Source: Tidjanibacter sp. (GTDB lineage: Bacteria > Bacteroidota > Bacteroidia > Bacteroidales > Rikenellaceae). From it: 64,000 nucleotides of DNA. Position 1 is the first letter of the stretch; each line of letters opens with the position of its first letter. This document shows, in pieces, positions 1 through 64,000 of the stretch. The notes under the pieces are model-generated. The model was not told where the DNA came from. It did not search any database and saw only the letters and a list, made by a program, of their open reading frames with translations. The position numbers were made by a program, and so were the translations under genes. The stretch covers positions 1 through 64,000 of the forward strand of contig JAGBFH010000015.1 in assembly GCA_017936605.1 (NCBI GenBank). Reading direction: 5' to 3'.

Positions 1-509
1 CCTATCGGGTAGACATTTGCCATTGGCGAGAAGCTCAGTTGATGTCTATTTTCGCCATCAGAAAATTGGGTCACAGAGTAGAGCGCAGCACCCACTTCAT
101 AGAGTCCATAGATGGAGAACTTGCCATAGGAGTAATACTTAGTGATGCCGCCAATGTAGACCGACGGATAGAGTACGCTGACACTCTTATTGACCCGCCC
201 CGTATCTTCCATAACGGTCTTTGCTGTGGAGTAACCGACCGTAAAAGAGGTACCCAGCGAGAGCCAATCATTCATACTGCAATAGATGCCCACATTGGGA
301 TTCAGAAGAGGTATAAACTCCTGGCGGGTAACACCTTCTGTGGTGTCAATGGAGCCCAAACCGGCAACCAGTGCGCCAATCAAGTCGGGCACCGAGAACC
401 AGCCCACGCCACCTCTAATACTCCATTCGCCACGCTCCTGTGCAGCAGCATTTTGCGTAGTTCCGAACACCAACACGATGGCCACCAAAAGAGATAATAT
501 TCGTTTCAT
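1..509 (-). CDS. Outer-membrane beta-barrel-like protein, C-terminus cut by window edge
   Basis: This reading frame starts at the ATG at 509 and stays open to the left edge, giving 169 residues of a longer protein. It begins with a signal peptide (MKRILSLLVAIVLVFG, with AAAQ near residue 23). The mature part has alternating hydrophobic and aromatic strands (WSIRGGVGWFSV, LSLGTSFTVGYS, SIYGLYEVGAALYSV), as in small Bacteroidota outer-membrane beta-barrels. The gene is divergent from the M13 peptidase gene, and a Bacteroidales-type promoter lies in the shared spacer. I cannot name the family. The function is unknown and the barrel assignment is an inference from strand pattern. Confidence 0.75.
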   Translation of the reverse strand, partial: MKRILSLLVAIVLVFGTTQNAAAQERGEWSIRGGVGWFSVPDLIGALVAGLGSIDTTEGVTRQEFIPLLNPNVGIYCSMNDWLSLGTSFTVGYSTAKTVMEDTGRVNKSVSVLYPSVYIGGITKYYSYGKFSIYGLYEVGAALYSVTQFSDGENRHQLSFSPMANVYPI

Positions 510-546
510 AGTTCATCTATTTTAAGGGGTTAAACAAATATTCCTA

Positions 547-577
547 TTTACAAATATACAAAAAATGTTTATCTTTG
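547..577 (+). promoter_or_regulatory. Promoter of the M13 peptidase gene
   Basis: The -7 box TATCTTTG (570-577) matches the Bacteroides consensus TAnnTTTG exactly. TTTA (547-550) sits 19 bp upstream, a 3-of-4 match to the -33 TTTG. It faces the gene starting at 677, leaving a leader of about 95 nt. Confidence 0.55.
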
Positions 578-581
578 CAAG
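551..581 (-). promoter_or_regulatory. Divergent promoter of the outer-membrane protein gene
   Basis: On the minus strand TATATTTG (558-551) is an exact -7 box. CTTG (581-578) lies 19 bp upstream as a 3-of-4 -33 box. It almost completely overlaps the promoter of the opposite strand, so the two transcripts could exclude each other. Confidence 0.5.
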
Positions 582-676
582 TAGCAACCGACAAATTCTG
601 CCCCAGAGGCCGCCTTGAGTGGTGCAGAGGGTGGGAAAAAGGAAGGAAATACTAAACACATAACCTATAAATTTTT

Positions 677-2692
677 ATGAAACGAACAATGATTCTACTC
701 TTTGCAGCAGCCGCACTCTCTTCGTGTGGCGGCCAGAAGAACACCCCCGCACTTGACCCCGCAAACTTCGATGAGAGCTATGCTCTCAATGAGGATTTCT
801 ATGAGCATTTCACTGCCGGTTGGCAGAAACGCAACCCTCTGACTCCCGAGTACTCGCGCTATGGTGCATTTGATATGTTGCGCCAGAGCAACGAACTGAG
901 AGTCAAGGAGATATTCGACGGCCTGAAGAAGAGCAAAGCCGAGGCAGGCTCGGTGGAGCAGAAGCTCGCCGACCTCTATCTGCTCGGTCTTGACAGCCTG
1001 CGCCTCAATAGTGAGGGCGTGGCTCCCGTCAAGGGCGCACTCGAGGCCATCGACGCCATCAGTTCACGCGAGGAGCTCTCGGCCCACATCGGTAGGACCC
1101 ATATGGAGAGCGCCAATGTATTCTTCGCCTCGGGCGTTGGTCCCGACGAGAAGAACACCGCTGTGAATGTTCTCTACTTCGGCCAGTCGGGCCTCGGTCT
1201 GGGCGACCGCGACTACTACTTCGCCGAGGACGGAGGTGCCATCCGCGATGGCTATGTGCAGTACATCAAGAGCATCTCGCAGCTTGCAGGCTACACCCCC
1301 GAGGAGGCCGAGCGCATCGCCTCGTCGGTTATGACCATCGAGAAGGAGCTTGCCGAGTCGCACTTTACGAATGTGGAGCGCCGCAACCCCCTCAAAAACT
1401 ACAACAAACTCTCGCTCAAGGAGTTTAGGCGCAAGTTCAACAATGTTGATTGGGATGCCTACGCCGAGGCTATGGGCTTTGAGATGCCCGCCGAGGTGGT
1501 TGTAAGCCAGCTGCCCGCCCTCTCGGCCGCCAACCGACTCATCGGCAAGGCCGACCTTGAGGTCATCAAGGACTACCTCCGCTTCCACGAGTTGCGCACC
1601 GCCGCCAACTACCTCTCGGACGACTTCTCAGCAGCCCACTTCGAGTTCTACGGCCGCACCCTCTCGGGCAGCGAGCAGCAGCGCCCCCGCTGGAAACGCT
1701 CCCTCTCGGTAGCCGACGGCAACCTTTCGGAGGCGGTAGGTAAGATTTATGTCGAAAAATTCTTCCCTCAGGAGTACAAGGATAAGATGTTGGAGATTGT
1801 AGGCAACCTCCAGAAGGCTCTGGGCAAACACATCGACGCTCTGGAGTGGATGAGCGACGCGACCAAGGCTAAGGCCCACGAGAAACTCGCCTCCTTCACC
1901 GTGAAGATTGGCTATCCCGACAGTTGGGAGCAGTATGAGGGCCTCACCATCGACCCCGCAGAGAGCTACCTCCAGAATGTTCGTCGCGCAAGCGCTTGGC
2001 ACACCGCCGACAATCTGGCCGACCTCGGCAAGCCCGTAGACAAGAGTGAGTGGCTCATGAGTCCTCAGACTGTGAACGCATATTACAACCCCACCACCAA
2101 CGAGATTTGCTTCCCCGCAGCAATTCTTCAGCCTCCCTTCTTCAACCCCGAGGCCGATGACGCTGTGAACTATGGCGCCATTGGTGTGGTTATCGGCCAC
2201 GAGATGACCCACGGTTTCGACGACCAGGGCCGTCAGTACGACAAAGATGGCAACCTTGTGGATTGGTGGACCAAGGCCGATGCCGAGGCCTTCAATCAGA
2301 GGGCACAGAGGCTCGTGGCTCAGTTCGACGCCATTGAGGTGAACAAGGAGGGTCTGCACGCCAACGGTCAGTTCACCCTCGGTGAGAACATCGCCGACCA
2401 GGGTGGTCTGCGAGTGGCTATGACCGCTCTGAAGGATGCTATGGGTGAGAACATCCCTGAGCCCATCGACGGCTTCACCGCCGAGCAGCGCTTCTACATC
2501 GCCTATGCAACCCTCTGGGCTCAGAACATCCGCGAGCAGGAGATTGTGCGCCTGACGAAGATTGACCCCCACTCGCTCGGCAAATGGAGAGTGAACGGCA
2601 CCCTGCCCAACATTGAGGACTTCCTCAACGCATTTGCCATCACCGAGGGCGCTATGTATCGTGCTCCCGAGGAGAGAGTGATTATCTGGTAG
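677..2692 (+). CDS. pepO: M13 family zinc metallopeptidase (PepO/neprilysin-like), lipoprotein
   Basis: Secreted zinc endopeptidase of family M13, which cleaves oligopeptides outside the cytoplasm. The 671 residues match the usual family length. The start gives a lipoprotein signal with lipobox LSSC near residue 17, so the enzyme is probably anchored in an envelope membrane. The zinc motif HEMTH is at residues 508-512 and the third ligand motif ENIAD starts near residue 570. The N-terminal half is the usual M13 helical domain, including GLGDRDYYF. It stands alone, with its own promoter and a hairpin before the next gene. The family call is secure; the physiological substrate cannot be told from sequence. 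Confidence 0.93.
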   Translation: MKRTMILLFAAAALSSCGGQKNTPALDPANFDESYALNEDFYEHFTAGWQKRNPLTPEYSRYGAFDMLRQSNELRVKEIFDGLKKSKAEAGSVEQKLADLYLLGLDSLRLNSEGVAPVKGALEAIDAISSREELSAHIGRTHMESANVFFASGVGPDEKNTAVNVLYFGQSGLGLGDRDYYFAEDGGAIRDGYVQYIKSISQLAGYTPEEAERIASSVMTIEKELAESHFTNVERRNPLKNYNKLSLKEFRRKFNNVDWDAYAEAMGFEMPAEVVVSQLPALSAANRLIGKADLEVIKDYLRFHELRTAANYLSDDFSAAHFEFYGRTLSGSEQQRPRWKRSLSVADGNLSEAVGKIYVEKFFPQEYKDKMLEIVGNLQKALGKHIDALEWMSDATKAKAHEKLASFTVKIGYPDSWEQYEGLTIDPAESYLQNVRRASAWHTADNLADLGKPVDKSEWLMSPQTVNAYYNPTTNEICFPAAILQPPFFNPEADDAVNYGAIGVVIGHEMTHGFDDQGRQYDKDGNLVDWWTKADAEAFNQRAQRLVAQFDAIEVNKEGLHANGQFTLGENIADQGGLRVAMTALKDAMGENIPEPIDGFTAEQRFYIAYATLWAQNIREQEIVRLTKIDPHSLGKWRVNGTLPNIEDFLNAFAITEGAMYRAPEERVIIW

Positions 2693-2722
2693 CAAACTGC
2701 AACCGACAACCGACCCAAAAAA

Positions 2723-2768
2723 AACGACTGCGGAGCGCTACTACAATATTATGGCCTTCGCAGTCGTT
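2723..2768. terminator. Hairpin between pepO and the RelA/SpoT gene
   Basis: AACGACTGCG (2723-2732) pairs with CGCAGTCGTT (2759-2768) around a 26-nt loop. The T-run needed for a classic terminator is present only on the minus-strand side (A-run at 2717-2724), so termination of the plus-strand transcript is uncertain. Confidence 0.45.
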
Positions 2769-2801
2769 GAATATATATAGTAATTACCTTTTAATAATAC
2801 G

Positions 2802-4973
2802 ATGACACACACAGAACAGCACTACAGCGACTTCCTATCCCTCTGCTCCAAACTCTTCAGCGACCACAGCCAGGGGCTCATAGCCCAGGCCTTAGAGATG
2901 GCCGTAAAGGCTCTGGAGGGGATGAAACGCTATGACGGCACACCGCTTGTGGGGCACTCTGTGGCTACGGCCTCCATTGTCGCCTCCGAAATAGGCTTGG
3001 GCCGTAACTCTGTCATCGCTGCCCTGCTGCACGATGCGGCCCGTATGGAGCTGCTGTCGCTTGCCGAGGTCAACCGCCTCTTTGGCGAGGCTCCCGTTGG
3101 CATCATCCTCGGTATGAACGACATATCGAGTATCAAGACCAAGGCCGACAAGAGCCAGATTGACGATTTCAGGGACCTTATAATCTCCTACTCCACCGAC
3201 CCGCGAGTGATACTCCTCAAGTTGGCCGACCGACTGGAGGTTATGCGTAGCATAGACTTCTTCCCCGCCGAGAAGCAGACGCGCAAGTGTTGGGAGAGTA
3301 TGAACCTCTATGCTCAGATTGCCCACAAACTCGGCCTCTACAACATCAAGAGCGAACTGGAGGAGATATCCTTCGCCCACATTGAGCCCGAGGCACACGC
3401 CGAAATCAAGCAGAAACTCGAGGATAGCGCCCAGAAGAGGGAGGCTCTGATTGCCGATGTGCTCGCCCCCGTGGAGCGCAGGATGCAGGAGAACGGCATA
3501 CGCTACCACCTGAAGAGCCGCACCAAGAGTATCTACTCCATCTGGCGCAAGATGCAGAAGCAGGGAGTGAAGTTCGACGAGGTCTTCGACATCTTCGCCA
3601 TCCGCATAATTATTGACTGCCCTCGTGAGCAGGAGAAGATGCTCTGCTGGAATGTCTTTTCGATAGTGACCGACTTCTACACCCCCAACCCCAATCGTAT
3701 GAGGGATTGGATATCCATCCCCAAGAGCAACGGCTACGAGTCGCTCCACACGACCGTCTCGGCCTTTGGCGAGTGGGTGGAGTTCCAAATCCGCACGGAG
3801 CGTATGGATGAGGTGGCCGAGCGAGGCATTGCCGCCCACTGGCGCTACAAGGGTGTGGGTGGCGGCACCATAAGCCACGAGGAGTGGCTCTCGCGCCTGA
3901 GGGAGATTATCGAGGAGAGCGGCGATAGCAAGTCGGGGCTCTGCCAGAAGCTCGACGCCTACGCCACCAACCGCGAGGTCTTCGTCTTCACCCCCAAGGG
4001 CGACATACGCAAGCTGCCCGAGGGTGCAACCGTTCTGGACTTCGCCTTCGACATCCACACCTCGGTGGGCAGCAGCTGCGTGGGTGCCAAGATTGGCGAG
4101 AGAAATGTCCCCATCAAGGAGCGCCTGCACAATGGCGACATCGTCACCATCCTCACCTCCAAGAACCAGAGGCCCAAGACCGATTGGCTCAATGTGGTGG
4201 TTACGAGCAAGGCCCGCAACCGCATCAAGGCCTACCTGCGCGAGGAGGAGAGCAAGCTGGCCAAGCTGGGCCGCGAGGAGCTCGAAAGGAAGCTCAAAAA
4301 CTGGAAACTCGCCATCGCCATAGATGATGCCGTAACGCTCCTGTGCAAACACTACAAACTGCGCACAGGCATAGAACTCTACGGCCGCATTGTCGACGAG
4401 AGAGTCGATATGGCCGACATAAAGGATATTATCACACGCCACCTGGCGGGCGAGGAGGCTCCCGCAACGCCCCCCACACCCGTCAAGCTCCCCACCCCAC
4501 GCAAGGAGGAGAAGAACACCGAGGAGCTCGTCTTGGGCGACGAGGTACACGGCTTGGAGTGGCACACGGCCCGTTGCTGCAACCCCATATTTGGCGACGA
4601 GGTCTTTGGCTTCACGACCATCAACAAGGGTGTGACCATCCACCGCTCCGACTGCCCCAATGCCCGTAGGCTCAAGGAGTTATATCCCTACCGCATAATA
4701 GCCGCACGCTGGAAGGGCGAGACGAGCAAGGGTAGTTTCATTGCCGCCATAAGGATTGTGGCCGACGACCGCAGCGGTATGCTCAACCACATAACCGAGG
4801 CGGTGGGCGCCCTCGGCATCAACATCCGCTCGATGGCCCTCTCGCCTATGAGGGACGGGCAGATTGGCGGCCTCATAAATGTGGAGGTACCCTCGTCGAG
4901 TGTGGCCGATATGGTCACCTACAACATCCTGCGCATTGCGGGCGTGAAGAAGGCCTACAGAGTGAACAAATAG
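2802..4973 (+). CDS. RelA/SpoT-family (p)ppGpp synthetase, hydrolase site degenerate
   Basis: Long RSH protein of 723 residues that makes the stringent-response alarmone (p)ppGpp. Domains in order: HD hydrolase (about 40-190), synthetase (about 230-350, with SIWRKMQK, PKSNGYESLHTTV and EFQIRT), TGS (about 390-450), a Cys/His zinc-finger-like segment (CCNPIFGDEV, HRSDC) and a C-terminal ACT domain (SGMLNHITEAVGALGIN). The HD motif is HDAARM: H52, H77 and D78 remain, but the Glu and Asp that follow in active hydrolases are R81 and M82. The later DRLHN motif is DRLEV, so its Asn is Val. I infer a synthesis-only, RelA-like enzyme. A second, hydrolase-competent RSH would then be expected elsewhere in the genome. 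Confidence 0.93.
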   Translation: MTHTEQHYSDFLSLCSKLFSDHSQGLIAQALEMAVKALEGMKRYDGTPLVGHSVATASIVASEIGLGRNSVIAALLHDAARMELLSLAEVNRLFGEAPVGIILGMNDISSIKTKADKSQIDDFRDLIISYSTDPRVILLKLADRLEVMRSIDFFPAEKQTRKCWESMNLYAQIAHKLGLYNIKSELEEISFAHIEPEAHAEIKQKLEDSAQKREALIADVLAPVERRMQENGIRYHLKSRTKSIYSIWRKMQKQGVKFDEVFDIFAIRIIIDCPREQEKMLCWNVFSIVTDFYTPNPNRMRDWISIPKSNGYESLHTTVSAFGEWVEFQIRTERMDEVAERGIAAHWRYKGVGGGTISHEEWLSRLREIIEESGDSKSGLCQKLDAYATNREVFVFTPKGDIRKLPEGATVLDFAFDIHTSVGSSCVGAKIGERNVPIKERLHNGDIVTILTSKNQRPKTDWLNVVVTSKARNRIKAYLREEESKLAKLGREELERKLKNWKLAIAIDDAVTLLCKHYKLRTGIELYGRIVDERVDMADIKDIITRHLAGEEAPATPPTPVKLPTPRKEEKNTEELVLGDEVHGLEWHTARCCNPIFGDEVFGFTTINKGVTIHRSDCPNARRLKELYPYRIIAARWKGETSKGSFIAAIRIVADDRSGMLNHITEAVGALGINIRSMALSPMRDGQIGGLINVEVPSSSVADMVTYNILRIAGVKKAYRVNK

Positions 4974-5020
4974 ACTAATACAAAATACCTATCGAGAAAC
5001 AATTACACACGAGTCAAATT

Positions 5021-5371
5021 ATGAGAAGTGATTTCAGTACCATTGTATGGATAGTCGTTCTGGTGTTGCTCCTGACGGGCGCAATCTCCTTAGGCGACAT
5101 CTTCAGCCTCATCTTCAGCGTCATAGGCTTCTTCATCCTGCTGGCCCTTATCGGCTCGCTCATCTTCCGCCACCGTATTCGCCGAGCAATGCACGAGGCC
5201 GACGAGCGCGGCGAGGAGTTCAAGGGCTACACCTGGAACTTCGGAGGCTATCAGAACACCTCCCGCCCCCGCAACCCCAACGAGGGCCGTGTGAGCGTCA
5301 AGAGCGTTCCCAAGACCCAGAAGAGAGTCAACGAGGACGTGGGCGAGTATGTGGACTTCAAAGAGGAGTAG
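5021..5371 (+). CDS. Small membrane protein, DUF4834-like
   Basis: Protein of 116 residues. Two hydrophobic segments (about residues 7-23 and 27-48, including IVWIVVLVLLLTGAISLG) are followed by a basic stretch (RHRIRRAMHEADERGEE) and a polar tail with aromatic residues (KGYTWNFGGYQN). The layout resembles the Bacteroidota family DUF4834, whose function is unknown; that assignment is from memory. The gene starts 47 bp after the RSH gene on the same strand and could be cotranscribed. Its stop codon is followed directly by a 7-bp and then a 9-bp repeat array. Confidence 0.75.
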   Translation: MRSDFSTIVWIVVLVLLLTGAISLGDIFSLIFSVIGFFILLALIGSLIFRHRIRRAMHEADERGEEFKGYTWNFGGYQNTSRPRNPNEGRVSVKSVPKTQKRVNEDVGEYVDFKEE

Positions 5372-5495
5372 AGGGAGTTGAGAGTTGAGAATGGGACTTA
5401 TGGGACTTATGGGGCTTATGGGGAATTAAGGTCCTTAAAGTCCTTAAACTCCCTAAACTCCCTAAACTCCCTAAACCCCCTAAACCCCCTATATA
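5372..5495. repeat. Heptamer then nonamer array after the DUF4834-like gene
   Basis: Right after the stop codon, GAGTTGA is repeated with a 7-bp period. From about 5391 a strict 9-bp period follows: ATGGGACTT, ATGGGACTT, ATGGGGCTT, then TAAACTCCC three times and TAAACCCCC twice. It occupies much of the spacer before the gapA promoter. No gene is seen in it. Confidence 0.8.
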
Positions 5496-5563
5496 GTTTT
5501 CCATTCTCAAAGTTAAGCCAATGTTACTTTTTGGCGGAGTTACTAAAAAAATTTAAAAATAGT

Positions 5564-5594
5564 TTTGGTAAATAGATGGAAGTTTGTACTTTTG
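5564..5594 (+). promoter_or_regulatory. gapA promoter
   Basis: TTTG (5564-5567) and TACTTTTG (5587-5594) are separated by 19 bp. Both match the Bacteroides -33/-7 consensus exactly. The start codon lies 57 nt downstream of the -7 box. Confidence 0.8.
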
Positions 5595-5633
5595 TGGTGC
5601 GAAAAAGAAGACAAACAACATAATAACCATTAA

Positions 5634-6662
<1,029 letters not shown>

Positions 6663-6666
6663 AAAA

Positions 6667-6785
6667 AGCATATAGCGGGTAATTTCCGCGTTGCACTGCG
6701 ATAAGCGGGCTCCTCATTTGCGTCAGCAAACTACGGAGCCCGCTTTCTTGTGCGCCTTGAAATTCCTCCGCTATCTGCTTTTTTT
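6667..6785 (+). repeat. Nested 3'-end hairpin element, copy 1 (gapA terminator)
   Basis: The element begins 4 nt after the gapA stop. Outer arms AGCATATAGCGG and CCGCTATCTGCT enclose a second stem AAGCGGGCTCC (6703-6713) / GGAGCCCGCTT (6735-6745). That stem encloses TCA-TTTGC-GTCA-GCAAA-CTAC. A run of seven T follows the outer arm, so it can act as an intrinsic terminator. The inner part TCA/TTTGC/GCAAA/CTNC recurs at seven other sites. Confidence 0.8.
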
Positions 6786-6808
6786 ACTTTCAAGGGGAGG
6801 AGTCCCAA

Positions 6809-6968
6809 AGGCAAAAAGGACAAAAAAGGCCGAAAGGGCCGAAAGGATTGCAGGATAAATGGGGCCTATAAGACCTATAAGACTTATAAGACCCATAGGC
6901 CCCATAGGCCCCATAAGCCCTTAAGGACTTTAACGACCTTAACGACATTAACGACATTAACGACATTC
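6809..6968. repeat. Nonamer array downstream of gapA
   Basis: The array keeps a 9-bp period throughout. It starts with GGCAAAAAG and GGCCGAAAG units, changes to GACCTATAA and GCCCCATAG units, and ends with GACATTAAC three times. Units differ from each other but the period is kept. From here to the gene at 7135 I see only a weak promoter. Confidence 0.8.
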
Positions 6969-7101
6969 TCTTTCAACTTTCAATCCCCAACATCCTATCC
7001 TCCAGCCCATTACCGCGTACCATGTAAAAAAGTTGAAAAAAAGTTACTTTGCCGTGCAACAAAACACCCTCCTTGTGCATCTATATATACAAAGGAATTA
7101 G

Positions 7102-7109
7102 TATATTTG
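7102..7109 (+). promoter_or_regulatory. Possible -7 box for the gene at 7135
   Basis: TATATTTG is an exact -7 box 25 nt upstream of the start codon. No good TTTG is present at the expected -33 distance. Confidence 0.4.
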
Positions 7110-7134
7110 TCAAACACATTTTAACCTAATCATT

Positions 7135-7821
7135 ATGAAAAGACTTCTTCTCCTAACTATTGCGTTCTTTGGAGCCATCATCACCACCTCGGCACAGGTC
7201 AACATCCGCCAGGAGGGCCTCGTTGATGTCATCTACACAACCAACGGCCTCACCCTCGAGGGTATCATCGTTGAGCAGATTCCCGGTGTGGAGTACACCA
7301 TCGTCACCACCGACGGCCGCACCCTCACCATCGATGCACTCAGCATCAAACGCATCACCAAGGAGAATGCCAGCGGCTACCTTGGCAACACATACAACTA
7401 CAACCCCTACGGCCCCTATAAAATCGACGCCGAGGGTAACCCCATCTACCCCTTGAGCGTCTCGGGTGCCTTCACTCGCTCGCTCATCATCCCCGGCCTC
7501 GGTCAGATGTACAATGGTGACGGCCTGAAGGGCGCTCTGCTCTTCTCGGGCGTGCTGGTGGGTGTTCTTGGCGCAACGGTTGGTGTGGAGGCACTCTATT
7601 GGATTGATGAGGATGTTGTGGGCCTTACGAGCGTAGCTCTCGCAGCGGGTTGCTACCTCTACTCGCTGATTGACGCGCCTATGACTGCCGCGCGCTGGAA
7701 CAAGAAGCACGGCTTTGTGGGTGGTGGCTACTGCCTCAACCTCTCGCCCACCGTCGGCACCGTAAGGAGCCAGTCGGGCAGCGAGGCCGCAGTGGGTATG
7801 AGCCTCTCGCTGAGTTTCTAA
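7135..7821 (+). CDS. Exported protein with PGLGQMYNG membrane motif (DUF5683-like)
   Basis: Protein of 228 residues. A signal peptide (MKRLLLLTIAFFGAIITTSAQ) is followed by a short beta-rich part (about 22-85; VDVIYTTNGLTLEGIIVEQI), which reads like a small barrel or SH3-like fold. Next come a linker with Tyr/Asn/Pro (YLGNTYNYNPYGPYK) and two to three hydrophobic segments starting at SLIIPGLGQMYNGD. The P-G-L-G-Q-x-Y-N-G motif is shared with DUF5683 and TM2-like membrane proteins. No enzymatic residues stand out. It is a single gene with its own terminator, and its function is unknown. Confidence 0.8.
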   Translation: MKRLLLLTIAFFGAIITTSAQVNIRQEGLVDVIYTTNGLTLEGIIVEQIPGVEYTIVTTDGRTLTIDALSIKRITKENASGYLGNTYNYNPYGPYKIDAEGNPIYPLSVSGAFTRSLIIPGLGQMYNGDGLKGALLFSGVLVGVLGATVGVEALYWIDEDVVGLTSVALAAGCYLYSLIDAPMTAARWNKKHGFVGGGYCLNLSPTVGTVRSQSGSEAAVGMSLSLSF

Positions 7822-7842
7822 CAACACCGCATAAATGCCCCC

Positions 7843-7879
7843 AAACAAAGCCCTCGCACCCCTGCGAGGGCTTTGTTTT
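7843..7879 (+). terminator. Intrinsic terminator
   Basis: AAACAAAGCCCTCGCA pairs with TGCGAGGGCTTTGTTT around a CCCC loop, ending in a T-rich tail. The A/T symmetry would allow function on both strands. Confidence 0.85.
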
Positions 7880-7953
7880 ACCTCGACGAGAGGTGCTACC
7901 GAGCGGCAAGGCCAAAAGATATGAAAATTATTCTATAATAAAAGTATGGGCGA

Positions 7954-7985
7954 TGTGAAAATCCAAATAATATCCACTATCTTTG
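7954..7985 (+). promoter_or_regulatory. dnaE promoter
   Basis: TATCTTTG (7978-7985) is an exact -7 box. TGTG (7954-7957) lies 20 bp upstream as a 3-of-4 -33 box. The dnaE start codon is 28 nt downstream. Confidence 0.6.
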
Positions 7986-8013
7986 CCTATGGTATGACCT
8001 AAATGACATCGCT

Positions 8014-11000
8014 ATGGCTCAATTTGTTCACCTTCATCTACATACGCAATATTCGATTCTCGATGGAGCCGCCTCCATCTCATCCATCGTAGCCCGTGCC
8101 AAAGAGTACGGTATGGGGGCTGTGGCCATCACCGACCACGGCAATATGTATGGTGTCAAGGAGTTCTACGACAAGATGACCAAGGAGGGCATCAAGCCCA
8201 TTCTCGGATGCGAGACCTACATTGTGGCCGACCGCCATACCAAGAGCAAGGAGACCGAGCGCAGGTATCACCTCATACTGCTGGCCAAGAATGCTGTGGG
8301 CTACCACAACCTCATAAAGCTCGTGTCGATAGGTTTTACCGAGGGCTCCTACTACGGCAAGCCCCGTATAGACCACAAGATTCTCGAGGAGCTGCACGAG
8401 GGTATCATCTGCTGTTCGGCCTGTATTGCGGGCGAGGTGCCCAAGGCCCTGATGGCCGACAACGAGGCCGAGGCTGAGCGCATCATCGAGTGGTACAAGG
8501 GTGTCTTTGGCGAGGACTACTACATTGAGCTCCAGCGCCACGACCCCAAGGACCCCACCCGTCCCCACGATGTCATCGAGGCACAAAACAGGGTCAATGG
8601 TCGCCTTGTGGAGCTGGCCAAGAAGCACGGCGTGAAGTACATCTGCACCAACGATGTCCATTTCACCGACGCCGATGACGCTATGGCCCACGACCACCTC
8701 ATCTGTCTTAATACGGGCAAGGATATCGACGACCCCACCCGTATGCGCTACACGGGCGAGGAGTATTTCAAGAGCCCCGATGAGATGGCGGCCCTCTTCG
8801 CCGACTACCCCGAGGCGCTCGAAACGACCCTCGAGATTGCCGACAAGGTGGAGCAGTACAACCTCAACAGCGACCCTCTGATGCCCAACTTCGAGGTGCC
8901 CGAGAGCCTTGCCATCGACGAGCAAAAACTCAAGGATAGCATACTCAAGAAGAGCAAAGACCCCGACGAGAAGGCTGCCATTGAGGCTTCCGATAGCATC
9001 TACGCCTACGCCGAGGCCCACCCCGAAATAAACGAGAGGCTCACCGTTGCCAAGCAGTTCCAATATCTCACCCACCTTGTCTATGAGGGTGCCCACAAGA
9101 GGTATGGCAAGACTCTGGGCGAGGAGCTCGAGAAGCGTATTGCCTATGAGTTGTCGGTAATCGAGAATATGGGTTTCCCCGGCTACTTCCTCATCGTGTG
9201 GGACTACATCAGGGCCGCACGCGAGTTGGGCGTGTCGGTAGGCCCGGGTCGTGGCTCGGCTGCCGGCTCGGTGGTGGCCTACTGTCTGAAGATTACCAAC
9301 ATCGACCCCATAAAATATGACCTTCTGTTTGAGCGTTTCCTCAACCCCGACCGTATATCGCTGCCCGATGTGGATGTCGACTTCGATGAGGACGGCAGGG
9401 CAGATGTGCTCAACTATGTCATTGAGAAGTATGGTCGCAAGCGCGTGGCGCAGATTGTCACCTTCGGCACGATGGCCCCCAAGATGGCCATCAAGGATGT
9501 GGCCCGCGTGCAGAAACTGCCGCTCTCGGAGAGCGACCGACTCACCAAACTCATCCCCGACAAGATTGAGAACAAGAAGGGTCAAAAACCCTTCGATTGG
9601 CTCTATGAGAGCGTGAGCGAGTTTGCAGCCGAGCGCAACAACGAAGACCCGCTGGTGCAGAACACGCTCCGCTATGCCGAGAAGCTCGAGGGCTCCGTGA
9701 GGCAGACGGGCGTACACGCCTGCGGTGTGATTATCGGCAAGGATGATTTGGAAAAGTTCGCACCCATCGCTACGGCCAAGGATGCCGACCTTAATGTGGT
9801 GCAGTTCGAGGGTCAGTTTGTGGAGAGCGTAGGCCTCATCAAGATGGACTTCCTGGGCCTGAAGACCCTCTCCATCATCAAAGATGCGCTGGAGAATGTG
9901 CGCCGCACGACGGGCAAGGTTATCGACATAGACGCCATACCGCTTGACGACAAGAAGACCTATGCCCTGTTCAGCCACGGCGACACCACGGGCGTATTCC
10001 AGTTTGAGTCGCCCGGTATGAAGAAGCACCTCAGGGCCCTCAAGCCCACCCGTCTGGAGGACCTCATCGCTATGAACGCCCTCTACCGCCCGGGCCCAAT
10101 GGATAAGATTCCCAACTTCATTGCCCGTAAGCAGGGTAAGGAGAAGATTACCTACGACTTCCCCGAGATGGAGAAGTACCTCTATGACACCTACGGCATT
10201 ACGGTCTATCAGGAGCAGGTAATGTTGCTCTCCCAGCTGCTGGCCGACTTCACCGGTGGCGAGGCCGACACACTGCGCAAGGCGATGGGTAAGAAGCAGA
10301 AGGCCGTGCTGGACAAGATGAAGCCCAAGTTCATCCAGGGCGCTATGGCCAAGGGGCACGACGAGCCCACGCTGGAGAAGATTTGGAGCGAGTGGGAGGC
10401 CTTTGCATCCTATGCGTTCAACAAGTCCCACGCCACCTGCTACGCCTATGTGGCCTACCAGACCGCCTACCTCAAAGCCCACTATCCGGCAGAGTTTATG
10501 GCGGCCCTCCTGAGCCGCAACCTGGCCAATATGGACAAACTCACCAACTTTATGGACGAGGCACGCAAGATGAAGATTCGCGTACTGGGTCCCGATGTGA
10601 ACAAGAGTGTCCACACCTTCTCGGCCGACAAGGAGGGCAATATCCGTTTCGGTATGGCCGGCATTAAGGGTGTAGGTGAGGCGGCAGTGAAGGAGTTGGT
10701 GGCCGAGCGCGAGCGCGGCGGCGACTTCAAGGACTTCTACGACTTCGTGGAGCGCATAAACTTCACGGCCGTAAACAAAAAAGCCATTGAGAATATGGCC
10801 CTTGCGGGCGTGTTCGACTCCATACTCGGCTTCCACCGCAGCAAACTCTTCGTTGTGCAGAAGGAGTCGGATGTGCCATTCCTCGAGCAGATGGTGCGCT
10901 ATGGCGTGAAATATCAGCAGGACAAGGATAACGCACAGCAGAGCCTCTTCGGTGGTATGATTGATGTATCACTCCAGAAGCCTATGCTTCCTCCGCTGCC

Positions 11001-11655
11001 CGAGTGGGACAAGCTCTACACGCTTAATAGGGAGAAGGAGGTGACGGGTATGTACCTCTCCTCCCACCCTCTGGATGACTACTCGGTAATCGTGAGGTAT
11101 GTCTGCAACACCCAGCTCACACAGTTCTCCAACCTGGCCGACATAGGCCAAAAGGAGTTCGTGGCAGGCGGTATGGTCACCAATGTGAGCCATCTGACCA
11201 CCTCCACGGGTCGCCCCTTCGGCAAGGTGAAGATGGAGGACTACTCGGGCGAGTATGAGTTCGCATTCTTCGGCAAGGACTATGAGCAGTTCCGACCCTA
11301 CCTCTATCAGGGCTACTTCCTGATGGTTAAGGGCTCCGTAAGACCCCGTCCCTACAACCCCGAAGAGCTCGAAGTGAAGGTAACTTCGCTCCAACAACTA
11401 CAAGATGTGAGCGAAAATGTTATAAAAGAGATAAATATTAATATCTTTGTGGAAGATTTGACAGCAGAACTGAGAGAAGAGTTCACCAAACGCCTCAAAA
11501 AGTCCAAGGGTAAGACCAAAGTGAATATCCGCGTGTGCGACAGCAAGACCGAGGTGGCTGTGGGCTTCTACACAAAGAAACTCACCATAGGCGTGACGCA
11601 GGAGTTGCTCGACTTCTTCGATGACAACGATATGCGCTTCTCCCTCAAGAGCTAA
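8014..11655 (+). CDS. dnaE: DNA polymerase III subunit alpha
   Basis: Replicative C-family polymerase of 1213 residues, the catalytic subunit of the chromosomal replicase. The N-terminal PHP domain starts with FVHLHLHTQYSILDGA and has ITDHGNMYG. The polymerase palm carries GPGRGSAAGSVVAYCL and LPDVDVDFDEDGR with the catalytic aspartates, and DTYGITVYQEQVM follows. An OB-fold like region lies near residues 1040-1130. Length and domain order are typical for DnaE1. It is followed 50 bp later by trxA on the same strand. Confidence 0.97.
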   Translation: MAQFVHLHLHTQYSILDGAASISSIVARAKEYGMGAVAITDHGNMYGVKEFYDKMTKEGIKPILGCETYIVADRHTKSKETERRYHLILLAKNAVGYHNLIKLVSIGFTEGSYYGKPRIDHKILEELHEGIICCSACIAGEVPKALMADNEAEAERIIEWYKGVFGEDYYIELQRHDPKDPTRPHDVIEAQNRVNGRLVELAKKHGVKYICTNDVHFTDADDAMAHDHLICLNTGKDIDDPTRMRYTGEEYFKSPDEMAALFADYPEALETTLEIADKVEQYNLNSDPLMPNFEVPESLAIDEQKLKDSILKKSKDPDEKAAIEASDSIYAYAEAHPEINERLTVAKQFQYLTHLVYEGAHKRYGKTLGEELEKRIAYELSVIENMGFPGYFLIVWDYIRAARELGVSVGPGRGSAAGSVVAYCLKITNIDPIKYDLLFERFLNPDRISLPDVDVDFDEDGRADVLNYVIEKYGRKRVAQIVTFGTMAPKMAIKDVARVQKLPLSESDRLTKLIPDKIENKKGQKPFDWLYESVSEFAAERNNEDPLVQNTLRYAEKLEGSVRQTGVHACGVIIGKDDLEKFAPIATAKDADLNVVQFEGQFVESVGLIKMDFLGLKTLSIIKDALENVRRTTGKVIDIDAIPLDDKKTYALFSHGDTTGVFQFESPGMKKHLRALKPTRLEDLIAMNALYRPGPMDKIPNFIARKQGKEKITYDFPEMEKYLYDTYGITVYQEQVMLLSQLLADFTGGEADTLRKAMGKKQKAVLDKMKPKFIQGAMAKGHDEPTLEKIWSEWEAFASYAFNKSHATCYAYVAYQTAYLKAHYPAEFMAALLSRNLANMDKLTNFMDEARKMKIRVLGPDVNKSVHTFSADKEGNIRFGMAGIKGVGEAAVKELVAERERGGDFKDFYDFVERINFTAVNKKAIENMALAGVFDSILGFHRSKLFVVQKESDVPFLEQMVRYGVKYQQDKDNAQQSLFGGMIDVSLQKPMLPPLPEWDKLYTLNREKEVTGMYLSSHPLDDYSVIVRYVCNTQLTQFSNLADIGQKEFVAGGMVTNVSHLTTSTGRPFGKVKMEDYSGEYEFAFFGKDYEQFRPYLYQGYFLMVKGSVRPRPYNPEELEVKVTSLQQLQDVSENVIKEININIFVEDLTAELREEFTKRLKKSKGKTKVNIRVCDSKTEVAVGFYTKKLTIGVTQELLDFFDDNDMRFSLKS

Positions 11656-11705
11656 CGAAAACAGACTAAAACACAATACATTAACTTAAAAACAAACACA
11701 CAATT

Positions 11706-12020
11706 ATGGCACTTGTAATCAATGACGCCAACTATGCAGAGTTGGCAGCCGATGGCAAACTTTTGGTAATCGATTTCTGGGCAGAGTGGTGCGGTCCTTG
11801 CCGTATGATCGGTCCTATCGTAGAGAAACTCGCAGAGGAGTTCGAGGGCAAAGCAAACATTGGCAAATGCAATGTAGACGAGTCGAATGATATTACCGGA
11901 AAATTCTCGGTACGCAACATCCCCACCATCGTCTTCGTTAAGAATGGCGAGCTCGTGGACAAACAGGTAGGCGCTTGCTCGGAGGGTGACCTTCGCAAGA
12001 AAATCGAGGCTAACCTATAA
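11706..12020 (+). CDS. trxA: Thioredoxin
   Basis: Small cytoplasmic disulfide reductase of 104 residues. The active site WAEWCGPCRM (CGPC) and the cis-proline loop RNIPTIV are intact. It is reduced by thioredoxin reductase and serves reductases such as ribonucleotide reductase. It begins 50 bp after dnaE and may be read from the same transcript. It ends in a perfect hairpin terminator. Confidence 0.96.
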   Translation: MALVINDANYAELAADGKLLVIDFWAEWCGPCRMIGPIVEKLAEEFEGKANIGKCNVDESNDITGKFSVRNIPTIVFVKNGELVDKQVGACSEGDLRKKIEANL

Positions 12021-12033
12021 TAAGCAGACTCAT

Positions 12034-12063
12034 ATTTTGGGCAACGGCTTCGTTGCCCAAAAT
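12034..12063 (+). terminator. trxA terminator
   Basis: ATTTTGGGCAACG pairs with CGTTGCCCAAAAT around a four-base loop. A second hairpin at about 12074-12112 (CGGACTCTGC / GCAGAGTCCG) ends in seven T and gives a back-up. Confidence 0.85.
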
Positions 12064-12123
12064 ACCTTTAAGCGGACTCTGCCGCCTACTTGTCGTAGGT
12101 CGCAGAGTCCGACTTTTTTTGCA

Positions 12124-12360
12124 AAGGTGAGAGGTGAAAAGTGGAAGGTGAAAGATAAGGTCATTAAGGTCCCTAAGGTCTTTAAGGTCCTTAATTTTTA
12201 TAAATTCCCTAATAAATAATTTTGAATTTCGAATTTTGAATTTTGCATTCCTTTTGGCCCTTTCGGCCCTTTCGGCCCTTACCCTCCCCTAAGTTAGGGG
12301 AGGGAATTAGATGGGGCCTATGAGACCTATGGGACTTATAAGCCACATAAGCCCTATCAA
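12124..12360. repeat. Heptamer and nonamer arrays with CCCTCCCCTAA palindrome
   Basis: 12124-12150 has a 7-bp period (AGGTGAG, AGGTGAA). 12160-12200 has 9-bp GGTCCTTAA-like units. 12219-12250 is 7-bp again (TTGAATT, TCGAATT). 12252-12281 is 9-bp GGCCCTTTC. A perfect palindrome at 12282-12304 (half CCCTCCCCTAA) comes next, followed by GGGCCTATG-like nonamers. I see no coding sequence here. Confidence 0.75.
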
Positions 12361-12603
12361 GACTTAGGTCGGGCGTAGGGCGTCGGACGACCACCATAAT
12401 TAGCCAGCACCGTTGCACAAGGTTATTATCAAGGGCTTAGCCCTTGACCAAGCCTCCCTTTTCAAAGGGAGGTTTGGAGGGATTGTCTATACTCATTCCG
12501 CGAATGCGGATTTTTTTGCCAAACAAAGGAGCGGACTCCGCAGGGCACAACGGTGCCAGCGGGTAATGGGAACACAACCCACCGCTTTCCTTTGAAAGTA
12601 AAA
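12331..12603. repeat. Composite direct repeat, copy 1
   Basis: 12331-12508 matches 33993-34161 at most positions, including the hairpin CCTCCCTTTTCAAAGGGAGG. The match continues through a GGCACAACGGTGCC hairpin and CCCACCGCTTT into the nested element that starts at 12604. Both copies end in a nested element in the same order, which makes a composite of about 380 bp. No open frame here looks like a real gene. Confidence 0.8.
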
Positions 12604-12719
12604 ACGCATAGAGCGAGGGGAATTTTTTGCCAACAAGATGGGCGAGGCCCGCAGCTTACTCGAGGTAAGTGAGGGTCTCGCCCGTTGCAGTTTGGTGAAA
12701 AATCCACCCGCTATATACA
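12604..12719 (-). repeat. Nested 3'-end hairpin element, copy 2
   Basis: Read on the minus strand, stem 2 is GGGCGAGACCC / GGGCCTCGCCC. It encloses TCA-CTTAC-loop-GTAAG-CTGC. The inner helix is CTTAC/GTAAG instead of TTTGC/GCAAA, a paired change. This copy lies downstream of copy 3 with no gene between them, and its outer arm is followed by TTTTT on the minus strand. Confidence 0.8.
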
Positions 12720-12741
12720 GTTTTCAATTTTCGAAAGAAAT

Positions 12742-12857
12742 GCGCAGATTATTCAGGGATTTTTGTGCCAAACAAAAAGGCGAGTCCGCAGTTTGCTAAT
12801 TGCAAATGAGGAACTCGCCTATTGAAGTTTGGTGCGAAAAGCACCAATAATCTGTGC
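12742..12857 (-). repeat. Nested 3'-end hairpin element, copy 3 (after aroE)
   Basis: On the minus strand the element begins 15 nt after the aroE stop. The outer arms are GCACAGATTATT / AATAATCTGCGC, and the middle arms are GCACCAAAC / GTTTGGCAC. Stem 2 is GGCGAGTTCC / GGACTCGCC, and the core is TCA-TTTGC-AATTA-GCAAA-CTGC. Confidence 0.8.
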
Positions 12858-12872
12858 TTTTACTCGACAATT

Positions 12873-13610
12873 TTAGATGCGGCCAAAGATTCGCCAGGAA
12901 GCCTCCGCCTGATAAACAAACATCTTCTGGCCGTTGCAGATTGCCGCACCCTGCATCTGACCGCGACGCAGGAACTCGGTGGTGGCGGGGTTGTAGACCA
13001 AATCGAAGAGGAAGTGGTCGGGGGTGAGGGCCTCATATGGGATGGGGGGGCACTCGCCCACATCGGGCAGCATACCGAGGGGTGTGGTGTTGATAATCAG
13101 GGGATAGCCCGCAACAACCTCCTCGGTCACCTCCTCATAGGAGATGTCGCCCTTACCGCTGTGGGAAACCACCACAAACTGGAAACCTTTGTCCTTGAGT
13201 GCTGCCTGCACGGCCTTGGAGGCGCCGCCCGTGCCAAGCACAAGGGCCCTGGGGCGCTCCGCGAGCAGCCACTCGTTGATGGCCGAGGCGAAACCCTCAT
13301 AGTCGGTATTATGACCGTGGAGAGAGCCGTCGGGGGCCACCTTCACACAGTTCACTGCGCCAATCCTCTCCGCCTCGGGCGAGAGGCTCGAGAGCAGGGG
13401 CAGGATTTGCTCCTTATAGGGGTGGGTGACATTGAAACCTCTCAGGTCGGGGTGCTCGGCAATATAGGGCAGAAGCTCGTCGAGAGAGTCGAGCTCTATC
13501 TTGCGATACTCACGAAAGTCCAGCTCGCCCTCGCCCGCAAACTTGCGAGTGAAGTAGTCGGCCGACATAGAGTGCTGAAGAGGTTTGCCAATAACGCCGT
13601 AGAGTTCCAT
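12873..13610 (-). CDS. aroE: Shikimate 5-dehydrogenase
   Basis: NADPH-dependent reduction of 3-dehydroshikimate to shikimate, in the pathway to chorismate and aromatic amino acids. The 245 residues start with the substrate-binding GVIGKPLQHSMSADYF. The motif FNVTHPYKEQ carries the catalytic Lys; VNCVKV and HNTDYEGF follow, then the nucleotide-binding loop LGTGGASKAV. The protein is slightly shorter than E. coli AroE (about 270 residues), which is common in this phylum. It follows the membrane protein gene by 18 bp, so the two form an operon. Confidence 0.95.
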   Translation of the reverse strand: MELYGVIGKPLQHSMSADYFTRKFAGEGELDFREYRKIELDSLDELLPYIAEHPDLRGFNVTHPYKEQILPLLSSLSPEAERIGAVNCVKVAPDGSLHGHNTDYEGFASAINEWLLAERPRALVLGTGGASKAVQAALKDKGFQFVVVSHSGKGDISYEEVTEEVVAGYPLIINTTPLGMLPDVGECPPIPYEALTPDHFLFDLVYNPATTEFLRRGQMQGAAICNGQKMFVYQAEASWRIFGRI

Positions 13611-13628
13611 ATAGTTGTGGTTGAATTT

Positions 13629-14273
13629 TTAGAGTGCGTATTTGATTAACACGAAGCCTCCGATGAGCAGCACCGTGAAGGCTATTGCACAGAGGTTGAA
13701 GTATTTGTCGATGAACTTTTTGATGGGGGCACCGAACTTCCACACAAGGCCGGCCACGAGGAAGAACCTCATACCGCGCGAGATGACGCTTGCCAGCACA
13801 AAGATGGGGAACTGCGTAATGCCCAGGAAGACACCCGCCGAGATGGTGATGAGTTTATAGGGCAGAGGGGTGAAACCTGCGGTGAAGACCAGCCAGAAGT
13901 TCCACTGCTCATAGAGCGAGCCCACATTGTCGAAGGCCTCCTGTGTGAAGACCCCGGGGATGAAGAGGCTATCGACAGCCTCCCACGCAAAGGCACCCAG
14001 ACCGAAGCCTACCATCGCACCTACTACCGAACCTGCGGTGCAGATGAGTGCATACTTAAAGGATTTTTTGGGCATACCCACACAGAGTGCCAAAAGGAGC
14101 ACATCGGGAGGGATGGGAAATATAATGGCCTCGGCCATAGCGAAAAGGAACATAGCCCAGCCGGCCCAGGGGCTCTCTGCCCAAGAGAGCATCCAGTTAT
14201 AAAGACGACGCACAATGCCGGGTTTTTTGGCCTCGTCGCCCTCGGGCACTAATATTTGTTGTTTCTCTGACAT
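13629..14273 (-). CDS. YqaA/DedA-type (VTT domain) inner-membrane protein
   Basis: Protein of 214 residues with a charged N-terminus and four to five hydrophobic segments (about 40-60, 72-98, 125-150, 158-178, 190-212). The motif FTPLPYKLITISAGV and the G-rich GSVVGAMVGFGLG match the VTT (DedA/YqaA) fold, whose members include lipid scramblases and undecaprenyl phosphate translocases. The segment IPPDVLLLALC is also typical of YqaA proteins. The substrate is not known. It is the first gene of an operon with aroE. Confidence 0.85.
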   Translation of the reverse strand: MSEKQQILVPEGDEAKKPGIVRRLYNWMLSWAESPWAGWAMFLFAMAEAIIFPIPPDVLLLALCVGMPKKSFKYALICTAGSVVGAMVGFGLGAFAWEAVDSLFIPGVFTQEAFDNVGSLYEQWNFWLVFTAGFTPLPYKLITISAGVFLGITQFPIFVLASVISRGMRFFLVAGLVWKFGAPIKKFIDKYFNLCAIAFTVLLIGGFVLIKYAL

Positions 14274-14345
14274 AATTCAACTCTTTGTTATCGCGAAAAA
14301 TATTCGCATACTATACAACTTTGCAAAGATATTGCACCTTTTTCA

Positions 14346-14445
14346 CAATTCAAAATAGAAAATTGAAAATGGACACTTGAAAATATAATCCTTAGGGTCC
14401 TTAATGTCCTTAAAGTCCTTAAAGTCCCTAAACTCCTTATATAAT
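14346..14445. repeat. Short heptamer and nonamer arrays
   Basis: ATTGAAA-like 7-bp units are followed by CCTTAAAGT-like 9-bp units (14395-14440). The array lies between the membrane protein gene and the tRNA-Leu gene. A second 7-bp array (ATTCAAA, ATGCAAA) sits at 14651-14680. Confidence 0.65.
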
Positions 14446-14475
14446 TTGTAACTTCCTTGTTCGGCCGACTTTAGA

Positions 14476-14512
14476 CAAAAAAAAGACAGCCTGCATCTCT
14501 GCAAGCTGTCTG
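14476..14512 (-). terminator. tRNA-Leu terminator
   Basis: On the minus strand AGACAGCTTGCA pairs with TGCAGGCTGTCT and is followed by eight T. It begins directly after the encoded CCA end of the tRNA. Confidence 0.85.
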
Positions 14513-14597
14513 TGGTGCCCAGGACAGGAATCGAACCTGCACGCCTTGCGGCACACGCACCTGAAACGTGCGCGTCTACCTATTCCGCCACCTGGGC
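14513..14597 (-). tRNA. tRNA-Leu (CAG)
   Basis: An 85-nt tRNA with acceptor stem GCCCAGG / CCTGGGC and encoded CCA. It has a long variable arm (TGCCGCAAGGCG), as expected for a class II tRNA, and the T-loop GGTTCGATTCC. The anticodon loop TTCAGGT gives anticodon CAG, which reads CUG codons. Confidence 0.95.
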
Positions 14598-14771
14598 ATC
14601 CGCGCCAACCGACAAGTGTTTCGGTCTTTGAGCGTGCAAAGATACATATAAAATTCAAAATGCAAAATTCAAAATGCAAATTTTTCTATTTTTTCCTCTC
14701 TTTCACCCCATCACGCTTCTCCAAATGGGAGAAACAGAATGTGACTCGCAATGATTAAAGAGGCTTATATG

Positions 14772-14802
14772 TTGCGTCTTTCAACTTTATTGCCTACTTT
14801 TG
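14772..14802 (+). promoter_or_regulatory. Promoter directly before the thioredoxin-fold gene
   Basis: TACTTTTG (14795-14802) is an exact -7 box. GTTG (14771-14774) lies 20 bp upstream as a 3-of-4 match to TTTG. The ATG at 14808 lies only 6 nt after the -7 box, so transcription would start at or very near the A of ATG. This argues against the longer upstream start at 14751. Confidence 0.55.
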
Positions 14803-14807
14803 TAGGG

Positions 14808-15272
14808 ATGAAGAGACTGTTGTGTATAATTGTTGCTCTGGTAGCCACCACCCTCACGCTCAAGGCGCAGAGAGTGGAGGTCGGGAGCATAGCGCCCCAG
14901 ATTCAGGGTGTGGAGTGGATAAGCGACACCCCACAGCTGGGCGACAGGGCGCTGATGGTGGAGTTCTTCCACTCCTCCAACGAGGATTGCAGGGCCCACA
15001 TTGACCTCTGTAACAGCCTCTCGCACCACTTCCTCGACAAGATGGATGTGGTGATGCTCACGCGCGAGCCCTCCGAGCAGGTGGCCTCGCTACTGATGCA
15101 CGAGTATCAGTTCTTCTATGTGGCTGCCGACGAGAGCGGTGCCACCTTCCGCGCCTTTGGCGTGAACCACGTGCCCTTTGCGGTTATCATTGACGATAGC
15201 GGCGAGGTTGTCTGGATAGGCAACCCCTGGACACTCACAAAAGAGATAATCGAAAAACTTATAACACAATGA
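14808..15272 (+). CDS. Exported thioredoxin-fold protein without CxxC
   Basis: Protein of 154 residues with signal peptide MKRLLCIIVALVATTLTLKAQ and a TlpA/peroxiredoxin-like fold: QIQGVEW, then LMVEFFHSSNEDCRAH, the cis-Pro loop NHVPFAVIIDDSGEVVW and a C-terminal helix. Where TlpA has CxxC, this protein has SSNEDC, so only one cysteine sits at the active-site helix. It may be a one-Cys peroxidase-like protein or a non-catalytic member. The chosen start gives a clean signal peptide and fits the promoter; an upstream start at 14751 would extend across the promoter. It overlaps the next gene by 4 bp (ATGA). Confidence 0.8.
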   Translation: MKRLLCIIVALVATTLTLKAQRVEVGSIAPQIQGVEWISDTPQLGDRALMVEFFHSSNEDCRAHIDLCNSLSHHFLDKMDVVMLTREPSEQVASLLMHEYQFFYVAADESGATFRAFGVNHVPFAVIIDDSGEVVWIGNPWTLTKEIIEKLITQ

Positions 15273-16378
15273 GTTCCAACAACATTGACCACTTCGAGTA
15301 CCACCACCGCGAGGAGCACGGCTCAAGCGCACTGAATGTCACCGACGGTGTGGAGAGTCAGCCCATCGTAAACCCATATTTCAAACGCGTGAGGCGTCGT
15401 ACGCTCACTACGGATGAGTATGTGAAGGGTATCTTGGAGGGTAACATCACCATTCTCTCGCAGGCCATCACCCTCATCGAGAGCAACAACCGCGACCACT
15501 ACGCTCAGGCTCAGGAGATTATTGAGCGCTGCCTGCCCTACTCGGGAGGCTCTATGCGCATAGGTATCACGGGCGTACCCGGAGCGGGCAAGTCGACCTT
15601 CATTGAGGCCGTGGGCGGTATGGTCACCGAGCTGGGGCACAAACTCGCCGTCTTGGCCATCGACCCCTCCTCGGAGCGTAGCGGCGGCTCCATTCTGGGC
15701 GACAAAACCCGTATGGAGACCATCTGCAACAATCCCAAGGTCTTCATTCGCCCCTCACCGAGTGCGGGTTCGCTTGGTGGCGTGGCTCGCAAGACCCGCG
15801 AGTCCATTGTGCTCTGCGAGGCCGCAGGCTTCGATGTGGTCTTCATTGAGACCGTAGGTGTGGGCCAGAGCGAGACGGCCGTACACTCGATGGTCGATAT
15901 CTTTATGCTGTTGCAGATTTCGGGTGCCGGCGATGAGCTTCAGGGCATCAAGCGTGGCATTATGGAGATGGCCGATGTGGTTGCCATCACCAAGGCCGAC
16001 GGCGACAACCGTCATCGTGCAGAGCTCGCTCGCGCACAGATTTTCAACGCTCTCAAGCTCTTCCCTCCCACCGACAGCCAGTGGACACCTCAGGTGCTCA
16101 CCTGCTCGAGCCTTACGGGCAAGGGTATTGGCGATGTGTGGAACACGGTGGAGGACTTCATCAAGCACACCAAGACCAACGGCTACTTCCAAGCAAACCG
16201 CAACCGTCAGGGCAAGTATTGGATGTATGAGAGCATCAACGAGAGCCTCAAGGGGGACTTCTATGGCAATCCTGCCATTGCCGAGCGCCTTGTGGGCTAC
16301 GAGGAGGCCATCCTCTCGGACCGCATCAGCTCCTTCATCGCTGCCAAGGAACTTCTGGACCTCTATAAAAACCTATAA
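15269..16378 (+). CDS. meaB: MeaB/ArgK-family GTPase (methylmalonyl-CoA mutase chaperone)
   Basis: G3E-class GTPase of 369 residues that guards loading of adenosylcobalamin into methylmalonyl-CoA mutase. The P-loop ITGVPGAGKST is near residue 95. IDPSSERSGGSILGDKTRM, FIETVGVGQSE and TKADGDN (specificity motif) follow in the family's usual order, with the C-terminal dimerisation part present. It overlaps the preceding thioredoxin-fold gene by ATGA, so they are translationally coupled. The mutase genes are not in this window. Confidence 0.95.
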   Translation: MSSNNIDHFEYHHREEHGSSALNVTDGVESQPIVNPYFKRVRRRTLTTDEYVKGILEGNITILSQAITLIESNNRDHYAQAQEIIERCLPYSGGSMRIGITGVPGAGKSTFIEAVGGMVTELGHKLAVLAIDPSSERSGGSILGDKTRMETICNNPKVFIRPSPSAGSLGGVARKTRESIVLCEAAGFDVVFIETVGVGQSETAVHSMVDIFMLLQISGAGDELQGIKRGIMEMADVVAITKADGDNRHRAELARAQIFNALKLFPPTDSQWTPQVLTCSSLTGKGIGDVWNTVEDFIKHTKTNGYFQANRNRQGKYWMYESINESLKGDFYGNPAIAERLVGYEEAILSDRISSFIAAKELLDLYKNL

Positions 16379-16419
16379 GATACCATACAAGATACTATAT
16401 AAGATAGTATCGTTATTAC

Positions 16420-16458
16420 AAAAACCCTTTGGCCAACGGCGTGGTCAAAGGGTTTTTT
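16420..16458. terminator. Shared terminator of meaB and the acetyltransferase gene
   Basis: AAAACCCTTTGGCC pairs with GGTCAAAGGGTTTT. For meaB it ends in six T. The right arm overlaps the last codons and stop (TGA at 16447-16445) of the convergent acetyltransferase gene. Confidence 0.8.
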
Positions 16459-16957
16459 CGTATGCCAGGCGGGGGCTTTCGTACATCACCCTTCCGCAGT
16501 AGCGATAGCCGAGGCTCCCAATGAGCCCTTGCATAGTGAGGTTGTCGGGGTGGGTGTCGACCCTTATGCTCCCCACTCTTCCGCGTGCCTCCCTCTCGGC
16601 CTCGAGCATAACTCCGCGTCCCAAGCCCGTGCCCACCACCTTGTCGGCCACCGAAAGGCGGTGGATTGTAAGATAGCTACCATCGGTTGGGGTCAGCCAG
16701 TGGCCGCCGGTGAGGTCGTCATAGGCCCGCTCGCCATCGTAGGTGAGAGCCGCATAGCCCACAACCTCCCCACCCAGAAGCAAAACCCTGCCGTAGCCAC
16801 GCGCAATGTCCTCCTCCACCCTCGGGCGGTTGGGATAGCCGTTCTGCCACTGGTCTATGCCCGCGGCAGCAAGCCGTCGCTGCGCACTGCGGATAATCTC
16901 CATAATGGGCCCAACATCCTCCTGGCGAGCGACCCGAAACTCCAATTTCAACTCCAT
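16445..16957 (-). CDS. GNAT family N-acetyltransferase
   Basis: Protein of 170 residues with the GNAT core: N-terminal EFRVARQEDVGPIMEII, central strand GYAALTYD, YLTIHRLSVADKVVGTGLGRGVM (the acetyl-CoA pyrophosphate loop, here GTGLGRG) and C-terminal IRVDTHPDNLTMQGLIGSLGY. The substrate cannot be told. The start at 16957 is chosen because a GGAG Shine-Dalgarno-like site directly precedes it, formed by the end of the upstream glycosidase gene (TAGGAGAT). It is likely cotranscribed with that gene. Confidence 0.9.
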   Translation of the reverse strand: MELKLEFRVARQEDVGPIMEIIRSAQRRLAAAGIDQWQNGYPNRPRVEEDIARGYGRVLLLGGEVVGYAALTYDGERAYDDLTGGHWLTPTDGSYLTIHRLSVADKVVGTGLGRGVMLEAEREARGRVGSIRVDTHPDNLTMQGLIGSLGYRYCGRVMYESPRLAYEKTL

Positions 16958-16962
16958 ATCTC

Positions 16963-18201
16963 CTACTCTGCCTGAAGTCCTATGGCGCGGATGTAGCTCG
17001 ACTGCACATCGCAATTCTCAAAGCGGCTCTTCTCCACAAACTCCATCATAAGCCTGCGGGCCTCCTGCTGCGAGGGGCGAGCCTCACGAATCTCGGCATA
17101 GGTACCGCGAGGGGCCTCCGAGAAGTTCTGGACCATCTCCCAACCCTCGGGTGCGGGGATGCCCATAAAACAACTATTGTTAATCTTTTTGTAGGGCCAG
17201 AAGGTGTAGCCGATGTTGTTCTCCTCCATAGCCTTGCAGAACGAGGCCATCCACTCGTCGGTATTGTGGCCAATCTCGCCCATATACATCGGGCGGTTGG
17301 TCTTGTCCCTGAAGTCGATGAAGCCGCGAATGGCGTCGGCCGTAGCGGGGCCTCCGTAGCGGTGGCAGGAGTACATTATGCCCTCATCAAAAAGGGTGTT
17401 CTCGAGTGGTTGGAAGTTGCTGTTCCACTGCGCACCACCGAGAATGATGATGTGGTTGCGGTCCACCTTGCGGATGGCCTCCACCCCTATTCGGTAGAGT
17501 TCGGCAAGGCGACTATTGAGTTCCTGCTGGTTATCAAAATAGGGTGCAATAGGCTCATTCAGAAGGTCGTAGCCGAGGATTACGGGCTCATCCTTGTAGT
17601 GGTCGGCTATGCGCTGCCAGATGTCGGCATAGAGCCTCTGTGAGCGGGGACTTTCAAGCAGCCAGGGGTAGCCGTAGCTATCGTCAATATTGTCGCCCGT
17701 CTGACCCGCGGGCGCGTCGTGCATATCGAGAATAAGATAGAGCCCCTTGCCACGACACCACTCCACAAGGCGGTCAATGCGCTCAAAGCCGTCCTGGGCT
17801 ACTGTTAGGCCCATATAGTCCTCGTCGGTGAAGAGTTTGTAGTGGAACGGCACACGGATGGTATTGGCACCCGTGGAGGCAATGAAGTCGATGTCGTTCT
17901 CGGTGATGTAGTTATCCTTGAAGGCACGCCAGAACTCATCCGTAAAGTCGGGGCCCACCAACTGGCGAAACATAAGGTCTATGGCACCTGCCGAGTTGGT
18001 CCTCTGGAAACCAAACATATAGCCTTCGGGGTTGAGCCAGTTGCCGAGGTTGGTGCCGCGGATGAAGAATTTGGAGCCATCGGGGGCTATGAGGTTGGGG
18101 CCGTCAATTCGGATAAAGTCGGGATTGGAGTTGATGGGCCGATTTGATGTGCTGCACGAAAGAGTAATGGCAGCAATAGCAATAAGCAAAAATCGTTTCA
18201 T
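16963..18201 (-). CDS. Glycoside hydrolase family 5-type enzyme, lipoprotein
   Basis: Surface or periplasmic beta-glycanase or exoglucosidase of 412 residues. The start at 18201 gives a lipoprotein signal (MKRFLLIAIAAITLSCSTS). GH5 hallmarks are present: IRGTNLGNWLNPEGYMFG near the N-terminus, NTIRVPFHY, LILDMHDAPAGQ, the acid/base Glu in YDLLNEPIAP, and the nucleophile Glu in YMGEIGHN. The substrate (beta-glucan, glucoside or mannan) cannot be fixed from sequence. An exact TTTG-20-TATCTTTG promoter lies 45 nt upstream. It is divergent from three lipoprotein genes. Confidence 0.9.
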   Translation of the reverse strand: MKRFLLIAIAAITLSCSTSNRPINSNPDFIRIDGPNLIAPDGSKFFIRGTNLGNWLNPEGYMFGFQRTNSAGAIDLMFRQLVGPDFTDEFWRAFKDNYITENDIDFIASTGANTIRVPFHYKLFTDEDYMGLTVAQDGFERIDRLVEWCRGKGLYLILDMHDAPAGQTGDNIDDSYGYPWLLESPRSQRLYADIWQRIADHYKDEPVILGYDLLNEPIAPYFDNQQELNSRLAELYRIGVEAIRKVDRNHIIILGGAQWNSNFQPLENTLFDEGIMYSCHRYGGPATADAIRGFIDFRDKTNRPMYMGEIGHNTDEWMASFCKAMEENNIGYTFWPYKKINNSCFMGIPAPEGWEMVQNFSEAPRGTYAEIREARPSQQEARRLMMEFVEKSRFENCDVQSSYIRAIGLQAE

Positions 18202-18246
18202 AGGGCTCAATTTGTTAGTCACAGCCTCGCTGGGCTCTATTTTCCC

Positions 18247-18278
18247 CAAAGATAGTGATTTACTCTCTGACACACAAA
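18247..18278 (-). promoter_or_regulatory. Glycosidase gene promoter
   Basis: On the minus strand TTTG (18278-18275) and TATCTTTG (18254-18247) are exact consensus boxes separated by 20 bp. Confidence 0.8.
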
Positions 18279-18338
18279 TTGTCAAATAAATTTCTACATC
18301 CGCTTGCATTATTTCACATTTTTAACAAAAAAAGTGTT

Positions 18339-18346
18339 TATCTTTG
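18339..18346 (+). promoter_or_regulatory. -7 box of the lipoprotein operon
   Basis: TATCTTTG is an exact -7 box 20 nt before the ATG at 18367. No TTTG sits at the expected distance; TTTC is 23 bp upstream. With the minus-strand promoter this makes a divergent control region of about 160 bp. Confidence 0.55.
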
Positions 18347-18366
18347 TATTGGAGAAGATTAACGCA

Positions 18367-19530
18367 ATGAAAAACTATATAAACATACTTTTGGCGCTAC
18401 TCATAGCCCTTGCGCCACTACACTCTTGCACTACACCCATCACAACCCCCACTCCCGAGGAGCCCGAAGGCTTTGTGGAGAGAGTGCTGGAGGAGGTGGA
18501 GTTCGTTAATGCCGAACTCGAGTATATGGGCGACGATATGGGAGAGCAACTCTCGGATGGTTGGCTGCTGAAGCTCTATACGGATATGGAGATTGACCCC
18601 GCGGGCAACCCCATAGGCCCTGGAGCGGTGATGCAGATTCTACTGAATGTCCCCTACAACGACTCCCAAGAGCCCGACACCTCTCTCTTGCGAGGTGTCT
18701 ACACCGCCCAGAACAACTCGAGCGAATTTTCGCCCGGCACCTTTGTCAATGGCTACATCCACTATATAGACCTCCCGGGTGAGAGGCTCGAGCTACCCGA
18801 TGCGACCTTCTGGGGCGACATAGCCGAGGGCTCAACCGAGATGGAGATAGACTTGGTGGACGATGGCGCAGTGCAAATTAGCGGCAACGGCGACCAGTTT
18901 ACCATTGAGGGCATACTTGTAGGCAACAAGTGTCTGAAACGCAAATTCCTGTGGAGCGGCACTCTGGAGCCCAAGTCCTATGTGGAGCCCGAAGTGCCCA
19001 ACAGCACCCTCGAGGATAATCTCTCGCTCGAGAATCTCACAAAACTCGCCATCCAAGACCGAGGCGACTATTTCGCACTGAGGGACGAGAGTTACCGCTC
19101 GTTGCTTCTCTTCCTTGCCGAGGAGAGTATCGACTTCGAGTGGGGCAAGCCCATAGGCTCCGGCAAACTGCTGCGCATAGAGCTTCTGGTACCCTGGGAT
19201 TGGGATGCCACCCAGGGAGTTCCCGAGGGGACATACCCTATGCTCTCGCGCAACTTAGACACCTCGATAGACCGTGACAGCATCACCCCCTATCACTCCA
19301 TACCGGGTCTGCCCAACTGTTTCTCCTACCCCTATTGGTCGGGAGCTTGGTTTGTGGAGTTTGTCCAGAGCGAGTGGAGCAACAACTACGCCCGCATTGA
19401 CAGCGGTCAGGTGGTTGTGGAGCGCTCATCGGATGGCTCCCACCACATCATCTGCACACTTTGCGACAGCTCTACAACACCCTTGAAGGTGGATGCAGAT
19501 ATTAGATTCGATAACTACATAAATCTATAA
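18367..19530 (+). CDS. Hypothetical lipoprotein, first of three
   Basis: Protein of 387 residues with lipoprotein signal ending APLHSC, followed by a Thr/Pro linker (TTPITTPTPEEPEG). The rest is acidic and beta-rich, and looks like two related halves. Each half has a GKLLRIELLVPWD- or WLLKLYTDMEIDPAGNPI-like strand followed by a GxY segment (LRGVYTAQNN; PEGTYPMLSRN). I do not recognise the family. It is probably displayed at the cell surface. It heads an operon with the BACON protein (10 bp gap) and a third lipoprotein (12 bp gap). Confidence 0.8.
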   Translation: MKNYINILLALLIALAPLHSCTTPITTPTPEEPEGFVERVLEEVEFVNAELEYMGDDMGEQLSDGWLLKLYTDMEIDPAGNPIGPGAVMQILLNVPYNDSQEPDTSLLRGVYTAQNNSSEFSPGTFVNGYIHYIDLPGERLELPDATFWGDIAEGSTEMEIDLVDDGAVQISGNGDQFTIEGILVGNKCLKRKFLWSGTLEPKSYVEPEVPNSTLEDNLSLENLTKLAIQDRGDYFALRDESYRSLLLFLAEESIDFEWGKPIGSGKLLRIELLVPWDWDATQGVPEGTYPMLSRNLDTSIDRDSITPYHSIPGLPNCFSYPYWSGAWFVEFVQSEWSNNYARIDSGQVVVERSSDGSHHIICTLCDSSTTPLKVDADIRFDNYINL

Positions 19531-19540
19531 AGGCTGATAT

Positions 19541-21106
19541 ATGAAACAGATTTCGAGAATTTTAGCCCTATTGCTCCTCATTGGGGCCACTACCTTTAGT
19601 GCCTGCAAGGAGCCCGAGCCAGAGAGTGCAACCATCACCATCACCCCTGCCGAGCTCACCTTCGACTGGGAGGCAGGTTGGCAGTCGGTCACCGTTTTCT
19701 CCACCCACGACTGGCAGTTGGAGATAGAGGAGGGTGCAGAGTGGATAACCACCTCACAGAACTCCCACATTGCCGGCAAGGAGGTAACCTTCCGTGTCGC
19801 AGTTTCGAGCGACAACACCTCCACCGAGGAGCGAGTGGGCCGCATAGCCTTCCGTGCCGAGGGGACCACCGAGTACCTCAAGGTAACCCAACGAGGCAAT
19901 TCCAATTCCACCCCCACCCCCACCCCCACCATTCCCAAGGAGAACTGCTACTCGCTCAACGGCGAGGAGCATCTGCTCCCCAGCACCGCCTTTATGATGG
20001 TGGGCGAGAATCCCGCGATTGTGGCCAGCCCCAGGATGGGACTGAATAGTGGCGAACAGATACTCGAGAGCAGCAGCTACTTCTATGCAGCCGTAAGTCC
20101 CGTATTGAACGGTGTGGAATTTGACCTTATGACCGAGTCGTCGCCCTACACCCTCATCTCCACCCTCTCGGGCGCACTGCTTGAGTGTGTGGCCCCCGGC
20201 CTTACCGAAGAGATAACCGCAGGCAAGGCTACTTTCGACATCGTCGACAAGAGGGCGACATTTGTGGCTGCGCTGACACTCGCAAGCGGCTCCACACTCG
20301 CGATAAACATCTCCACAGAGGCCGAGGAGAACATCACAATTAATGAGAATACCATCTCGCGCGGAGCGGAGAAGAAGCCCCTGCGCACAGCCTTCTATAT
20401 GAACGAGGAGGGTATGACCTACCTCTACTTCACCCCCGCGGGTATCGACTACGCCGAGGAGTTGGAGATTGCCACTTGGTATATGTACCTGATGGTGGGC
20501 GACCAGTTAATCAACAATCAGAGGTTTAGCCTTACTGACAACATCGTTGGTGGCAACAACTTCATACTCGGCCTTATGGATAATCTCAACGCCGACAACT
20601 CGTGGACCATCACCGGCGACGAGCTCGGTGGCGCTACGGGTACCATTCTGCTCAAGCACAACAGCGAGGGCAACTACACAACTCTGCTGGAGGTAGTCTA
20701 CGGTGGTGTGGAGTATAAAATCGCCTTCGAGGGCGACTGCATCTCCTGCTACGATGCGCCCGTGGTGGAGAGCAACTACCTACTCTACGATGGCGCCAAG
20801 CACAACCTCACCTCGGCCACTATCGATGCCAAGGGCGAGCCTTGGAGCCTCTCGCTCCGCGTAGATAATGGCAAGAGTGTGGTTATAACTGCCCCTGAGA
20901 GCTTCTTCGACGGCAACGCCCACGGCTTCTCGCAGAGCCCCCACCTGACAGTCACCTACGACGGCCAGACCTTCTCGAAGGCCAACGGCAACAGCGGCAC
21001 TTTGACGCTCAATCTGGACCAAGATATGCTCACTCTCGATGTGGCCTTCACCAACTATGCGGGTTGCGAGATGGCCTACTCGGGTGCGGTTACTATTTAT
21101 GAATAA
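19541..21106 (+). CDS. BACON-domain lipoprotein, second of three
   Basis: Protein of 521 residues with lipoprotein signal ending TTFSAC. A BACON-type immunoglobulin-like domain (about 30-125) shows TITPAELTFDWEAGWQSVTV, a WQLEIEEGAEWITTS strand and an EYLKVTQRG end. A Thr/Pro linker (STPTPTPTIP) follows. The remaining 380 residues are beta-rich and contain two similar segments (YSLNGEEHLLPSTAFM at about 137; YLLYDGAKHNLTSATID at about 415), which suggests a repeated domain. BACON domains are common in Bacteroidota glycan-handling proteins. The function here is unknown. Confidence 0.85.
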   Translation: MKQISRILALLLLIGATTFSACKEPEPESATITITPAELTFDWEAGWQSVTVFSTHDWQLEIEEGAEWITTSQNSHIAGKEVTFRVAVSSDNTSTEERVGRIAFRAEGTTEYLKVTQRGNSNSTPTPTPTIPKENCYSLNGEEHLLPSTAFMMVGENPAIVASPRMGLNSGEQILESSSYFYAAVSPVLNGVEFDLMTESSPYTLISTLSGALLECVAPGLTEEITAGKATFDIVDKRATFVAALTLASGSTLAINISTEAEENITINENTISRGAEKKPLRTAFYMNEEGMTYLYFTPAGIDYAEELEIATWYMYLMVGDQLINNQRFSLTDNIVGGNNFILGLMDNLNADNSWTITGDELGGATGTILLKHNSEGNYTTLLEVVYGGVEYKIAFEGDCISCYDAPVVESNYLLYDGAKHNLTSATIDAKGEPWSLSLRVDNGKSVVITAPESFFDGNAHGFSQSPHLTVTYDGQTFSKANGNSGTLTLNLDQDMLTLDVAFTNYAGCEMAYSGAVTIYE

Positions 21107-21118
21107 AGAATCTAATAT

Positions 21119-21592
21119 ATGGGGAAACTCAACACATATCTGTTAGTAATCATCACAGCGGCACTCTGCCTTGCGGGGTGTAGCGAGCCTGTGGTGGAGG
21201 AGCCACCGAAACCCGCGGAGCCCCTCTATGGCAACTTCCTCTTGGGCGAGGAGGAGATACCCGCAAATAGCTTCACGAGCGTGGATGACGAGGTACACCT
21301 ACTGTTGAAGATTTCGCCTCTGGAGGATATTCTTTCGGCTACCACCTACGCCATTGTTGGTGTACGCAAGGCGTTTGTAGGCAACGAGATAGATGTGACA
21401 ACCAAGTTCCACAACGACGACTACATCTTCGTTTATGAGGACCCTACGCGCTACTATGCTCCCTGGCGTCAATTACAATCGGGCACCATACTGCTGGACA
21501 AGAACGCCGCAGGGGAGATATACGCCAAAGTCAACATCGTACTCTCCGACGGCACCCCCTTCCACTACGAACAGGTCCTCGTGGCGAAATAG
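21119..21592 (+). CDS. Small lipoprotein, third of three
   Basis: Protein of 157 residues with lipoprotein signal ending LCLAGC, a Pro/Glu linker (PVVEEPPKPAEP) and a single beta domain (YGNFLLGEEEIPANSFTSVD). The strand YGNFLLGEEEIP resembles YSLNGEEHLLPSTAFM in the preceding protein, so it may be one copy of the domain repeated there. The family is not recognised. It ends the operon before a strong terminator. Confidence 0.8.
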   Translation: MGKLNTYLLVIITAALCLAGCSEPVVEEPPKPAEPLYGNFLLGEEEIPANSFTSVDDEVHLLLKISPLEDILSATTYAIVGVRKAFVGNEIDVTTKFHNDDYIFVYEDPTRYYAPWRQLQSGTILLDKNAAGEIYAKVNIVLSDGTPFHYEQVLVAK

Positions 21593-21593
21593 A

Positions 21594-21880
21594 GCGGTCA
21601 GCAGTCAGCAGTCGACTCAGTACTCAGCCATAAACAAACTCACGGGTATTAAAATTAATACCCGTGAGTTTGTTTGTCGAAATTCAAAATGCAAAATTCA
21701 AAATGCAAAATTGGTTAAGAGATAGGACCCATAAGACCCATAGGACTTATAAGACTTATAGGCCCCATTAGTCGCGCTTGTTTATGCCACTTTTGGTGGC
21801 AAAAGTGGCGCAAAAGCCACCGCAAGGCATCTATGGCGGGAGCGCAGGACTTATTGCTTTTGGTCTTCCACAAAGCCCCA
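21594..21880. repeat. Heptamer and nonamer arrays after the lipoprotein operon
   Basis: AGCGGTC/AGCAGTC units with a 7-bp period run from about 21594 to 21628. ATTCAAA/ATGCAAA heptamers fill 21680-21712. 9-bp units like GACCCATAA and GACTTATAA fill 21722-21768. An imperfect hairpin GCCACTTTT / AAAAGTGGC lies near 21787. I see no gene here. Confidence 0.7.
21632..21675 (+). terminator. Terminator of the lipoprotein operon
   Basis: AAACAAACTCACGGGTATTA pairs with TAATACCCGTGAGTTTGTTT around a short A/T loop. It is a nearly perfect 20-bp stem and could work in both directions. Confidence 0.85.
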
Positions 21881-21886
21881 CAAAAA

Positions 21887-21918
21887 GTTCACGGGTTACA
21901 AAAAAGTAACCCGTGAAC
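21887..21918. terminator. GGGTTACA-class hairpin, copy 1
   Basis: GTTCACGGGTTA pairs with TAACCCGTGAAC around an A-rich loop. The same CGGGTTAC/GTAACCCG core recurs at three other sites in the window with different outer bases. Confidence 0.7.
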
Positions 21919-21989
21919 AAACTGAAATCTGACTGCTATAAGCAAAAGGAAGCGCCACACTTCTGCAACCGCCTTGCAAAGCACCACAA

Positions 21990-22112
21990 AAAAACGACTA
22001 AAAAGGATGAATTTCAAGGCACCCGACGGCTGAGGATGCGGAGTTTGCTATTGGCAAATGAGCAATCCGAAGCCGAGGGTAACGCCGCAATTCGCCTTTT
22101 TAGTCGTTTTTT
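21990..22112 (-). repeat. Nested 3'-end hairpin element, copy 4 (after the CyuA-like gene)
   Basis: On the minus strand the element begins right after the TAG stop. Outer arms AACGACTAAAAAGG / CCTTTTTAGTCGTT enclose further pairs, and the core is GC-TCA-TTTGC-CAATA-GCAAA-CTCC-GC. The closing pairs are GC/GC where other copies have CC/GG, a compensating change. It ends in seven T and so can terminate. Confidence 0.8.
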
Positions 22113-23405
22113 CTATTTGTGGGTCATTATATGCAGAATCATACGGTCCGTCTCGAGCATACCGCGTGAGCCGATGGTCGTCAGGTTCAGGATGGATTTG
22201 TCCACATCGTCATCCACAATACCCTCATAGGCGGTCACACACCTCTGCTCCATAGCCATCGTTGCGGCCATAACAGCAGTCGAGACCGAACTCGAGAGCT
22301 TGAGCGCACAACTGGGCTTGGCGCCATCGCAAATCATACCCGTGAGCGTCGCAACCATATTCTTCACAGCCATAGCCACCTCGCGGTAGTCGCCACCCAT
22401 CAGGTAGGTGATGCCGCAGCTCGAGCCGGTCGAGGCTACCACACAACCACACAGGGCCGAGAGGCGACCGAGGCTCTGTTTGATATAGATGACCGTCAGG
22501 TGCGAGAGCGCAAGTGCGCGTATGAGCTGCTCCTCGGTGGCACCCGTATCCTCGGCGTAGACCACAACGGGGAGGGTCGAAACGATACCCTGGTTGCCGC
22601 TACCCGAGTTGCTCATAACGGGAATCTTGGCGCCACCCATACGGGCATCACACGCCGCCGAAGTATAGGAAATCATATGCGAAAGAATCGTGTCGCCCAT
22701 AATCCTACGGCTGCCCGAGCTCTCCTTCACCGTACGACCCAAGCAGTGGCCCCACTCGCCGCGCAACGACTCATCGGCCGCAGCCTTATTGAGCCTGCGA
22801 GCCTCCAAAATGAAGCGCAACTCCTCAATGGGCGTGGTGGTGGCAAAGTCCCAAACCTTACGCAGGGTAAGCTCTACGCCCTTCTGCTCACTGGTGGCGG
22901 TTGCGGGCCTGCGGTTATCCATCTCCACGACATCATCTTTGGCCACATAGACAAAGTTGGTATGCGAGCCCGAGATGATGGCCGTAGCATTGTGACCCGC
23001 GGCCAGGGCCCGAGCCTCGATATAGAGCGTCTCGCAGTCGCCCTCCTTCACACCCACCTTTACTCTGCCCGCGTCAATCATCCTGCGGCCACGCTCCACA
23101 GCCTCGGGGGTCACATCCTTGAGCACCTCGAGTTGGTAGGCGGTCTTGCCCACAAGCGCACCGAGCGCAATGGCAATCGGAAGGCCAATCATATCCGTTC
23201 CGGGGATACCCACACCCATAGCATTTTTGAGCACATTGGGGCTCAGGTAGACCTCAATACTCTCGGGCTCCTGACCCAGAGTCTGGGCAGCCATAGCCGT
23301 ACACAACGACACAGCGATGGGCTCCGTACATCCCATAGCGGGCACTACTTCTCGGTTGATGAGGTCGATAATCTCCTTTCGACACTCGGCAGAAAGCATA
23401 GGCAT
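22113..23405 (-). CDS. L-cysteine desulfidase-like protein (UPF0597/CyuA family)
   Basis: Protein of 430 residues that resembles E. coli YhaM/CyuA along its whole length. CyuA members degrade cysteine to pyruvate, ammonia and sulfide through a 4Fe-4S cluster. Family motifs are PAMGCTEPIAV near residue 25, VYLSPNVLKNAMGVGIPGT, DARMGGAKIPVMSNSGSGNQ, and GMICDGAKPSCALKLSSS. The conserved cysteines in GCTEP and in ICDGAKPSC are present. It is sometimes annotated as a serine dehydratase alpha-like protein. It is a single gene that ends right at a nested hairpin element. Confidence 0.9.
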   Translation of the reverse strand: MPMLSAECRKEIIDLINREVVPAMGCTEPIAVSLCTAMAAQTLGQEPESIEVYLSPNVLKNAMGVGIPGTDMIGLPIAIALGALVGKTAYQLEVLKDVTPEAVERGRRMIDAGRVKVGVKEGDCETLYIEARALAAGHNATAIISGSHTNFVYVAKDDVVEMDNRRPATATSEQKGVELTLRKVWDFATTTPIEELRFILEARRLNKAAADESLRGEWGHCLGRTVKESSGSRRIMGDTILSHMISYTSAACDARMGGAKIPVMSNSGSGNQGIVSTLPVVVYAEDTGATEEQLIRALALSHLTVIYIKQSLGRLSALCGCVVASTGSSCGITYLMGGDYREVAMAVKNMVATLTGMICDGAKPSCALKLSSSVSTAVMAATMAMEQRCVTAYEGIVDDDVDKSILNLTTIGSRGMLETDRMILHIMTHK

Positions 23406-23523
23406 ATAATATAATAGGTTTAGGTTTTTCTGTTATTGTAGGTTATTTTGACTCTCAAAGGTAGTATTTTTTTCGTTAGGGTGTTGCACCCGAGGGGCAG
23501 TTTCTCTCTCGCGGCCCACTTTT

Positions 23524-24723
23524 TCACTCGTCGATGACACCCGAGCCCACCAGTTCGTCGCCATCGTACCACGCCGCAAACTGGCCCGCAGTGATGCCCC
23601 TCTGGGGCTCATCGAAGAGCAAATAGCCACCCTCCTCGGTCACAAACAGGCGTGCCGACTGGAGGGGTTGGCGGTAGCGGATGCGCACCATATAGGCTCT
23701 GGGCTCATCGCCAGCCCTCATCCTCTGCGACTCCCTCACCCAGTGCATCTCCTCGGGGCGGATATGCAGCGCCGAGCGTAGAAGTCCAGGATGCTGATGG
23801 CCCTGACCTACATAGACAATATTTCTGACCACATCCGTGGCGATGACAAACAGCGGCAGTGCCGTGCCGCCCACGCCCAGGCCGTGGCGTTGGCCTATGG
23901 TGTAGAAGTGTGCGCCCGAGTGGGTGCCCACCTTCCTGCCATCCGAGGGCGCGTAGGTATAGGGCGCAGCCAAAGTGGTCAGGTCCTCTCTCTCAAAGAG
24001 TTCCGCATCCTGCTCCCTTGTGCGGTAGCCCTCCCAAGCGGCGTCAATCTCCACTATACGCCCCTTGCGAGCGGCCAGTTTCTGTTGCAGGAAGACGGGC
24101 AGGTCCACCTTGCCCACAAAGCATATACCCTGCGAATCCTTGCGCTTGGCGGTGGCCAGGTGGTGCTCCGCAGCCACAGCCCTCACCTCCGACTTGAGCA
24201 TATCGCCCACGGGGAAGAGCGCACGCGAGAGCTGCTCCTCGGAGAGTTGGCACAGGAAGTAGCTCTGGTCCTTATTCTTATCGGTGCCCGCCAGCAGTCG
24301 GTGGCTCCCATCCTCGCCGTGCTCCACACGGCAGTAGTGGCCCGTAGCCACCCAGTCGGCACCGAGCTTCAGGGCCTCCTTCAGGAAGACATCGAACTTT
24401 ATCTCCCTGTTACACAGCACATCGGGATTGGGCGTACGGCCCTTCTCATACTCGGCGAACATATAGTCCACAACCCTCTGGCGGTACTGCTCCGAGAGGT
24501 CCACCATACGGAACGGAATGTCGAGCCTCTTGGCCACAAGCTCCGCAAAAAGCCTATCGTCCTCCCAGGGGCACTCGCCACTGAGCGTGCCCACCGTATC
24601 GTGCCAGTTGACCATAAAGAGCCCTACAACATCGTAGCCCTGCTCCTTGAGCCTCTGCGCCGCCACGGAAGAGTCCACACCTCCCGATAGACCCACAACT
24701 ACTCTTTCTCTTTTTTTCTCCAT
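23524..24723 (-). CDS. mnmA: tRNA-specific 2-thiouridylase
   Basis: Adds the 2-thio group to uridine 34 of Lys, Glu and Gln tRNAs, using ATP and sulfur from the IscS relay. The 399 residues carry the PP-loop VVGLSGGVDSSVAA, the catalytic cysteines in NPDVLCNREIKF and DSQGICFVG, GKDQSYFL-like KNKDQSYFLC, and the C-terminal beta-barrel. The start at 24723 is preferred because the frame upstream has no ATG and runs into a perfect 22-bp palindrome that ends 6 nt before the start codon. The gene is read away from that leader element. Confidence 0.95.
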   Translation of the reverse strand: MEKKRERVVVGLSGGVDSSVAAQRLKEQGYDVVGLFMVNWHDTVGTLSGECPWEDDRLFAELVAKRLDIPFRMVDLSEQYRQRVVDYMFAEYEKGRTPNPDVLCNREIKFDVFLKEALKLGADWVATGHYCRVEHGEDGSHRLLAGTDKNKDQSYFLCQLSEEQLSRALFPVGDMLKSEVRAVAAEHHLATAKRKDSQGICFVGKVDLPVFLQQKLAARKGRIVEIDAAWEGYRTREQDAELFEREDLTTLAAPYTYAPSDGRKVGTHSGAHFYTIGQRHGLGVGGTALPLFVIATDVVRNIVYVGQGHQHPGLLRSALHIRPEEMHWVRESQRMRAGDEPRAYMVRIRYRQPLQSARLFVTEEGGYLLFDEPQRGITAGQFAAWYDGDELVGSGVIDE

Positions 24724-24960
24724 TCTTTCGCGCCTTTTTATAAAAAGGCGCCCCAAAAATTTTTAGTGAGATACTTCGTATCTCTACATTTGCTCTACCC
24801 TATTTTGGAACCACCCTAATAAAAGTGCCACTCTGGCACAAAAGTCGCCCAAAAATTTTTAGTGTAACCAAATGTTACCACTCTACCTACTGCCTTGCTT
24901 AGGATTCCCAGCACTCGCTGTGGCCGTTGCCACTTGTAAAGATATCCCCCGCAGTTTACC
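24724..24960 (-). repeat. Leader repeat upstream of mnmA
   Basis: Read on the minus strand it runs: GTGGCAACGGCCAC hairpin, AGCGAGTGCTGGGAATCCTA, AAGCAAGGCAGTAGGTAG, GATACGAAGTATC, CTAAAAATTTTTGGGGCG and the 22-bp palindrome with half-site GCGCCTTTTTA (24751-24730), then the mnmA ATG. The same order of blocks lies upstream of the aldehyde dehydrogenase gene at 46145-46545. The rest of the spacer to 25037 holds a GGGGGATAT inverted pair (near 24942 and 24967) and no gene. Confidence 0.75.
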
Positions 24961-25037
24961 CTTTTGGGGTAAATGTGGGGGATATTTTGTGCTTTAGGCG
25001 GAAATATCCGCTATTTAGTCTCCGCTACAAGTGGGTT

Positions 25038-25141
25038 TTGCGGGGTGATTCTTGTGCCAACCAAGCGAGCAAGTCCGCAGTTTACACGCGGTAAATGAGG
25101 AACTTACAATGGGCAGGCCGGTGCAAAAAGCGCCCGCAAGT
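25038..25141 (-). repeat. Nested 3'-end hairpin element, copy 5 (after the TPR gene)
   Basis: On the minus strand it begins 13 nt after the stop of the TPR gene. The outer arms are CTTGCGGG / CCCCGCAA, and stem 2 is AAGTTCC / GGACTT. The core is TCA-TTTAC-CGCG-GTAAA-CTGC; the inner helix TTTAC/GTAAA is a further paired variant. Confidence 0.75.
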
Positions 25142-25154
25142 CACACCTAACAGA

Positions 25155-26486
25155 TTACATACCGCGCATCTCTTTGAACAGAGCGTTGTAGTGCTCGTAC
25201 TTCTGCATATACTCGGGTTTCACATTGCGAACCTGGAAGCAGATGCTCTTGAGGAACTCAACGGTGTTGATGTCATTGGGGTTGAGCTGATGTGCCTGCT
25301 CGAAGGGCTCAATCGAAGCTGCATAGGCCTCGAGCTGCTGAGCCAAAACGCTACCGCGGTTCTCATCGTTCCACGACATCTCGTTTGCAATCTTACCAAA
25401 GGCGTCGCCCTGACGAGTGTAGGTGTAAGCCTTATTGAGGTAGAGGTTGATGTTGTTGGGCTCCAGTGCGATAGCCTCATCGAACATAACGATAGCCTCC
25501 TCGAACTTCTGCAACTCGGCATATACGGCACCCAGACCAATCTTCAGCTGAGGATTCTGGGGGTCAGCCTCGATAGCACCCTTGAGGATGTCGATCATAG
25601 GCTCGGGACTCTCCTCGAGTACCAGGTATACATCGGTCATACACGAAACGATCTCGCTGTTGGTGGGGAACTGAAGGAGTGCCTTCTGGAGGAACTCTTT
25701 AGCCTCGGTCATCTTAGCCTTGTCGCTGCGGTAGGCGCTAACATAGGCGTTGTAGAGAACATTGTAGAGCGAGCCCTCAGCATAGTAGCCAAGACCCTCG
25801 GCAACGCGGAGGCACTCGATACAACGATCATAGTCACCTGCGAAGAATGCCAGGTAGCCTGCATTGTAGATGTTGGCATCGTCAACGGGCAGACCAGCCT
25901 CGGGAATCAGCGAAACGGTGTAGGATTTCTCGAAGTAGTCCGAAGCGGCCTTGTAGTCCTGCAAGAAGAACTTGCTGTTGGCGTTCTTGCGAACAGCGTT
26001 CTGGATGTTTGCGAAGCCCACTGCCACCTTCTTGGCGAGCTTGGGATTGAGCTCCAGAGCCTTCTTGTAGGCAACGATAGCCTCGTCGATAGCACCCTCA
26101 TAGATGGGCTCGGTCACATTCCAACCAACAACCACCTGGCCGGTCTCGTCGGCGTATACATCCAGGGCACCGTAGCCAAGTTTGATGTAGTTGTTCCTAC
26201 CGATGGTCACCATCTCCTGGGTTGCGGGGTTGCCAATCTTCATCATCACAAGGTTCAGAGGAGCCTGCTCGAAAATCTGAGCGGTGTAGGCATTCTCAAC
26301 CTCAACCATAAGTTCACCCCTCTTGAGCCAAGTGGAAGCCTTGGCTGCCTTTTTCTCATTGGCGATCTCAGCATTGGATTTCTCAATCTTCTTCTGATAA
26401 GCTGCGGGGTTAACAGCCACCTGCTGTGCAAAGCCGGCAACGCTCACCAGCACAGCGGTCAAAATAGTTAGAAAGGTCTTTTTCAT
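25155..26486 (-). CDS. Exported TPR protein
   Basis: Protein of 443 residues with signal peptide MKKTFLTILTAVLVSVAGFAQ. The helix-rich mature part has several tetratricopeptide repeats (AIDEAIVAYKKALELNPK near 140; KMTEAKEFLQKALLQFPTN near 290; EEAIVMFDEAIALEPNN near 345; SIEPFEQAHQLNPND near 400). It should be periplasmic and act by protein contacts. No catalytic motif is seen. It starts 87 bp after gyrA on the same strand and may be cotranscribed with it. Confidence 0.88.
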   Translation of the reverse strand: MKKTFLTILTAVLVSVAGFAQQVAVNPAAYQKKIEKSNAEIANEKKAAKASTWLKRGELMVEVENAYTAQIFEQAPLNLVMMKIGNPATQEMVTIGRNNYIKLGYGALDVYADETGQVVVGWNVTEPIYEGAIDEAIVAYKKALELNPKLAKKVAVGFANIQNAVRKNANSKFFLQDYKAASDYFEKSYTVSLIPEAGLPVDDANIYNAGYLAFFAGDYDRCIECLRVAEGLGYYAEGSLYNVLYNAYVSAYRSDKAKMTEAKEFLQKALLQFPTNSEIVSCMTDVYLVLEESPEPMIDILKGAIEADPQNPQLKIGLGAVYAELQKFEEAIVMFDEAIALEPNNINLYLNKAYTYTRQGDAFGKIANEMSWNDENRGSVLAQQLEAYAASIEPFEQAHQLNPNDINTVEFLKSICFQVRNVKPEYMQKYEHYNALFKEMRGM

Positions 26487-26573
26487 AACATTTAGTTGTA
26501 TTAAGTGATTAATTATCTATTTGTTTCGTAGTTCTTTCTGTCTTTCCTTTGCGCGGAGCAGACTCACTAATTC

Positions 26574-29180
26574 CTACTCCTCGGAGGGGGTTTCAGCCTC
26601 GGGCTGCTGTGCTGCAACCTCTGCGGCATCCATTGCGCCAACCTCGGCTTCAACTGCGGGGGCGTTCTCTGCGCCCTCCACTACCAGATTGTCGTCCTCT
26701 TCCTCTTTAGGGACAGCCACCACGGAGGCTATAGAGTCACCCTCGCGTAGGTTGATAATCCTCACACCCTGGGTTGCCCTGCCTGCCACGCGGATGTCGG
26801 CCACCGAAGTACGAATAGTGGTACCACTACGGTTGATAATCATAAGGTCGTTCTCGTCGGTCACAGCTTTCAGAGCCACCAGGTTGCCGGTCTTCTCGGT
26901 AATCTGTATGGTCTTCACACCCTTACCGCCCCTATTAGTAACGCGATAATCGTCCAAATCGGTACGCTTGCCATAGCCTTTTTCGCTCAGCACGAGGATA
27001 TCCTTGCCGTCGCCGGGCTCCACCGAGGCCATACCTACGACCTTGTTGCCCTCCTCGATCTCTACGCCACGGACACCCGTACCCGTACGACCAATGGCCC
27101 TAACCTTCTCCTCGTTAAAGCGGATAGCCTTACCCTCCCAGGTTGCCATCAGAATCTCCGAGTGGCCGTTGGTGAGCACCACATCCACAAGCTGGTCGTC
27201 CTCACGCACATTGATTGCGTTGACACCATTGCGCCTTGGCCTCGAGTACTCCTCCAAGAGGGTCTTCTTGATGACACCCTGCTGAGTACACATCACGATG
27301 TAGTGGTTCTCCACAAACTCCTTATCCTCCAAGTGGCGGATGTTGATGTAGGCCCTCACCTTATCGTCGGGCTCAATCTGGATGACATTCTGGATGGCCC
27401 TACCCTTCGAGGCCCTTGTACCCTCGGGAATCTCATATACTTTGAGCCAGTAGCAACGACCCTTCTCGGTGAAGAAGAGCATCGTGTTGTGCATTGTGGT
27501 CACATAGATGTGCTCAATGAAGTCCTCATCCCTGGTTGCACTACCCTTCACGCCGATGCCGCCACGATGCTGTGTGCGATACTCAACCAGCGGGGTGCGC
27601 TTGATGTAACCCATATGGGAGATGGTGATTACCTGCTCGTCATCTGCGTAGAAGTCCTCGGGATTGAACTCACCCGCGCTCATAACAATCTCTGTGCGGC
27701 GCTCGTCACCATATTTCTCCTTAATCTCCATCGTCTCGTCCTTGACAATCTGGAGCTGCATCTGCTCACTCTCCAGAACGGCGTGGAAGTACTCAATCTG
27801 TTTGAGCAGCTCTGCCAACTCGGCCTCGAGTTTACCGCGCTCCAGACCGGTCAGAGCCCTCAGACGCATATCGACAATAGCCTGAGCCTGCAACTCCGAG
27901 AGGCCGAAACGCTGCATCAGACCACTCTTGGCCTCATCGGGCGTTTGTGCTGCGCGGATGATGCGGATAACCTCGTCGATGTTGTCCTGAGCAATCAGGA
28001 GGCCCTGCACGATGTGAGCCCTTGCCTCGGCTGCCGCCAAGTCGTGCTTGGTGCGGCGAACAACCACCTCGTGGCGGTGCTCCACAAAGGCTTTGACCAT
28101 ATCCTTGAAGCTCATCAGCATAGGCCTACCGCCCACCAGAGCGATATTGTTCACCGAGAAGGAGCTCTGCAAGGGGGTATTCTTGTAGAGGTGCTGGAGC
28201 ACAACGCTCGAAACGGCGTCCTGCTTGAGGATAATCACTACCCTCACACCCTCCTTGTTACTCTCATCGTTGATGTAGGAGATACCCTCAATCTTCTTCT
28301 CATTCACCAGCTGTGCAATCTTCTGCACCAGCTCGGCCTTGTTGATCATATAGGGCACCTCAGTAATAACGATACACTCCCTGCCGCTCTTGGTGTACTC
28401 AATCTCGGTCTTCGCGCGGATAACCACACGACCACGACCGGTCTCGATGGCCTCCCTTACGCCCTCGTAGCCATAGATGATGGCGCCTGTGGGGAAGTCG
28501 GGACCCTTGACATACTGACACATCTCGGCGGGCTCCATATCGGGGTTGTCGATATAGGCGCAGATGGCGTCGCAACACTCCGAGAGGTTGTGGGGAGCCA
28601 TATTGGTGGCCATACCCACAGCAATACCATTGGAGCCATTGACCATCAGCAGAGGAATACGGGTGGGCAGCACGGTGGGCTCCAGCTCCGTATCGTCGAA
28701 GTTATAGGTGAAATCAACGGTATCTTTGTCGATGTCGGCCATCACCTCGTCGGTGATTTTCCTCATACGGGCCTCGGTGTAACGCATAGCTGCGGGCGAG
28801 TCGCCGTCCATCGAGCCAAAGTTACCCTGACCATCCACCAGGGGATAGCGCAGGCTCCAGGGCTGTGCCATACGACACATAGCGTCGTAGATGGAGCTGT
28901 CGCCGTGGGGGTGGAACTTACCCATCACCTCACCCACGATACGCGCACTCTTACGAGTGGGCTTGTGGGAGTAGAGGCCGAGCTCGTGGCTCATACCGTA
29001 GAGGATACGGCGATGTACGGGCTTCATACCATCCCTTGCATCGGGCAGCGCACGCGACACAATTACCGACATCGAGTAGTCGATGTAGGCACTCTTCATC
29101 TCCTCCTCGATGTTGATTTTGATGATTCTCTCCTCTTTGGGGAGACCCTCAGTAAGGGTTATGTTTTCTGTTTCGGACAT
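26574..29180 (-). CDS. gyrA: DNA gyrase subunit A
   Basis: Breaks and rejoins DNA in the type II topoisomerase that adds negative supercoils. The 868 residues start at the ATG at 29180 (MSETENITL), where an upstream frame extension has no support. The winged-helix and breakage-reunion domain includes [20 protein letters not shown]. The catalytic Tyr is in [10 protein letters not shown]. Six beta-pinwheel repeats follow, with the GyrA box region near [10 protein letters not shown]. The tail (last 45 residues) is acidic and Ala/Glu rich. The residues matching E. coli Ser83 and Asp87 are Ser and Asp. Confidence 0.97.
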
Positions 29181-29231
29181 AATATTGTGATTAGTTTCTT
29201 TTCTTGCGTATTTAATCGCGTAAAGATACGG

Positions 29232-29345
29232 CAAAAATTTGAAAGTTGAAAGTTGCGGGTTGAAAATTCGCCCCGTTTGACGCTTTTTTTATAAAAAAAG
29301 CGCCAGAGGAGAGTTGAGAGGTGAGAGATAAGGGCTTTGGGGGGC
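29232..29345. repeat. Heptamer arrays and palindrome upstream of gyrA
   Basis: TTTGAAA, GTTGAAA, GTTGCGG and GTTGAAA follow with a 7-bp period. A perfect 22-bp palindrome at 29281-29302 (half CGCTTTTTTTA) comes next, then GAGTTGA/GAGGTGA heptamers. The palindrome is a variant of the GCGCCTTTTTA palindrome seen before mnmA. A -7-like TATCTTTA for gyrA lies at 29228-29221. Confidence 0.7.
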
Positions 29346-29514
29346 TTGGGGGCATTAAGGTCCTTAAGGTCTTTAAGGTCCTTAGGGTCCTTAAGGTCTT
29401 TAATGCCCTTTGGGCCCTTTTCGCCCTTTCGGCCCTTTTGGCCCTTTCCCTCCCCTAAGTTAGGGGAGGGTCGCGAAGCGGGGAGAGGTCTGTTATCTGT
29501 TATCGTCGGCCGAC
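29346..29514. repeat. Nonamer array, CCCTCCCCTAA palindrome and shared tail
   Basis: GGTCCTTAA units with a 9-bp period change into GGCCCTTTT units up to 29447. The palindrome 29448-29470 follows (half CCCTCCCCTAA). Then comes a block GCGAAGCGGGGAGAGGTCTG with TTATCTG heptamers, which is also found at about 35585-35615 and inverted at about 60510-60540. Confidence 0.75.
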
Positions 29515-29545
29515 AAAAAAAGTGGGCCGCGTGGCCCACTTTTTT
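29515..29545. terminator. lolA terminator
   Basis: AGTGGGCCGC and GTGGCCCACT form a hairpin with A and T runs on the two sides, so it can terminate in both directions. It directly follows the lolA stop. Confidence 0.85.
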
Positions 29546-30154
29546 CTACCTAAAGTCTATCACCTCATATCCATCCGGCACCTCAACCGAGAACTCCTCG
29601 GGGGAGAATCGCTGAGGCTTTATAGAGAGGATGTTAATAGAGATTTCTGCACCTGCCATATCGTAGCCGAGACGCACAGGAAGTTGTCCCTTTTGGTCCA
29701 CATAGAGCACCACATACTCGACCCCTTCGAGCACCCCCACTTTGGGTGCAAGGGTTATGCTCCACACACCCTTTTTCTCCTCCTTGAGGCTCACCACCGT
29801 AAAGAGTTCCTCGCTAAAGTCGAAGGCCTTTGTTGGATTCTCAAAGAGGTTGTGGCTCTGGGGTTTATGGTTGTCGTAGACCACCTCCTTGGAGATGCCG
29901 TCTACCATCCACATCTTCTGCCCGTCGAAGCCCTGCTCCATACCATCAATGGATATCAGATAGAGGGCCTCATCCACCAAGCAGTAGCCCTTGGAGGTGG
30001 CAGAGGCCGAGGCCATCTCGACCTCGAAATCTATCCTGTAGGAGCCCATCTCCGAGAGCCTCTCGCTCACCTTCGCGAGCACCTCGCCGCCGCTCTGAGC
30101 ATAGCCCACAGCCGAGCCCAACAGCAGCGCAAAAAGTATGATTATTCGTTTCAT
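29546..30154 (-). CDS. lolA: Outer-membrane lipoprotein carrier LolA
   Basis: Periplasmic chaperone that takes lipoproteins from the LolCDE exporter to the outer membrane. The 202 residues start with the signal peptide MKRIIILFALLLGSAVGYAQ. The mature part has the open-barrel pattern of LolA (YRIDFEVEMASA, KGYCLVDEALYLISID, GISKEVVYDNHKPQSHN, SITLAPKVGVL). The start at 30154 gives the signal peptide, and an upstream extension has no support. It is the last gene of a murI-ftsK-lolA group. Sequence similarity in this family is low, so the call rests on pattern, length and position next to ftsK, a common arrangement. Confidence 0.85.
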   Translation of the reverse strand: MKRIIILFALLLGSAVGYAQSGGEVLAKVSERLSEMGSYRIDFEVEMASASATSKGYCLVDEALYLISIDGMEQGFDGQKMWMVDGISKEVVYDNHKPQSHNLFENPTKAFDFSEELFTVVSLKEEKKGVWSITLAPKVGVLEGVEYVVLYVDQKGQLPVRLGYDMAGAEISINILSIKPQRFSPEEFSVEVPDGYEVIDFR

Positions 30155-30217
30155 AATTCTTTCGTTTTTTAGCAATCCCCCACCCCACCTCGGCGAGTGG
30201 GTATTGTGACCCAATAA

Positions 30218-32995
30218 TTAGTTCTGGAGATTGTCAATAAAAATGTCGTTCAGCAGTTTCTCCAACGATGCGGGGTCGCTGATGAGCACCTCGCGCGGCT
30301 TGCTACCCTCACTCTTGCCCACAATACCATAGGCCTCGAGCTGGTCCATAATGCGACCTGCGCGGTTGTAGCCAATCTTGAAGCGGCGCTGGATGAAAGA
30401 GGTAGAGCCCTGCTGGTTGGCCACCACAAAGCGCGAAACCTCCTCAAACATACTATCCAGGTCGCCCACATCCTCCTTGGGCTCGCCCGCACCGCCATCC
30501 TCGGGCACATAGTCGGGCAGCAGATAGGCCGACGAGTAGCCCCTCTGGCGCGAGATGAAGTCGATGATGCGCTCAATCTCGGGCGTATCGAGGAAGGCAC
30601 ACTGCAAGCGTGTCTCGGCACCGTTAATCTGCAAGAGCATATCACCCTTACCGATGAGCTTCTCGGCACCCACACCGCCGAGGATAATCTGCGAATTGAT
30701 GCGGTTGGTCACCTTGAAGGCCATACGCGCAGGACAGTTGGCGCTGATAAGACCCGTGATAACCTTCGCATCGGGTCGCTGGGTGGCGATAATCAGGTGG
30801 ATACCGATAGCACGCGCCAGCTGACCGAGGCGCACAATGGGGGTCTCAACCTCCTTGCCCGCCGTCATAATCATATCGGCAAACTCATCTATCACCACAA
30901 CCAGATAGGGCAGGTAGCGGTGGCCATACTTGGGGTGGAGTTTGCGCTCGAGGAACTTCTGATTGTAGGCGTCAATGCGCTTAACGCCCGCCATACGGAG
31001 CAGTTTATACCTCTCCTCCATCTCCCCACAGAGCGAGTTGAGCGTATAGACAACCTTCTGGGTGTCAGTCAGAATGGCGTCATCCTCACTCTCCATCTTG
31101 GCCAGATAGTGTTTCTCCAGTTTGGAGTAGAGCGAGAGCTCCACCTTCTTAGGGTCGACCATCACGAACTTCAGTTCGGCAGGGTGTTTCTTATAGAGCA
31201 GCGAGGCAATGATGGCATTCAGACCCACCGACTTACCCTGACCCGTAGCACCCGCCACAATCATATGGGGCATATCGGCCAGGTCGAAGACGAAGGTTTC
31301 GTTCTGGATGGTCTTACCTATCACCACAGGGAGTGCCGCCTTGCTCTCCTGGAACTTCTTGGAGCGGACCATCGAGTACATCGACACGGTGCGCCTGGAG
31401 CGGTTGGGAATCTCAATGCCGATTGTTCCCCTGCCCGGCATAGGCACAATGAGGCGGATACTCATAGCCTTGAGCGAGATGGCAATATCGTCCTCGAGGC
31501 TCTTGATGCGGGCCACCTTCACACCCATCTCGGGCTCAATCTCATAGAGCGTCACGGTGGGGCCGATGGTCGCCGTAATCTTCTTAATCTTCACACCGAA
31601 GGAGTCGAGCGTCTTCTGAATGAGGACCTTGTTTTCGTTTATCTCCTCGGCCGAGAACTGCACACCCTCCTCGTCATACTTCTCGAGAATCTCCACGGGA
31701 GGACGCTGGAACTTGGCGAGCTCCTTTGTGGGGTCATAGAGGGTGCCTATCTTGCCCGCCTGCTCATCTTCGTGCTCACTCTGCACAACCTGCATACCAC
31801 CATCCTCGGTACTCTCAACAATGCCTCCGGTGCCAACGACCACATCCGCAGGCGAGTCGGAAGACTTCACATAGGTCATACCTGCGCCCTCCGTATTCTC
31901 CACAATCGTGAAGTCGCCATCGTTATCAACTGGCTTGGGCGTGGTATAGCGCGAGCGGGCAGCGGTAGCCGCACCTACTGCGCCGGCCATACCGATGGCA
32001 ACGCCATCACCATCCACCTCAATGAAGTCGCCATTCAGCGGTGCGGGTTCCTGCACCTGCTCGGGCTGTACCTCAGGGCCATCATAGAGGGGCTCATCGG
32101 GGGGAACTATAATGCCGGCATCCTTATCCTCATACCAGGGAACCTCGGTGACAACACCCTCGCCCTCGGTAGGCTGCTGTTCGACAGGGCTCTCGGGGGA
32201 TGGAACCTCTGTGAAGTCGGGCTCAGTGGGGGCCTGAGAAATCTCCTCGCGGCCGGCCTCATCCTCATTGTCGCCATCTCTGCCATACTCCTCTTCGTCA
32301 CCATTGCCACCATACTCCTCTTCGTCATCGCCACCGGCCAGGACCCTATCCGACTGTTCGTCATCATCTTCGCTCTCGCCACGGCGCCTGAAAACAGACA
32401 CCACCTTGCTGCCCAGCATATTGACAATCTCGATAGTCTTGGAACTATTGACATAGACACCCAGCAGAATCCAGCAGACAAACAGCAGCAGACCCAAGCC
32501 CGGGTGGCCAATCTTGGTGGAGAGCCAACGCGCAATATCAATACCTATGCCACCGCCAAGCCCGTAGCCGAAGATGTCGCCATTGGTATCGGCAATGAAG
32601 CCCATAGTCACCGAGCCGATAATCATCAGCAGCAGGAGCACCTTCGCAACCTTCAGCAGGCGGATATTCTCACTCTTGCGCACCGCCGCCGAAAGCACCA
32701 AACCCATAGCGGGCACGCACAGAGCAAAGATACCGAAGCAACGGCCAACAAGCAGCTCGGCAATGAGCTCTCCGAGTTCGCCGCCTGCATTTGCAACCTC
32801 ACCCATCTGGGCCTGGCGCCAGGTGAAGTAGTGGGACAGGATGGCCAGAATAGTAAAGGCCGAGATGAAAAACAGTATGAAACAGATGACCCAACGATGG
32901 TTATCATTGAGCGTCAGTTTCCTCTTGGGAGCCTCCTCTTTGACCTCCTCTCTCTTCGAGGCAGAGGGCTTCGTATTTCTCTTTTGGGTTGCCAT
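30218..32995 (-). CDS. ftsK: DNA translocase FtsK/SpoIIIE
   Basis: Motor protein of 925 residues that pumps chromosome ends through the closing septum and activates XerCD at dif. N-terminal membrane segments lie within about residues 30-185. An acidic linker (about 190-400) is rich in Glu, Asp, Gly and Pro. The motor domain has the Walker A loop VAGATGQGKSVGLN, FVMVDPKKVELSLY, VVIDEFADMI and HLIIATQRPDAKVITG. The C-terminal gamma winged helix (STSFIQRRFKIGYNRAGRIMDQLE) binds the KOPS-type DNA signal. It starts 22 bp after murI. Confidence 0.97.
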   Translation of the reverse strand: MATQKRNTKPSASKREEVKEEAPKRKLTLNDNHRWVICFILFFISAFTILAILSHYFTWRQAQMGEVANAGGELGELIAELLVGRCFGIFALCVPAMGLVLSAAVRKSENIRLLKVAKVLLLLMIIGSVTMGFIADTNGDIFGYGLGGGIGIDIARWLSTKIGHPGLGLLLFVCWILLGVYVNSSKTIEIVNMLGSKVVSVFRRRGESEDDDEQSDRVLAGGDDEEEYGGNGDEEEYGRDGDNEDEAGREEISQAPTEPDFTEVPSPESPVEQQPTEGEGVVTEVPWYEDKDAGIIVPPDEPLYDGPEVQPEQVQEPAPLNGDFIEVDGDGVAIGMAGAVGAATAARSRYTTPKPVDNDGDFTIVENTEGAGMTYVKSSDSPADVVVGTGGIVESTEDGGMQVVQSEHEDEQAGKIGTLYDPTKELAKFQRPPVEILEKYDEEGVQFSAEEINENKVLIQKTLDSFGVKIKKITATIGPTVTLYEIEPEMGVKVARIKSLEDDIAISLKAMSIRLIVPMPGRGTIGIEIPNRSRRTVSMYSMVRSKKFQESKAALPVVIGKTIQNETFVFDLADMPHMIVAGATGQGKSVGLNAIIASLLYKKHPAELKFVMVDPKKVELSLYSKLEKHYLAKMESEDDAILTDTQKVVYTLNSLCGEMEERYKLLRMAGVKRIDAYNQKFLERKLHPKYGHRYLPYLVVVIDEFADMIMTAGKEVETPIVRLGQLARAIGIHLIIATQRPDAKVITGLISANCPARMAFKVTNRINSQIILGGVGAEKLIGKGDMLLQINGAETRLQCAFLDTPEIERIIDFISRQRGYSSAYLLPDYVPEDGGAGEPKEDVGDLDSMFEEVSRFVVANQQGSTSFIQRRFKIGYNRAGRIMDQLEAYGIVGKSEGSKPREVLISDPASLEKLLNDIFIDNLQN

Positions 32996-33017
32996 ATATA
33001 GTCTTGTTTCAATCCAT

Positions 33018-33815
33018 TTAATCTATCTTATCTTCCAATTTGGGAGCAATCTCGAGGGCCTTCTGCTCCACCCGGTGGCGGTAATCCTCGTCGGCAAAGG
33101 TGAGGAACCGACACTCGGCCTTGTGGCCCTCCTCGGCCAACATATCGGCCTCCTCCAGAAGCCACTTGGCTCTACGCGCAACCGCCGGTGCAGGGTTCAC
33201 AAGCGTCACCTCTCGCTCCCCTATCACCTCACGCAGCGGAGCCTCAAGGAATGGGTAGTGGGTACATCCGAGCACTATCTGGTCGGCACCCTCGCGAAGC
33301 ATAGGCTCGAGCGCTGCCCTAACCAACTCCACCGTCGCGGGCTCACCCTCACGCCCCTCTTCCACTGCCTCCACGAATCCCTCGCCCACAGCCGAGAGGA
33401 TGCGCGCCACGGAGGCGTATTTGTGGGAGGTCGCCTTGAAGAGCCCACCCGCAAGGGCCGCACGCGTGGCCAGTATGCCAATGGTGCCACTCTTGGTCGC
33501 CAAGGCCGCAGGCTTCACCGCAGGCTCCATACCCACGAATGGTATGTCGTAGTGCTCACGCAAAAAGTCTATTGCCATAGCCGTTGCCGTATTGCAAGCC
33601 ACGATTATGAGCTTGGCTCCGTGGGCCAAGAGCACCTCCACAGCCTCGCGCGTGAGGGCCGCTATCTCCTCGGGCGAGCGGTCGCCATAGGGGCAGTTCT
33701 TGCCATCGGCAAGATAGACCACCGATTCGTGGGGCAACTGTGCGCGTAGCTCTCGCCACACGGACAATCCCCCCATCCCTGAGTCAAAAATTCCTATGGG
33801 TGCATTTCGATTCAT
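33018..33815 (-). CDS. murI: Glutamate racemase
   Basis: Makes D-glutamate for peptidoglycan from L-glutamate without a cofactor. The 265 residues include the N-terminal IGIFDSGMGGLSV, catalytic cysteines in IIVACNTATA and VLGCTHYPFL, and DGKNCPYGDRS. A GTG codon lies just upstream of the ATG at 33815, but ATG is the simpler start. A TATCTTTG -7 box is 24 nt upstream. It leads the murI-ftsK-lolA group. Confidence 0.96.
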   Translation of the reverse strand: MNRNAPIGIFDSGMGGLSVWRELRAQLPHESVVYLADGKNCPYGDRSPEEIAALTREAVEVLLAHGAKLIIVACNTATAMAIDFLREHYDIPFVGMEPAVKPAALATKSGTIGILATRAALAGGLFKATSHKYASVARILSAVGEGFVEAVEEGREGEPATVELVRAALEPMLREGADQIVLGCTHYPFLEAPLREVIGEREVTLVNPAPAVARRAKWLLEEADMLAEEGHKAECRFLTFADEDYRHRVEQKALEIAPKLEDKID

Positions 33816-33838
33816 CACAATACGGATTTTCCAACCTA

Positions 33839-33846
33839 CAAAGATA
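33839..33846 (-). promoter_or_regulatory. -7 box of murI
   Basis: TATCTTTG on the minus strand is an exact -7 box 23 nt before the murI ATG. No clear TTTG is seen at -33. Confidence 0.5.
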
Positions 33847-33849
33847 GAA

Positions 33850-33992
33850 AAAAAAGTTGAAAGTTGAGAATAATTAGGGAAGATTGAGGAAATTGGGCAT
33901 TGAGAGTTGAAAGGGCCAAAAGGGCTAAAAGGATTTATAGGACCTTAAAGTCCTTAAGGTCCTTAAAGACCTATAGGGCCTATGGGGCCTAT
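33850..33992. repeat. Heptamer and nonamer arrays upstream of murI
   Basis: GTTGAAA/GTTGAGA heptamers are followed by 9-bp units: GGGCCAAAA, GGGCTAAAA, GACCTTAAA, GTCCTTAAG, GACCTATAG, GGCCTATGG. The array leads straight into the second composite direct repeat. Confidence 0.75.
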
Positions 33993-34246
33993 GGGACATA
34001 TAAGCCACATAAGCCCTATCAAGACTTAGGTCGGGCGTCGGGCGACCACCATAATTAGCCAGCACCGTTGAACAATGTGCCTATCAAGGGCTTGTCCTTG
34101 ACCAAGCCTCCCTTTTCAAAGGGAGGTTTGGAGGGATTGTCTATACTCATTCCGCGAATGCAGAATTTTGCGGCAGCGGCCGCAGCGAGGCACAACGGTG
34201 CCAGCGAGTTAGGGTGGCACTCCCCACCGCTTCCCCTTGAAAGAAA
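33993..34246. repeat. Composite direct repeat, copy 2
   Basis: 33993-34161 matches 12331-12508 closely; TAAGCCACATAAGCCCTATC and GGAGGGATTGTCTATACTCA are identical in both. After it come the GGCACAACGGTGCC hairpin (from 34187) and CCCACCGCTT, as in copy 1, and then a nested hairpin element. No gene is seen. Confidence 0.8.
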
Positions 34247-34366
34247 AACCGCATATCGCGGAGGGAATTTTTTAACAACAAGATGGGCGAGGCCCGCAGC
34301 TTACTTTCGTAAGTGAGGGTCTCGCCCGTTGCAGTTGGTGAAAAATTCACCCGCGAGATGCGGTTT
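34247..34366 (-). repeat. Nested 3'-end hairpin element, copy 6 (at a stop codon)
   Basis: On the minus strand the stem AACCGCATCTCGCGGG begins at the second A of the gene's TAA stop and pairs with CCCTCCGCGATATGCGGTT. Stem 2 is GGGCGAGACCC / GGGCCTCGCCC, and the core is TCA-CTTAC-GAAA-GTAAG-CTGC. Five T follow the outer arm. Confidence 0.8.
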
Positions 34367-35301
34367 TAGCGGTAGGAGGTCTTATACTCTTGAATAACCT
34401 CCGGAATCATAATCACACTCTTGTAGGTCGCCTGCTCGGTGATATTGCCGTCTGCATCGTACTTATAGGTTACCTTGCGATCCACCGCGCCGTCTGCGCC
34501 GTAGTGGGTGGCCTCAACCATATTGCCCGAGGCGTCGTAGCGGTATGTGTACTTCTCCATCAGCGAGCCGTCGGCACCACACTGCACCCACTCGGTGCGA
34601 TTGCCACGCGAGTCATATCGGTAGGCATACTTGTAGTGGCTCTCCAGAGCACCATCACTGCCATAGCGTGCCTGCTCGACCTTCTGGCCCTCCTGGTCGT
34701 AGGCGTAGAGCACCTTGCCCGAGAGGGAGCCATCGGCGTTGTAACGAGCCTCCTCGGCGAGGGTGCCATCCTCGGCATACTTATAGAAGGTCTTGCCCGC
34801 AAGGGAGCCATCTGCATTGTAGCGCACCTCCTCGAGTTTCAGACCCTCGGCGGAGTAGCGCCAGGTCTGCTTCTTATCCTGTGAGCCGTTGGGCCTAATA
34901 TCCTGCACCTCAATGAGATTGCCATCGTTGTCGTACTTATAGAGGACCTTGGTATTGAGCGAGCCTGCGCCATAGTTGCGCACCTCCTCTATTTTGCGAC
35001 CTGCCGCGTCGTAGGTGTAGGTGTACTTGCGGTAGATGTTGCCGTCTGCCTTGCGCCAAGCACACTCGGTAACATTGCCTTTGGTGTCGAAGGTGTAGAC
35101 CACAAGGCCTGTGCGTTTACCCTTGACGCTCTCGCCAAAGTAGTCACGAAGTTCGTAGTCCATAATTGTAAGGCTCTCCACATCTCCATAGAGGGCAATG
35201 TCAATACCACTCCTCTGGGGAGCCGCCATCTTCTGTGCAAAGAGAGTGTTACCGGCCGCCAAAAGCAGCGCCGCAAGTGTTAAGAAAAGTGCTCGTTTCA
35301 T
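34366..35301 (-). CDS. Secreted YD-repeat-like protein
   Basis: Protein of 311 residues with signal peptide MKRALFLTLAALLLAAGNTLFAQ. About ten repeats of 22-25 residues follow a pattern like KYxYDADGNxxExxxYxxDG. Examples are YTYTYDAAGRKIEEVRNYGA, LYKYDNDGNLIEVQD, FYKYAEDGTLAEEARYNADG and YKYDADGNITEQATYKS. The pattern resembles the YD repeats of RHS-type proteins, but no toxin or core domain is attached. It is probably an extended beta solenoid in the periplasm or at the surface. The function is unknown. A TATATTTG box is 30 nt upstream. Confidence 0.85.
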   Translation of the reverse strand: MKRALFLTLAALLLAAGNTLFAQKMAAPQRSGIDIALYGDVESLTIMDYELRDYFGESVKGKRTGLVVYTFDTKGNVTECAWRKADGNIYRKYTYTYDAAGRKIEEVRNYGAGSLNTKVLYKYDNDGNLIEVQDIRPNGSQDKKQTWRYSAEGLKLEEVRYNADGSLAGKTFYKYAEDGTLAEEARYNADGSLSGKVLYAYDQEGQKVEQARYGSDGALESHYKYAYRYDSRGNRTEWVQCGADGSLMEKYTYRYDASGNMVEATHYGADGAVDRKVTYKYDADGNITEQATYKSVIMIPEVIQEYKTSYR

Positions 35302-35331
35302 CTATTCGGTGATTATGTTCTTAGGATTCTG

Positions 35332-35339
35332 CAAATATA
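35332..35339 (-). promoter_or_regulatory. -7 box of the YD-repeat-like gene
   Basis: TATATTTG on the minus strand is an exact -7 box 30 nt upstream of the start codon. No clear -33 box is seen. Confidence 0.45.
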
Positions 35340-35372
35340 AGCATATTTTTTTGCAGGGGCAAAAAAAAGAGC

Positions 35373-35620
35373 GGAGAATTGAGAGCGGAGAGATAAGGTC
35401 CCTAGGGTCGTTAAGGTCTTTAAGGTCTTTAAGGTCCTTAAAGTCCCCTCAAACAATTATGAATATTAAATTCCCTTTTGGCCCTTTCTGCCCTTTTAGC
35501 CCCTTTGGGACTCCTCCCCTACGAAAGGGGAGGTTGGGAGGGGTGCTCGAAAATTGCGTGCGCGTCCTCGCGCACAGGGAGGGTCCGCGTAGCGGGGGAG
35601 AGGTCTGTTATCTGTAGTCT
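35373..35620. repeat. Heptamer and nonamer arrays with hairpin module
   Basis: GAGAATT/GAGAGCG heptamers are followed by GGTCTTTAA/GGTCCTTAA nonamers (35398-35445) and GGCCCTTTC-like nonamers (35478-35508). A CTCCCCTACGAAAGGGGAG hairpin comes next, then a GTGCGCG/CGCGCAC hairpin, then the GGGGAGAGGTCTG block with TTATCTG. No gene is seen. Confidence 0.7.
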
Positions 35621-35625
35621 TTCGA

Positions 35626-35740
35626 CGCATATCGCGGAGGGAGTTTTGTGCCAAATAAGAAAGCGGCACCGGAGTTTGCTTGGCGCAAATGAGGATGCCG
35701 CTTTGAGATTTGGTGCAAAATTCACCCGCGAGATGTGCTC
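35626..35740 (-). repeat. Nested 3'-end hairpin element, copy 7 (after prfC)
   Basis: On the minus strand the element starts with the prfC stop itself: TAGCGAGCACATCTCGCGGG. The middle arms are TTTTGCACCAAAT / ATTTGGCACAAAA, and stem 2 is AAGCGGCATCC / GGTGCCGCTT. The core is TCA-TTTGC-GCCAA-GCAAA-CTCC. There is no T-run after it. Confidence 0.8.
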
Positions 35741-35741
35741 G

Positions 35742-37319
35742 CTAAAATTCGGAGGTGAACTTGAATCGAATATCAGGAAACTTCTCGATGGCGAGTTGGA
35801 GGGCGTAGGAGGTGTCGGCAAGGAAGACATCGCGGCCGTGCTTGTCCACCGCCATATTGGTGAACTTGCGCTTCTTGAAGTCGGCCAGCTGCTCGGCGTT
35901 GTCGGACTCTATCCAGCAGGCCTTGTGGATGGCTATGGGCTCCCAACGACACTTGGCGCTATACTCGTGCTCGAGGCGGTACTGGATGACCTCAAACTGG
36001 AGGGCACCCACCGTGCCGATAATCTTGCGGCCGTTGAGCGACGAGGTGAAGAGCTGTGCCACACCTTCATCCATAAGCTGGTCGATACCCTTGGCGAGCT
36101 GTTTGAACTTCTGGGGGTCGGCATTCTCTATGTAGCGGAACATCTCGGGTGCGAAGGAGGGGATGCCCGTAAACTTGAGTTTCTCACCCTCGGTGAAGGT
36201 GTCGCCAATCTTGAAGTTGCCCGTATCGTGAAGTCCCACAATATCACCCGCATAGGCGGTATCGACAACAGATTTTTTCTCGGCCAGGAAGACGCTGGGC
36301 GAGGAGAACTTCATCTGCTTGCCACTACGCACATGGAGGTAGTTTTTACCTCGCTCAAAGGTGCCGCTACAAATCTTCAGGAAGGCGAGGCGGTCACGGT
36401 GGTTGGGGTCCATATTGGCGTGAATCTTGAAGACAAAGCCCGTCATCTTCTCCTCGGTGGCCTCCACGATGCGTGTTTCGGTGGGAGCGGCGTGGGGCGA
36501 GGGTGCAATGCGGATGAAGGTCTCCAGAAGCTCCCTTACACCAAAGTTATTCACAGCCGAGCCGAAGAATACGGGGGCCAGCAGACCCTGAAGGTAGAGG
36601 TCCCTATCGAAGGGCTCGAAGAGTTCGGCAACCATCTCGAGGTTTTCGTGCAGTTCGTCGGCCGACTTTGCGCCTATATGGGTAGCCAGGGCGGGGTCAT
36701 CGAGTGTGAGGTGGATACTCTCGGCAATATACTGATGGTCCACCTCTTTGAAGAGTGCAAGGCTCTCGTCGAAGATGTTGTAGACACCCTGGAAAGAGTT
36801 ACCACTGCCGATGGGGAACGAGAGGGGCCTGACGGCAATCTGCAACTCCTGCTCAATCTCCTCCAGAAGCTCAAAGGGCTCCTTGCAGGGGCGGTCGAGT
36901 TTGTTCACAAAGACCATCACAGGCGTAGAGCGCATACGGCACACATTCATAAGTTTACGGGTCTGGCTCTCAACACCTTTCGCACCGTCGATAACGATAA
37001 TTACAGCATCTACGGCCGTAAGGGTGCGGTAGGTATCCTCGGCGAAGTCTTCGTGACCTGGGGTGTCGAGGATGTTGATCTTCGTGCCCTGGTACTCAAA
37101 CTCCATAACGGAGGTGGCCACCGAGATACCCCTCTGGCGCTCAATCTCCATAAAGTCGGAGGTTGCGGTCTTCTTGATTTTGTTGCTCTTGACGGCACCT
37201 GCCACGTGGATAGCGCCACCGAAGAGGAGGAGTTTTTCGGTGAGAGTGGTCTTACCCGCATCGGGGTGTGCGATGACGGCGAATGTTCGCCTGCGTTTGA
37301 TTTCGTCCTGTAATGCCAT
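35742..37319 (-). CDS. prfC: Peptide chain release factor 3
   Basis: Translational GTPase of 525 residues that removes RF1/RF2 from the ribosome after peptide release. The G-domain motifs are VIAHPDAGKTTLTE, RGISVATSV (switch), LDTPGHEDFAEDT and VNKLDRPCKEP. Domain II and the RF3-type C-terminal domain follow (LQFEVIQYRLEHEY). Length matches the family. The gene is divergent from xerD, and the stop codon is the first base triplet of a nested hairpin element. Confidence 0.97.
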   Translation of the reverse strand: MALQDEIKRRRTFAVIAHPDAGKTTLTEKLLLFGGAIHVAGAVKSNKIKKTATSDFMEIERQRGISVATSVMEFEYQGTKINILDTPGHEDFAEDTYRTLTAVDAVIIVIDGAKGVESQTRKLMNVCRMRSTPVMVFVNKLDRPCKEPFELLEEIEQELQIAVRPLSFPIGSGNSFQGVYNIFDESLALFKEVDHQYIAESIHLTLDDPALATHIGAKSADELHENLEMVAELFEPFDRDLYLQGLLAPVFFGSAVNNFGVRELLETFIRIAPSPHAAPTETRIVEATEEKMTGFVFKIHANMDPNHRDRLAFLKICSGTFERGKNYLHVRSGKQMKFSSPSVFLAEKKSVVDTAYAGDIVGLHDTGNFKIGDTFTEGEKLKFTGIPSFAPEMFRYIENADPQKFKQLAKGIDQLMDEGVAQLFTSSLNGRKIIGTVGALQFEVIQYRLEHEYSAKCRWEPIAIHKACWIESDNAEQLADFKKRKFTNMAVDKHGRDVFLADTSYALQLAIEKFPDIRFKFTSEF

Positions 37320-37467
37320 TATATAAAGTTTAGCCTTTTGCCTATAAAATACTCGAGTGGATGTTATGGATTGCGCCGCTATTATGGGCCCTCACTCCAA
37401 AAAATTGGGTTATCGGGGCAAAAATACAAAAGAAATTGTTAATTTAGCCCACCGACAACGACATTTT

Positions 37468-38376
37468 ATGAGCAGAGAGAAACAAGAGTGGGAGAAAACT
37501 ATCGAGAGCTGGGGGCGACATCTGCGCCTCGAGCGGGGCTTGTCGGTCAATACTATTGCGGCCTACACCACCAACCTCTCCGACTTTGCCACCCATCTAT
37601 GCTCCGCGCCAAGTACCACCAAACTCCCCTCGGAGGTCACCAAGGGCGACATCGAGGAGTATATGGTAGTCCTCTATGAGCGCCGCACAACCCCCACAAC
37701 CCAAGCCCGCAATCTTAGCGCCCTGCGTGCCTTTTTCAGATACCTTGTATTCAAGGGCATTATGACCGACTCCCCTACCGCGAAGGTCTCCTCGCCCAAG
37801 ACGGGTCGCACCCTTCCCGACACCCTTTCCACCGGCGAGATTGACGCAATGATAGCGGCCATAGACCCCTCCTCAAAGGCGGGTCATAGGGATAGGGCTG
37901 TGATTGAGATGCTCTACTCGTGTGGCCTGCGCGCCTCGGAACTTACGGGCCTCAGACTTGGCGACATCTTCTGGAAGGAGCGGGTCGTGAGGGTCATCGG
38001 CAAGGGTGACAAGCAACGCCTTGTACCCTTCAGCAAGGCGGCCCAGAGGCAACTCAAGCTCTACCTCGAGTGTCGTCCGCAGATGGCCACCGCTGCCAGC
38101 GGCGACATACTCTTCCTGAATCAGCGTGGAGGAGGGCTTTCGCGTATGTCGGTATTCAACATCGTGACCGACTCGGCCCAGAGGGCAGGCATCACAAAGA
38201 GTATCTCGCCCCACACCCTGCGCCATAGTTTTGCCACCCACCTGCTGGAGGGCGGAGCCGACATCCGCGAGGTTCAGGAACTCCTTGGCCACGAGGACAT
38301 CACCACCACCGAAATCTACACACACATCTCCAAACGCCACCTCAGAGAGGTGATTGAGGCTTTGCCTCTGAAATAA
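37468..38376 (+). CDS. xerD: Tyrosine recombinase XerC/XerD
   Basis: Site-specific recombinase of 302 residues that resolves chromosome dimers at dif with FtsK. The N-terminal SAM-like domain starts with WEKTIESWGRHLRLERGLS. Catalytic residues are Arg in SCGLRASEL, Lys in VIGKGDKQRLVP, HxxR in SPHTLRHSFATHL, His in LLGHEDI and Tyr in TEIYTH. The start at 37468 is chosen because it matches the family start and follows a possible -7 box (TAATTTAG, 37440-37447). XerD fits better than XerC, but one genome region cannot settle that. Confidence 0.92.
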   Translation: MSREKQEWEKTIESWGRHLRLERGLSVNTIAAYTTNLSDFATHLCSAPSTTKLPSEVTKGDIEEYMVVLYERRTTPTTQARNLSALRAFFRYLVFKGIMTDSPTAKVSSPKTGRTLPDTLSTGEIDAMIAAIDPSSKAGHRDRAVIEMLYSCGLRASELTGLRLGDIFWKERVVRVIGKGDKQRLVPFSKAAQRQLKLYLECRPQMATAASGDILFLNQRGGGLSRMSVFNIVTDSAQRAGITKSISPHTLRHSFATHLLEGGADIREVQELLGHEDITTTEIYTHISKRHLREVIEALPLK

Positions 38377-38402
38377 TAAATCCCCCTCAGACCCCCACCA
38401 GA

Positions 38403-38432
38403 AGAGCATAGCCGCCACGCGATGCTCTTTTA
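38403..38432 (+). terminator. xerD terminator
   Basis: AAGAGCAT pairs with ATGCTCTT around a GC-rich loop and ends in TTTTATTAT. Confidence 0.8.
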
Positions 38433-38467
38433 TTATATAACAGAGGTATAATGTAAAGAAAAAATAC

Positions 38468-38475
38468 TATCTTTG
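38468..38475 (+). promoter_or_regulatory. -7 box of the large lipoprotein gene
   Basis: TATCTTTG is an exact -7 box, with a 77-nt leader before the start at 38553. No good -33 TTTG is seen. Confidence 0.5.
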
Positions 38476-38552
38476 TAACAGATTGGAGGATTTTATCCCT
38501 TTCGACACCAGAAAAAAACAAGACAAAGTAAACATAAAAAACTTTTTGCGTT

Positions 38553-40943
38553 ATGAAACAGTTCCTACGCAGCGCTCTGCTGCTGGCTCCCCTGTTCGTC
38601 TTGGCAGCCTGCAACACCGACTACAACTTCGACAACATCTCGCTGGAGGTGACCGTTGGCGACACCGAGGGTATCGTTGTGCCCGTCGGCTCCACCGGCC
38701 AAATCACACTCGACTCGCTCCTTGCCGAATCGGGCATCGAGAGCGACGAGAACGGCAACTATGGTTTCTCTATGAGCGACCAGATGAGTTACACCCTCTC
38801 ACTCGGCACCATCGACCCTCTCACAGGTCTTGTTCCCACCATTGACCCCGTGAGCACCTCGCTCATAGGCAACATCAACGCCGAGATTCCCCTCTTCGAG
38901 GCCACCAAAGACCTTTCACTCCCCTCAGGCATTACGGCCAATATGGAGATTCCCGAGAGTTTCCCCCTGCTTGGCCAGGAGTTCCTGATGCACTATGACC
39001 CCCACACCTTCGAGGGTGAGTTTGAGGTGGAGATTCCCAAGGAGATTGCCTCCATCAAGACCATCCGCTTTGGCGCCAACGGCGAGGGCTCCATTATAGA
39101 CATCCAGTTTGACCTCGGCGGCATTGCCGGCGTGAGCGACAAACGCCTGGTCGAGAAGTTCAACATTGAGCTTCCCGCAGGTTTCACTGTGGAGAGAGTT
39201 CCCGGCGATGACACCTACGACTATTCGAGCGTCTACTGTGGCGAGGGCTCCTCTACCCCCAACCACTTCCACATCGAGAACTTCACGATGACGGGCGACC
39301 ACCTCACCGTGGACCTTCTCATCAAGAGTGTCGACCTGAGCGCTATGACCATCGGCGCGGATGGCAAGCTCACCATCGACGAGGATGTGACCTACGACCT
39401 CGACTTCACAGGCTCCTTCAAAGCCGGCACCGTATCGGCCATTTCGCCCTATGTGTCCATCTCCACCAAGCTGGAGCTCTACGACGCAACTATCACCACC
39501 GGCAACATCTCCCACAACATCTCCGTAACCGAGACCCTCTCGAAGAGTATCGAGCTGCCCGCCGAGATTAAGGAGATTCACAGCATCGCTCTGGTGGACA
39601 ACACCACCGACAAGACCCCCACTCTGGAGCTCGGTCTTAGCATTGAGAACTCCCCCGTGGAGCATATTGAGCTCCACAATGTGGCCATTTCGCTCCCCTC
39701 CTACATCCTCCTCTCCACCCCCGAGGCAGGTTGGAACTACCAGGCAGGTAAGCTCATCGCCACCGAGCCCATAAAGATTAACACCGCGGGTGGCCAGATA
39801 GACCTTGGCACCTTCCAGATTGACGGCATCGGCGCTCTGGCCATTGATAATGGCAAGGTGGACCTCTCGGCCGACATCAAGCTCAATGCCGACTTCGTGC
39901 TGCCCGCAGGTCAGGATGTGACCATCAAGACTCAGCACGAGGATATCACAATCACCCCCCACATCACCCTCTCGGACCTGCGCGTGGAGAGCGTGACGGG
40001 TATTGTTGAGCCTGACTTGGGCGACCTTTTGGAGCCCATTGAGGTTGAGATTGGCGACTTCAGCGCCTCGCTCGAGGGGCTTGAGTTGGACCTCAACATC
40101 GCCTCGCCCGTACTGAAGCTCGACATCGAAAACCCCATTGGCGTGGGCATTGACGCAACCATCAGGATTGACGCATACAAGGCTGGTGAGGTTGCAAAAA
40201 CCGTCACCACCCCCACCATCACCATTCTGCCCGCCGACAACACCTCCATCATCATCACCGGTGAGGAGGGCGAGGTGACCTACCCCGACTCGGGCAACAC
40301 CCTTCTCTACAAGGTGGAGGGACTCTCGGAACTTATCGGTCTGCTGCCCGACAAGCTCATCGTTTCGCTCGATGCCGAGACCAACAAGCAGACACCCCAC
40401 ACCATCGAGCTTCAGGATAGCTACACCTTCGACATCTCCTACTCGGTGGATGCACCCATCGCCTTCTCCAGTGCCAAGAACGGCCACATTGCCTACACCA
40501 CAACCATTGAGGATGTGGACCTGTCGGAGTTGAAGGATATAGCCGTGGAGGTTGAGAGTATCGTTCTCAACATCAAATCGCACAGCACCCTGCCCATAGA
40601 CCTCTCTCTGGCGCTCGAGATGCTCGACGCCGAGGGTCAGGTTATCCCCTCCATCAGCGCCACCACTACCGGCACCATTGAGGGTACCGCAGGCGAGGAG
40701 GAGAAGCTGGCAGAGTGCAAGATTGCACTGGCAATCGACACCCCCGAGGGCTCGAGTGCCTTTACGGAGGTTGCCCGCATCAAGAGCGTACGCTGCACCC
40801 TCGAGGGCGAGACCCTTGCGGGCGGCTCACTCAACAAGAACCAATATATCGACCTCGGAATCTCTCTCCTGCTTGATAAGGGTATCACCGTGGACCTTGG
40901 CACCATAGGGGGCAACAATGCAGACAACACCCCTTCCGAATAA
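38553..40943 (+). CDS. Large beta-rich lipoprotein of unknown family
   Basis: Protein of 796 residues with lipoprotein signal ending LFVLAAC, so it is membrane anchored. The mature protein is almost all beta strands with a very regular alternation (ITLDSLLAESGIES; LTIDEDVTYDLDFTG; VDLSADIKLNADFVLPAGQD). Strands of the type 'xxxVxLxIxSxxxxPIxLxL' recur, which suggests several immunoglobulin-like or elongated beta domains. I see no catalytic motif and no named domain. It is followed 65 bp later by an outer-membrane protein gene on the same strand. I infer a surface pair. Confidence 0.8.
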   Translation: MKQFLRSALLLAPLFVLAACNTDYNFDNISLEVTVGDTEGIVVPVGSTGQITLDSLLAESGIESDENGNYGFSMSDQMSYTLSLGTIDPLTGLVPTIDPVSTSLIGNINAEIPLFEATKDLSLPSGITANMEIPESFPLLGQEFLMHYDPHTFEGEFEVEIPKEIASIKTIRFGANGEGSIIDIQFDLGGIAGVSDKRLVEKFNIELPAGFTVERVPGDDTYDYSSVYCGEGSSTPNHFHIENFTMTGDHLTVDLLIKSVDLSAMTIGADGKLTIDEDVTYDLDFTGSFKAGTVSAISPYVSISTKLELYDATITTGNISHNISVTETLSKSIELPAEIKEIHSIALVDNTTDKTPTLELGLSIENSPVEHIELHNVAISLPSYILLSTPEAGWNYQAGKLIATEPIKINTAGGQIDLGTFQIDGIGALAIDNGKVDLSADIKLNADFVLPAGQDVTIKTQHEDITITPHITLSDLRVESVTGIVEPDLGDLLEPIEVEIGDFSASLEGLELDLNIASPVLKLDIENPIGVGIDATIRIDAYKAGEVAKTVTTPTITILPADNTSIIITGEEGEVTYPDSGNTLLYKVEGLSELIGLLPDKLIVSLDAETNKQTPHTIELQDSYTFDISYSVDAPIAFSSAKNGHIAYTTTIEDVDLSELKDIAVEVESIVLNIKSHSTLPIDLSLALEMLDAEGQVIPSISATTTGTIEGTAGEEEKLAECKIALAIDTPEGSSAFTEVARIKSVRCTLEGETLAGGSLNKNQYIDLGISLLLDKGITVDLGTIGGNNADNTPSE

Positions 40944-41008
40944 GAGCGGTTACCACAGACAAGCAATAAGACAAAAAGTTGAATCCGAAGAAAACGACAA
41001 TATAAGCT

Positions 41009-42394
41009 ATGAAACAGATATTTAGGATAGCAATAGCAGCCCTCGCGGCCCTCCTGATGGTCGCAGAGAGTAGTGCCCAACTCCGCACCTCCTACTTTAT
41101 GACCGGCTCCACACAGCGCTATGACCTCAACCCTGCGCTCTCGCCCTCGAGAGGCTACATCTCGATTCCCGTTGTGGGTGGCCTCTACGCCTCGCTCGAG
41201 ACGAACTTCCTCTCGGCCAACAACTTCTTCTACCCCAATGGCGAGGGTAACGGCGTGGTGACCTATATGCACAAGAGCGTCTCGGCCGAGGAGTTTCTGG
41301 CCAAGCTGCCCGAGCAGAACTCGCTCGAGCTCGGCCTCAACGACCAGATAATCTCGATTGGTAACTACTTCCGCGGTGGTTTCTGGTCGGTGGGCGTAAG
41401 GCTCCGCTCGGAGACCAACATCGACATCCCCAAGGATTTCTTTGCACTCACCAAGACCCTCTCGCAGGGCACCTATAGCATTGCAGGTATGGGCCTTCAG
41501 AGTAGCAACTTTGTGGAGGCTTCGCTCGGCTACACCTTCCCCGTGCAGGATGTGTTCACCCTCGGCTTCCGCGCCAAGATGTTGGTGGGCCTGGCCAATG
41601 TGAGGGCCAACTTCGACACCCTCGACATTGAGATTGGCGAGGATAGCTACGCAGCAAAGATGGCCGGCACCATCGAGAGCAACATCGCAGGCTACAGTTT
41701 CGAGGAGATGACCGGCACGGTGACCCTCGAGCAGTTCACTGGTCACCTCGGCGACTTCTCCAACTTCGACCCCTCGAGAATCAACAGCATAGGTTTTGCC
41801 ATCGACGCAGGTATTGAGTGGACCTTCCGCGACGACCAGATACGCCTCTCGGCAGCTGTCAACGACCTCGGCTACAACGCTTGGAACGCCAACAACTCCT
41901 TCTGTGCGACCATCGACAATGTGAACTTCGCATTCAAGGGCTACGATTTCCAGAACAACGAGGTGAAAATTGAGAAACCCGAGGCCATCTCGCTTACCTC
42001 CACTCCCGAGAAGGCCAGTGGCAAGACCTCGCTCCACACCTCCATTGTGGCGGGCTTGGAGTATAACTTCTTGGGCGACAAGCTGAGCGTGGGCGCCCTG
42101 TGGAACACCAAGATGTATGAGAACCGCCAGTGGAACTCCATCAGCGGTGCGCTGAACTTCCGCCCCACCCGATGGTTCACCGCCTCGGCAAGCTACTCCT
42201 ATGTCAATTCGCTGGGCGTTTTGGGCGTGGCAGCCAACCTCCACTCCACTATGTGCAACATCTTCTTCGGTATGGACTACATCGCCACCAAGTATGGCAC
42301 CGCGGGCGGCGGCGCAATTCCTGTGCCCCTGAACCAGAACTCGGTGAATATAGCCTTTGGCATCTCGATACCCCTTGGAGCAAGGATGTTCTAA
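41009..42394 (+). CDS. Outer-membrane protein, DUF5723-like
   Basis: Protein of 461 residues with signal peptide ending ESSAQ. The region after it (LRTSYFMTGSTQRYDLNPALSP and YISIPVVGGLYASLETNF) matches the start of DUF5723-type Bacteroidota proteins as I know them. Many amphipathic strands with aromatic ends follow (GGFWSVGVRLRSE; LSVGALWNTKMYENRQW; WFTASASYSYVNSLGVLG), and the last strand ends in a Phe, as expected for BAM-inserted beta-barrels. Its function is unknown. It shares an operon with the large lipoprotein. Confidence 0.82.
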   Translation: MKQIFRIAIAALAALLMVAESSAQLRTSYFMTGSTQRYDLNPALSPSRGYISIPVVGGLYASLETNFLSANNFFYPNGEGNGVVTYMHKSVSAEEFLAKLPEQNSLELGLNDQIISIGNYFRGGFWSVGVRLRSETNIDIPKDFFALTKTLSQGTYSIAGMGLQSSNFVEASLGYTFPVQDVFTLGFRAKMLVGLANVRANFDTLDIEIGEDSYAAKMAGTIESNIAGYSFEEMTGTVTLEQFTGHLGDFSNFDPSRINSIGFAIDAGIEWTFRDDQIRLSAAVNDLGYNAWNANNSFCATIDNVNFAFKGYDFQNNEVKIEKPEAISLTSTPEKASGKTSLHTSIVAGLEYNFLGDKLSVGALWNTKMYENRQWNSISGALNFRPTRWFTASASYSYVNSLGVLGVAANLHSTMCNIFFGMDYIATKYGTAGGGAIPVPLNQNSVNIAFGISIPLGARMF

Positions 42395-42397
42395 CAC

Positions 42398-42438
42398 AAA
42401 ACACCGAGCCCGACCGCAAATGGTCGGGCTCGGTGTTT
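42398..42438. terminator. Terminator after the DUF5723-like gene
   Basis: AAACACCGAGCCCGACC pairs with GGTCGGGCTCGGTGTTT around GCAAAT. The stem is perfect and T-rich at both ends. Confidence 0.88.
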
Positions 42439-42442
42439 ATAA

Positions 42443-42600
42443 TTGAAAATGGAAAATTGACAATTGAAAAATATATGAGTGAAAGGTCGGGAAATTAGCG
42501 ACCTTAGGGAAAGCCCCCAAAAAACCCCTTAAGGACCTTAAAGACATTAAAGCCCTTAAAATCCCACTTCTCCCCTCTCTCATCTCTCCCCTCTACAACC
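42443..42600. repeat. Heptamer and nonamer arrays
   Basis: TTGAAAA, TGGAAAA, TTGACAA, TTGAAAA have a 7-bp period (42444-42472). CCTTAAGGA, CCTTAAAGA, CATTAAAGC nonamers lie at 42527-42562, followed by a TCTCCCC/TCTCATC stretch. The spacer to the U32 gene at 42651 holds no gene that I can see. Confidence 0.7.
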
Positions 42601-42650
42601 TGTGGGAGCGCACCTTAAATTCGCCTTCACCGTTGTGTCGGGTGTGGACT

Positions 42651-43904
42651 CTACTCGAGGGATGTGCTCACATATTTGTAGAGTCGGTCGCCGCGATGCA
42701 CCTGCTGGGGCAGCTTCACCGAGCACTTGCGGCCCTGAAGTGCAACCTCAACGGGCTTCTCATCGACCCATATCTGCTCGGGCTTAAACTCCACAGCTCC
42801 TGTGGTTTCGCCCGAGATGAGCACCTTGGTACCCTGCTCCAGAGGCGAGGCCTCAATCAGAATCTCGGCCACCTTGGCCTTCTTGAAGACATTAGTCACG
42901 CGACCCACATAGACCTTCTTGACCGTAGCCGAGGAGCCATAGTTCTGGCTCAGCTCAACGACGGGCTGATTAAGGTAGTAGCCACCCCAGAAGCCGCGAT
43001 TGAAGACGGTGGAGAGCTCCTCCTTCCACTTGGCCACACGCTCGGGGGTATATGAGCCGTGCTCAATAGCCCTCAGAGCCCTATCGTAGCACTCCACGAC
43101 CCTCTTGACATACTCGGCAGGTCGTGCTCGACCCTCAATCTTGAGCACCCTCACGCCTGCATCCACAAACCTATCCAGGAAGTCGATGGTGCAGAGGTCC
43201 TTGGGTGAGAGCAGATAGGTACCCTCGGCGTGGAGCTCCTCGCCCGTATCCCTATCCACAAGTTTATAGGCGTGGCGGCAAATCTGGCGACAAGCACCTC
43301 GGTTGGCCGAGCAGCCCGTAGCGTGGAGCGAGAGGTAACATTTGCCACTCACACTCATACAGAGTGCGCCGTGGGCGAACATCTCTATTTTGACCTTCTC
43401 ACCCGCGGGGCCGCAGATGTTCTCCCTCTCAATCTTCTCGTAGACACCCTTGACCTGCTCGATGGAGAGCTCGCGGGCAAGCACCACCGTATCGGCCCAC
43501 TGGGAGTAGAACCTCACGGTCTCGCTATTGGAGATGGAGAGCTGTGTGGAGATGTGAACCTCGAGGCCCTTGGAACGGGCGTAGAGGATGGCGGCCTGGT
43601 CGCTCACGATGACCGCATCGACCCTCTCGGCGGCGGCCCTGTCGAGCAGCGCGTGGAGAGTTTCGATTTCATCCTCATAGACCACCGTATTGACCGTAAG
43701 GTAGGCCTTCTTGCCGTGCTCGTGGGCTATGGCGACAATCTTCGTGAGGTCGTCGAGGGTGAAGTTGGCGGCCGAGGCGGAACGCATATTGAGCTGACCC
43801 ACGCCAAAATATACCGAGTCGGCACCCGCAGCAATGGCCGCGTGGAGCGCCTCATAGCAGCCACAAGGGGCCATAATCTCTATATCGGAGCGTTTGATTC
43901 CCAT
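42651..43904 (-). CDS. Peptidase U32 family protein (tRNA or rRNA hydroxylation type)
   Basis: Protein of 417 residues with the U32 pattern: ELMAP-like DIEIMAPCGCYEALHAAIAAGADSVYFG, EKVKIEMFAHGALCMSVSGKCYLS, GCSANRGACRQICR and VLKIEGRARPAEYV. The clustered cysteines (MSVSGKC, GCSANRGAC, QICR) fit the Fe-S site of the prephenate-dependent hydroxylases TrhP and RlhA of E. coli. Those act in 5-hydroxyuridine/5-hydroxycytidine formation, so the old 'peptidase' name may mislead. Which RNA is modified cannot be told. It follows the prenyl synthase gene by 18 bp. Confidence 0.9.
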   Translation of the reverse strand: MGIKRSDIEIMAPCGCYEALHAAIAAGADSVYFGVGQLNMRSASAANFTLDDLTKIVAIAHEHGKKAYLTVNTVVYEDEIETLHALLDRAAAERVDAVIVSDQAAILYARSKGLEVHISTQLSISNSETVRFYSQWADTVVLARELSIEQVKGVYEKIERENICGPAGEKVKIEMFAHGALCMSVSGKCYLSLHATGCSANRGACRQICRHAYKLVDRDTGEELHAEGTYLLSPKDLCTIDFLDRFVDAGVRVLKIEGRARPAEYVKRVVECYDRALRAIEHGSYTPERVAKWKEELSTVFNRGFWGGYYLNQPVVELSQNYGSSATVKKVYVGRVTNVFKKAKVAEILIEASPLEQGTKVLISGETTGAVEFKPEQIWVDEKPVEVALQGRKCSVKLPQQVHRGDRLYKYVSTSLE

Positions 43905-43922
43905 AGAATAAATTATCGTATT

Positions 43923-44897
43923 TTAGTTCTTACGACCCAGAAGACTCTGTGCCAACTCCCTGAGGGGCTCTACCCTCTCCCTCTCTACCTCGAGGCTATC
44001 CAGAGCGGCCATAGCCTTGGAGAAGTGGAGCGAGATTTCCTGCTCGGCAATATCCTTAACACCCAACGAGTTGTAAATATCCAGCACACGAGCAATCTTC
44101 TCCTCGGAGGCCATCGACTTATCCTCCAGCAACGCCTGAAGGCTCTTGCGGGTGGCTGCGTCGGCCCTATCGAGGGCGGTGAGCATCAGAAAACTCTTCT
44201 TGCCCTCCATAATGTCGCCACCAATGGGCTTGCCGAGTTGCGCCTCGGTGCCGTAGGCATCCAGCAGGTCGTCCTGCAACTGGAAAGCCAGACCGAGCTC
44301 GGTAGCAAAGGCGAAAAGGTGCTGACGGCTCAGCGTGTCGGCTCCGCCCTGAATGGCGCCAATCATCGTGGCACCGGCCAGCAGAGCGGCGGTCTTCTTG
44401 TCTATCATAGACATATACTCCTCCATCGTGACATCCGAGCGGTGCTCAAACTCCATATCGACCTGCTGGCCCTCACATACGGTCATTGCCGTATAGTTGA
44501 AACAGCCCAGCACGGCGGGCAGATACTCCACAGGGGTCTGCTGCAAGAGCTTATAGGAGTATATCATCATCGCGTCACCCGACAGCAGTGCGGCATTGGT
44601 GCCCCACTTGCCATAGACCGAGGGTTTGCCACGGCGTACGGTGGCGTTGTCCATCACATCGTCGTGCAGAAGGGTGAAGGTGTGGAACACCTCCAAGGCC
44701 GCAGCAGCGGGCAAAGCCGCAAGAGCATTATCCGAAAAGATGTTGCACGAGAGCACCGTCAGCATAGGTCTGAGGCGCTTACCTCCGGCCGAGAGGGAGT
44801 AGATGATGGGCTCATAGAGCGAGTGTGGCGAGCCGTCCACATCGAGGCCATTCATATAGTTGGCCACGGATTTTTGGAGTTCCGAGAGTGAGTACAT
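43923..44897 (-). CDS. Trans-isoprenyl diphosphate synthase
   Basis: Condenses isopentenyl diphosphate onto allylic diphosphates to give chains for quinones or carriers. The 324 residues include GGKRLRPMLTVLSC, the first Asp-rich motif LHDDVMDNATVRRG and the second QLQDDLLDAYG. Small or large residues before the first motif set the chain length, but I cannot fix the product; a C15-C20 or longer product is possible. An exact TATATTTG box is 27 nt upstream. It forms an operon with the U32 gene. Confidence 0.93.
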   Translation of the reverse strand: MYSLSELQKSVANYMNGLDVDGSPHSLYEPIIYSLSAGGKRLRPMLTVLSCNIFSDNALAALPAAAALEVFHTFTLLHDDVMDNATVRRGKPSVYGKWGTNAALLSGDAMMIYSYKLLQQTPVEYLPAVLGCFNYTAMTVCEGQQVDMEFEHRSDVTMEEYMSMIDKKTAALLAGATMIGAIQGGADTLSRQHLFAFATELGLAFQLQDDLLDAYGTEAQLGKPIGGDIMEGKKSFLMLTALDRADAATRKSLQALLEDKSMASEEKIARVLDIYNSLGVKDIAEQEISLHFSKAMAALDSLEVERERVEPLRELAQSLLGRKN

Positions 44898-44923
44898 ATC
44901 TAAGTAGTGGTATCAATTTTGTG

Positions 44924-44956
44924 CAAATATACATTTTTACTTTGTGATTTCACGAA
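44924..44956 (-). promoter_or_regulatory. Promoter of the prenyl synthase operon
   Basis: On the minus strand TATATTTG (44931-44924) is exact and TTCG (44956-44953) is 21 bp upstream, a 3-of-4 match. Confidence 0.55.
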
Positions 44957-45040
44957 AAATGGGTATTTTTGGAATCGGAATTTTTCCGACCACCAGAGGA
45001 AAGTTAATTTTTAAGCTAACAAATAGAGAATTTTAAGACT

Positions 45041-46084
45041 ATGAAAAAACAACTTACCATCGGTATTGATGTAGGCGGTACCAACACCGTTCTCGGCCTT
45101 ATCGACCGCGAGGGCAATTGCATTGCTCGCACCGAGTTCCACACCCAGCGTTCCACCAATGAGGATGGCCCCGTATTCTTCGACGAGTATATGGACCTTC
45201 TCTACGGTGCCATCGAGAACCTCATCGCCCAGGCACCCGAGGATGGCAAAGTAGAGGGTATCGGCATCGGCGCCCCCAATGCCAATTACTACAAGGGCTC
45301 CATCACCAACGCCCCCAACCTCACCTGGAAAGACCGCACCAAACCCTCCAAAGAGACCCTTGGTGAGTTCGAGAAACAACACCGTTGCGAGATTGTCAAG
45401 CTGCTCAAAAAGCGCTTCCCCGCAATCAAGGCTATCGCTATGACCAACGACGCCAATGCTGCCGCTCTCGGCGAGCTCTACTACGGTGGTGGCAAGAGCC
45501 TCAAGCGCAAAGACCTCGTGGAGATTACCCTCGGCACTGGTCTGGGTAGCGGTTTTGTGAGCAACGGCGACATCGTCTATGGTCACAACAGCTTCGCCGG
45601 CGAGCTCGGCCACATCATCGTTGAGCCCGGCGGTCGCAACTGCGGTTGCGGCAACAACGGTTGCTTGGAGGCCTACGCTTCGGCCACCGGTATCCGTCGT
45701 ACCGCCCTCCACCTTATTGACAACACCGGCACCCCCAGTGTGTTGCGCAAGATTGAGCGCGACAAACTCACCGCCAAGGATGTGAGTGTGGCCGCTGCTG
45801 CGGGCGACAAACTCGCACTCGAGGTGTGGGACATCACCGGCCACTATCTGGCACTCGGCGTGGCTACCGCTACGGCTGTCACCTGCCCCGAGGCGGTCTT
45901 CCTCTTTGGTGGTCCCACCAAGGCCGGCGACCTGCTGATGAATCCTCTCAGGAAGTATATAGACAAGTATATGCTCTCGAATATGAAGGATACGAAGATT
46001 ATGTTCTCCAAACTCGGAGATGACGCTGCTATCCTCGGCGCTTCGGCTCTCGCACTGAACGCCATCGCCGCTCTGAAGAAATAA
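45041..46084 (+). CDS. ROK-family sugar kinase (glucokinase-like)
   Basis: Cytoplasmic kinase of 347 residues in the ROK family. The ATP phosphate-1 motif is IGIDVGGTNTVLGLID, and the catalytic Asp is in TNDANAAALGE. GTGLGSGFV follows, then the zinc site with GHIIVEPGGRNCGCGNNGCLEA-type residues (His followed by CGCGNNGC). There is no N-terminal DNA-binding helix, so it is a kinase rather than a repressor. Glucose is the likely substrate, but other hexoses or N-acetylmannosamine are possible. Codon use is like gapA, pointing to good expression. Confidence 0.92.
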   Translation: MKKQLTIGIDVGGTNTVLGLIDREGNCIARTEFHTQRSTNEDGPVFFDEYMDLLYGAIENLIAQAPEDGKVEGIGIGAPNANYYKGSITNAPNLTWKDRTKPSKETLGEFEKQHRCEIVKLLKKRFPAIKAIAMTNDANAAALGELYYGGGKSLKRKDLVEITLGTGLGSGFVSNGDIVYGHNSFAGELGHIIVEPGGRNCGCGNNGCLEAYASATGIRRTALHLIDNTGTPSVLRKIERDKLTAKDVSVAAAAGDKLALEVWDITGHYLALGVATATAVTCPEAVFLFGGPTKAGDLLMNPLRKYIDKYMLSNMKDTKIMFSKLGDDAAILGASALALNAIAALKK

Positions 46085-46106
46085 GGGGCAAAACAAGGAT
46101 AGAACT

Positions 46107-46145
46107 CAATTAGGGGGCTGACTACTTTAATCAGCCCCCTAATTG
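46107..46145. terminator. Terminator after the ROK kinase gene
   Basis: CAATTAGGGGGCTGA pairs with TCAGCCCCCTAATTG around CTACTTTAA. It is a strong stem without a long T-run. Confidence 0.75.
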
Positions 46146-46266
46146 TGGCAACGGCCACAGCGGGCACAACGGTGCCAGCGAAATTAGGGATTCCGAAGCA
46201 AAGCCGTGGGTAGAACTACGACATACGGTTACACTAAAAGTTTTTGGTGCAGCTTTTTACAAAAAG
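46145..46266 (+). repeat. Leader repeat unit 1
   Basis: It starts with GTGGCAACGGCCAC, followed by the GGCACAACGGTGCC hairpin, AGCGAAATTAGGGATTCC, AAGCAAAGCCGTGGGTAG, and CTAAAAGTTTTTGGTGCAGC with the AGCTTTTTACAAAAAG end. It is a more diverged copy of the two units that follow. Confidence 0.75.
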
Positions 46267-46415
46267 GTGGCAACGGCCACAACGAGTGCTGGGATTCCTA
46301 AGCAAGGCGGTGGGTAGTGGCACAACATATGGTATAACGATACGAAGTATCGTCTAAAAATTTTTGGGGCGCCTTTTTATAAAAAGGCGCGAAAGGTGCA
46401 GCTTTTTACAAAAAG
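46267..46415 (+). repeat. Leader repeat unit 2
   Basis: Blocks: GTGGCAACGGCCAC, GAGTGCTGGGATTCCTAAGC, AAGGCGGTGGGTAGTGGCAC, ACGATACGAAGTATCGT, TAAAAATTTTTGGGGCGCC and the 22-bp palindrome (46369-46390, half GCGCCTTTTTA). These are the same blocks as before mnmA. Confidence 0.8.
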
Positions 46416-46545
46416 GTGGCAACGGCCACAGCGAGTGCTGGGATTCCTAAGCAAAGCGGTGGGTAGTGGCACAACCTTTGATATAACGATACGAAGTATC
46501 GTCTAAAAGTTTTTGGTGCAGCTTTTTACAAAAAGCTGCGAAAAG
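46416..46545 (+). repeat. Leader repeat unit 3, next to the aldehyde dehydrogenase start
   Basis: Nearly identical to unit 2 up to CGATACGAAGTATCGTC, then TAAAAGTTTTTGGTGCAGC and an AGCTTTTTACAAAAAGCT hairpin. GCGAAAAGGC units lead to the purine-rich ribosome-binding region AAAGGAAAG of the gene at 46579. Confidence 0.8.
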
Positions 46546-46578
46546 GCGCGAAAAGGCGCGAAAACAAAAAAAGGAAAG

Positions 46579-47952
46579 ATGAATCAACTGACGGAGTTTT
46601 TGGGTGCCAAAGTGGAGGCACAGAGGGAGTATTTTCGCTCGGGGGCTACGCTCTCGCGTAAGTTTCGCATAGAGCAGCTCAGGCGACTGGAGGAGGCTCT
46701 CAAGGATTGGGAGAGGCCTCTTTGTGAGGCTCTATGGCAGGACCTCCATAAGTCCTATGAGGAGGCCGTGATGACCGAGCTGAGCATTGTGAGGGGTGAG
46801 ATACGCGACCAGATACGCCACCTTAGGCGTTGGATGCGCCCCAAGAGGGTGGGCTCACCACTAAAGATGTTCCCCTCCACCACCCGACTCTACACCCAGC
46901 CGCTGGGCACTGCGCTCATCATCGCCCCCTGGAACTACCCCGTGCAGCTGCTCCTCAACCCCTTGGTGGGTGCCATCTCGGCGGGTTGCACCGCCATCTT
47001 GAAGACCTCACCCTATGTGCCTCGCGTGTCGCAGGTGTTGGTGCAGATGGTTGGCAGCGCCTTTGACGAGAGGTATGTGATGGCCATTGACGGCCACCGC
47101 GAGGTGAACACCGCCCTTCTGGAGCAACATTTCGACCTCATATTCTTCACGGGCTCCCCCGCACTCGGCAGAAGGGTGATGGAGGCCGCGGCCCGGAATC
47201 TCACACCTGTAGTGCTGGAGCTCGGAGGCAAGAGCCCCGTGGTGGTGAGCGAGAGAGCCGATGTGAGGGTTGCCGCACGCCGCATAGCGTGGGGCAAGAC
47301 ACTCAACGCGGGCCAGACCTGCATTGCACCCGACTACCTCGTGATTCACACCTCGCTGAAGGAGGAGTTTGTGGCCGAGTACCGCAAGGCCCTCGAGATG
47401 CTACACGGCAAGGATTGCAGCCAGAGCCCCCACTATGGCAGGATGGTCAGCACGAAGGCCTATGAGCGTGTGAGCGGCTACCTTGCGGGCGGCAAGGTGC
47501 TTGTGGGCGGAGGCCTCAAGCCCGAGGAGCGCTACATTGAACCCACACTTCTGGAGGTCACAAACCCCGAGGAGGCGGTTATGCAGGAGGAGATTTTCGG
47601 CCCTGTGCTCCCCGTGCTCACATACGAAAAGAGCGAGGAGGTCGTGGAGTTCATAACCTCACGCCCCCACCCTCTGGCGCTCTACTTCTTCGGCCCCAAG
47701 AGGGAGGGCAAACGCCTCTTGCGACAGACCCTCTCGGGCGGCGCTTGCATCAACGACACGATTATGCACATAGTGAATCAGAAGGCACCTTTTGGCGGCG
47801 TGGGCCACTCGGGTATGGGTCGCTACCACGGCAAGGAGAGCTTTTTGGCCTTCTCGCACCAGCGCACAGTGGTCAGCACCACAACCCTCATAGACCTGCC
47901 ACTACGCTATATGCCCTATAAGCTCTTCCCGTTCATCAAGAGGATTTTGTGA
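46579..47952 (+). CDS. Aldehyde dehydrogenase, class 3-like
   Basis: NAD(P)+-dependent oxidation of aldehydes, 457 residues, the length of class 3 / fatty aldehyde dehydrogenases. The motifs are PLGTALIIAPWNYPVQLLLN, FFTGSPALGRRVMEAAA (cofactor loop), the general base Glu in VLELGGKSPVVV, and the catalytic Cys in NAGQTCIAPDYLV. The hydrophobic C-terminus (LIDLPLRYMPYKLFPFIK) could touch a membrane. The start at 46579 is chosen for its AAAGGAAAG site; an earlier ATG at 46513 lies inside the repeat. Confidence 0.93.
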   Translation: MNQLTEFLGAKVEAQREYFRSGATLSRKFRIEQLRRLEEALKDWERPLCEALWQDLHKSYEEAVMTELSIVRGEIRDQIRHLRRWMRPKRVGSPLKMFPSTTRLYTQPLGTALIIAPWNYPVQLLLNPLVGAISAGCTAILKTSPYVPRVSQVLVQMVGSAFDERYVMAIDGHREVNTALLEQHFDLIFFTGSPALGRRVMEAAARNLTPVVLELGGKSPVVVSERADVRVAARRIAWGKTLNAGQTCIAPDYLVIHTSLKEEFVAEYRKALEMLHGKDCSQSPHYGRMVSTKAYERVSGYLAGGKVLVGGGLKPEERYIEPTLLEVTNPEEAVMQEEIFGPVLPVLTYEKSEEVVEFITSRPHPLALYFFGPKREGKRLLRQTLSGGACINDTIMHIVNQKAPFGGVGHSGMGRYHGKESFLAFSHQRTVVSTTTLIDLPLRYMPYKLFPFIKRIL

Positions 47953-47961
47953 TTGGGATAT

Positions 47962-47997
47962 AAGCCATTAGCCGTTAGATATTAGCCGTTAGCTATA
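47962..47997. repeat. Heptamer array
   Basis: AGCCATT, AGCCGTT, AGATATT, AGCCGTT, AGCTATA follow with a 7-bp period, directly before a GGGTTACA-class hairpin. Confidence 0.7.
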
Positions 47998-47999
47998 AC

Positions 48000-48037
48000 A
48001 AAGCACACGGGTTACAAAAATGTAACCCGTGTGCTTT
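48000..48037. terminator. GGGTTACA-class hairpin, copy 2
   Basis: AAAGCACACGGGTTACA pairs with TGTAACCCGTGTGCTTT around AAAA, with T-rich sequence beyond. It separates the convergent aldehyde dehydrogenase and yhcH-like genes. Confidence 0.85.
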
Positions 48038-48075
48038 GTTTTGATATAGGTTGGTTTGTCGTTGGACCTCGGCTC

Positions 48076-48522
48076 CTATTTGCGCAGTTTGGCGATGAAC
48101 TTGCGGATGGGCCTATCGCCAATGGCGGGTGCGTGGCCATCCTCGGGATAGAAGATGGTCAGTTCGCCCGGTTTGAGGGTCACAAAGTGCTCGCAACGCT
48201 CATCCGAGAAGCGCACATCCTTCTCCTGGTTGTACTCACCGCGCCACTCCTCAATCTCCTCCAGAGGCTTCCAGCCCATAGTTTCGACTCCCTCAAGGAG
48301 CACCTGAACATCGATATAGTCGCGGTGGACCTCAATGGGGGCGTTCTCCTTGGTGAAGAGGTCGGGGGCGCAGTTGTTTATGAACAGGTCGCGGCCCTCA
48401 ATCTCGTGGATACCCAGCGGCATAGCAAGGATGTCGTTCTGCTCGATGAACTCAAAGAGGCGGGGCATCAAAGGGTGGAGCTTCTCGAGTTCCACCCTAT
48501 TTTTAAGATTAGACAGTATCAT
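48076..48522 (-). CDS. YhcH/YjgK/YiaL family protein
   Basis: Cupin-like protein of 148 residues. Family features are IHEIEGRDLFINNC, ENAPIEVHRDYIDVQVLLEG (His and Glu of the putative metal site), and LTIFYPEDGHAPAI with a further His. Members are linked to sialic acid or other sugar handling, but the reaction is not firmly known. It starts 6 bp after the nfnB-like gene and is the third gene of that operon, an unexpected position for this family. Confidence 0.9.
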   Translation of the reverse strand: MILSNLKNRVELEKLHPLMPRLFEFIEQNDILAMPLGIHEIEGRDLFINNCAPDLFTKENAPIEVHRDYIDVQVLLEGVETMGWKPLEEIEEWRGEYNQEKDVRFSDERCEHFVTLKPGELTIFYPEDGHAPAIGDRPIRKFIAKLRK

Positions 48523-48528
48523 ACTCTA

Positions 48529-49917
48529 CTACTTGTCCTCGAGGTAAGCGTGGATAGCCTTTGCAGCCTTACGACCGGCACCCATCGCCAGAATAACGGT
48601 TGCCGCACCGGTCACAGCGTCGCCACCTGCGAAGACACCCTCACGAGTGGTTGCGCCCTCCTCGGTAGCCACCAGACAGCCCCTGCGGTTGCGCTCCAGA
48701 CCCTCGGTGGTCGAAGCAATCAGGGGGTTGGGCGAGGTACCAAGTGCCATAATGACGGTGTCGCACTCAATCTCGAACTCCGAGCCTGCAACCTCCACGG
48801 GCGAACGACGGCCGCTCTCATCGGGCTCGCCGAGCTCCATACGAACGCACTTCAGAGCCCTTACCCAGCCCTTCTCATCGGCCTCAATCGACACGGGGTT
48901 GGTGAGCATTGCGAACTCAATGCCCTCCTCTTTGGCGTGGTGAACCTCCTCCACACGGGCGGGAAGCTCAGCCTCCGAACGACGATAAACGATGTAGGCC
49001 TCTGCACCAAGGCGTTTGGCCGAGCGCACAGCGTCCATAGCCACATTACCGCCACCTACGACTGCCACCTTCTTGCCGCGGCGTACGGGGGTGTCGTTCT
49101 CCTCGGGAGCAAATGCACCCATAAGGTTGATGCGGGTGAGGAACTCGTTGGCCGAGAATACGCCATTGAGGTTCTCGCCGGGGATGCCCATAAACTTGGG
49201 AAGACCCGCACCCGAGCCTACGAATACGGCCGAAAAGCCCTCCTCGTCCATAAGGCTGTCGATGGTCACGGTGCGACCTACGATGATGTTCTTCTCGAAC
49301 TTCACGCCCAGCCTCGAAACCTTCTCAATCTCGCGGGCAACGATGCGCTCCTTGGGCAGACGGAACTCGGGAATACCGTAGCTCAACACGCCACCCAGGC
49401 GGTGGAGTGCCTCGAAAACGGTCACCTCGTAGCCCAGTTTTGCCAAGTCGGCAGCACAAGCCAAACCTGCGGGGCCACTACCCACAACAGCCACTTTCTT
49501 GCCGTTGGGGGCAATCTCTGCCACCTGCTTGCTACCGTTCTCCAACTGCCAGTCGCCCACAAAGCGCTCCAGTTTGCCGATAGCCACAGGCTCGTGCTTG
49601 ATACCCAAGATACACGAACCCTCGCACTGGCTCTCCTGGGGACATACACGGCCGCAAATCGAGGGCAGCAGCGAGTCCTCGGCGATGATGTCGGCAGCCT
49701 GCTGATAGTTGCCGGCTACAACCTCGGCGATGAAGTTGGGAATCTGGATGTTCACGGGGCAAGCCTGCACACAACGGGGGTTGCGGCAGTTAAGACATCT
49801 GGAGGCCTCACGCTGTGCCTCCTCAACATTGAAACCGTAGCATACCTCCTCGAAGTTGGCAGCTCGTTTTACGGGATCCTGCTCCCTGACGGGAGTACGC
49901 GATATTATATTTGCCAT
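48529..49917 (-). CDS. NfnB / GltA-type NADPH-dependent flavoprotein subunit
   Basis: Protein of 462 residues of the glutamate synthase small-subunit type. The N-terminal Fe-S part has CLNCRNPRCVQACP and CGRVCPQESQCEGSC. FAD binding is at VAVVGSGPAGLACAADLAKLG, and the NADPH domain has VAVVGGGNVAMDAVRSAKRLG. Placed right after an NfnA-like subunit, it is better read as the large subunit of the electron-bifurcating NADH-dependent reduced ferredoxin:NADP+ oxidoreductase than as glutamate synthase. Activity needs testing. It lies between the nfnA-like and yhcH-like genes. Confidence 0.9.
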   Translation of the reverse strand: MANIISRTPVREQDPVKRAANFEEVCYGFNVEEAQREASRCLNCRNPRCVQACPVNIQIPNFIAEVVAGNYQQAADIIAEDSLLPSICGRVCPQESQCEGSCILGIKHEPVAIGKLERFVGDWQLENGSKQVAEIAPNGKKVAVVGSGPAGLACAADLAKLGYEVTVFEALHRLGGVLSYGIPEFRLPKERIVAREIEKVSRLGVKFEKNIIVGRTVTIDSLMDEEGFSAVFVGSGAGLPKFMGIPGENLNGVFSANEFLTRINLMGAFAPEENDTPVRRGKKVAVVGGGNVAMDAVRSAKRLGAEAYIVYRRSEAELPARVEEVHHAKEEGIEFAMLTNPVSIEADEKGWVRALKCVRMELGEPDESGRRSPVEVAGSEFEIECDTVIMALGTSPNPLIASTTEGLERNRRGCLVATEEGATTREGVFAGGDAVTGAATVILAMGAGRKAAKAIHAYLEDK

Positions 49918-49957
49918 AGCTCTATATCTCTCTTTTATAAGGGGTTCTACTTACGGT

Positions 49958-50830
49958 TTATTTATCCAGGCCGATGCGGCACTTGTGGTCTTTGTACTTC
50001 TCCAGACGGCGCTGCTCCTCGTCGCGGTACTGGCCGCTACGACGCATAGCCTCGTCGAAGTCCACCTGGTGGGCGTCGAACTCGGGGCCATCAACACAGG
50101 TAAATTTGGTTTTGCCACCAACACTCACCCTGCACGCACCACACATACCGGTACCATCTACCATCAGCGAGTTCAGAGAGGCGATGGTGGGGATGCCGAG
50201 CTCCTTGGTGGTGAGCGACACAAACTTCATCATAATCATAGGGCCAATGGTGATGACCGTATCGTACCTCTTGCCATCCTCCTCAACGAGCTTTTTGAGG
50301 CAGCCGGTAACCATACCGTGGAAGCCCTCCGAGCCGTCGTCGGTAGCGATGTAGAGGTTGCCGGCCACTGCCCTCATCTCGTCGGTGAGAATCAAGAGGC
50401 TCTTGGTCTTGGCACCGATGATTACATCGGCATCCACACCGTGCTCCTTGAGCCACTTAACCTGGGGATAGACAGGAGCGGTACCCACACCACCCGCAAT
50501 GAAGAGGAGCCTCTTGCCTTTGAGCTCCTCGAGGTTCTCATAGATGAAGTCCGAGGGACGGCCAAGGGGACCTGCGAAGTCCTCTACGCTGTCGCCCTCC
50601 TCCTTCTCGGCCAACTTGAGGGTCGAAACGCCAAGGGTCTGCACCACAATCTGCACCGAACCGCGCTCTATGTCGTAGTCGGAGATGGTCAGAGGAATAC
50701 GCTCACCCTCGGGGGTCGAACGAAGGATGATGAACTGTCCGGGGTGTGCCGAAGCAGCCACTCTGGGGGCGTGAATATCCATCAGATAGATATTCTCAGC
50801 CAACTTTACTTTCTTCAGAATTTCGTACAT
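49958..50830 (-). CDS. NfnA-type FAD/NAD-binding [2Fe-2S] subunit
   Basis: Protein of 290 residues related to dihydroorotate dehydrogenase electron-transfer subunits. It has a ferredoxin-reductase FAD domain (HPGQFIILRSTPEGERIPLTI; FAGPLGRPSD), an NAD domain (LLFIAGGVGTAPVYPQVKWL) and a C-terminal cluster motif MCGACRVSVGGKTKFTC with GPEFDAHQVD. This matches the small subunit of Nfn. It lies 40 bp upstream of the nfnB-like gene. The pair would balance NADH, NADPH and ferredoxin in an anaerobe. Confidence 0.9.
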   Translation of the reverse strand: MYEILKKVKLAENIYLMDIHAPRVAASAHPGQFIILRSTPEGERIPLTISDYDIERGSVQIVVQTLGVSTLKLAEKEEGDSVEDFAGPLGRPSDFIYENLEELKGKRLLFIAGGVGTAPVYPQVKWLKEHGVDADVIIGAKTKSLLILTDEMRAVAGNLYIATDDGSEGFHGMVTGCLKKLVEEDGKRYDTVITIGPMIMMKFVSLTTKELGIPTIASLNSLMVDGTGMCGACRVSVGGKTKFTCVDGPEFDAHQVDFDEAMRRSGQYRDEEQRRLEKYKDHKCRIGLDK

Positions 50831-50900
50831 ACGCTTCTCTTAAGTAGTTTTGTGTTAGAAATATTTTTTAGTTATCAGTTTTCAGTTTGCGGGGGCGAGA

Positions 50901-51012
50901 GGGTGGTTAGGGAATTTAGGAAATTTAGGGAGAAGCCTTTTGGCCCTTTTTGCCCTTTTTGCCCTTTTTGCCGTTCTGGCCCTTTGGCCCCCTTTGGCCA
51001 CTTTGGCCCTCT
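50901..51012. repeat. Nonamer array up to the DUF1573 stop
   Basis: 9-bp units ATTTAGGGA, TGGCCCTTT, TTGCCCTTT (three times), CTTTGGCCA, CTTTGGCCC run until 2 bp before the stop codon of the DUF1573 gene. Confidence 0.75.
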
Positions 51013-51013
51013 G

Positions 51014-52099
51014 CTACTCCACCTCTGCCACCACTCTCAACTCCTGTGAGGGTTTTGCGGGGTCGTTCACCACCAGTAGCACGCCCCCAAAATGGCTATC
51101 GAACCCTTCGGAGGTGACTCGGAGCGAAAGGGTGCGAGTGATGGTGTCGCCTGCGGCAATCACCTCCCCCACCTCGAGGTCGCAACTCGTGCCCGCGCGA
51201 AGTTCCACCGCGCGCATGTGGAGTGGCGCACTGCCCTCATTGGTGATAGTGAACTCCATAGTGCAAACAGCACCCGCCCTCTGGCTACCGAAGTTGTGGT
51301 AGACGGGCGAGAGGCTGCACACCGCCCCACCGAGGCGTTTCTCCCTCCTGAGGTCATCTACGGCCACACCCGTGGCGACAATCTCGCGCCCCGTGTCGGT
51401 GCCGTTGACCGCCACTGTGAACCTATCGCGCATTGTGCCGTAGTGGCTCTCGGCACCCCTACCGGGCAGATAGGTGAGCGTTGCCAGCGCCTTGCCCCCT
51501 TGCTCCAGGTAGCGAGGCATATCCACCTCCAGCAGGCCGCTCTCCTCGAGCCACCTGACCTCGAGTTCCACGACCTCCTCTGTGGTGTTCACCAGTGCGA
51601 TGGTCATACTCTTGGAGCCACCCAGAGGCACATTGCCATAGGACTTGTAGGTGGCATCGGCACGCAGACCACCACCCAGGTCGTAGGGGTAGTCCTCCTC
51701 CACGGTGCGCGGGCGGGCCTTCACCCTACCCTTGATGTGCAGGTCTACACGACCCTTACCGCCGTCGTAGACGAGCGTCACCACCTTGTCCACACGCCCA
51801 CCCTTGCCGTCGGGGTCGAAGGTCACCACAAACTCGCTCTGCTCACCCGAGCGAATGGGTCGTCGGGAGTAGCTCGTGCTTGTGCAACCACACGAGGTGT
51901 AGACCCTCTCGATGGCCACCGAGTGGTCGGCCTCATTGCGGAAACGGAAGGTGTGCGTGATGGCTCCATCCTGCTCATTGATGCGCCCGAAGTCCCACAC
52001 CGTCTCCTCGAAAACAAAGGAGAGGGCCTCCTCGGGCTCCTGTGCCCAAAGACTCCAAGCGACCAAAACAGTCATCAATAGTATGGATACTCTACGCAT
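51014..52099 (-). CDS. DUF1573-domain secreted protein
   Basis: Protein of 361 residues with a signal peptide (MRRVSILLMTVLVAWSLWAQ). The first domain has the DUF1573 pattern: VWDFGRINEQDGAITHTFRF, YTSCGCTSTSYSRRPI (Cys-Gly-Cys) and EFVVTFDPDGKGG. A second, similar Ig-like domain starts near 265 (YHNFGSQRAGAVCTMEFTIT). DUF1573 proteins resemble ASH/PapD-like folds; their role is unknown. The start at 52099 gives the signal peptide. An extension to 52246 is possible in frame but has no support. Confidence 0.87.
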   Translation of the reverse strand: MRRVSILLMTVLVAWSLWAQEPEEALSFVFEETVWDFGRINEQDGAITHTFRFRNEADHSVAIERVYTSCGCTSTSYSRRPIRSGEQSEFVVTFDPDGKGGRVDKVVTLVYDGGKGRVDLHIKGRVKARPRTVEEDYPYDLGGGLRADATYKSYGNVPLGGSKSMTIALVNTTEEVVELEVRWLEESGLLEVDMPRYLEQGGKALATLTYLPGRGAESHYGTMRDRFTVAVNGTDTGREIVATGVAVDDLRREKRLGGAVCSLSPVYHNFGSQRAGAVCTMEFTITNEGSAPLHMRAVELRAGTSCDLEVGEVIAAGDTITRTLSLRVTSEGFDSHFGGVLLVVNDPAKPSQELRVVAEVE

Positions 52100-52196
52100 A
52101 ACATACAAAGGTATTGATTTCCTCGGAGAAAGCAACACAAAAAAGTGAGAATAATTGGGCCAAGATAAATTTTTTCTAAAAAATATGCACTTTTTA

Positions 52197-52227
52197 TTTG
52201 GAGGAATGAAAATTTGCCGTATATTTG
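52197..52227 (+). promoter_or_regulatory. tRNA-Asn promoter
   Basis: TTTG (52197-52200) and TATATTTG (52220-52227) are exact boxes 19 bp apart. The tRNA starts 41 nt after the -7 box. Confidence 0.85.
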
Positions 52228-52268
52228 CACTCGCAAAACGGAACAAACGGTTTGCAGGGTTATAAAAT

Positions 52269-52342
52269 TCCTCAGTAGCTCAGTTGGTTAGAGCACCTGA
52301 CTGTTAATCAGGGGGTCCTAGGTTCAAGTCCTAGCTGAGGAG
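52269..52342 (+). tRNA. tRNA-Asn (GTT)
   Basis: A 74-nt tRNA with acceptor arms TCCTCAG / CTGAGGA, D-loop AGCTCAGTTGGTTAGAGC, anticodon arm CTGACTGTTAATCAG (anticodon GTT) and T arm CTAGGTTCAAGTCCTAG. The CCA end is not encoded. Confidence 0.97.
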
Positions 52343-52343
52343 C

Positions 52344-52371
52344 AAGGTCGCAGAAATGCGACCTTTTTTTG
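52344..52371 (+). terminator. tRNA-Asn terminator
   Basis: AAGGTCGCA pairs with TGCGACCTT around GAAA and ends in seven T. Confidence 0.9.
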
Positions 52372-52387
52372 TTTCTATACCTCCAGG

Positions 52388-52556
52388 AGAATTGACAATT
52401 GACAATTGACAATGGACAATGTTAGGGAGCCTTCGTTAAGGACCTTAAAGACCTTAAAGACCTTAAAGACCTATAGGGCTTATAGGGCTTATAAGTCTTA
52501 TAGGTCCCATTGTCGGCAGACGGCATACGGCAGACGGCAGACGGCAGACGGTAGTT
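52388..52556. repeat. Two heptamer arrays flanking a nonamer array
   Basis: TTGACAA has a 7-bp period (52391-52420). GACCTTAAA three times, GACCTATAG, GGCTTATAG, GGCTTATAA and GTCTTATAG have a 9-bp period (52438-52510). CGGCAGA and CGGCATA have a 7-bp period (52513-52552). This is the clearest example in the window of both periods side by side. No gene is seen. Confidence 0.85.
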
Positions 52557-52560
52557 GCGA

Positions 52561-52678
52561 GTGCATATCGCGAGGGGAATTTTGTGCGAAATAAGAAGGT
52601 GGCTCCGCAGTTTGCTTGACGCAAATGAGGAAGCCACCTTTGAAATTTGGTGCAAAATTCACCCGCGAGATGTGCTCG
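52561..52678 (-). repeat. Nested 3'-end hairpin element, copy 8 (at the 5'-nucleotidase stop)
   Basis: On the minus strand the gene's TAG stop is followed by CGAGCACATCTCGCGGG, identical to copy 7. The middle arms are TTTTGCACCAAAT / ATTTCGCACAAAA, and stem 2 is AGGTGGCTTCC / GGAGCCACCT. The core is TCA-TTTGC-GTCAA-GCAAA-CTGC. There is no T-run after it. Confidence 0.8.
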
Positions 52679-54106
52679 CTACTTAATCAAAACGCGGGAA
52701 TTATTGTCTGGAGTGACAGGACCGCGGGAGAATAGGTCGATGAGGTAGTCGGTCACAAGGGGCGAACGGCTGCTCTCGGGACGGCGGGGATAGGCATAGA
52801 CTTTGTTGCCGTAGACATAGTCCGAGATGGCCACCGTGTAGAGCTCCTTCTCGACCTCGGGGCGGAAGATGACACCCGTAGCGTCGCCCTTGGAGTCGGT
52901 CAGGATGGTGTACTCGAGGCCCGAGGGGATGAGGTCCTCGCGGTGGGACTCCTTATAGTTGGTTGTGTCGTTGAACTTATTGACAATCATCTGCTCAATC
53001 TCCTCGAGGGTCATAGTGGTCACAGAGAGGTAGCTCTTGAAAGGCTCGAGCTCATAGATATCGGCGCGGGTAACATCGCCCTCAGCGAGCGAGTGGAGGC
53101 GCGTGCCGCCAATGTGGTAGAAGCCCAGGTCGGTGCCTGCCACTCTACGCCCCTCATCGGCCATCAGTTGTGCCAGAGCGGTCTTCGAGGCGGTGGCCGT
53201 AAGGGTGCCTATGGGCTCGGTGAGGAAAGGGTTGTTGTAGTAATCGGCAAGACCCTCTTTCATCTTGAGGTCCTCATCCTCGGGAAGGCTCATATACTTG
53301 GTTTCCAGAGCGGTAACCTTGCCATCCTCAACGGTCAGGGTGGTTACGCCCACAGCCTTGAGTTTATTGCTGCCCTGCACCACAGCCACATCGCCCACCT
53401 TGCCCGAGTAGGTCTCGTGGGTGTGACCACTCACGATAAGGTCGGCATAGGGGAATGCCGAGGCCACATTTGTGGTGTCGCGGTCGAGGCCGCAGTGGGA
53501 GATGACAACCATCACATCGCACTTATCTCGGAGCTTTTTGCCATACTTCTCGGCGGTCCATTCGGGCGAGAAGAACTCGGTACCCACATATACGGGGTCG
53601 TCACCGTCGGGGTGGCCGTTGGCGTAGTTGGTCACAAGCCCCAGGAAGCCCACCTTCACGCCCCCTGCCCTCTTAATCACATAGGGTTTGGGTTGCTGAA
53701 GAGGGGTCTTGCCCGTATTGACATTGGCCAGAATGAGGTCGAACTCGGCATCCTCTACCCTCTTCTGGAGAGTGTCGAGGCCCATATCGAACTCGTGGTT
53801 GCCGAAGGTGGCCACATCGTAGCCCACCTCGTTCATAAGTTCAATTATGGGCAGACCCGCATTGGGAGCCATATCGACATAGGCGTTACCTGTCCACCTG
53901 TCGCCCGCATCCACAAGGAACACTCGGGCCGTATCTTGTGCGCGCGCCTCGGCTACGAAGGCCGCCAGACGGGGCATCATATCAATTTTGGCGTGGATAT
54001 CGCTGGTGGAGATGATGATAAGTTTCTCCTGTGTGGGCGAAGGGGTGCAACCCACGCCAAGGAGCGCGGCCAGCAGTACCACAATGCTAAAATAGGCTTT
54101 TTTCAT
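52679..54106 (-). CDS. UshA-type 5'-nucleotidase / metallophosphatase lipoprotein
   Basis: Exported two-metal phosphatase of 475 residues that removes phosphate from nucleotides or sugar nucleotides. The start at 54106 gives a lipoprotein signal ending LLGVGC. Metal motifs are IISTSDIHAKID, VDAGDRWTG, ATFGNHEFDMG, VVISHCGLDRD and IVSGHTHETYSG. The C-terminal nucleotidase domain (about 290-470) has the substrate cleft segment DLGFYHIGGTRL. It is divergent from a nucleoside kinase gene, so breakdown and salvage of nucleotides lie side by side. Confidence 0.92.
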   Translation of the reverse strand: MKKAYFSIVVLLAALLGVGCTPSPTQEKLIIISTSDIHAKIDMMPRLAAFVAEARAQDTARVFLVDAGDRWTGNAYVDMAPNAGLPIIELMNEVGYDVATFGNHEFDMGLDTLQKRVEDAEFDLILANVNTGKTPLQQPKPYVIKRAGGVKVGFLGLVTNYANGHPDGDDPVYVGTEFFSPEWTAEKYGKKLRDKCDVMVVISHCGLDRDTTNVASAFPYADLIVSGHTHETYSGKVGDVAVVQGSNKLKAVGVTTLTVEDGKVTALETKYMSLPEDEDLKMKEGLADYYNNPFLTEPIGTLTATASKTALAQLMADEGRRVAGTDLGFYHIGGTRLHSLAEGDVTRADIYELEPFKSYLSVTTMTLEEIEQMIVNKFNDTTNYKESHREDLIPSGLEYTILTDSKGDATGVIFRPEVEKELYTVAISDYVYGNKVYAYPRRPESSRSPLVTDYLIDLFSRGPVTPDNNSRVLIK

Positions 54107-54129
54107 ACTCTTTTCTACTCTTTTTGTTC

Positions 54130-54168
54130 TACATTTGTGACAAATGTACAAAGTTTTTCGTAACTTTG
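54130..54168. promoter_or_regulatory. Divergent promoter region with 19-bp palindrome
   Basis: TACATTTGTGACAAATGTA (54130-54148) is a perfect 9-1-9 palindrome whose two halves each read as a -7 box (TACATTTG). The minus-strand half faces the 5'-nucleotidase gene. An exact TAACTTTG (54161-54168) faces the nucleoside kinase gene at 54226. The palindrome could be an operator or a pair of back-to-back promoters. Confidence 0.6.
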
Positions 54169-54225
54169 AAAGAAGAAAAGCGACATTACTTCGCTCGGCA
54201 GATAACATTATTAACGACTACGGAT

Positions 54226-55890
54226 ATGGATAAAGTGAAAATCGTATGTGAGAATATAGGCTCCACAATGGAGGTTGAGTGGGGCACAACGCTCGGCACC
54301 ATAGCCGAGGGGCTTAGGAGCAAGAGCGGCCAGCCCTTTCTGGCGGCCTATGTGAACAACACCATCCGCGAGTTGGACGCCAAGATTGGCGAGCCCGCGA
54401 GCGTGCGTTTTATTGACATCACCCACTTCGAGGGGTCGAGGGTCTACCAGCGCACCCTCTTTCTGGCACTCCACAAGGCCGTGAGGGACCTCTACCCCAA
54501 CGGGCGTTTCCGCATCACCCACTCCGTATCGCGCGGTTTCTACTGTGAGATTGAGGGCGTGACCTCCACACCCGAGATTGTGGCCGCCATCAAGCAGCGT
54601 CTGGACGAAATCATCGCCGCCGATATGCCCATCGTGCGCCACAAACTGCCAAAGGATGAGGTGCTGGAGCTCTACCGCCGACTCGGCTTCGAGGACAAGG
54701 TGGAGATTATCTCCTCGCGTCCCCACCTCTACATCACCTTCTACACGCTGGGTGACCTGGCGGGCTACTTCTACGGCGCACTCGCACCCTCGACCAAGTA
54801 TCTCCACCTCTACGACCTGAAGGTATATTATAATGGTATCTACATAGCTGTGCCCTCGCGCCGCGAGCCCGACAAGATTGAGCCTATGGTGCCACAGGAC
54901 AAGATGTTCGATGTGTTCCAGGAGTACCGCCAGTGGGTGGATGTTATGGGCGTTTCGAACATCGGTCAGCTCAACCGCAAGATTGCCGAGGGCGACGGTA
55001 GCGACCTGATAAAGATTGCCGAGGCCTTCCACGAGAAGAAACTCGCGGCCATTGCCGACCGCATTGCTGAGGCCCACGCCACCAAGGGCACCAAAGTGGT
55101 ACTCGTCAGCGGCCCCTCCTCGAGCGGCAAGACAACCTTCTCCAAGCGACTCGGCATACAGCTGCGCATACTCGGCCTTGTGCCCACGATGATTTCGCTC
55201 GACGACTACTTCCTCGACCGCGAAGATACGCCCCGCGACGAGAATGGCGACTACGACTTCGAAACTATTGACGCTCTGGACATTGCCACCTTCAACGACC
55301 ACCTCAACCGCCTCTTTGCGGGCGAGAAGGTGGACATCCCGCGCTACGACTTCATCACGGGCCGCCGCCAGTGGCACGATGAGCCCCTGCAACTGAGCGA
55401 GCGCTCGATACTCATCGTGGAGGGCATCCACGGCCTCAACCCCAAGCTGACAGCCGACATAGAGGAGCACCTCAAATTCAAGGTCTACATCTCCTGCCTG
55501 ACCTCCATATCTATGGACGACCTCTCGCGCATCCACACCACCGACAACCGACTCATCCGCCGTATGGTGCGCGACAATGCCTATCGTGGCACCACTGCCG
55601 AGGCTACCCTGAAGCGTTGGCAGAGCGTGCGCCGTGGCGAGGAGAAGTACATCTTCCCCTATCAGGAGAATGCCGATGTGATGTTCAACTCATCGCTCCT
55701 GTATGAGCTGCCCGTGCTGAAGAATCACCTTATGCCGCTGCTGCTGAGCGTTCCCGAGACCGAGGAGGTCTATGGCGAGGCTGTAAGGCTCTTGAGGTTC
55801 ATCGACAACTTCGCGCTACTGGACGGAAAGGAGATACCCCCCACCTCACTGCTGAGGGAGTTCATCGGCGGCTCGTCATTCACCTATTAG
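54226..55890 (+). CDS. Nucleoside kinase with TGS and synthetase-like N-terminus
   Basis: Protein of 554 residues. The N-terminal TGS domain (about 1-65) and a segment like the threonyl/alanyl-tRNA synthetase second additional domain (about 70-220; THSVSRGFYCEIEG) are joined to a uridine kinase / phosphoribulokinase domain (about 285-500). That domain carries the P-loop VSGPSSSGKTTFSKRL, ISLDDYFLDRED and ILIVEGIHGLNP. Such fusions are common in Bacteroidota and Firmicutes and are annotated as nucleoside kinases. It likely phosphorylates uridine or cytidine. The start at 54226 fits the TGS start and the TAACTTTG promoter. Confidence 0.9.
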   Translation: MDKVKIVCENIGSTMEVEWGTTLGTIAEGLRSKSGQPFLAAYVNNTIRELDAKIGEPASVRFIDITHFEGSRVYQRTLFLALHKAVRDLYPNGRFRITHSVSRGFYCEIEGVTSTPEIVAAIKQRLDEIIAADMPIVRHKLPKDEVLELYRRLGFEDKVEIISSRPHLYITFYTLGDLAGYFYGALAPSTKYLHLYDLKVYYNGIYIAVPSRREPDKIEPMVPQDKMFDVFQEYRQWVDVMGVSNIGQLNRKIAEGDGSDLIKIAEAFHEKKLAAIADRIAEAHATKGTKVVLVSGPSSSGKTTFSKRLGIQLRILGLVPTMISLDDYFLDREDTPRDENGDYDFETIDALDIATFNDHLNRLFAGEKVDIPRYDFITGRRQWHDEPLQLSERSILIVEGIHGLNPKLTADIEEHLKFKVYISCLTSISMDDLSRIHTTDNRLIRRMVRDNAYRGTTAEATLKRWQSVRRGEEKYIFPYQENADVMFNSSLLYELPVLKNHLMPLLLSVPETEEVYGEAVRLLRFIDNFALLDGKEIPPTSLLREFIGGSSFTY

Positions 55891-55939
55891 ACACACAACA
55901 AAAGGACTGATTTTTCAGTCCCTTTGTTGTGGAGAGGAT

Positions 55940-56045
55940 AGAGGAGAGAGGAGGTCCTTAAGGGTTTATGGGGCTTATGGGGCCTATGGGGCTTATAGGT
56001 ATTATAAGTCTTATAGGCCCTATATGTCGGCAGGTCGGTCGTCGG
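55940..56045. repeat. Nonamer array between kinase and ffh genes
   Basis: GGTCCTTAA, GGGTTTATG, GGGCTTATG, GGGCCTATG, GGGCTTATA, GGTATTATA, AGTCTTATA have a 9-bp period. CGGTCGT/CGGTAGA heptamers follow. Confidence 0.75.
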
Positions 56046-56056
56046 TAGACAAAAAA

Positions 56057-56088
56057 GTTCGCGGGTTACAAAAATGTAACCCGCGAAC
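56057..56088. terminator. GGGTTACA-class hairpin, copy 3
   Basis: GTTCGCGGGTTACA pairs with TGTAACCCGCGAAC around AAAA, with A and T runs on the sides. It lies between convergent genes and can serve both. A CTGAATG heptamer array (56100-56118) lies between it and the ffh stop. Confidence 0.82.
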
Positions 56089-56120
56089 AAAGCTGATTGC
56101 TGAATGCTGAATGCTGAATG

Positions 56121-57464
56121 CTATCTGCGCCTACGAGGCATCATAGGCATACCGCGCATAGGCATACGCTTATTGCCTGCACCGGCGGCCATCTTCATAA
56201 CCTTGCGCATATCCTCAAACTGCTTAAGAAGGCGGTTGACATCCTGAAGGGTGGTACCGCTACCTTTGGCAATGCGGGCCTTACGCGAAGGGTTGATAAT
56301 CTCGGGGTGCTCCCTCTCGGCAGGGGTCATCGAGCCGATGATAGCCTCGGTCTGCTTGAAGACATCGTCGGAGATCTCCACGCCCCTCAAGGCCTTATCC
56401 ATACCGGGAATCATACCCATCAGCTCCTTCATAGAGCCCATCTTCTTAATCTGGCCAATCTGCTCGATGAAGTCGTTGAAGTTGAACTCGTTGCGATAAA
56501 TCTTCTTCTTGAGTCGGCGCTCCTCCTCCTCGCTGAACTGCTCCTGGGCCCTCTCCACGAGTGACACAACATCACCCATACCGAGGATACGGTCGGCCAT
56601 ACGCTCGGGGTGGAAGGTCTGGAGTGCGTCCATCTTCTCGCCCGAGGAGATGAACTTGAGGGGTTTATTTACGACCGAACGAATAGAGATGGCCGCACCA
56701 CCACGGGTGTCACCATCGAGCTTGGTGAGCACTACGCCGTCGAAGTCCAGACGCTGGTCGAACTCGCGAGCCGTATTCACAGCATCCTGACCGGTCATTG
56801 CATCCACAACAAACAGAGTCTCGGAGGGCTTAACCGCTGCCTTCACAGCCTCAATCTCCTGCATCATCTGCTCGTCGACAGCAAGACGACCTGCCGTATC
56901 GACGATGACAGTATTGATGCTCTTCGAGCGGGCATACTTGATGGCGTTCTCGGCAATCTCAACGGGGTTCATATTACCCTCCTCGGTGTAGACCTCCACG
57001 CCCACCTGCTCACCCAGAATCTTGAGCTGGTCGATAGCTGCGGGACGATAGACATCACCTGCCACGAGCAGCACGCTGCGGTTGCGCTTCTCCTTGAGGA
57101 GTTTGGCGAGTTTACCCGAGAAGGTGGTCTTACCGGAGCCCTGAAGACCTGCAATCAGCACCACTGCAGGGTGGCCCGAGAGGTTGATGTCGGTAGCTGT
57201 ACCGCCCATCAGTTGTGCCAGCTCATCGCGCACAATCTTGGTCATCATCTGACCGGGTTTGACGGCTGTGAGCACATTCTGGCCCAGCGCCTTCTGCTTC
57301 ACCTCGTCGGTGAAAGTCTTGGCTACCTTGTAGTTCACATCGGCATCAATCAGTGCGCGACGAATCTCCTTAAGGGTCTCTGCTACATTGATTTCGGTGA
57401 TTTTGCCCTCACCTTTGAGAATCTTAAACGACCTCTCTAACTTTTCGGATAAATTTTCAAACAT
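56121..57464 (-). CDS. ffh: Signal recognition particle protein Ffh
   Basis: SRP54 GTPase of 447 residues that binds signal sequences of membrane proteins as they leave the ribosome. The N domain (1-85) is followed by the G domain, with GLQGSGKTTFSGKLAKLL, VAGDVYRPAAIDQL, DTAGRLAVDE and TKLDGDTRGG. The Met-rich M domain (about 300-447) contains MKELMGMIPGMDKAL. The tail is basic with Met (RMPMRGMPMMPRRRR). The ATG at 57464 is used; a TTG three codons upstream is possible. Confidence 0.97.
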   Translation of the reverse strand: MFENLSEKLERSFKILKGEGKITEINVAETLKEIRRALIDADVNYKVAKTFTDEVKQKALGQNVLTAVKPGQMMTKIVRDELAQLMGGTATDINLSGHPAVVLIAGLQGSGKTTFSGKLAKLLKEKRNRSVLLVAGDVYRPAAIDQLKILGEQVGVEVYTEEGNMNPVEIAENAIKYARSKSINTVIVDTAGRLAVDEQMMQEIEAVKAAVKPSETLFVVDAMTGQDAVNTAREFDQRLDFDGVVLTKLDGDTRGGAAISIRSVVNKPLKFISSGEKMDALQTFHPERMADRILGMGDVVSLVERAQEQFSEEEERRLKKKIYRNEFNFNDFIEQIGQIKKMGSMKELMGMIPGMDKALRGVEISDDVFKQTEAIIGSMTPAEREHPEIINPSRKARIAKGSGTTLQDVNRLLKQFEDMRKVMKMAAGAGNKRMPMRGMPMMPRRRR

Positions 57465-57491
57465 TGCTTCCAAGCATAATTATTCAAGCCA

Positions 57492-57499
57492 CAAATATA
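57492..57499 (-). promoter_or_regulatory. -7 box of ffh
   Basis: TATATTTG on the minus strand is exact, 27 nt before the ATG. ATTG lies 22 bp upstream as a weak -33 box. Confidence 0.5.
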
Positions 57500-57676
57500 T
57501 TAATTTTTCATTTATTTGCCACAATAACCCCCGCCAAAGGGGCGTTATTCTTCTGCAACAAAGATTTTTTTCACTCCGCACAACAAAGAATACAGCAGAC
57601 AGCCTATGGAGAAATTCGCCTCAAGAAAGCAAACATACCATTAACAAAAGAACAAAACACACATTTTTGTAAAGCT

Positions 57677-59176
57677 ATGAATAGACAGGCGATTACCATC
57701 GTGGGCACCCTTCTGGGCGCCGCTTTAGTGGGCGGCATCACCGCCTCCGTTGTTGTAAGCAGCAACAACTCCCACCCCACCTCCACCGAGCACCCCGTGG
57801 GCACTCTTCTGGAGCAGAACACCAATTCGCTCAACCACTTCACCTCCTATGCCAAGGAGAAGTATCCCGACCTCACATACGCAGCCGAGAACGCTGTGCA
57901 GGCCGTTGTGAACATTGAGGTCACAAAGACCGTTCAGGGGCAGTCGACCATCGACCCCTTCTTCCAGTTTTTCGGCATACCTCAGGGCTATGGTGCCCCC
58001 TCCACACGCGAGGCCAAGGCGGGCGGTAGCGGCGTGCTCATCACTGCCGATGGCTACATCGTCACCAACAACCATGTGGTCGACGGTGCCAACACCCTCA
58101 AGGTGAAGCTCTACGACGGCCGCACCTTCGAGGCCAAAATCATCGGCACCGACCCCACGACCGATGTGGCCCTGCTGAAGATTGAGGGCGCGGAGTTCCC
58201 CTTCCTCAAGTTCGGCTCGAGCGACGCTCTGCGTCTGGGTGAGTGGGTGCTGGCCATCGGCTCCCCCTTCGACCTTCAGTCGACCATCACAGCGGGTATC
58301 GTCAGCGCCAAGGCCCGCAACCTCGGAGCCATCCCCTCGCAGTACAGCATTGAGTCCTTCATCCAGACCGATGCGGCCGTAAACCCCGGCAATAGCGGTG
58401 GCGCACTGGTCAACACAGCAGGCGAGCTGGTTGGAATCAACACCCTAATACAGTCGCAAACAGGTAGTTACATTGGCTACTCGTTTGCCGTACCGAGCAG
58501 CATCGTGCAGAAGGTCGTTGTGGATTTGAAAGAGTATGGCGTAGTTCAGCGCGCCCTGCTGGGCATCTCCTATCAGGATATCACGGCCGAGTTCGTGGAG
58601 GCCTACGGCAAGGAGTATGGCATCAGCGAGATTGGTGGTGCCTATGTTGCCGAGGTGGTGGAGAATGGTGCCGCAGCCGACGCGGGCATCCAGAAAGGCG
58701 ACATCATCACCGAGATTGACGGCAACACCATAGGAGCCAAAGCACGCATCGGTGAGATTATCGCCACCAAGCGCCCCGGCGAAAAAGTGAAAATTTCGAT
58801 AAAAAGAGATGGCAAAGTGAAACATTTTGAGGTGACACTGCGTAATAAGGCCGGAAAGACAGAGCCCGTGAGCAAACAGGACCTCGCCTCGCTCCAATCT
58901 CTCGGAGGTGCTTTCGAGGATGTGAGCCGCCGAGTGGCACAGAATCTTGGCATCAAAGGCGGTGTTAAGGTCACCCAGGTTCACGAGGGAGGATTCCTCG
59001 ACAAGGCGCGCGTAAGGCCCGGTTTCGTCATCACTCATCTGAATGAGGTGGCTGTGGGCAGCGTAGCCGAGATGGAGTCCCTGCTCGAAAGTGGCAAGGT
59101 GGGCGACAAAGTGACCTCCGTAGATGGCATCTACCCCTCCACCGGCCGCAGCGCAAGCTACTCACTGGTAGAGTAA
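57677..59176 (+). CDS. HtrA/DegP-type periplasmic serine protease
   Basis: Envelope quality-control protease of 499 residues. One N-terminal membrane segment or signal (AITIVGTLLGAALVGGITASV) is followed by a trypsin-like domain with His in VTNNHVVDGA, Asp in TTDVALLKIEG and Ser in NPGNSGGALVNT. Two PDZ domains follow (about 280-375 and 405-495). The start at 57677 gives the membrane segment; the frame is open further upstream but without support. It is divergent from ffh. DegP, DegQ and DegS types cannot be told apart here. Confidence 0.94.
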   Translation: MNRQAITIVGTLLGAALVGGITASVVVSSNNSHPTSTEHPVGTLLEQNTNSLNHFTSYAKEKYPDLTYAAENAVQAVVNIEVTKTVQGQSTIDPFFQFFGIPQGYGAPSTREAKAGGSGVLITADGYIVTNNHVVDGANTLKVKLYDGRTFEAKIIGTDPTTDVALLKIEGAEFPFLKFGSSDALRLGEWVLAIGSPFDLQSTITAGIVSAKARNLGAIPSQYSIESFIQTDAAVNPGNSGGALVNTAGELVGINTLIQSQTGSYIGYSFAVPSSIVQKVVVDLKEYGVVQRALLGISYQDITAEFVEAYGKEYGISEIGGAYVAEVVENGAAADAGIQKGDIITEIDGNTIGAKARIGEIIATKRPGEKVKISIKRDGKVKHFEVTLRNKAGKTEPVSKQDLASLQSLGGAFEDVSRRVAQNLGIKGGVKVTQVHEGGFLDKARVRPGFVITHLNEVAVGSVAEMESLLESGKVGDKVTSVDGIYPSTGRSASYSLVE

Positions 59177-59348
59177 GGGGCAAAATGAGAGGCATCCCAA
59201 CAAAATGCAATCTCGTTGGAGAAGGTGCCGAAATTTGGGAGGTGTATATATTATAAATGGTATATAATATAGGGCTGTCTTATCCGCAACAAAAGGTTAA
59301 TAGAGGAGAACAGAAAGAATTATTAGAAAAAAATAGGAGAAAGAAGAG

Positions 59349-60209
59349 ATGAGACAGTTAAAAATCACCAAATCAATCACCAACCGCGAGAGCGCCTCGC
59401 TCGATAAGTACCTTCAGGAGATCGGCAAGGAGGAGCTCATTACCGTCGAGGAGGAGGTAGAACTCGCCCAGCGCATCCGCAAAGGTGACCAGGAGGCTCT
59501 CGAGAAACTCACCAAAGCCAACCTTCGCTTTGTGGTGTCGGTAGCCAAGCAGTATCAGAATCAGGGTCTGTCGTTGCCCGACCTTATCAATGAGGGTAAC
59601 TTGGGCCTTATCAAGGCTGCCGAGAAGTTCGATGAGACTCGTGGTTTCAAGTTCATCTCCTACGCCGTATGGTGGATTCGTCAGTCCATCCTTCAGGCTC
59701 TGGCCGAGCAGTCGCGCATTGTGCGTCTGCCCCTCAACCAGGTGGGCTCACTCAACAAAATCAACAAGGCCTTCGGTCGTTTCGAGCAGGAGAACGAGCG
59801 CACCCCCTCACCCGAGGAGCTCGCCGATATGCTCAACCTGCCCAAGGAGAAGGTTTCGGACACCCTGCGCGTCTCGGGCCGCCATGTGTCGGTGGATGCA
59901 CCCTTTGCCGATGGCGAGGACAACAACCTGCTGGATGTGCTCGTGAATGCCGACTCGCCCAATGCCGATAGGGGCCTCATCAACGAGTCGCTCGCTACCG
60001 AGGTAGACCGCGCACTCGACACCCTCACCGACCGCGAGAAGGATATCATCAAATACTTCTTCGGCATCGGTTGCTCGGAGATGACCCTTGAGGAGATTGG
60101 CGAGAAGTTCGGACTGACCCGCGAGCGCGTACGCCAGATTAAGGAGAAAGCAATCCGCCGTCTGCGCCACAGCAACCGCAGCAAGATTCTAAAATCCTAC
60201 CTCGGATAA
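59349..60209 (+). CDS. rpoD: Primary RNA polymerase sigma factor
   Basis: Group 1 sigma-70 factor of 286 residues. Region 1.1 is absent, as in other Bacteroidota primary sigmas. Region 1.2 is [18 protein letters not shown]. Region 2 has [30 protein letters not shown] and [19 protein letters not shown], region 3 has [12 protein letters not shown], and region 4 has [29 protein letters not shown]. It should recognise the TTTG / TAnnTTTG promoters found throughout this window. The leader (59177-59348) holds a purine-rich site before the ATG. A strong terminator follows. Confidence 0.97.
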
Positions 60210-60214
60210 TACAG

Positions 60215-60254
60215 AATAAGGAACGGCACCCTTGCGGGGTGCCGTTCTTATTTT
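60215..60254 (+). terminator. rpoD terminator
   Basis: AATAAGGAACGGCACC pairs with GGTGCCGTTCTTATT around CTTGCGG, ending in TTTT. Confidence 0.88.
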
Positions 60255-60255
60255 A

Positions 60256-60452
60256 TGGCCAGCCGACAACAGCAGTCAGCGGTCAGCGGTCAGCAGTCAG
60301 CGGTCAGCCTTGTTCGTGGGTTACATTTTTGTTACCCGCGAACTATTTAGAAGGGCAGAAAGGGCCGAAAGGGCTAAAAGGGCAAAAAGGCATTAAGGAC
60401 CTTAATGACCTCAAGGACTTTAATGACCTTAGGGACCTTAAGGAAATTAGGG
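60256..60452. repeat. Heptamer array, hairpin and nonamer array
   Basis: CAGCAGT/CAGCGGT heptamers lie at 60268-60308. A nonamer array at 60353-60452 runs GGGCAGAAA, GGGCCGAAA, GGGCTAAAA, GGGCAAAAA, GACCTTAAT, GACCTCAAG, GACCTTAGG. It shows GGCCGAAAG-type and GACCTTAAG-type units merging in one register. Confidence 0.82.
60312..60343. terminator. GGGTTACA-class hairpin, copy 4
   Basis: GTTCGTGGGTTAC pairs with GTTACCCGCGAAC with one mismatch and one G-T pair around TTTTT. The core is the same as in copies 1-3. Confidence 0.65.
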
Positions 60453-60467
60453 AGAGGCCAAGTTTTC

Positions 60468-60735
60468 CCATCTCTCCCATCTCTCCCATCTCTCTCATCT
60501 CACTACCGAAGCACAACAGACCTCTCCCGGGCTTCGCCCACCCTCCCCTAACTTAGGGGAGGGGAAGGGCCGAAAGGCATTAAGGACCTTAAGGACTTTA
60601 AGGACCTTAGGGACCTTAAGGACCCTAATTTTCAATTTTCAATTGTCAATTGTCAATTTTCGCAAATGCGAGTAAGCGAGAGCAGAGGGCACATCTGCCC
60701 TCTGCCGAGCGGGAGCATTTTAGACAAAACTTCAG
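60468..60735. repeat. Further arrays and hairpins before rluD
   Basis: TCTCCCATC nonamers lie at 60470-60500. An inverted AGACCTCTCCC block follows, then the palindrome 60541-60563 (half CCCTCCCCTAA). GACCTTAAG nonamers lie at 60583-60628, and TTTTCAA/TTGTCAA heptamers at 60627-60662. Hairpins GCAGAGGGCA / TGCCCTCTGC and GACAAAACT / AGTTTTGTC lie near 60690 and 60722. No gene is seen. Confidence 0.75.
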
Positions 60736-60740
60736 TTTTG

Positions 60741-61832
60741 TCAATTCTCCTCTGGGCATTCGACGGCGTTGCTATAGGTTTCCCACTTATCGAGCACCGA
60801 GCGGAAATCCTCGGGCAGCTCGGAGTCGAGGTAGAGCTCCTGTTTGGTCTTGGGGTGGATGAAGCCCAGGCAGCGCGCGTGGAGCGCGTGGCGGGGCATC
60901 AGCTGAAAGCAGTTCTCCACAAACTGTTTATACTTACTGAAGGTTGTGCCCTTAAGAATCCTATCGCCACCATAGCGTTCGTCATTGAAGAGCGGGTGGC
61001 CGATATGTTGCATATGGACCCTAATCTGGTGGGTGCGGCCCGTCTCGAGGCGGCACTCCACAAGAGTCACATAGCCATAGCGGCGCAGCACCTTATAGTG
61101 GGTGACGGCGTGCTTGCCATAGTCGCCATTGGGGTAGGCAGCCATATTCATAGGGTCGGTCTTGCTCCTTCCCACATTGGCCACAACTGTGCCCTCATCC
61201 TCCTCGAAGTTACCCCACACGAGGGCCAAATAGCGGCGTGTGATGGTGTGCTCAAAGAATTGGTGGGCCAAAAAGGCGTGGGCATACTCCGTCTTGGCCA
61301 CAACCAGCAGGCCCGAGGTGTTCTTATCTATGCGGTGGACAAGTCCGGCTCTGATATCGCCACTACCCTCCTGGAACAGCTCTGTGGCCCTGAGGTGGTA
61401 GGCCAGAGCGTTCACCAGCGTTCCGTCCCAGTTGCCGTGGCCCGGGTGGACTACCATACCTGCTCGCTTATTGACCACCAGCAGTTCGTCATCCTCATAG
61501 ACTATTTCTATAGGTATATCCTGTGGCACGAGGGTCGTATCGCGCTTGGGATAGGGCATAACGATAGAGATGCGCTCCAGAGGCTTCACCTTATAGCTCG
61601 ACTTTACGGCCTTACCGTCCACCAGTATGTTGCCGCAGTCGGCCGCCGCCTGAATACGGCTACGGCTACAAGCCTCCATATGGGTGGCCAGATAGCGGTC
61701 AATGCGCATCAGCGACTGGCCCTTATCCACAACGATGGCAAAGTGTTCGTAGAGCTCCTCGCCCTCCTCGCCCTCGCTCGCGATATCCTCCACCAGAGGC
61801 TCCGACAGTCTGTCAAACTCTCTTCCCTTCAT
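60741..61832 (-). CDS. RluA/RluD-type pseudouridine synthase
   Basis: Converts uridine to pseudouridine in rRNA (RluD acts on helix 69 of 23S). The 363 residues carry an N-terminal S4 domain (MRIDRYLATHMEACSRSRIQ; GNILVDGKAVKSSYKV), VVNKRAGMVVHPGHGN, the catalytic Asp in GLVHRIDKNTSGLLVVAK, and RTHQIRVHMQHIGHPLFND. The RluD rather than RluA/C assignment is likely from the S4 domain and length, but not certain. It follows the PASTA protein gene by 67 bp. Confidence 0.93.
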   Translation of the reverse strand: MKGREFDRLSEPLVEDIASEGEEGEELYEHFAIVVDKGQSLMRIDRYLATHMEACSRSRIQAAADCGNILVDGKAVKSSYKVKPLERISIVMPYPKRDTTLVPQDIPIEIVYEDDELLVVNKRAGMVVHPGHGNWDGTLVNALAYHLRATELFQEGSGDIRAGLVHRIDKNTSGLLVVAKTEYAHAFLAHQFFEHTITRRYLALVWGNFEEDEGTVVANVGRSKTDPMNMAAYPNGDYGKHAVTHYKVLRRYGYVTLVECRLETGRTHQIRVHMQHIGHPLFNDERYGGDRILKGTTFSKYKQFVENCFQLMPRHALHARCLGFIHPKTKQELYLDSELPEDFRSVLDKWETYSNAVECPEEN

Positions 61833-61899
61833 CTCTCTCTATCTCCTGTTTTCGCTCATTTTCAAGGGTAACTGCAAGCTCCTTTGCGTGTCAGACTCC

Positions 61900-62736
61900 C
61901 TACAGTCCATAAGTCAGCGTGAGCGACACTGCCCTGCCGTTGGATGCTCTGGTCTGGGCTGCGGGGCTCTGAGTTGCCACCACAGCGTCGGTCCTATCCA
62001 GCAGGCTCATCTCGGCATCATACTCCAGAGTGCCAATATTGAAGCCCGCGCCCCACAGCAGCGATTTGGCCTCACGAAGAGTCTTGCCAACCACATTAGG
62101 CACCTGATTGGACTCGCCATTGGTACCCACAACAAGTGTCAGCTCGGTGCCCATATAGACCTCCAGGTTGCTCTCCTCGTCAATGCTCATCTCGTTGAGA
62201 ATCTCATCCAACACATATTTATTGGTGATGTCGCTACGGAAAGAGAGCCTCTCAATCTCCAAGCCCTCGGCCATAATGTTGCTAACAGCCTGACGCAGAG
62301 GCAAGCCGGTGACATAGGGGACCTTCACCTTGCGCTGGTGTTCGGCATTGATGGTCACATAGATTTTGCGGCCTGCCTTCACCTTATCCTCGCCTGCCGA
62401 GGGGCGCTGCTCGAGGATGGCACCCGCCTCATAGACGGGCACAAAGAGGGTGTCGCTCACCACGAGTTCCAGGTCCTCCTCCTTGAGGAGCTGCACGGCC
62501 TGCTCGGTGGAGTAGCCCACCAGGTCGGGCACATTGCGGTTGGAGCCGTGGCGGGTGAGTAGGCCAAGGAGTATGTTCACAACAAAGATTACAACAACCA
62601 ACAGCACCAACGCTTTAGCTGCATTGATTGCCAGTGTGAGGAACACGCCGCGCTCCTTTTTGACGGTTGTCTTCTTCTGCTCTTCGTTCTCTGAGTTGTT
62701 TGCGCTCTTACGAGTCTTCTGATCGAGTTTCTTCAT
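61900..62736 (-). CDS. Membrane-anchored PASTA-domain protein
   Basis: Protein of 278 residues: a basic cytoplasmic tail (about 1-35), one membrane helix (AINAAKALVLLVVVIFVVNILLG, about 36-58) and three PASTA domains outside (NVPDLVGYSTEQAVQLLKEE; KVPYVTGLPLRQAVSNIMAE; QVPNVVGKTLREAKSLLWGA). PASTA domains bind peptidoglycan or muropeptides in kinases and penicillin-binding proteins. Here neither domain is attached, so it may be a cell-wall sensor or scaffold. It lies between an ECF sigma factor gene (21 bp) and an rluD-type gene. Confidence 0.92.
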   Translation of the reverse strand: MKKLDQKTRKSANNSENEEQKKTTVKKERGVFLTLAINAAKALVLLVVVIFVVNILLGLLTRHGSNRNVPDLVGYSTEQAVQLLKEEDLELVVSDTLFVPVYEAGAILEQRPSAGEDKVKAGRKIYVTINAEHQRKVKVPYVTGLPLRQAVSNIMAEGLEIERLSFRSDITNKYVLDEILNEMSIDEESNLEVYMGTELTLVVGTNGESNQVPNVVGKTLREAKSLLWGAGFNIGTLEYDAEMSLLDRTDAVVATQSPAAQTRASNGRAVSLTLTYGL

Positions 62737-62757
62737 AGTCGTTATCTGTGTGCTATA

Positions 62758-63330
62758 TTAATTATCGTTCTCCACAATCAGGCGGCACAACCTCTCGCGC
62801 GCCCTGTGAATCTGTGTCTTGACGGTGCCTATCGGGAGCCCCATCTGGAGGGCTATCTCCTCGTAGGACATCTCCCGTTCGAACCTCATCTCGGCCATCT
62901 GGCGGTACTTCTCAGGCAGGCGGGCCATACAGCGTGCAATCTGGGCCGAGTGTTGCTCACTGATGATGCGCTCGTCGGCGCTCTCGTCAAATACGGGCGA
63001 CACGGAGGCCCCTCTGCCAATCATATCAATCGACATCTCGTCGCGGCGACGGCGCTTTAGGTCGATGAAGGCGTTGCGGGCGATGGTGTATATCCACTGA
63101 CCAAAGGTGTACTTGGGGTCATACTTCGCCAAGTTCATATACACCTTCACAAAGGTCTCCTGCACAAGGTCGTCTGCATCCTCACGATTGCCCGAGGTGC
63201 GCTGAAGGCAGAGCGAATAGATCTCCTCTCGGTAGCGACGAAAGAGGGTCGCAAAGGCCTCCGAGTCGCCATCGAGCGAGAGCACCACAAGCTGTGCATC
63301 CGAGAGAATTATGTACTTTTCTACATCCAC
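62758..63330 (-). CDS. ECF-type RNA polymerase sigma factor
   Basis: Sigma-70 family factor of 190 residues with region 2 (FATLFRRYREEIYSLCLQRT; DADDLVQETFVKVYMNLAKYD; FGQWIYTIARNAFIDLKRRR) and region 4 (LPEKYRQMAEMRFEREMSYEEIALQMGLPIGTVKTQIHRARERL). No anti-sigma gene sits next to it, unlike the FecI-FecR pairs of this phylum. The start appears to be GTG, since no in-frame ATG is near, and the site GGAAG is very close to it, so the exact start is uncertain. It begins 33 bp after the glycosyltransferase stop. Confidence 0.92.
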   Translation of the reverse strand: MDVEKYIILSDAQLVVLSLDGDSEAFATLFRRYREEIYSLCLQRTSGNREDADDLVQETFVKVYMNLAKYDPKYTFGQWIYTIARNAFIDLKRRRRDEMSIDMIGRGASVSPVFDESADERIISEQHSAQIARCMARLPEKYRQMAEMRFEREMSYEEIALQMGLPIGTVKTQIHRARERLCRLIVENDN

Positions 63331-63363
63331 CTTCCTTTGTCGGTCAGTTATTTGGGTCTATTT

Positions 63364-64000
63364 TTACTCTCTCCACTTTTGTGTCGGGGTGAGCTCCCTA
63401 CAGACATAGAGCACAGCCTCCGCAATGGGGGCGAAGAGGTCATATATCCAGTAGGCCGCAAGGAAGCCGCGCTCCGACAGGCGACGGGCCACCGACTTCA
63501 TCTGCCACCACACAATCACATAACGGAGCACCAGAAGCCCCACAGCCAACATCTTCGAAGCAAAGGGCAGGGCCGCAATGGCCACAATGGCTGCCACAAA
63601 GAAGAGCGCTCTGCTCCAGAGCTCAATTCCCGTGCCCCACTTCACCCTCCTGGGGTAGTAGCGATAGGGATAGGAGAGTTTCACACGACGCTTGAACCAC
63701 CAATCAAGGCCTCCCCAGCTCTTCTGGTTGATGGTGGCCGAGCCACCCATAGTTGCCACCGTATTGGTGCGATTGGCAAGGTGCATAACAAAGAGGTCAT
63801 CCTCTCCCATATTGAGGTTCAGATAGTTGAATCCTCGAGCGCTGAAGTAAATCTTCTTTGTGATGCCTATGTTGCAGAGCGTGCCACGATAGCCCCTATT
63901 GCGCACCGCAAACGACAGCCAGCGGGTCGAAAGAGCCATATTGGCACACCTCACAATTTTGTTTGCAAGGCCCTTTTCGGGGAGTATGGAGGCGTAGCCC
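63364..64000 (-). CDS. Glycosyltransferase family 2, N-terminus cut by window edge
   Basis: The frame is open to the right edge, giving about 211 residues of the C-terminal part. It has ARGFNYLNLNMGEDDLFVMHLANR, which fits the acceptor-site GEDD motif of membrane GT2 enzymes. WWFKRRVKLSYPYRYYPRR follows, and then two to three membrane segments (LFFVAAIVAIAALPF; MLAVGLLVLRYVIVWW). It likely adds sugars to a lipid or polymer at the inner membrane. The donor and acceptor are unknown. It is the first gene seen of the operon with sigma, PASTA and rluD genes. Confidence 0.85.
   Translation of the reverse strand, partial: GYASILPEKGLANKIVRCANMALSTRWLSFAVRNRGYRGTLCNIGITKKIYFSARGFNYLNLNMGEDDLFVMHLANRTNTVATMGGSATINQKSWGGLDWWFKRRVKLSYPYRYYPRRVKWGTGIELWSRALFFVAAIVAIAALPFASKMLAVGLLVLRYVIVWWQMKSVARRLSERGFLAAYWIYDLFAPIAEAVLYVCRELTPTQKWRE

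What the first reader, a model, noticed from the sequence alone, without database searches (positions are those of the whole stretch)
52430..52515. Strict 9-bp period arrays in most spacers
Nonamer arrays occur at about 5391, 6809, 12160, 14395, 21722, 29346, 33910, 35398, 42527, 50901, 52438, 55940, 60353 and 60583. Units differ widely (GACCTTAAA, GGCCGAAAG, GGCTTATAG, TAAACTCCC, GGCCCTTTT), yet the 9-bp step is kept for up to 150 bp, and unit types merge in one register at 60353-60452. Sequence drift with a locked period points to continuous turnover by slippage or to a constraint on spacing. They sit at the ends of transcription units.
Basis: seen in the sequence. Interest (0 to 1): 0.65.

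Follow-up and report, generated by a model that had tools for sequence, protein, structure and literature searches.

The report
Nine-base repeat arrays filling gene gaps
The gaps between genes in this gut bacterium (family Rikenellaceae) are littered with short repeats whose step is always nine or seven bases; they look like restless "junk" repeats that gain and lose whole units and travel with small dispersed hairpin elements, rather than a spacing code with a function.

Summary
In 1.33 of the genome's 1.88 Mb, my spacer set (659 gaps) holds 212 period-9 arrays and also 126 period-7 arrays. Neighbouring periods (4-6, 8, 10-13) are nearly empty, dinucleotide shuffles give none, and coding sequence has only a few. 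All 14 listed window sites are confirmed. "Most spacers" is too strong: 22% of gaps of at least 40 bp, 43% of those of at least 200 bp.

The diverse nonamers are one family. All 255 arrays fit one nine-column pattern (WRGYCCTTW, 6.1 bits against 2.6 when columns are permuted). Adjacent units are most alike. An array aligned to its sister-species ortholog differs by two indels, each exactly 9 bp. Many arrays are anchored in register to a dispersed double hairpin (73 copies found), and 13 of 16 paralogs with both anchors span exact multiples of nine (2-7 units).

Best reading: clade-specific minisatellites that turn over by 9-bp (or 7-bp) steps and spread as parts of composite intergenic repeats, tolerated at gene 3' ends. 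Spacing constraint, paired hairpin arms and telomerase-like synthesis found no support. Why only 7 and 9 stays unexplained. New variant of a known kind.

The parts
52432..52507 (+). The cited period-9 array: TTAAAGACC units running into TATAGGGCT / TATAAGTCT units
52386..52422 (+). Period-7 array (AATTGAC) directly before the cited array
52512..52555 (+). Period-7 array (CGGCAGA) directly after the cited array
52557..52679 (+). F3 hairpin element, about 120 bp, dispersed; another copy at 35627-35744
5387..5496 (.). Period-9 array (ATGGGACTT, TTAAAGTCC, TCCCTAAAC units)
6819..6972 (.). Period-9 arrays (AAAGGGCCG at 6819-6850; CCTATAAGA, CCCATAGGC, TTAACGACA at 6859-6972)
12154..12339 (.). Period-9 arrays at 12154-12195, 12247-12287 and 12311-12339 with a period-7 array at 12218-12249 and the F1 palindrome core at 12284-12302
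14387..14441 (.). Period-9 array (TCCTTAAAG)
21720..21762 (.). Period-9 array (ATAAGACCC), preceded by a period-7 array at 21677-21712
29349..29450 (.). Period-9 array (TTAAGGTCC running into GCCCTTTTG), joined to F1
29449..29500 (+). F1 double-hairpin element (CCTCCCCTAAGTTAGGGGAGGG-TCGCGAAGCGG-GGAGAGGTCTGT)
33906..34004 (.). Period-9 array (AAAGGGCCA, CCTTAAAGT, CCTATGGGG)
35397..35508 (.). Period-9 arrays at 35397-35448 (TAAGGTCCT) and 35473-35508 (CCCTTTTGG)
42525..42564 (.). Period-9 array (CCTTAAAGA), with a period-7 array at 42445-42467
50900..51008 (.). Period-9 arrays (TTAGGGAAT then CCTTTTGGC); no such array in the orthologous gap of G032
55960..56019 (.). Period-9 array (GGGCTTATG, TTATAGGTA)
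60348..60453 (+). Period-9 run in which AAGGGCNAA, TTAAGGACC and TTAGGGAGA units follow in one register
60458..60563 (-). F1 double hairpin (about 60516-60563), linker (60503-60515) and its array (60458-60506) read on the minus strand
60573..60630 (.). Period-9 array (TTAAGGACC) followed by a period-7 array at 60626-60662

Best explanation
These are minisatellites specific to a clade of Rikenellaceae. Shown: they lie almost only between genes, with a step of nine (a second set: seven) bases; all nine-base units fit one sequence pattern; neighbouring units are most alike; related copies inside the genome, and one aligned pair between sister species, differ mostly by whole nine-base units; many arrays are joined in fixed register to a dispersed double-hairpin element found round the genome; whole arrays come and go between species about 90% identical in their genes. 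Inferred: unit number changes by replication slippage or unequal exchange inside the array; composites of hairpins plus arrays spread by transposition-like or gene-conversion-like copying with unknown enzymes; arrays pile up at gene 3' ends because insertions near promoters and in genes are removed by selection. No function is needed. The period stays locked because a tandem copy inherits it and because arrays share ancestry. Why the founding periods were 9 and 7 is not explained.
For: Lag-9 and lag-7 peaks and near-absence of other periods. One 9-column profile for 255 arrays, 6.1 bits against 2.6 permuted, and decay of unit identity with distance. Ortholog C4:61165 against G032 with two indels of exactly 9 bp and a shared change in consecutive units. 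Paralogs anchored on both sides spanning 18 to 63 bp, 13 of 16 exact multiples of nine. Fixed-register joining to F1. Repeat families cover 21.5% of array-bearing gaps against 4.9% of others. Arrays missing or replaced in orthologous gaps. Strong excess in convergent gaps, none in short divergent ones.
Against: No strain-level or time-series data, so slippage itself was not seen. No enzyme for dispersal was found; RAYT is absent. The limitation to 7 and 9 is not predicted by plain slippage. The purine-left polarity of paired arrays (50 against 18) is only loosely explained. Part of the identity decay follows from how arrays were detected. Only one orthologous array was aligned in detail, from a fragmented sister assembly.
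Confidence: 0.7

Rival explanations
1. Each array was born independently by slippage from local sequence; a property of this lineage's polymerase or repair favours loops of exactly seven or nine bases. Dispersal plays no part.
For: Only two periods stand out; heptamer excess in other bacteria has been ascribed to polymerase contact length (cited in PMC4679880).
Against: Independent births would not give one shared 9-column grammar or arrays in fixed register beside the same element and linker at many places.
Confidence: 0.15
2. The 9-bp spacing is under selection: a protein, or transcription termination, reads a site every nine bases at gene ends.
For: Location at 3' ends, shared grammar with an RGG/YCC core, arrays with A-rich left and T-rich right ends that resemble bidirectional terminators in outline.
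Against: Arrays are absent from several orthologous gaps that keep a normal terminator; most gaps lack them; arms in one gap are less, not more, complementary than arms of different gaps (-0.65 against -0.76 kcal/mol per nt); units copy their neighbours, which spacing alone does not need.
Confidence: 0.08
3. A telomerase-like reverse transcriptase writes tandem repeats of fixed step from an RNA template into the chromosome.
For: The DRT10 system Eco3 makes 9-nt tandem repeats, and motif sequence and length vary between systems (PMC12632851); this would explain fixed steps with differing sequences.
Against: The only RVT_1 protein found in the genome (G000:C10) sits beside an Avd-like protein and a repeated C-terminal stretch, the layout of a diversity-generating retroelement. 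Gradual unit drift along arrays is not expected from one template.
Confidence: 0.03

Closest known systems
Long simple sequence repeats of bacteria, mainly heptamers (cyanobacteria, Xanthomonas GGGAATC, Beggiatoaceae TAACTGA)
   Same: Intergenic, many arrays, few units each, sporadic across lineages; unit length 5-11; the heptamers here are of the same kind.
   Different: Here a second, equally strong step of nine exists; units form one degenerate family and lie in composites with hairpin elements. Published cases centre on one heptamer per genome or group.
BrickBuilt MITE of Porphyromonas gingivalis
   Same: Bacteroidales; intergenic, dispersed element with an internal tandem array of variable unit number and conserved flanks.
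   Different: Step 23 bp, 19 copies, defined leader and tail with terminal inverted repeats; here steps 9 and 7, hundreds of arrays, several hairpin partners, no defined element ends shown.
REP/RAYT and other dispersed palindromic repeats
   Same: Hairpin elements in 3' intergenic positions.
   Different: No Y1 transposase in the genome; REP elements are not tandem short-step arrays.
DRT10 tandem-repeat cDNA synthesis
   Same: Tandem repeats with a 9-nt step in the Eco3 system.
   Different: DRT10 products are reported as cDNA, not chromosomal arrays; no such enzyme was found here.

Membership tests
Bacterial intergenic long simple sequence repeats / minisatellites | Tandem head-to-tail units more frequent than chance, mainly between genes | tested here: met
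   212 and 126 arrays in spacers against 0 in shuffles; 4 and 2 in coding sequence
Bacterial intergenic long simple sequence repeats / minisatellites | Unit-number variation in whole steps | tested here: met
   Two 9-bp indels in an orthologous array; 13 of 16 anchored paralogs exact multiples of nine; strain level not tested
MITE carrying a minisatellite (BrickBuilt-like) | Conserved flanks on both sides of the array in dispersed copies | tested here: met
   F1 plus linker on one side and a TTCC anchor on the other in 16 copies; holds for a subset of arrays only
MITE carrying a minisatellite (BrickBuilt-like) | Terminal inverted repeats and target-site duplication | not tested
   Ends of the composites were not defined; fragmented relatives and the letter limit prevented empty-site analysis
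REP/RAYT | Y1 transposase of the RAYT type in the genome | tested here: not met
   PF01797 absent from the genome
DRT10 / telomerase-like repeat synthesis | Dedicated reverse transcriptase with a template RNA matching the unit | tested here: not met
   Single RVT_1 protein, beside Avd, so a DGR; draft genome, so a missing gene is not strictly excluded

The most novel reading that the evidence does not exclude
A dedicated but unknown machinery copies composite intergenic elements (double hairpin plus arrays) and extends their arrays in fixed steps of nine and seven bases, so that the two step sizes reflect an enzyme rather than an accident of ancestry.
Probability: 0.12. Interest if true: 0.8.

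Novelty: new variant of a known kind. Interest (0 to 1): 0.45.

Why it matters
The heptamer excess among bacterial long repeats was reported in 2007 and, in the papers I could read, has no settled cause. A genome with exactly two locked steps, one of them nine, with hundreds of arrays, close relatives that lack them, and paralogs anchored on both sides gives a natural experiment on how unit length is set and how intergenic minisatellites are born, spread and lost. It also warns that metagenome assemblies of this clade may break at such gaps.

Tried and rejected
(1) Hairpin pairing between left and right arms, prompted by the purine-left/pyrimidine-right polarity and by mirrored unit order in one gap: same-gap arms are not more complementary than arms of different gaps. 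(2) Self-complementary units driving slippage, as in CNG repeats: small excess for nonamers, none for heptamers. (3) Telomerase/DRT10-like synthesis: the genome's only RVT_1 protein is a DGR. (4) REP/RAYT: no Y1 transposase. (5) Known RNA families: Rfam finds only two tRNAs in the window. (6) The F3 hairpin has no match among plasmid records. (7) Register conservation between separately detected neighbouring arrays: too few pairs and no clear phase.

Full report
What is there. The window is contig C3 of a 1.88-Mb genome in 25 contigs. Release factor 3 from the window is 94% identical to that of Tidjanibacter sp. metagenome assemblies from ruminants and about 74-83% identical to Alistipes and other Rikenellaceae, so the organism is a Rikenellaceae close to Tidjanibacter. 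I read 1.33 Mb of the genome, called genes with a hexamer model trained on long ORFs and studied the 659 gaps of 40 bp or more.

The period. Autocorrelation in gaps peaks at lag 9 (0.314 against 0.261 +/- 0.001 in dinucleotide shuffles, z 74) and at lag 7 (z 62), with echoes at multiples; coding sequence shows the codon period. With a fixed threshold, gaps hold 212 arrays at period 9 and 126 at period 7, against 0-6 at 4-6, 8 and 10-13, and none in shuffled gaps. All 14 listed places are real. Genome-wide, 22% of gaps >=40 bp and 43% of gaps >=200 bp hold a period-9 array, so 'most spacers' holds only for the long gaps of this window.

The units. Hundreds of 9-mers occur, but a few dominate (AAGGACCTT, AAAAGGGCC, AAAGTCCTT, AAGACCTAT, AAAGACCTT). 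When each array may choose strand and phase freely, all 255 arrays settle into one nine-column profile, roughly W R G Y C C T T W, with 6.1 bits against 2.6 bits when the columns of each array are permuted. Within arrays, identity falls from 0.78 for neighbours to 0.39 eight units away, the mark of local duplication followed by drift; part of this fall is built into the way arrays were detected. Arrays sampled from most relatives that carry period 9 fit the same profile better than permuted versions do (small numbers, G033 being an exception).

Turnover by nine. Two comparisons show the step directly. In the gap C4:61165 the array aligns to its ortholog in the sister genome G032 (flanks about 92% identical) with two indels, each exactly nine bases, and consecutive TTTAGGGAG units share a T-to-A change, a sign of homogenisation. 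Inside the genome, 25 copies of the linker GTGCTTCGG(T/C)AG are each followed by an array of ARAATGGGA-type units; in 16 of them a right-hand anchor is found, at distances of 18, 18, 27, 36, 36, 36, 45, 45, 45, 54, 54, 63 and 63, all multiples of nine, and 19, 38 and 89 in the other three.

Dispersal. Many arrays are parts of composites. A double hairpin, F1 (CCCTCCCCTAAGTTAGGGGAGGG, then a second hairpin of changing but complementary sequence such as CCGCGAAGCGG, GCCCGTAGGGC, GGGCGAAGCCC or GCCGAAGGC, then GGGAGAGGTCTGT), was found 73 times, often with an array in fixed register on its left (GGCCCTT) or right (linker plus array). Its core occurs 108 times in the genome and in none of 295 other Bacteroidota genomes sampled. 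Gaps with arrays carry other repeat families over 21.5% of their length, gaps without over 4.9%. Orthologous gaps in G032 can keep an ordinary terminator yet lack the whole array (for example C5:8018 and C22:139810), lack it otherwise (window 50900-51008), or hold an array of other units. At the locus of the finding, G032 keeps tRNA-Asn, its terminator and the F3 hairpin, but has TATAAGACT-type units, a different heptamer array and an F1-like hairpin.

Distribution. (AAGGACCTT)2 with up to two mismatches is found 442 times in this genome, 132 in G012, 57 in G016, 16 in G017, 12 in G034 and 2-6 in G013, G032 and G033. In the other genomes of a 120-genome Rikenellaceae sample it occurs at most once, about as often as its reversed control. 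Samples of about 20 kb show both periods in G012, G017, G016, G013 and G011 and neither in G003, G014, G010, G001 or G004 of the same genus. Among 80 named Bacteroidales loci, period 7 is scattered, while period 9 of this kind is clear only in Tidjanibacter sp. RGIG5366; whether the few other period-9 stretches there are coding was not checked. The pattern search is unit-specific and the relatives are fragmented, so these densities are lower bounds.

Position. Period-9 arrays lie in 46% of convergent, 18% of tandem and 12% of divergent gaps, in none of 80 divergent gaps shorter than 300 bp, and hardly ever in genes. Removal of insertions near promoters explains this without a function. One polarity I cannot fully explain: where two arrays adjoin, the G-rich strand tends to come first whatever the gene direction (50 against 18). 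Paired hairpin arms would predict better pairing within a gap than between gaps; the opposite was seen. Shared composites, which often run from G-rich into C-rich units, are the likelier cause (inference).

Verdict. Clade-specific minisatellites of step nine and seven that turn over by whole units and spread with intergenic hairpin elements; a new variant of known bacterial long repeats (heptamer SSRs) and of the MITE-with-minisatellite design (BrickBuilt). Not explained: why 7 and 9 and almost nothing between, and what moves the composites.

Noticed in passing
window 52557-52679, 35627-35744, about 34245-34365, 12600-12720, 12737-12860; 40 cores in 1.33 Mb of G000: F3, a palindromic element of about 120 bp with an invariant core (CCGCAGYTTRC ... 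GYAARTGAGG) and outer stems that change on both sides while staying paired; it keeps its place but swaps its stem in the sister G032 at the cited locus. No Y1 transposase in the genome.
   Followed up: partly
window 29449-29500, about 60516-60563, core also at 12284-12302; 108 cores in G000: F1, a double hairpin whose second stem varies with compensating changes (24 stem variants counted), found in none of 295 other Bacteroidota genomes sampled by exact core.
   Followed up: partly
G000:C10 (locus L299, 1153-3133): A reverse transcriptase beside an Avd-like protein, with the C-terminal stretch SNRTRAVA repeated upstream: apparently a diversity-generating retroelement.
   Followed up: partly
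window 46246-46543: A 149-bp tandem duplication (91% identical) containing the GATACGAAGTATC palindrome that recurs in other gaps.
   Followed up: no
G032 contigs C113:13308, C137:3457, C260:5539: The sister genome has period-9 arrays of a class not seen among the common units here (TTCCAGGGG); not checked for coding.
   Followed up: no
window 21640-21680 and C9:2168; about 39 copies: A near-identical terminator-like hairpin (CACGGGTATTAAAATTAATACCCGTG and CACGGGTTAC...GTAACCCGTG versions) recurs in many gaps and is kept in sister species.
   Followed up: no
G032 contigs facing window gaps near 12020, 21592, 35262 and 52384: Flanks of several repeat-rich gaps fall on different contigs of the fragmented sister assembly, so arrays are probably undercounted in draft genomes.
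   Followed up: no
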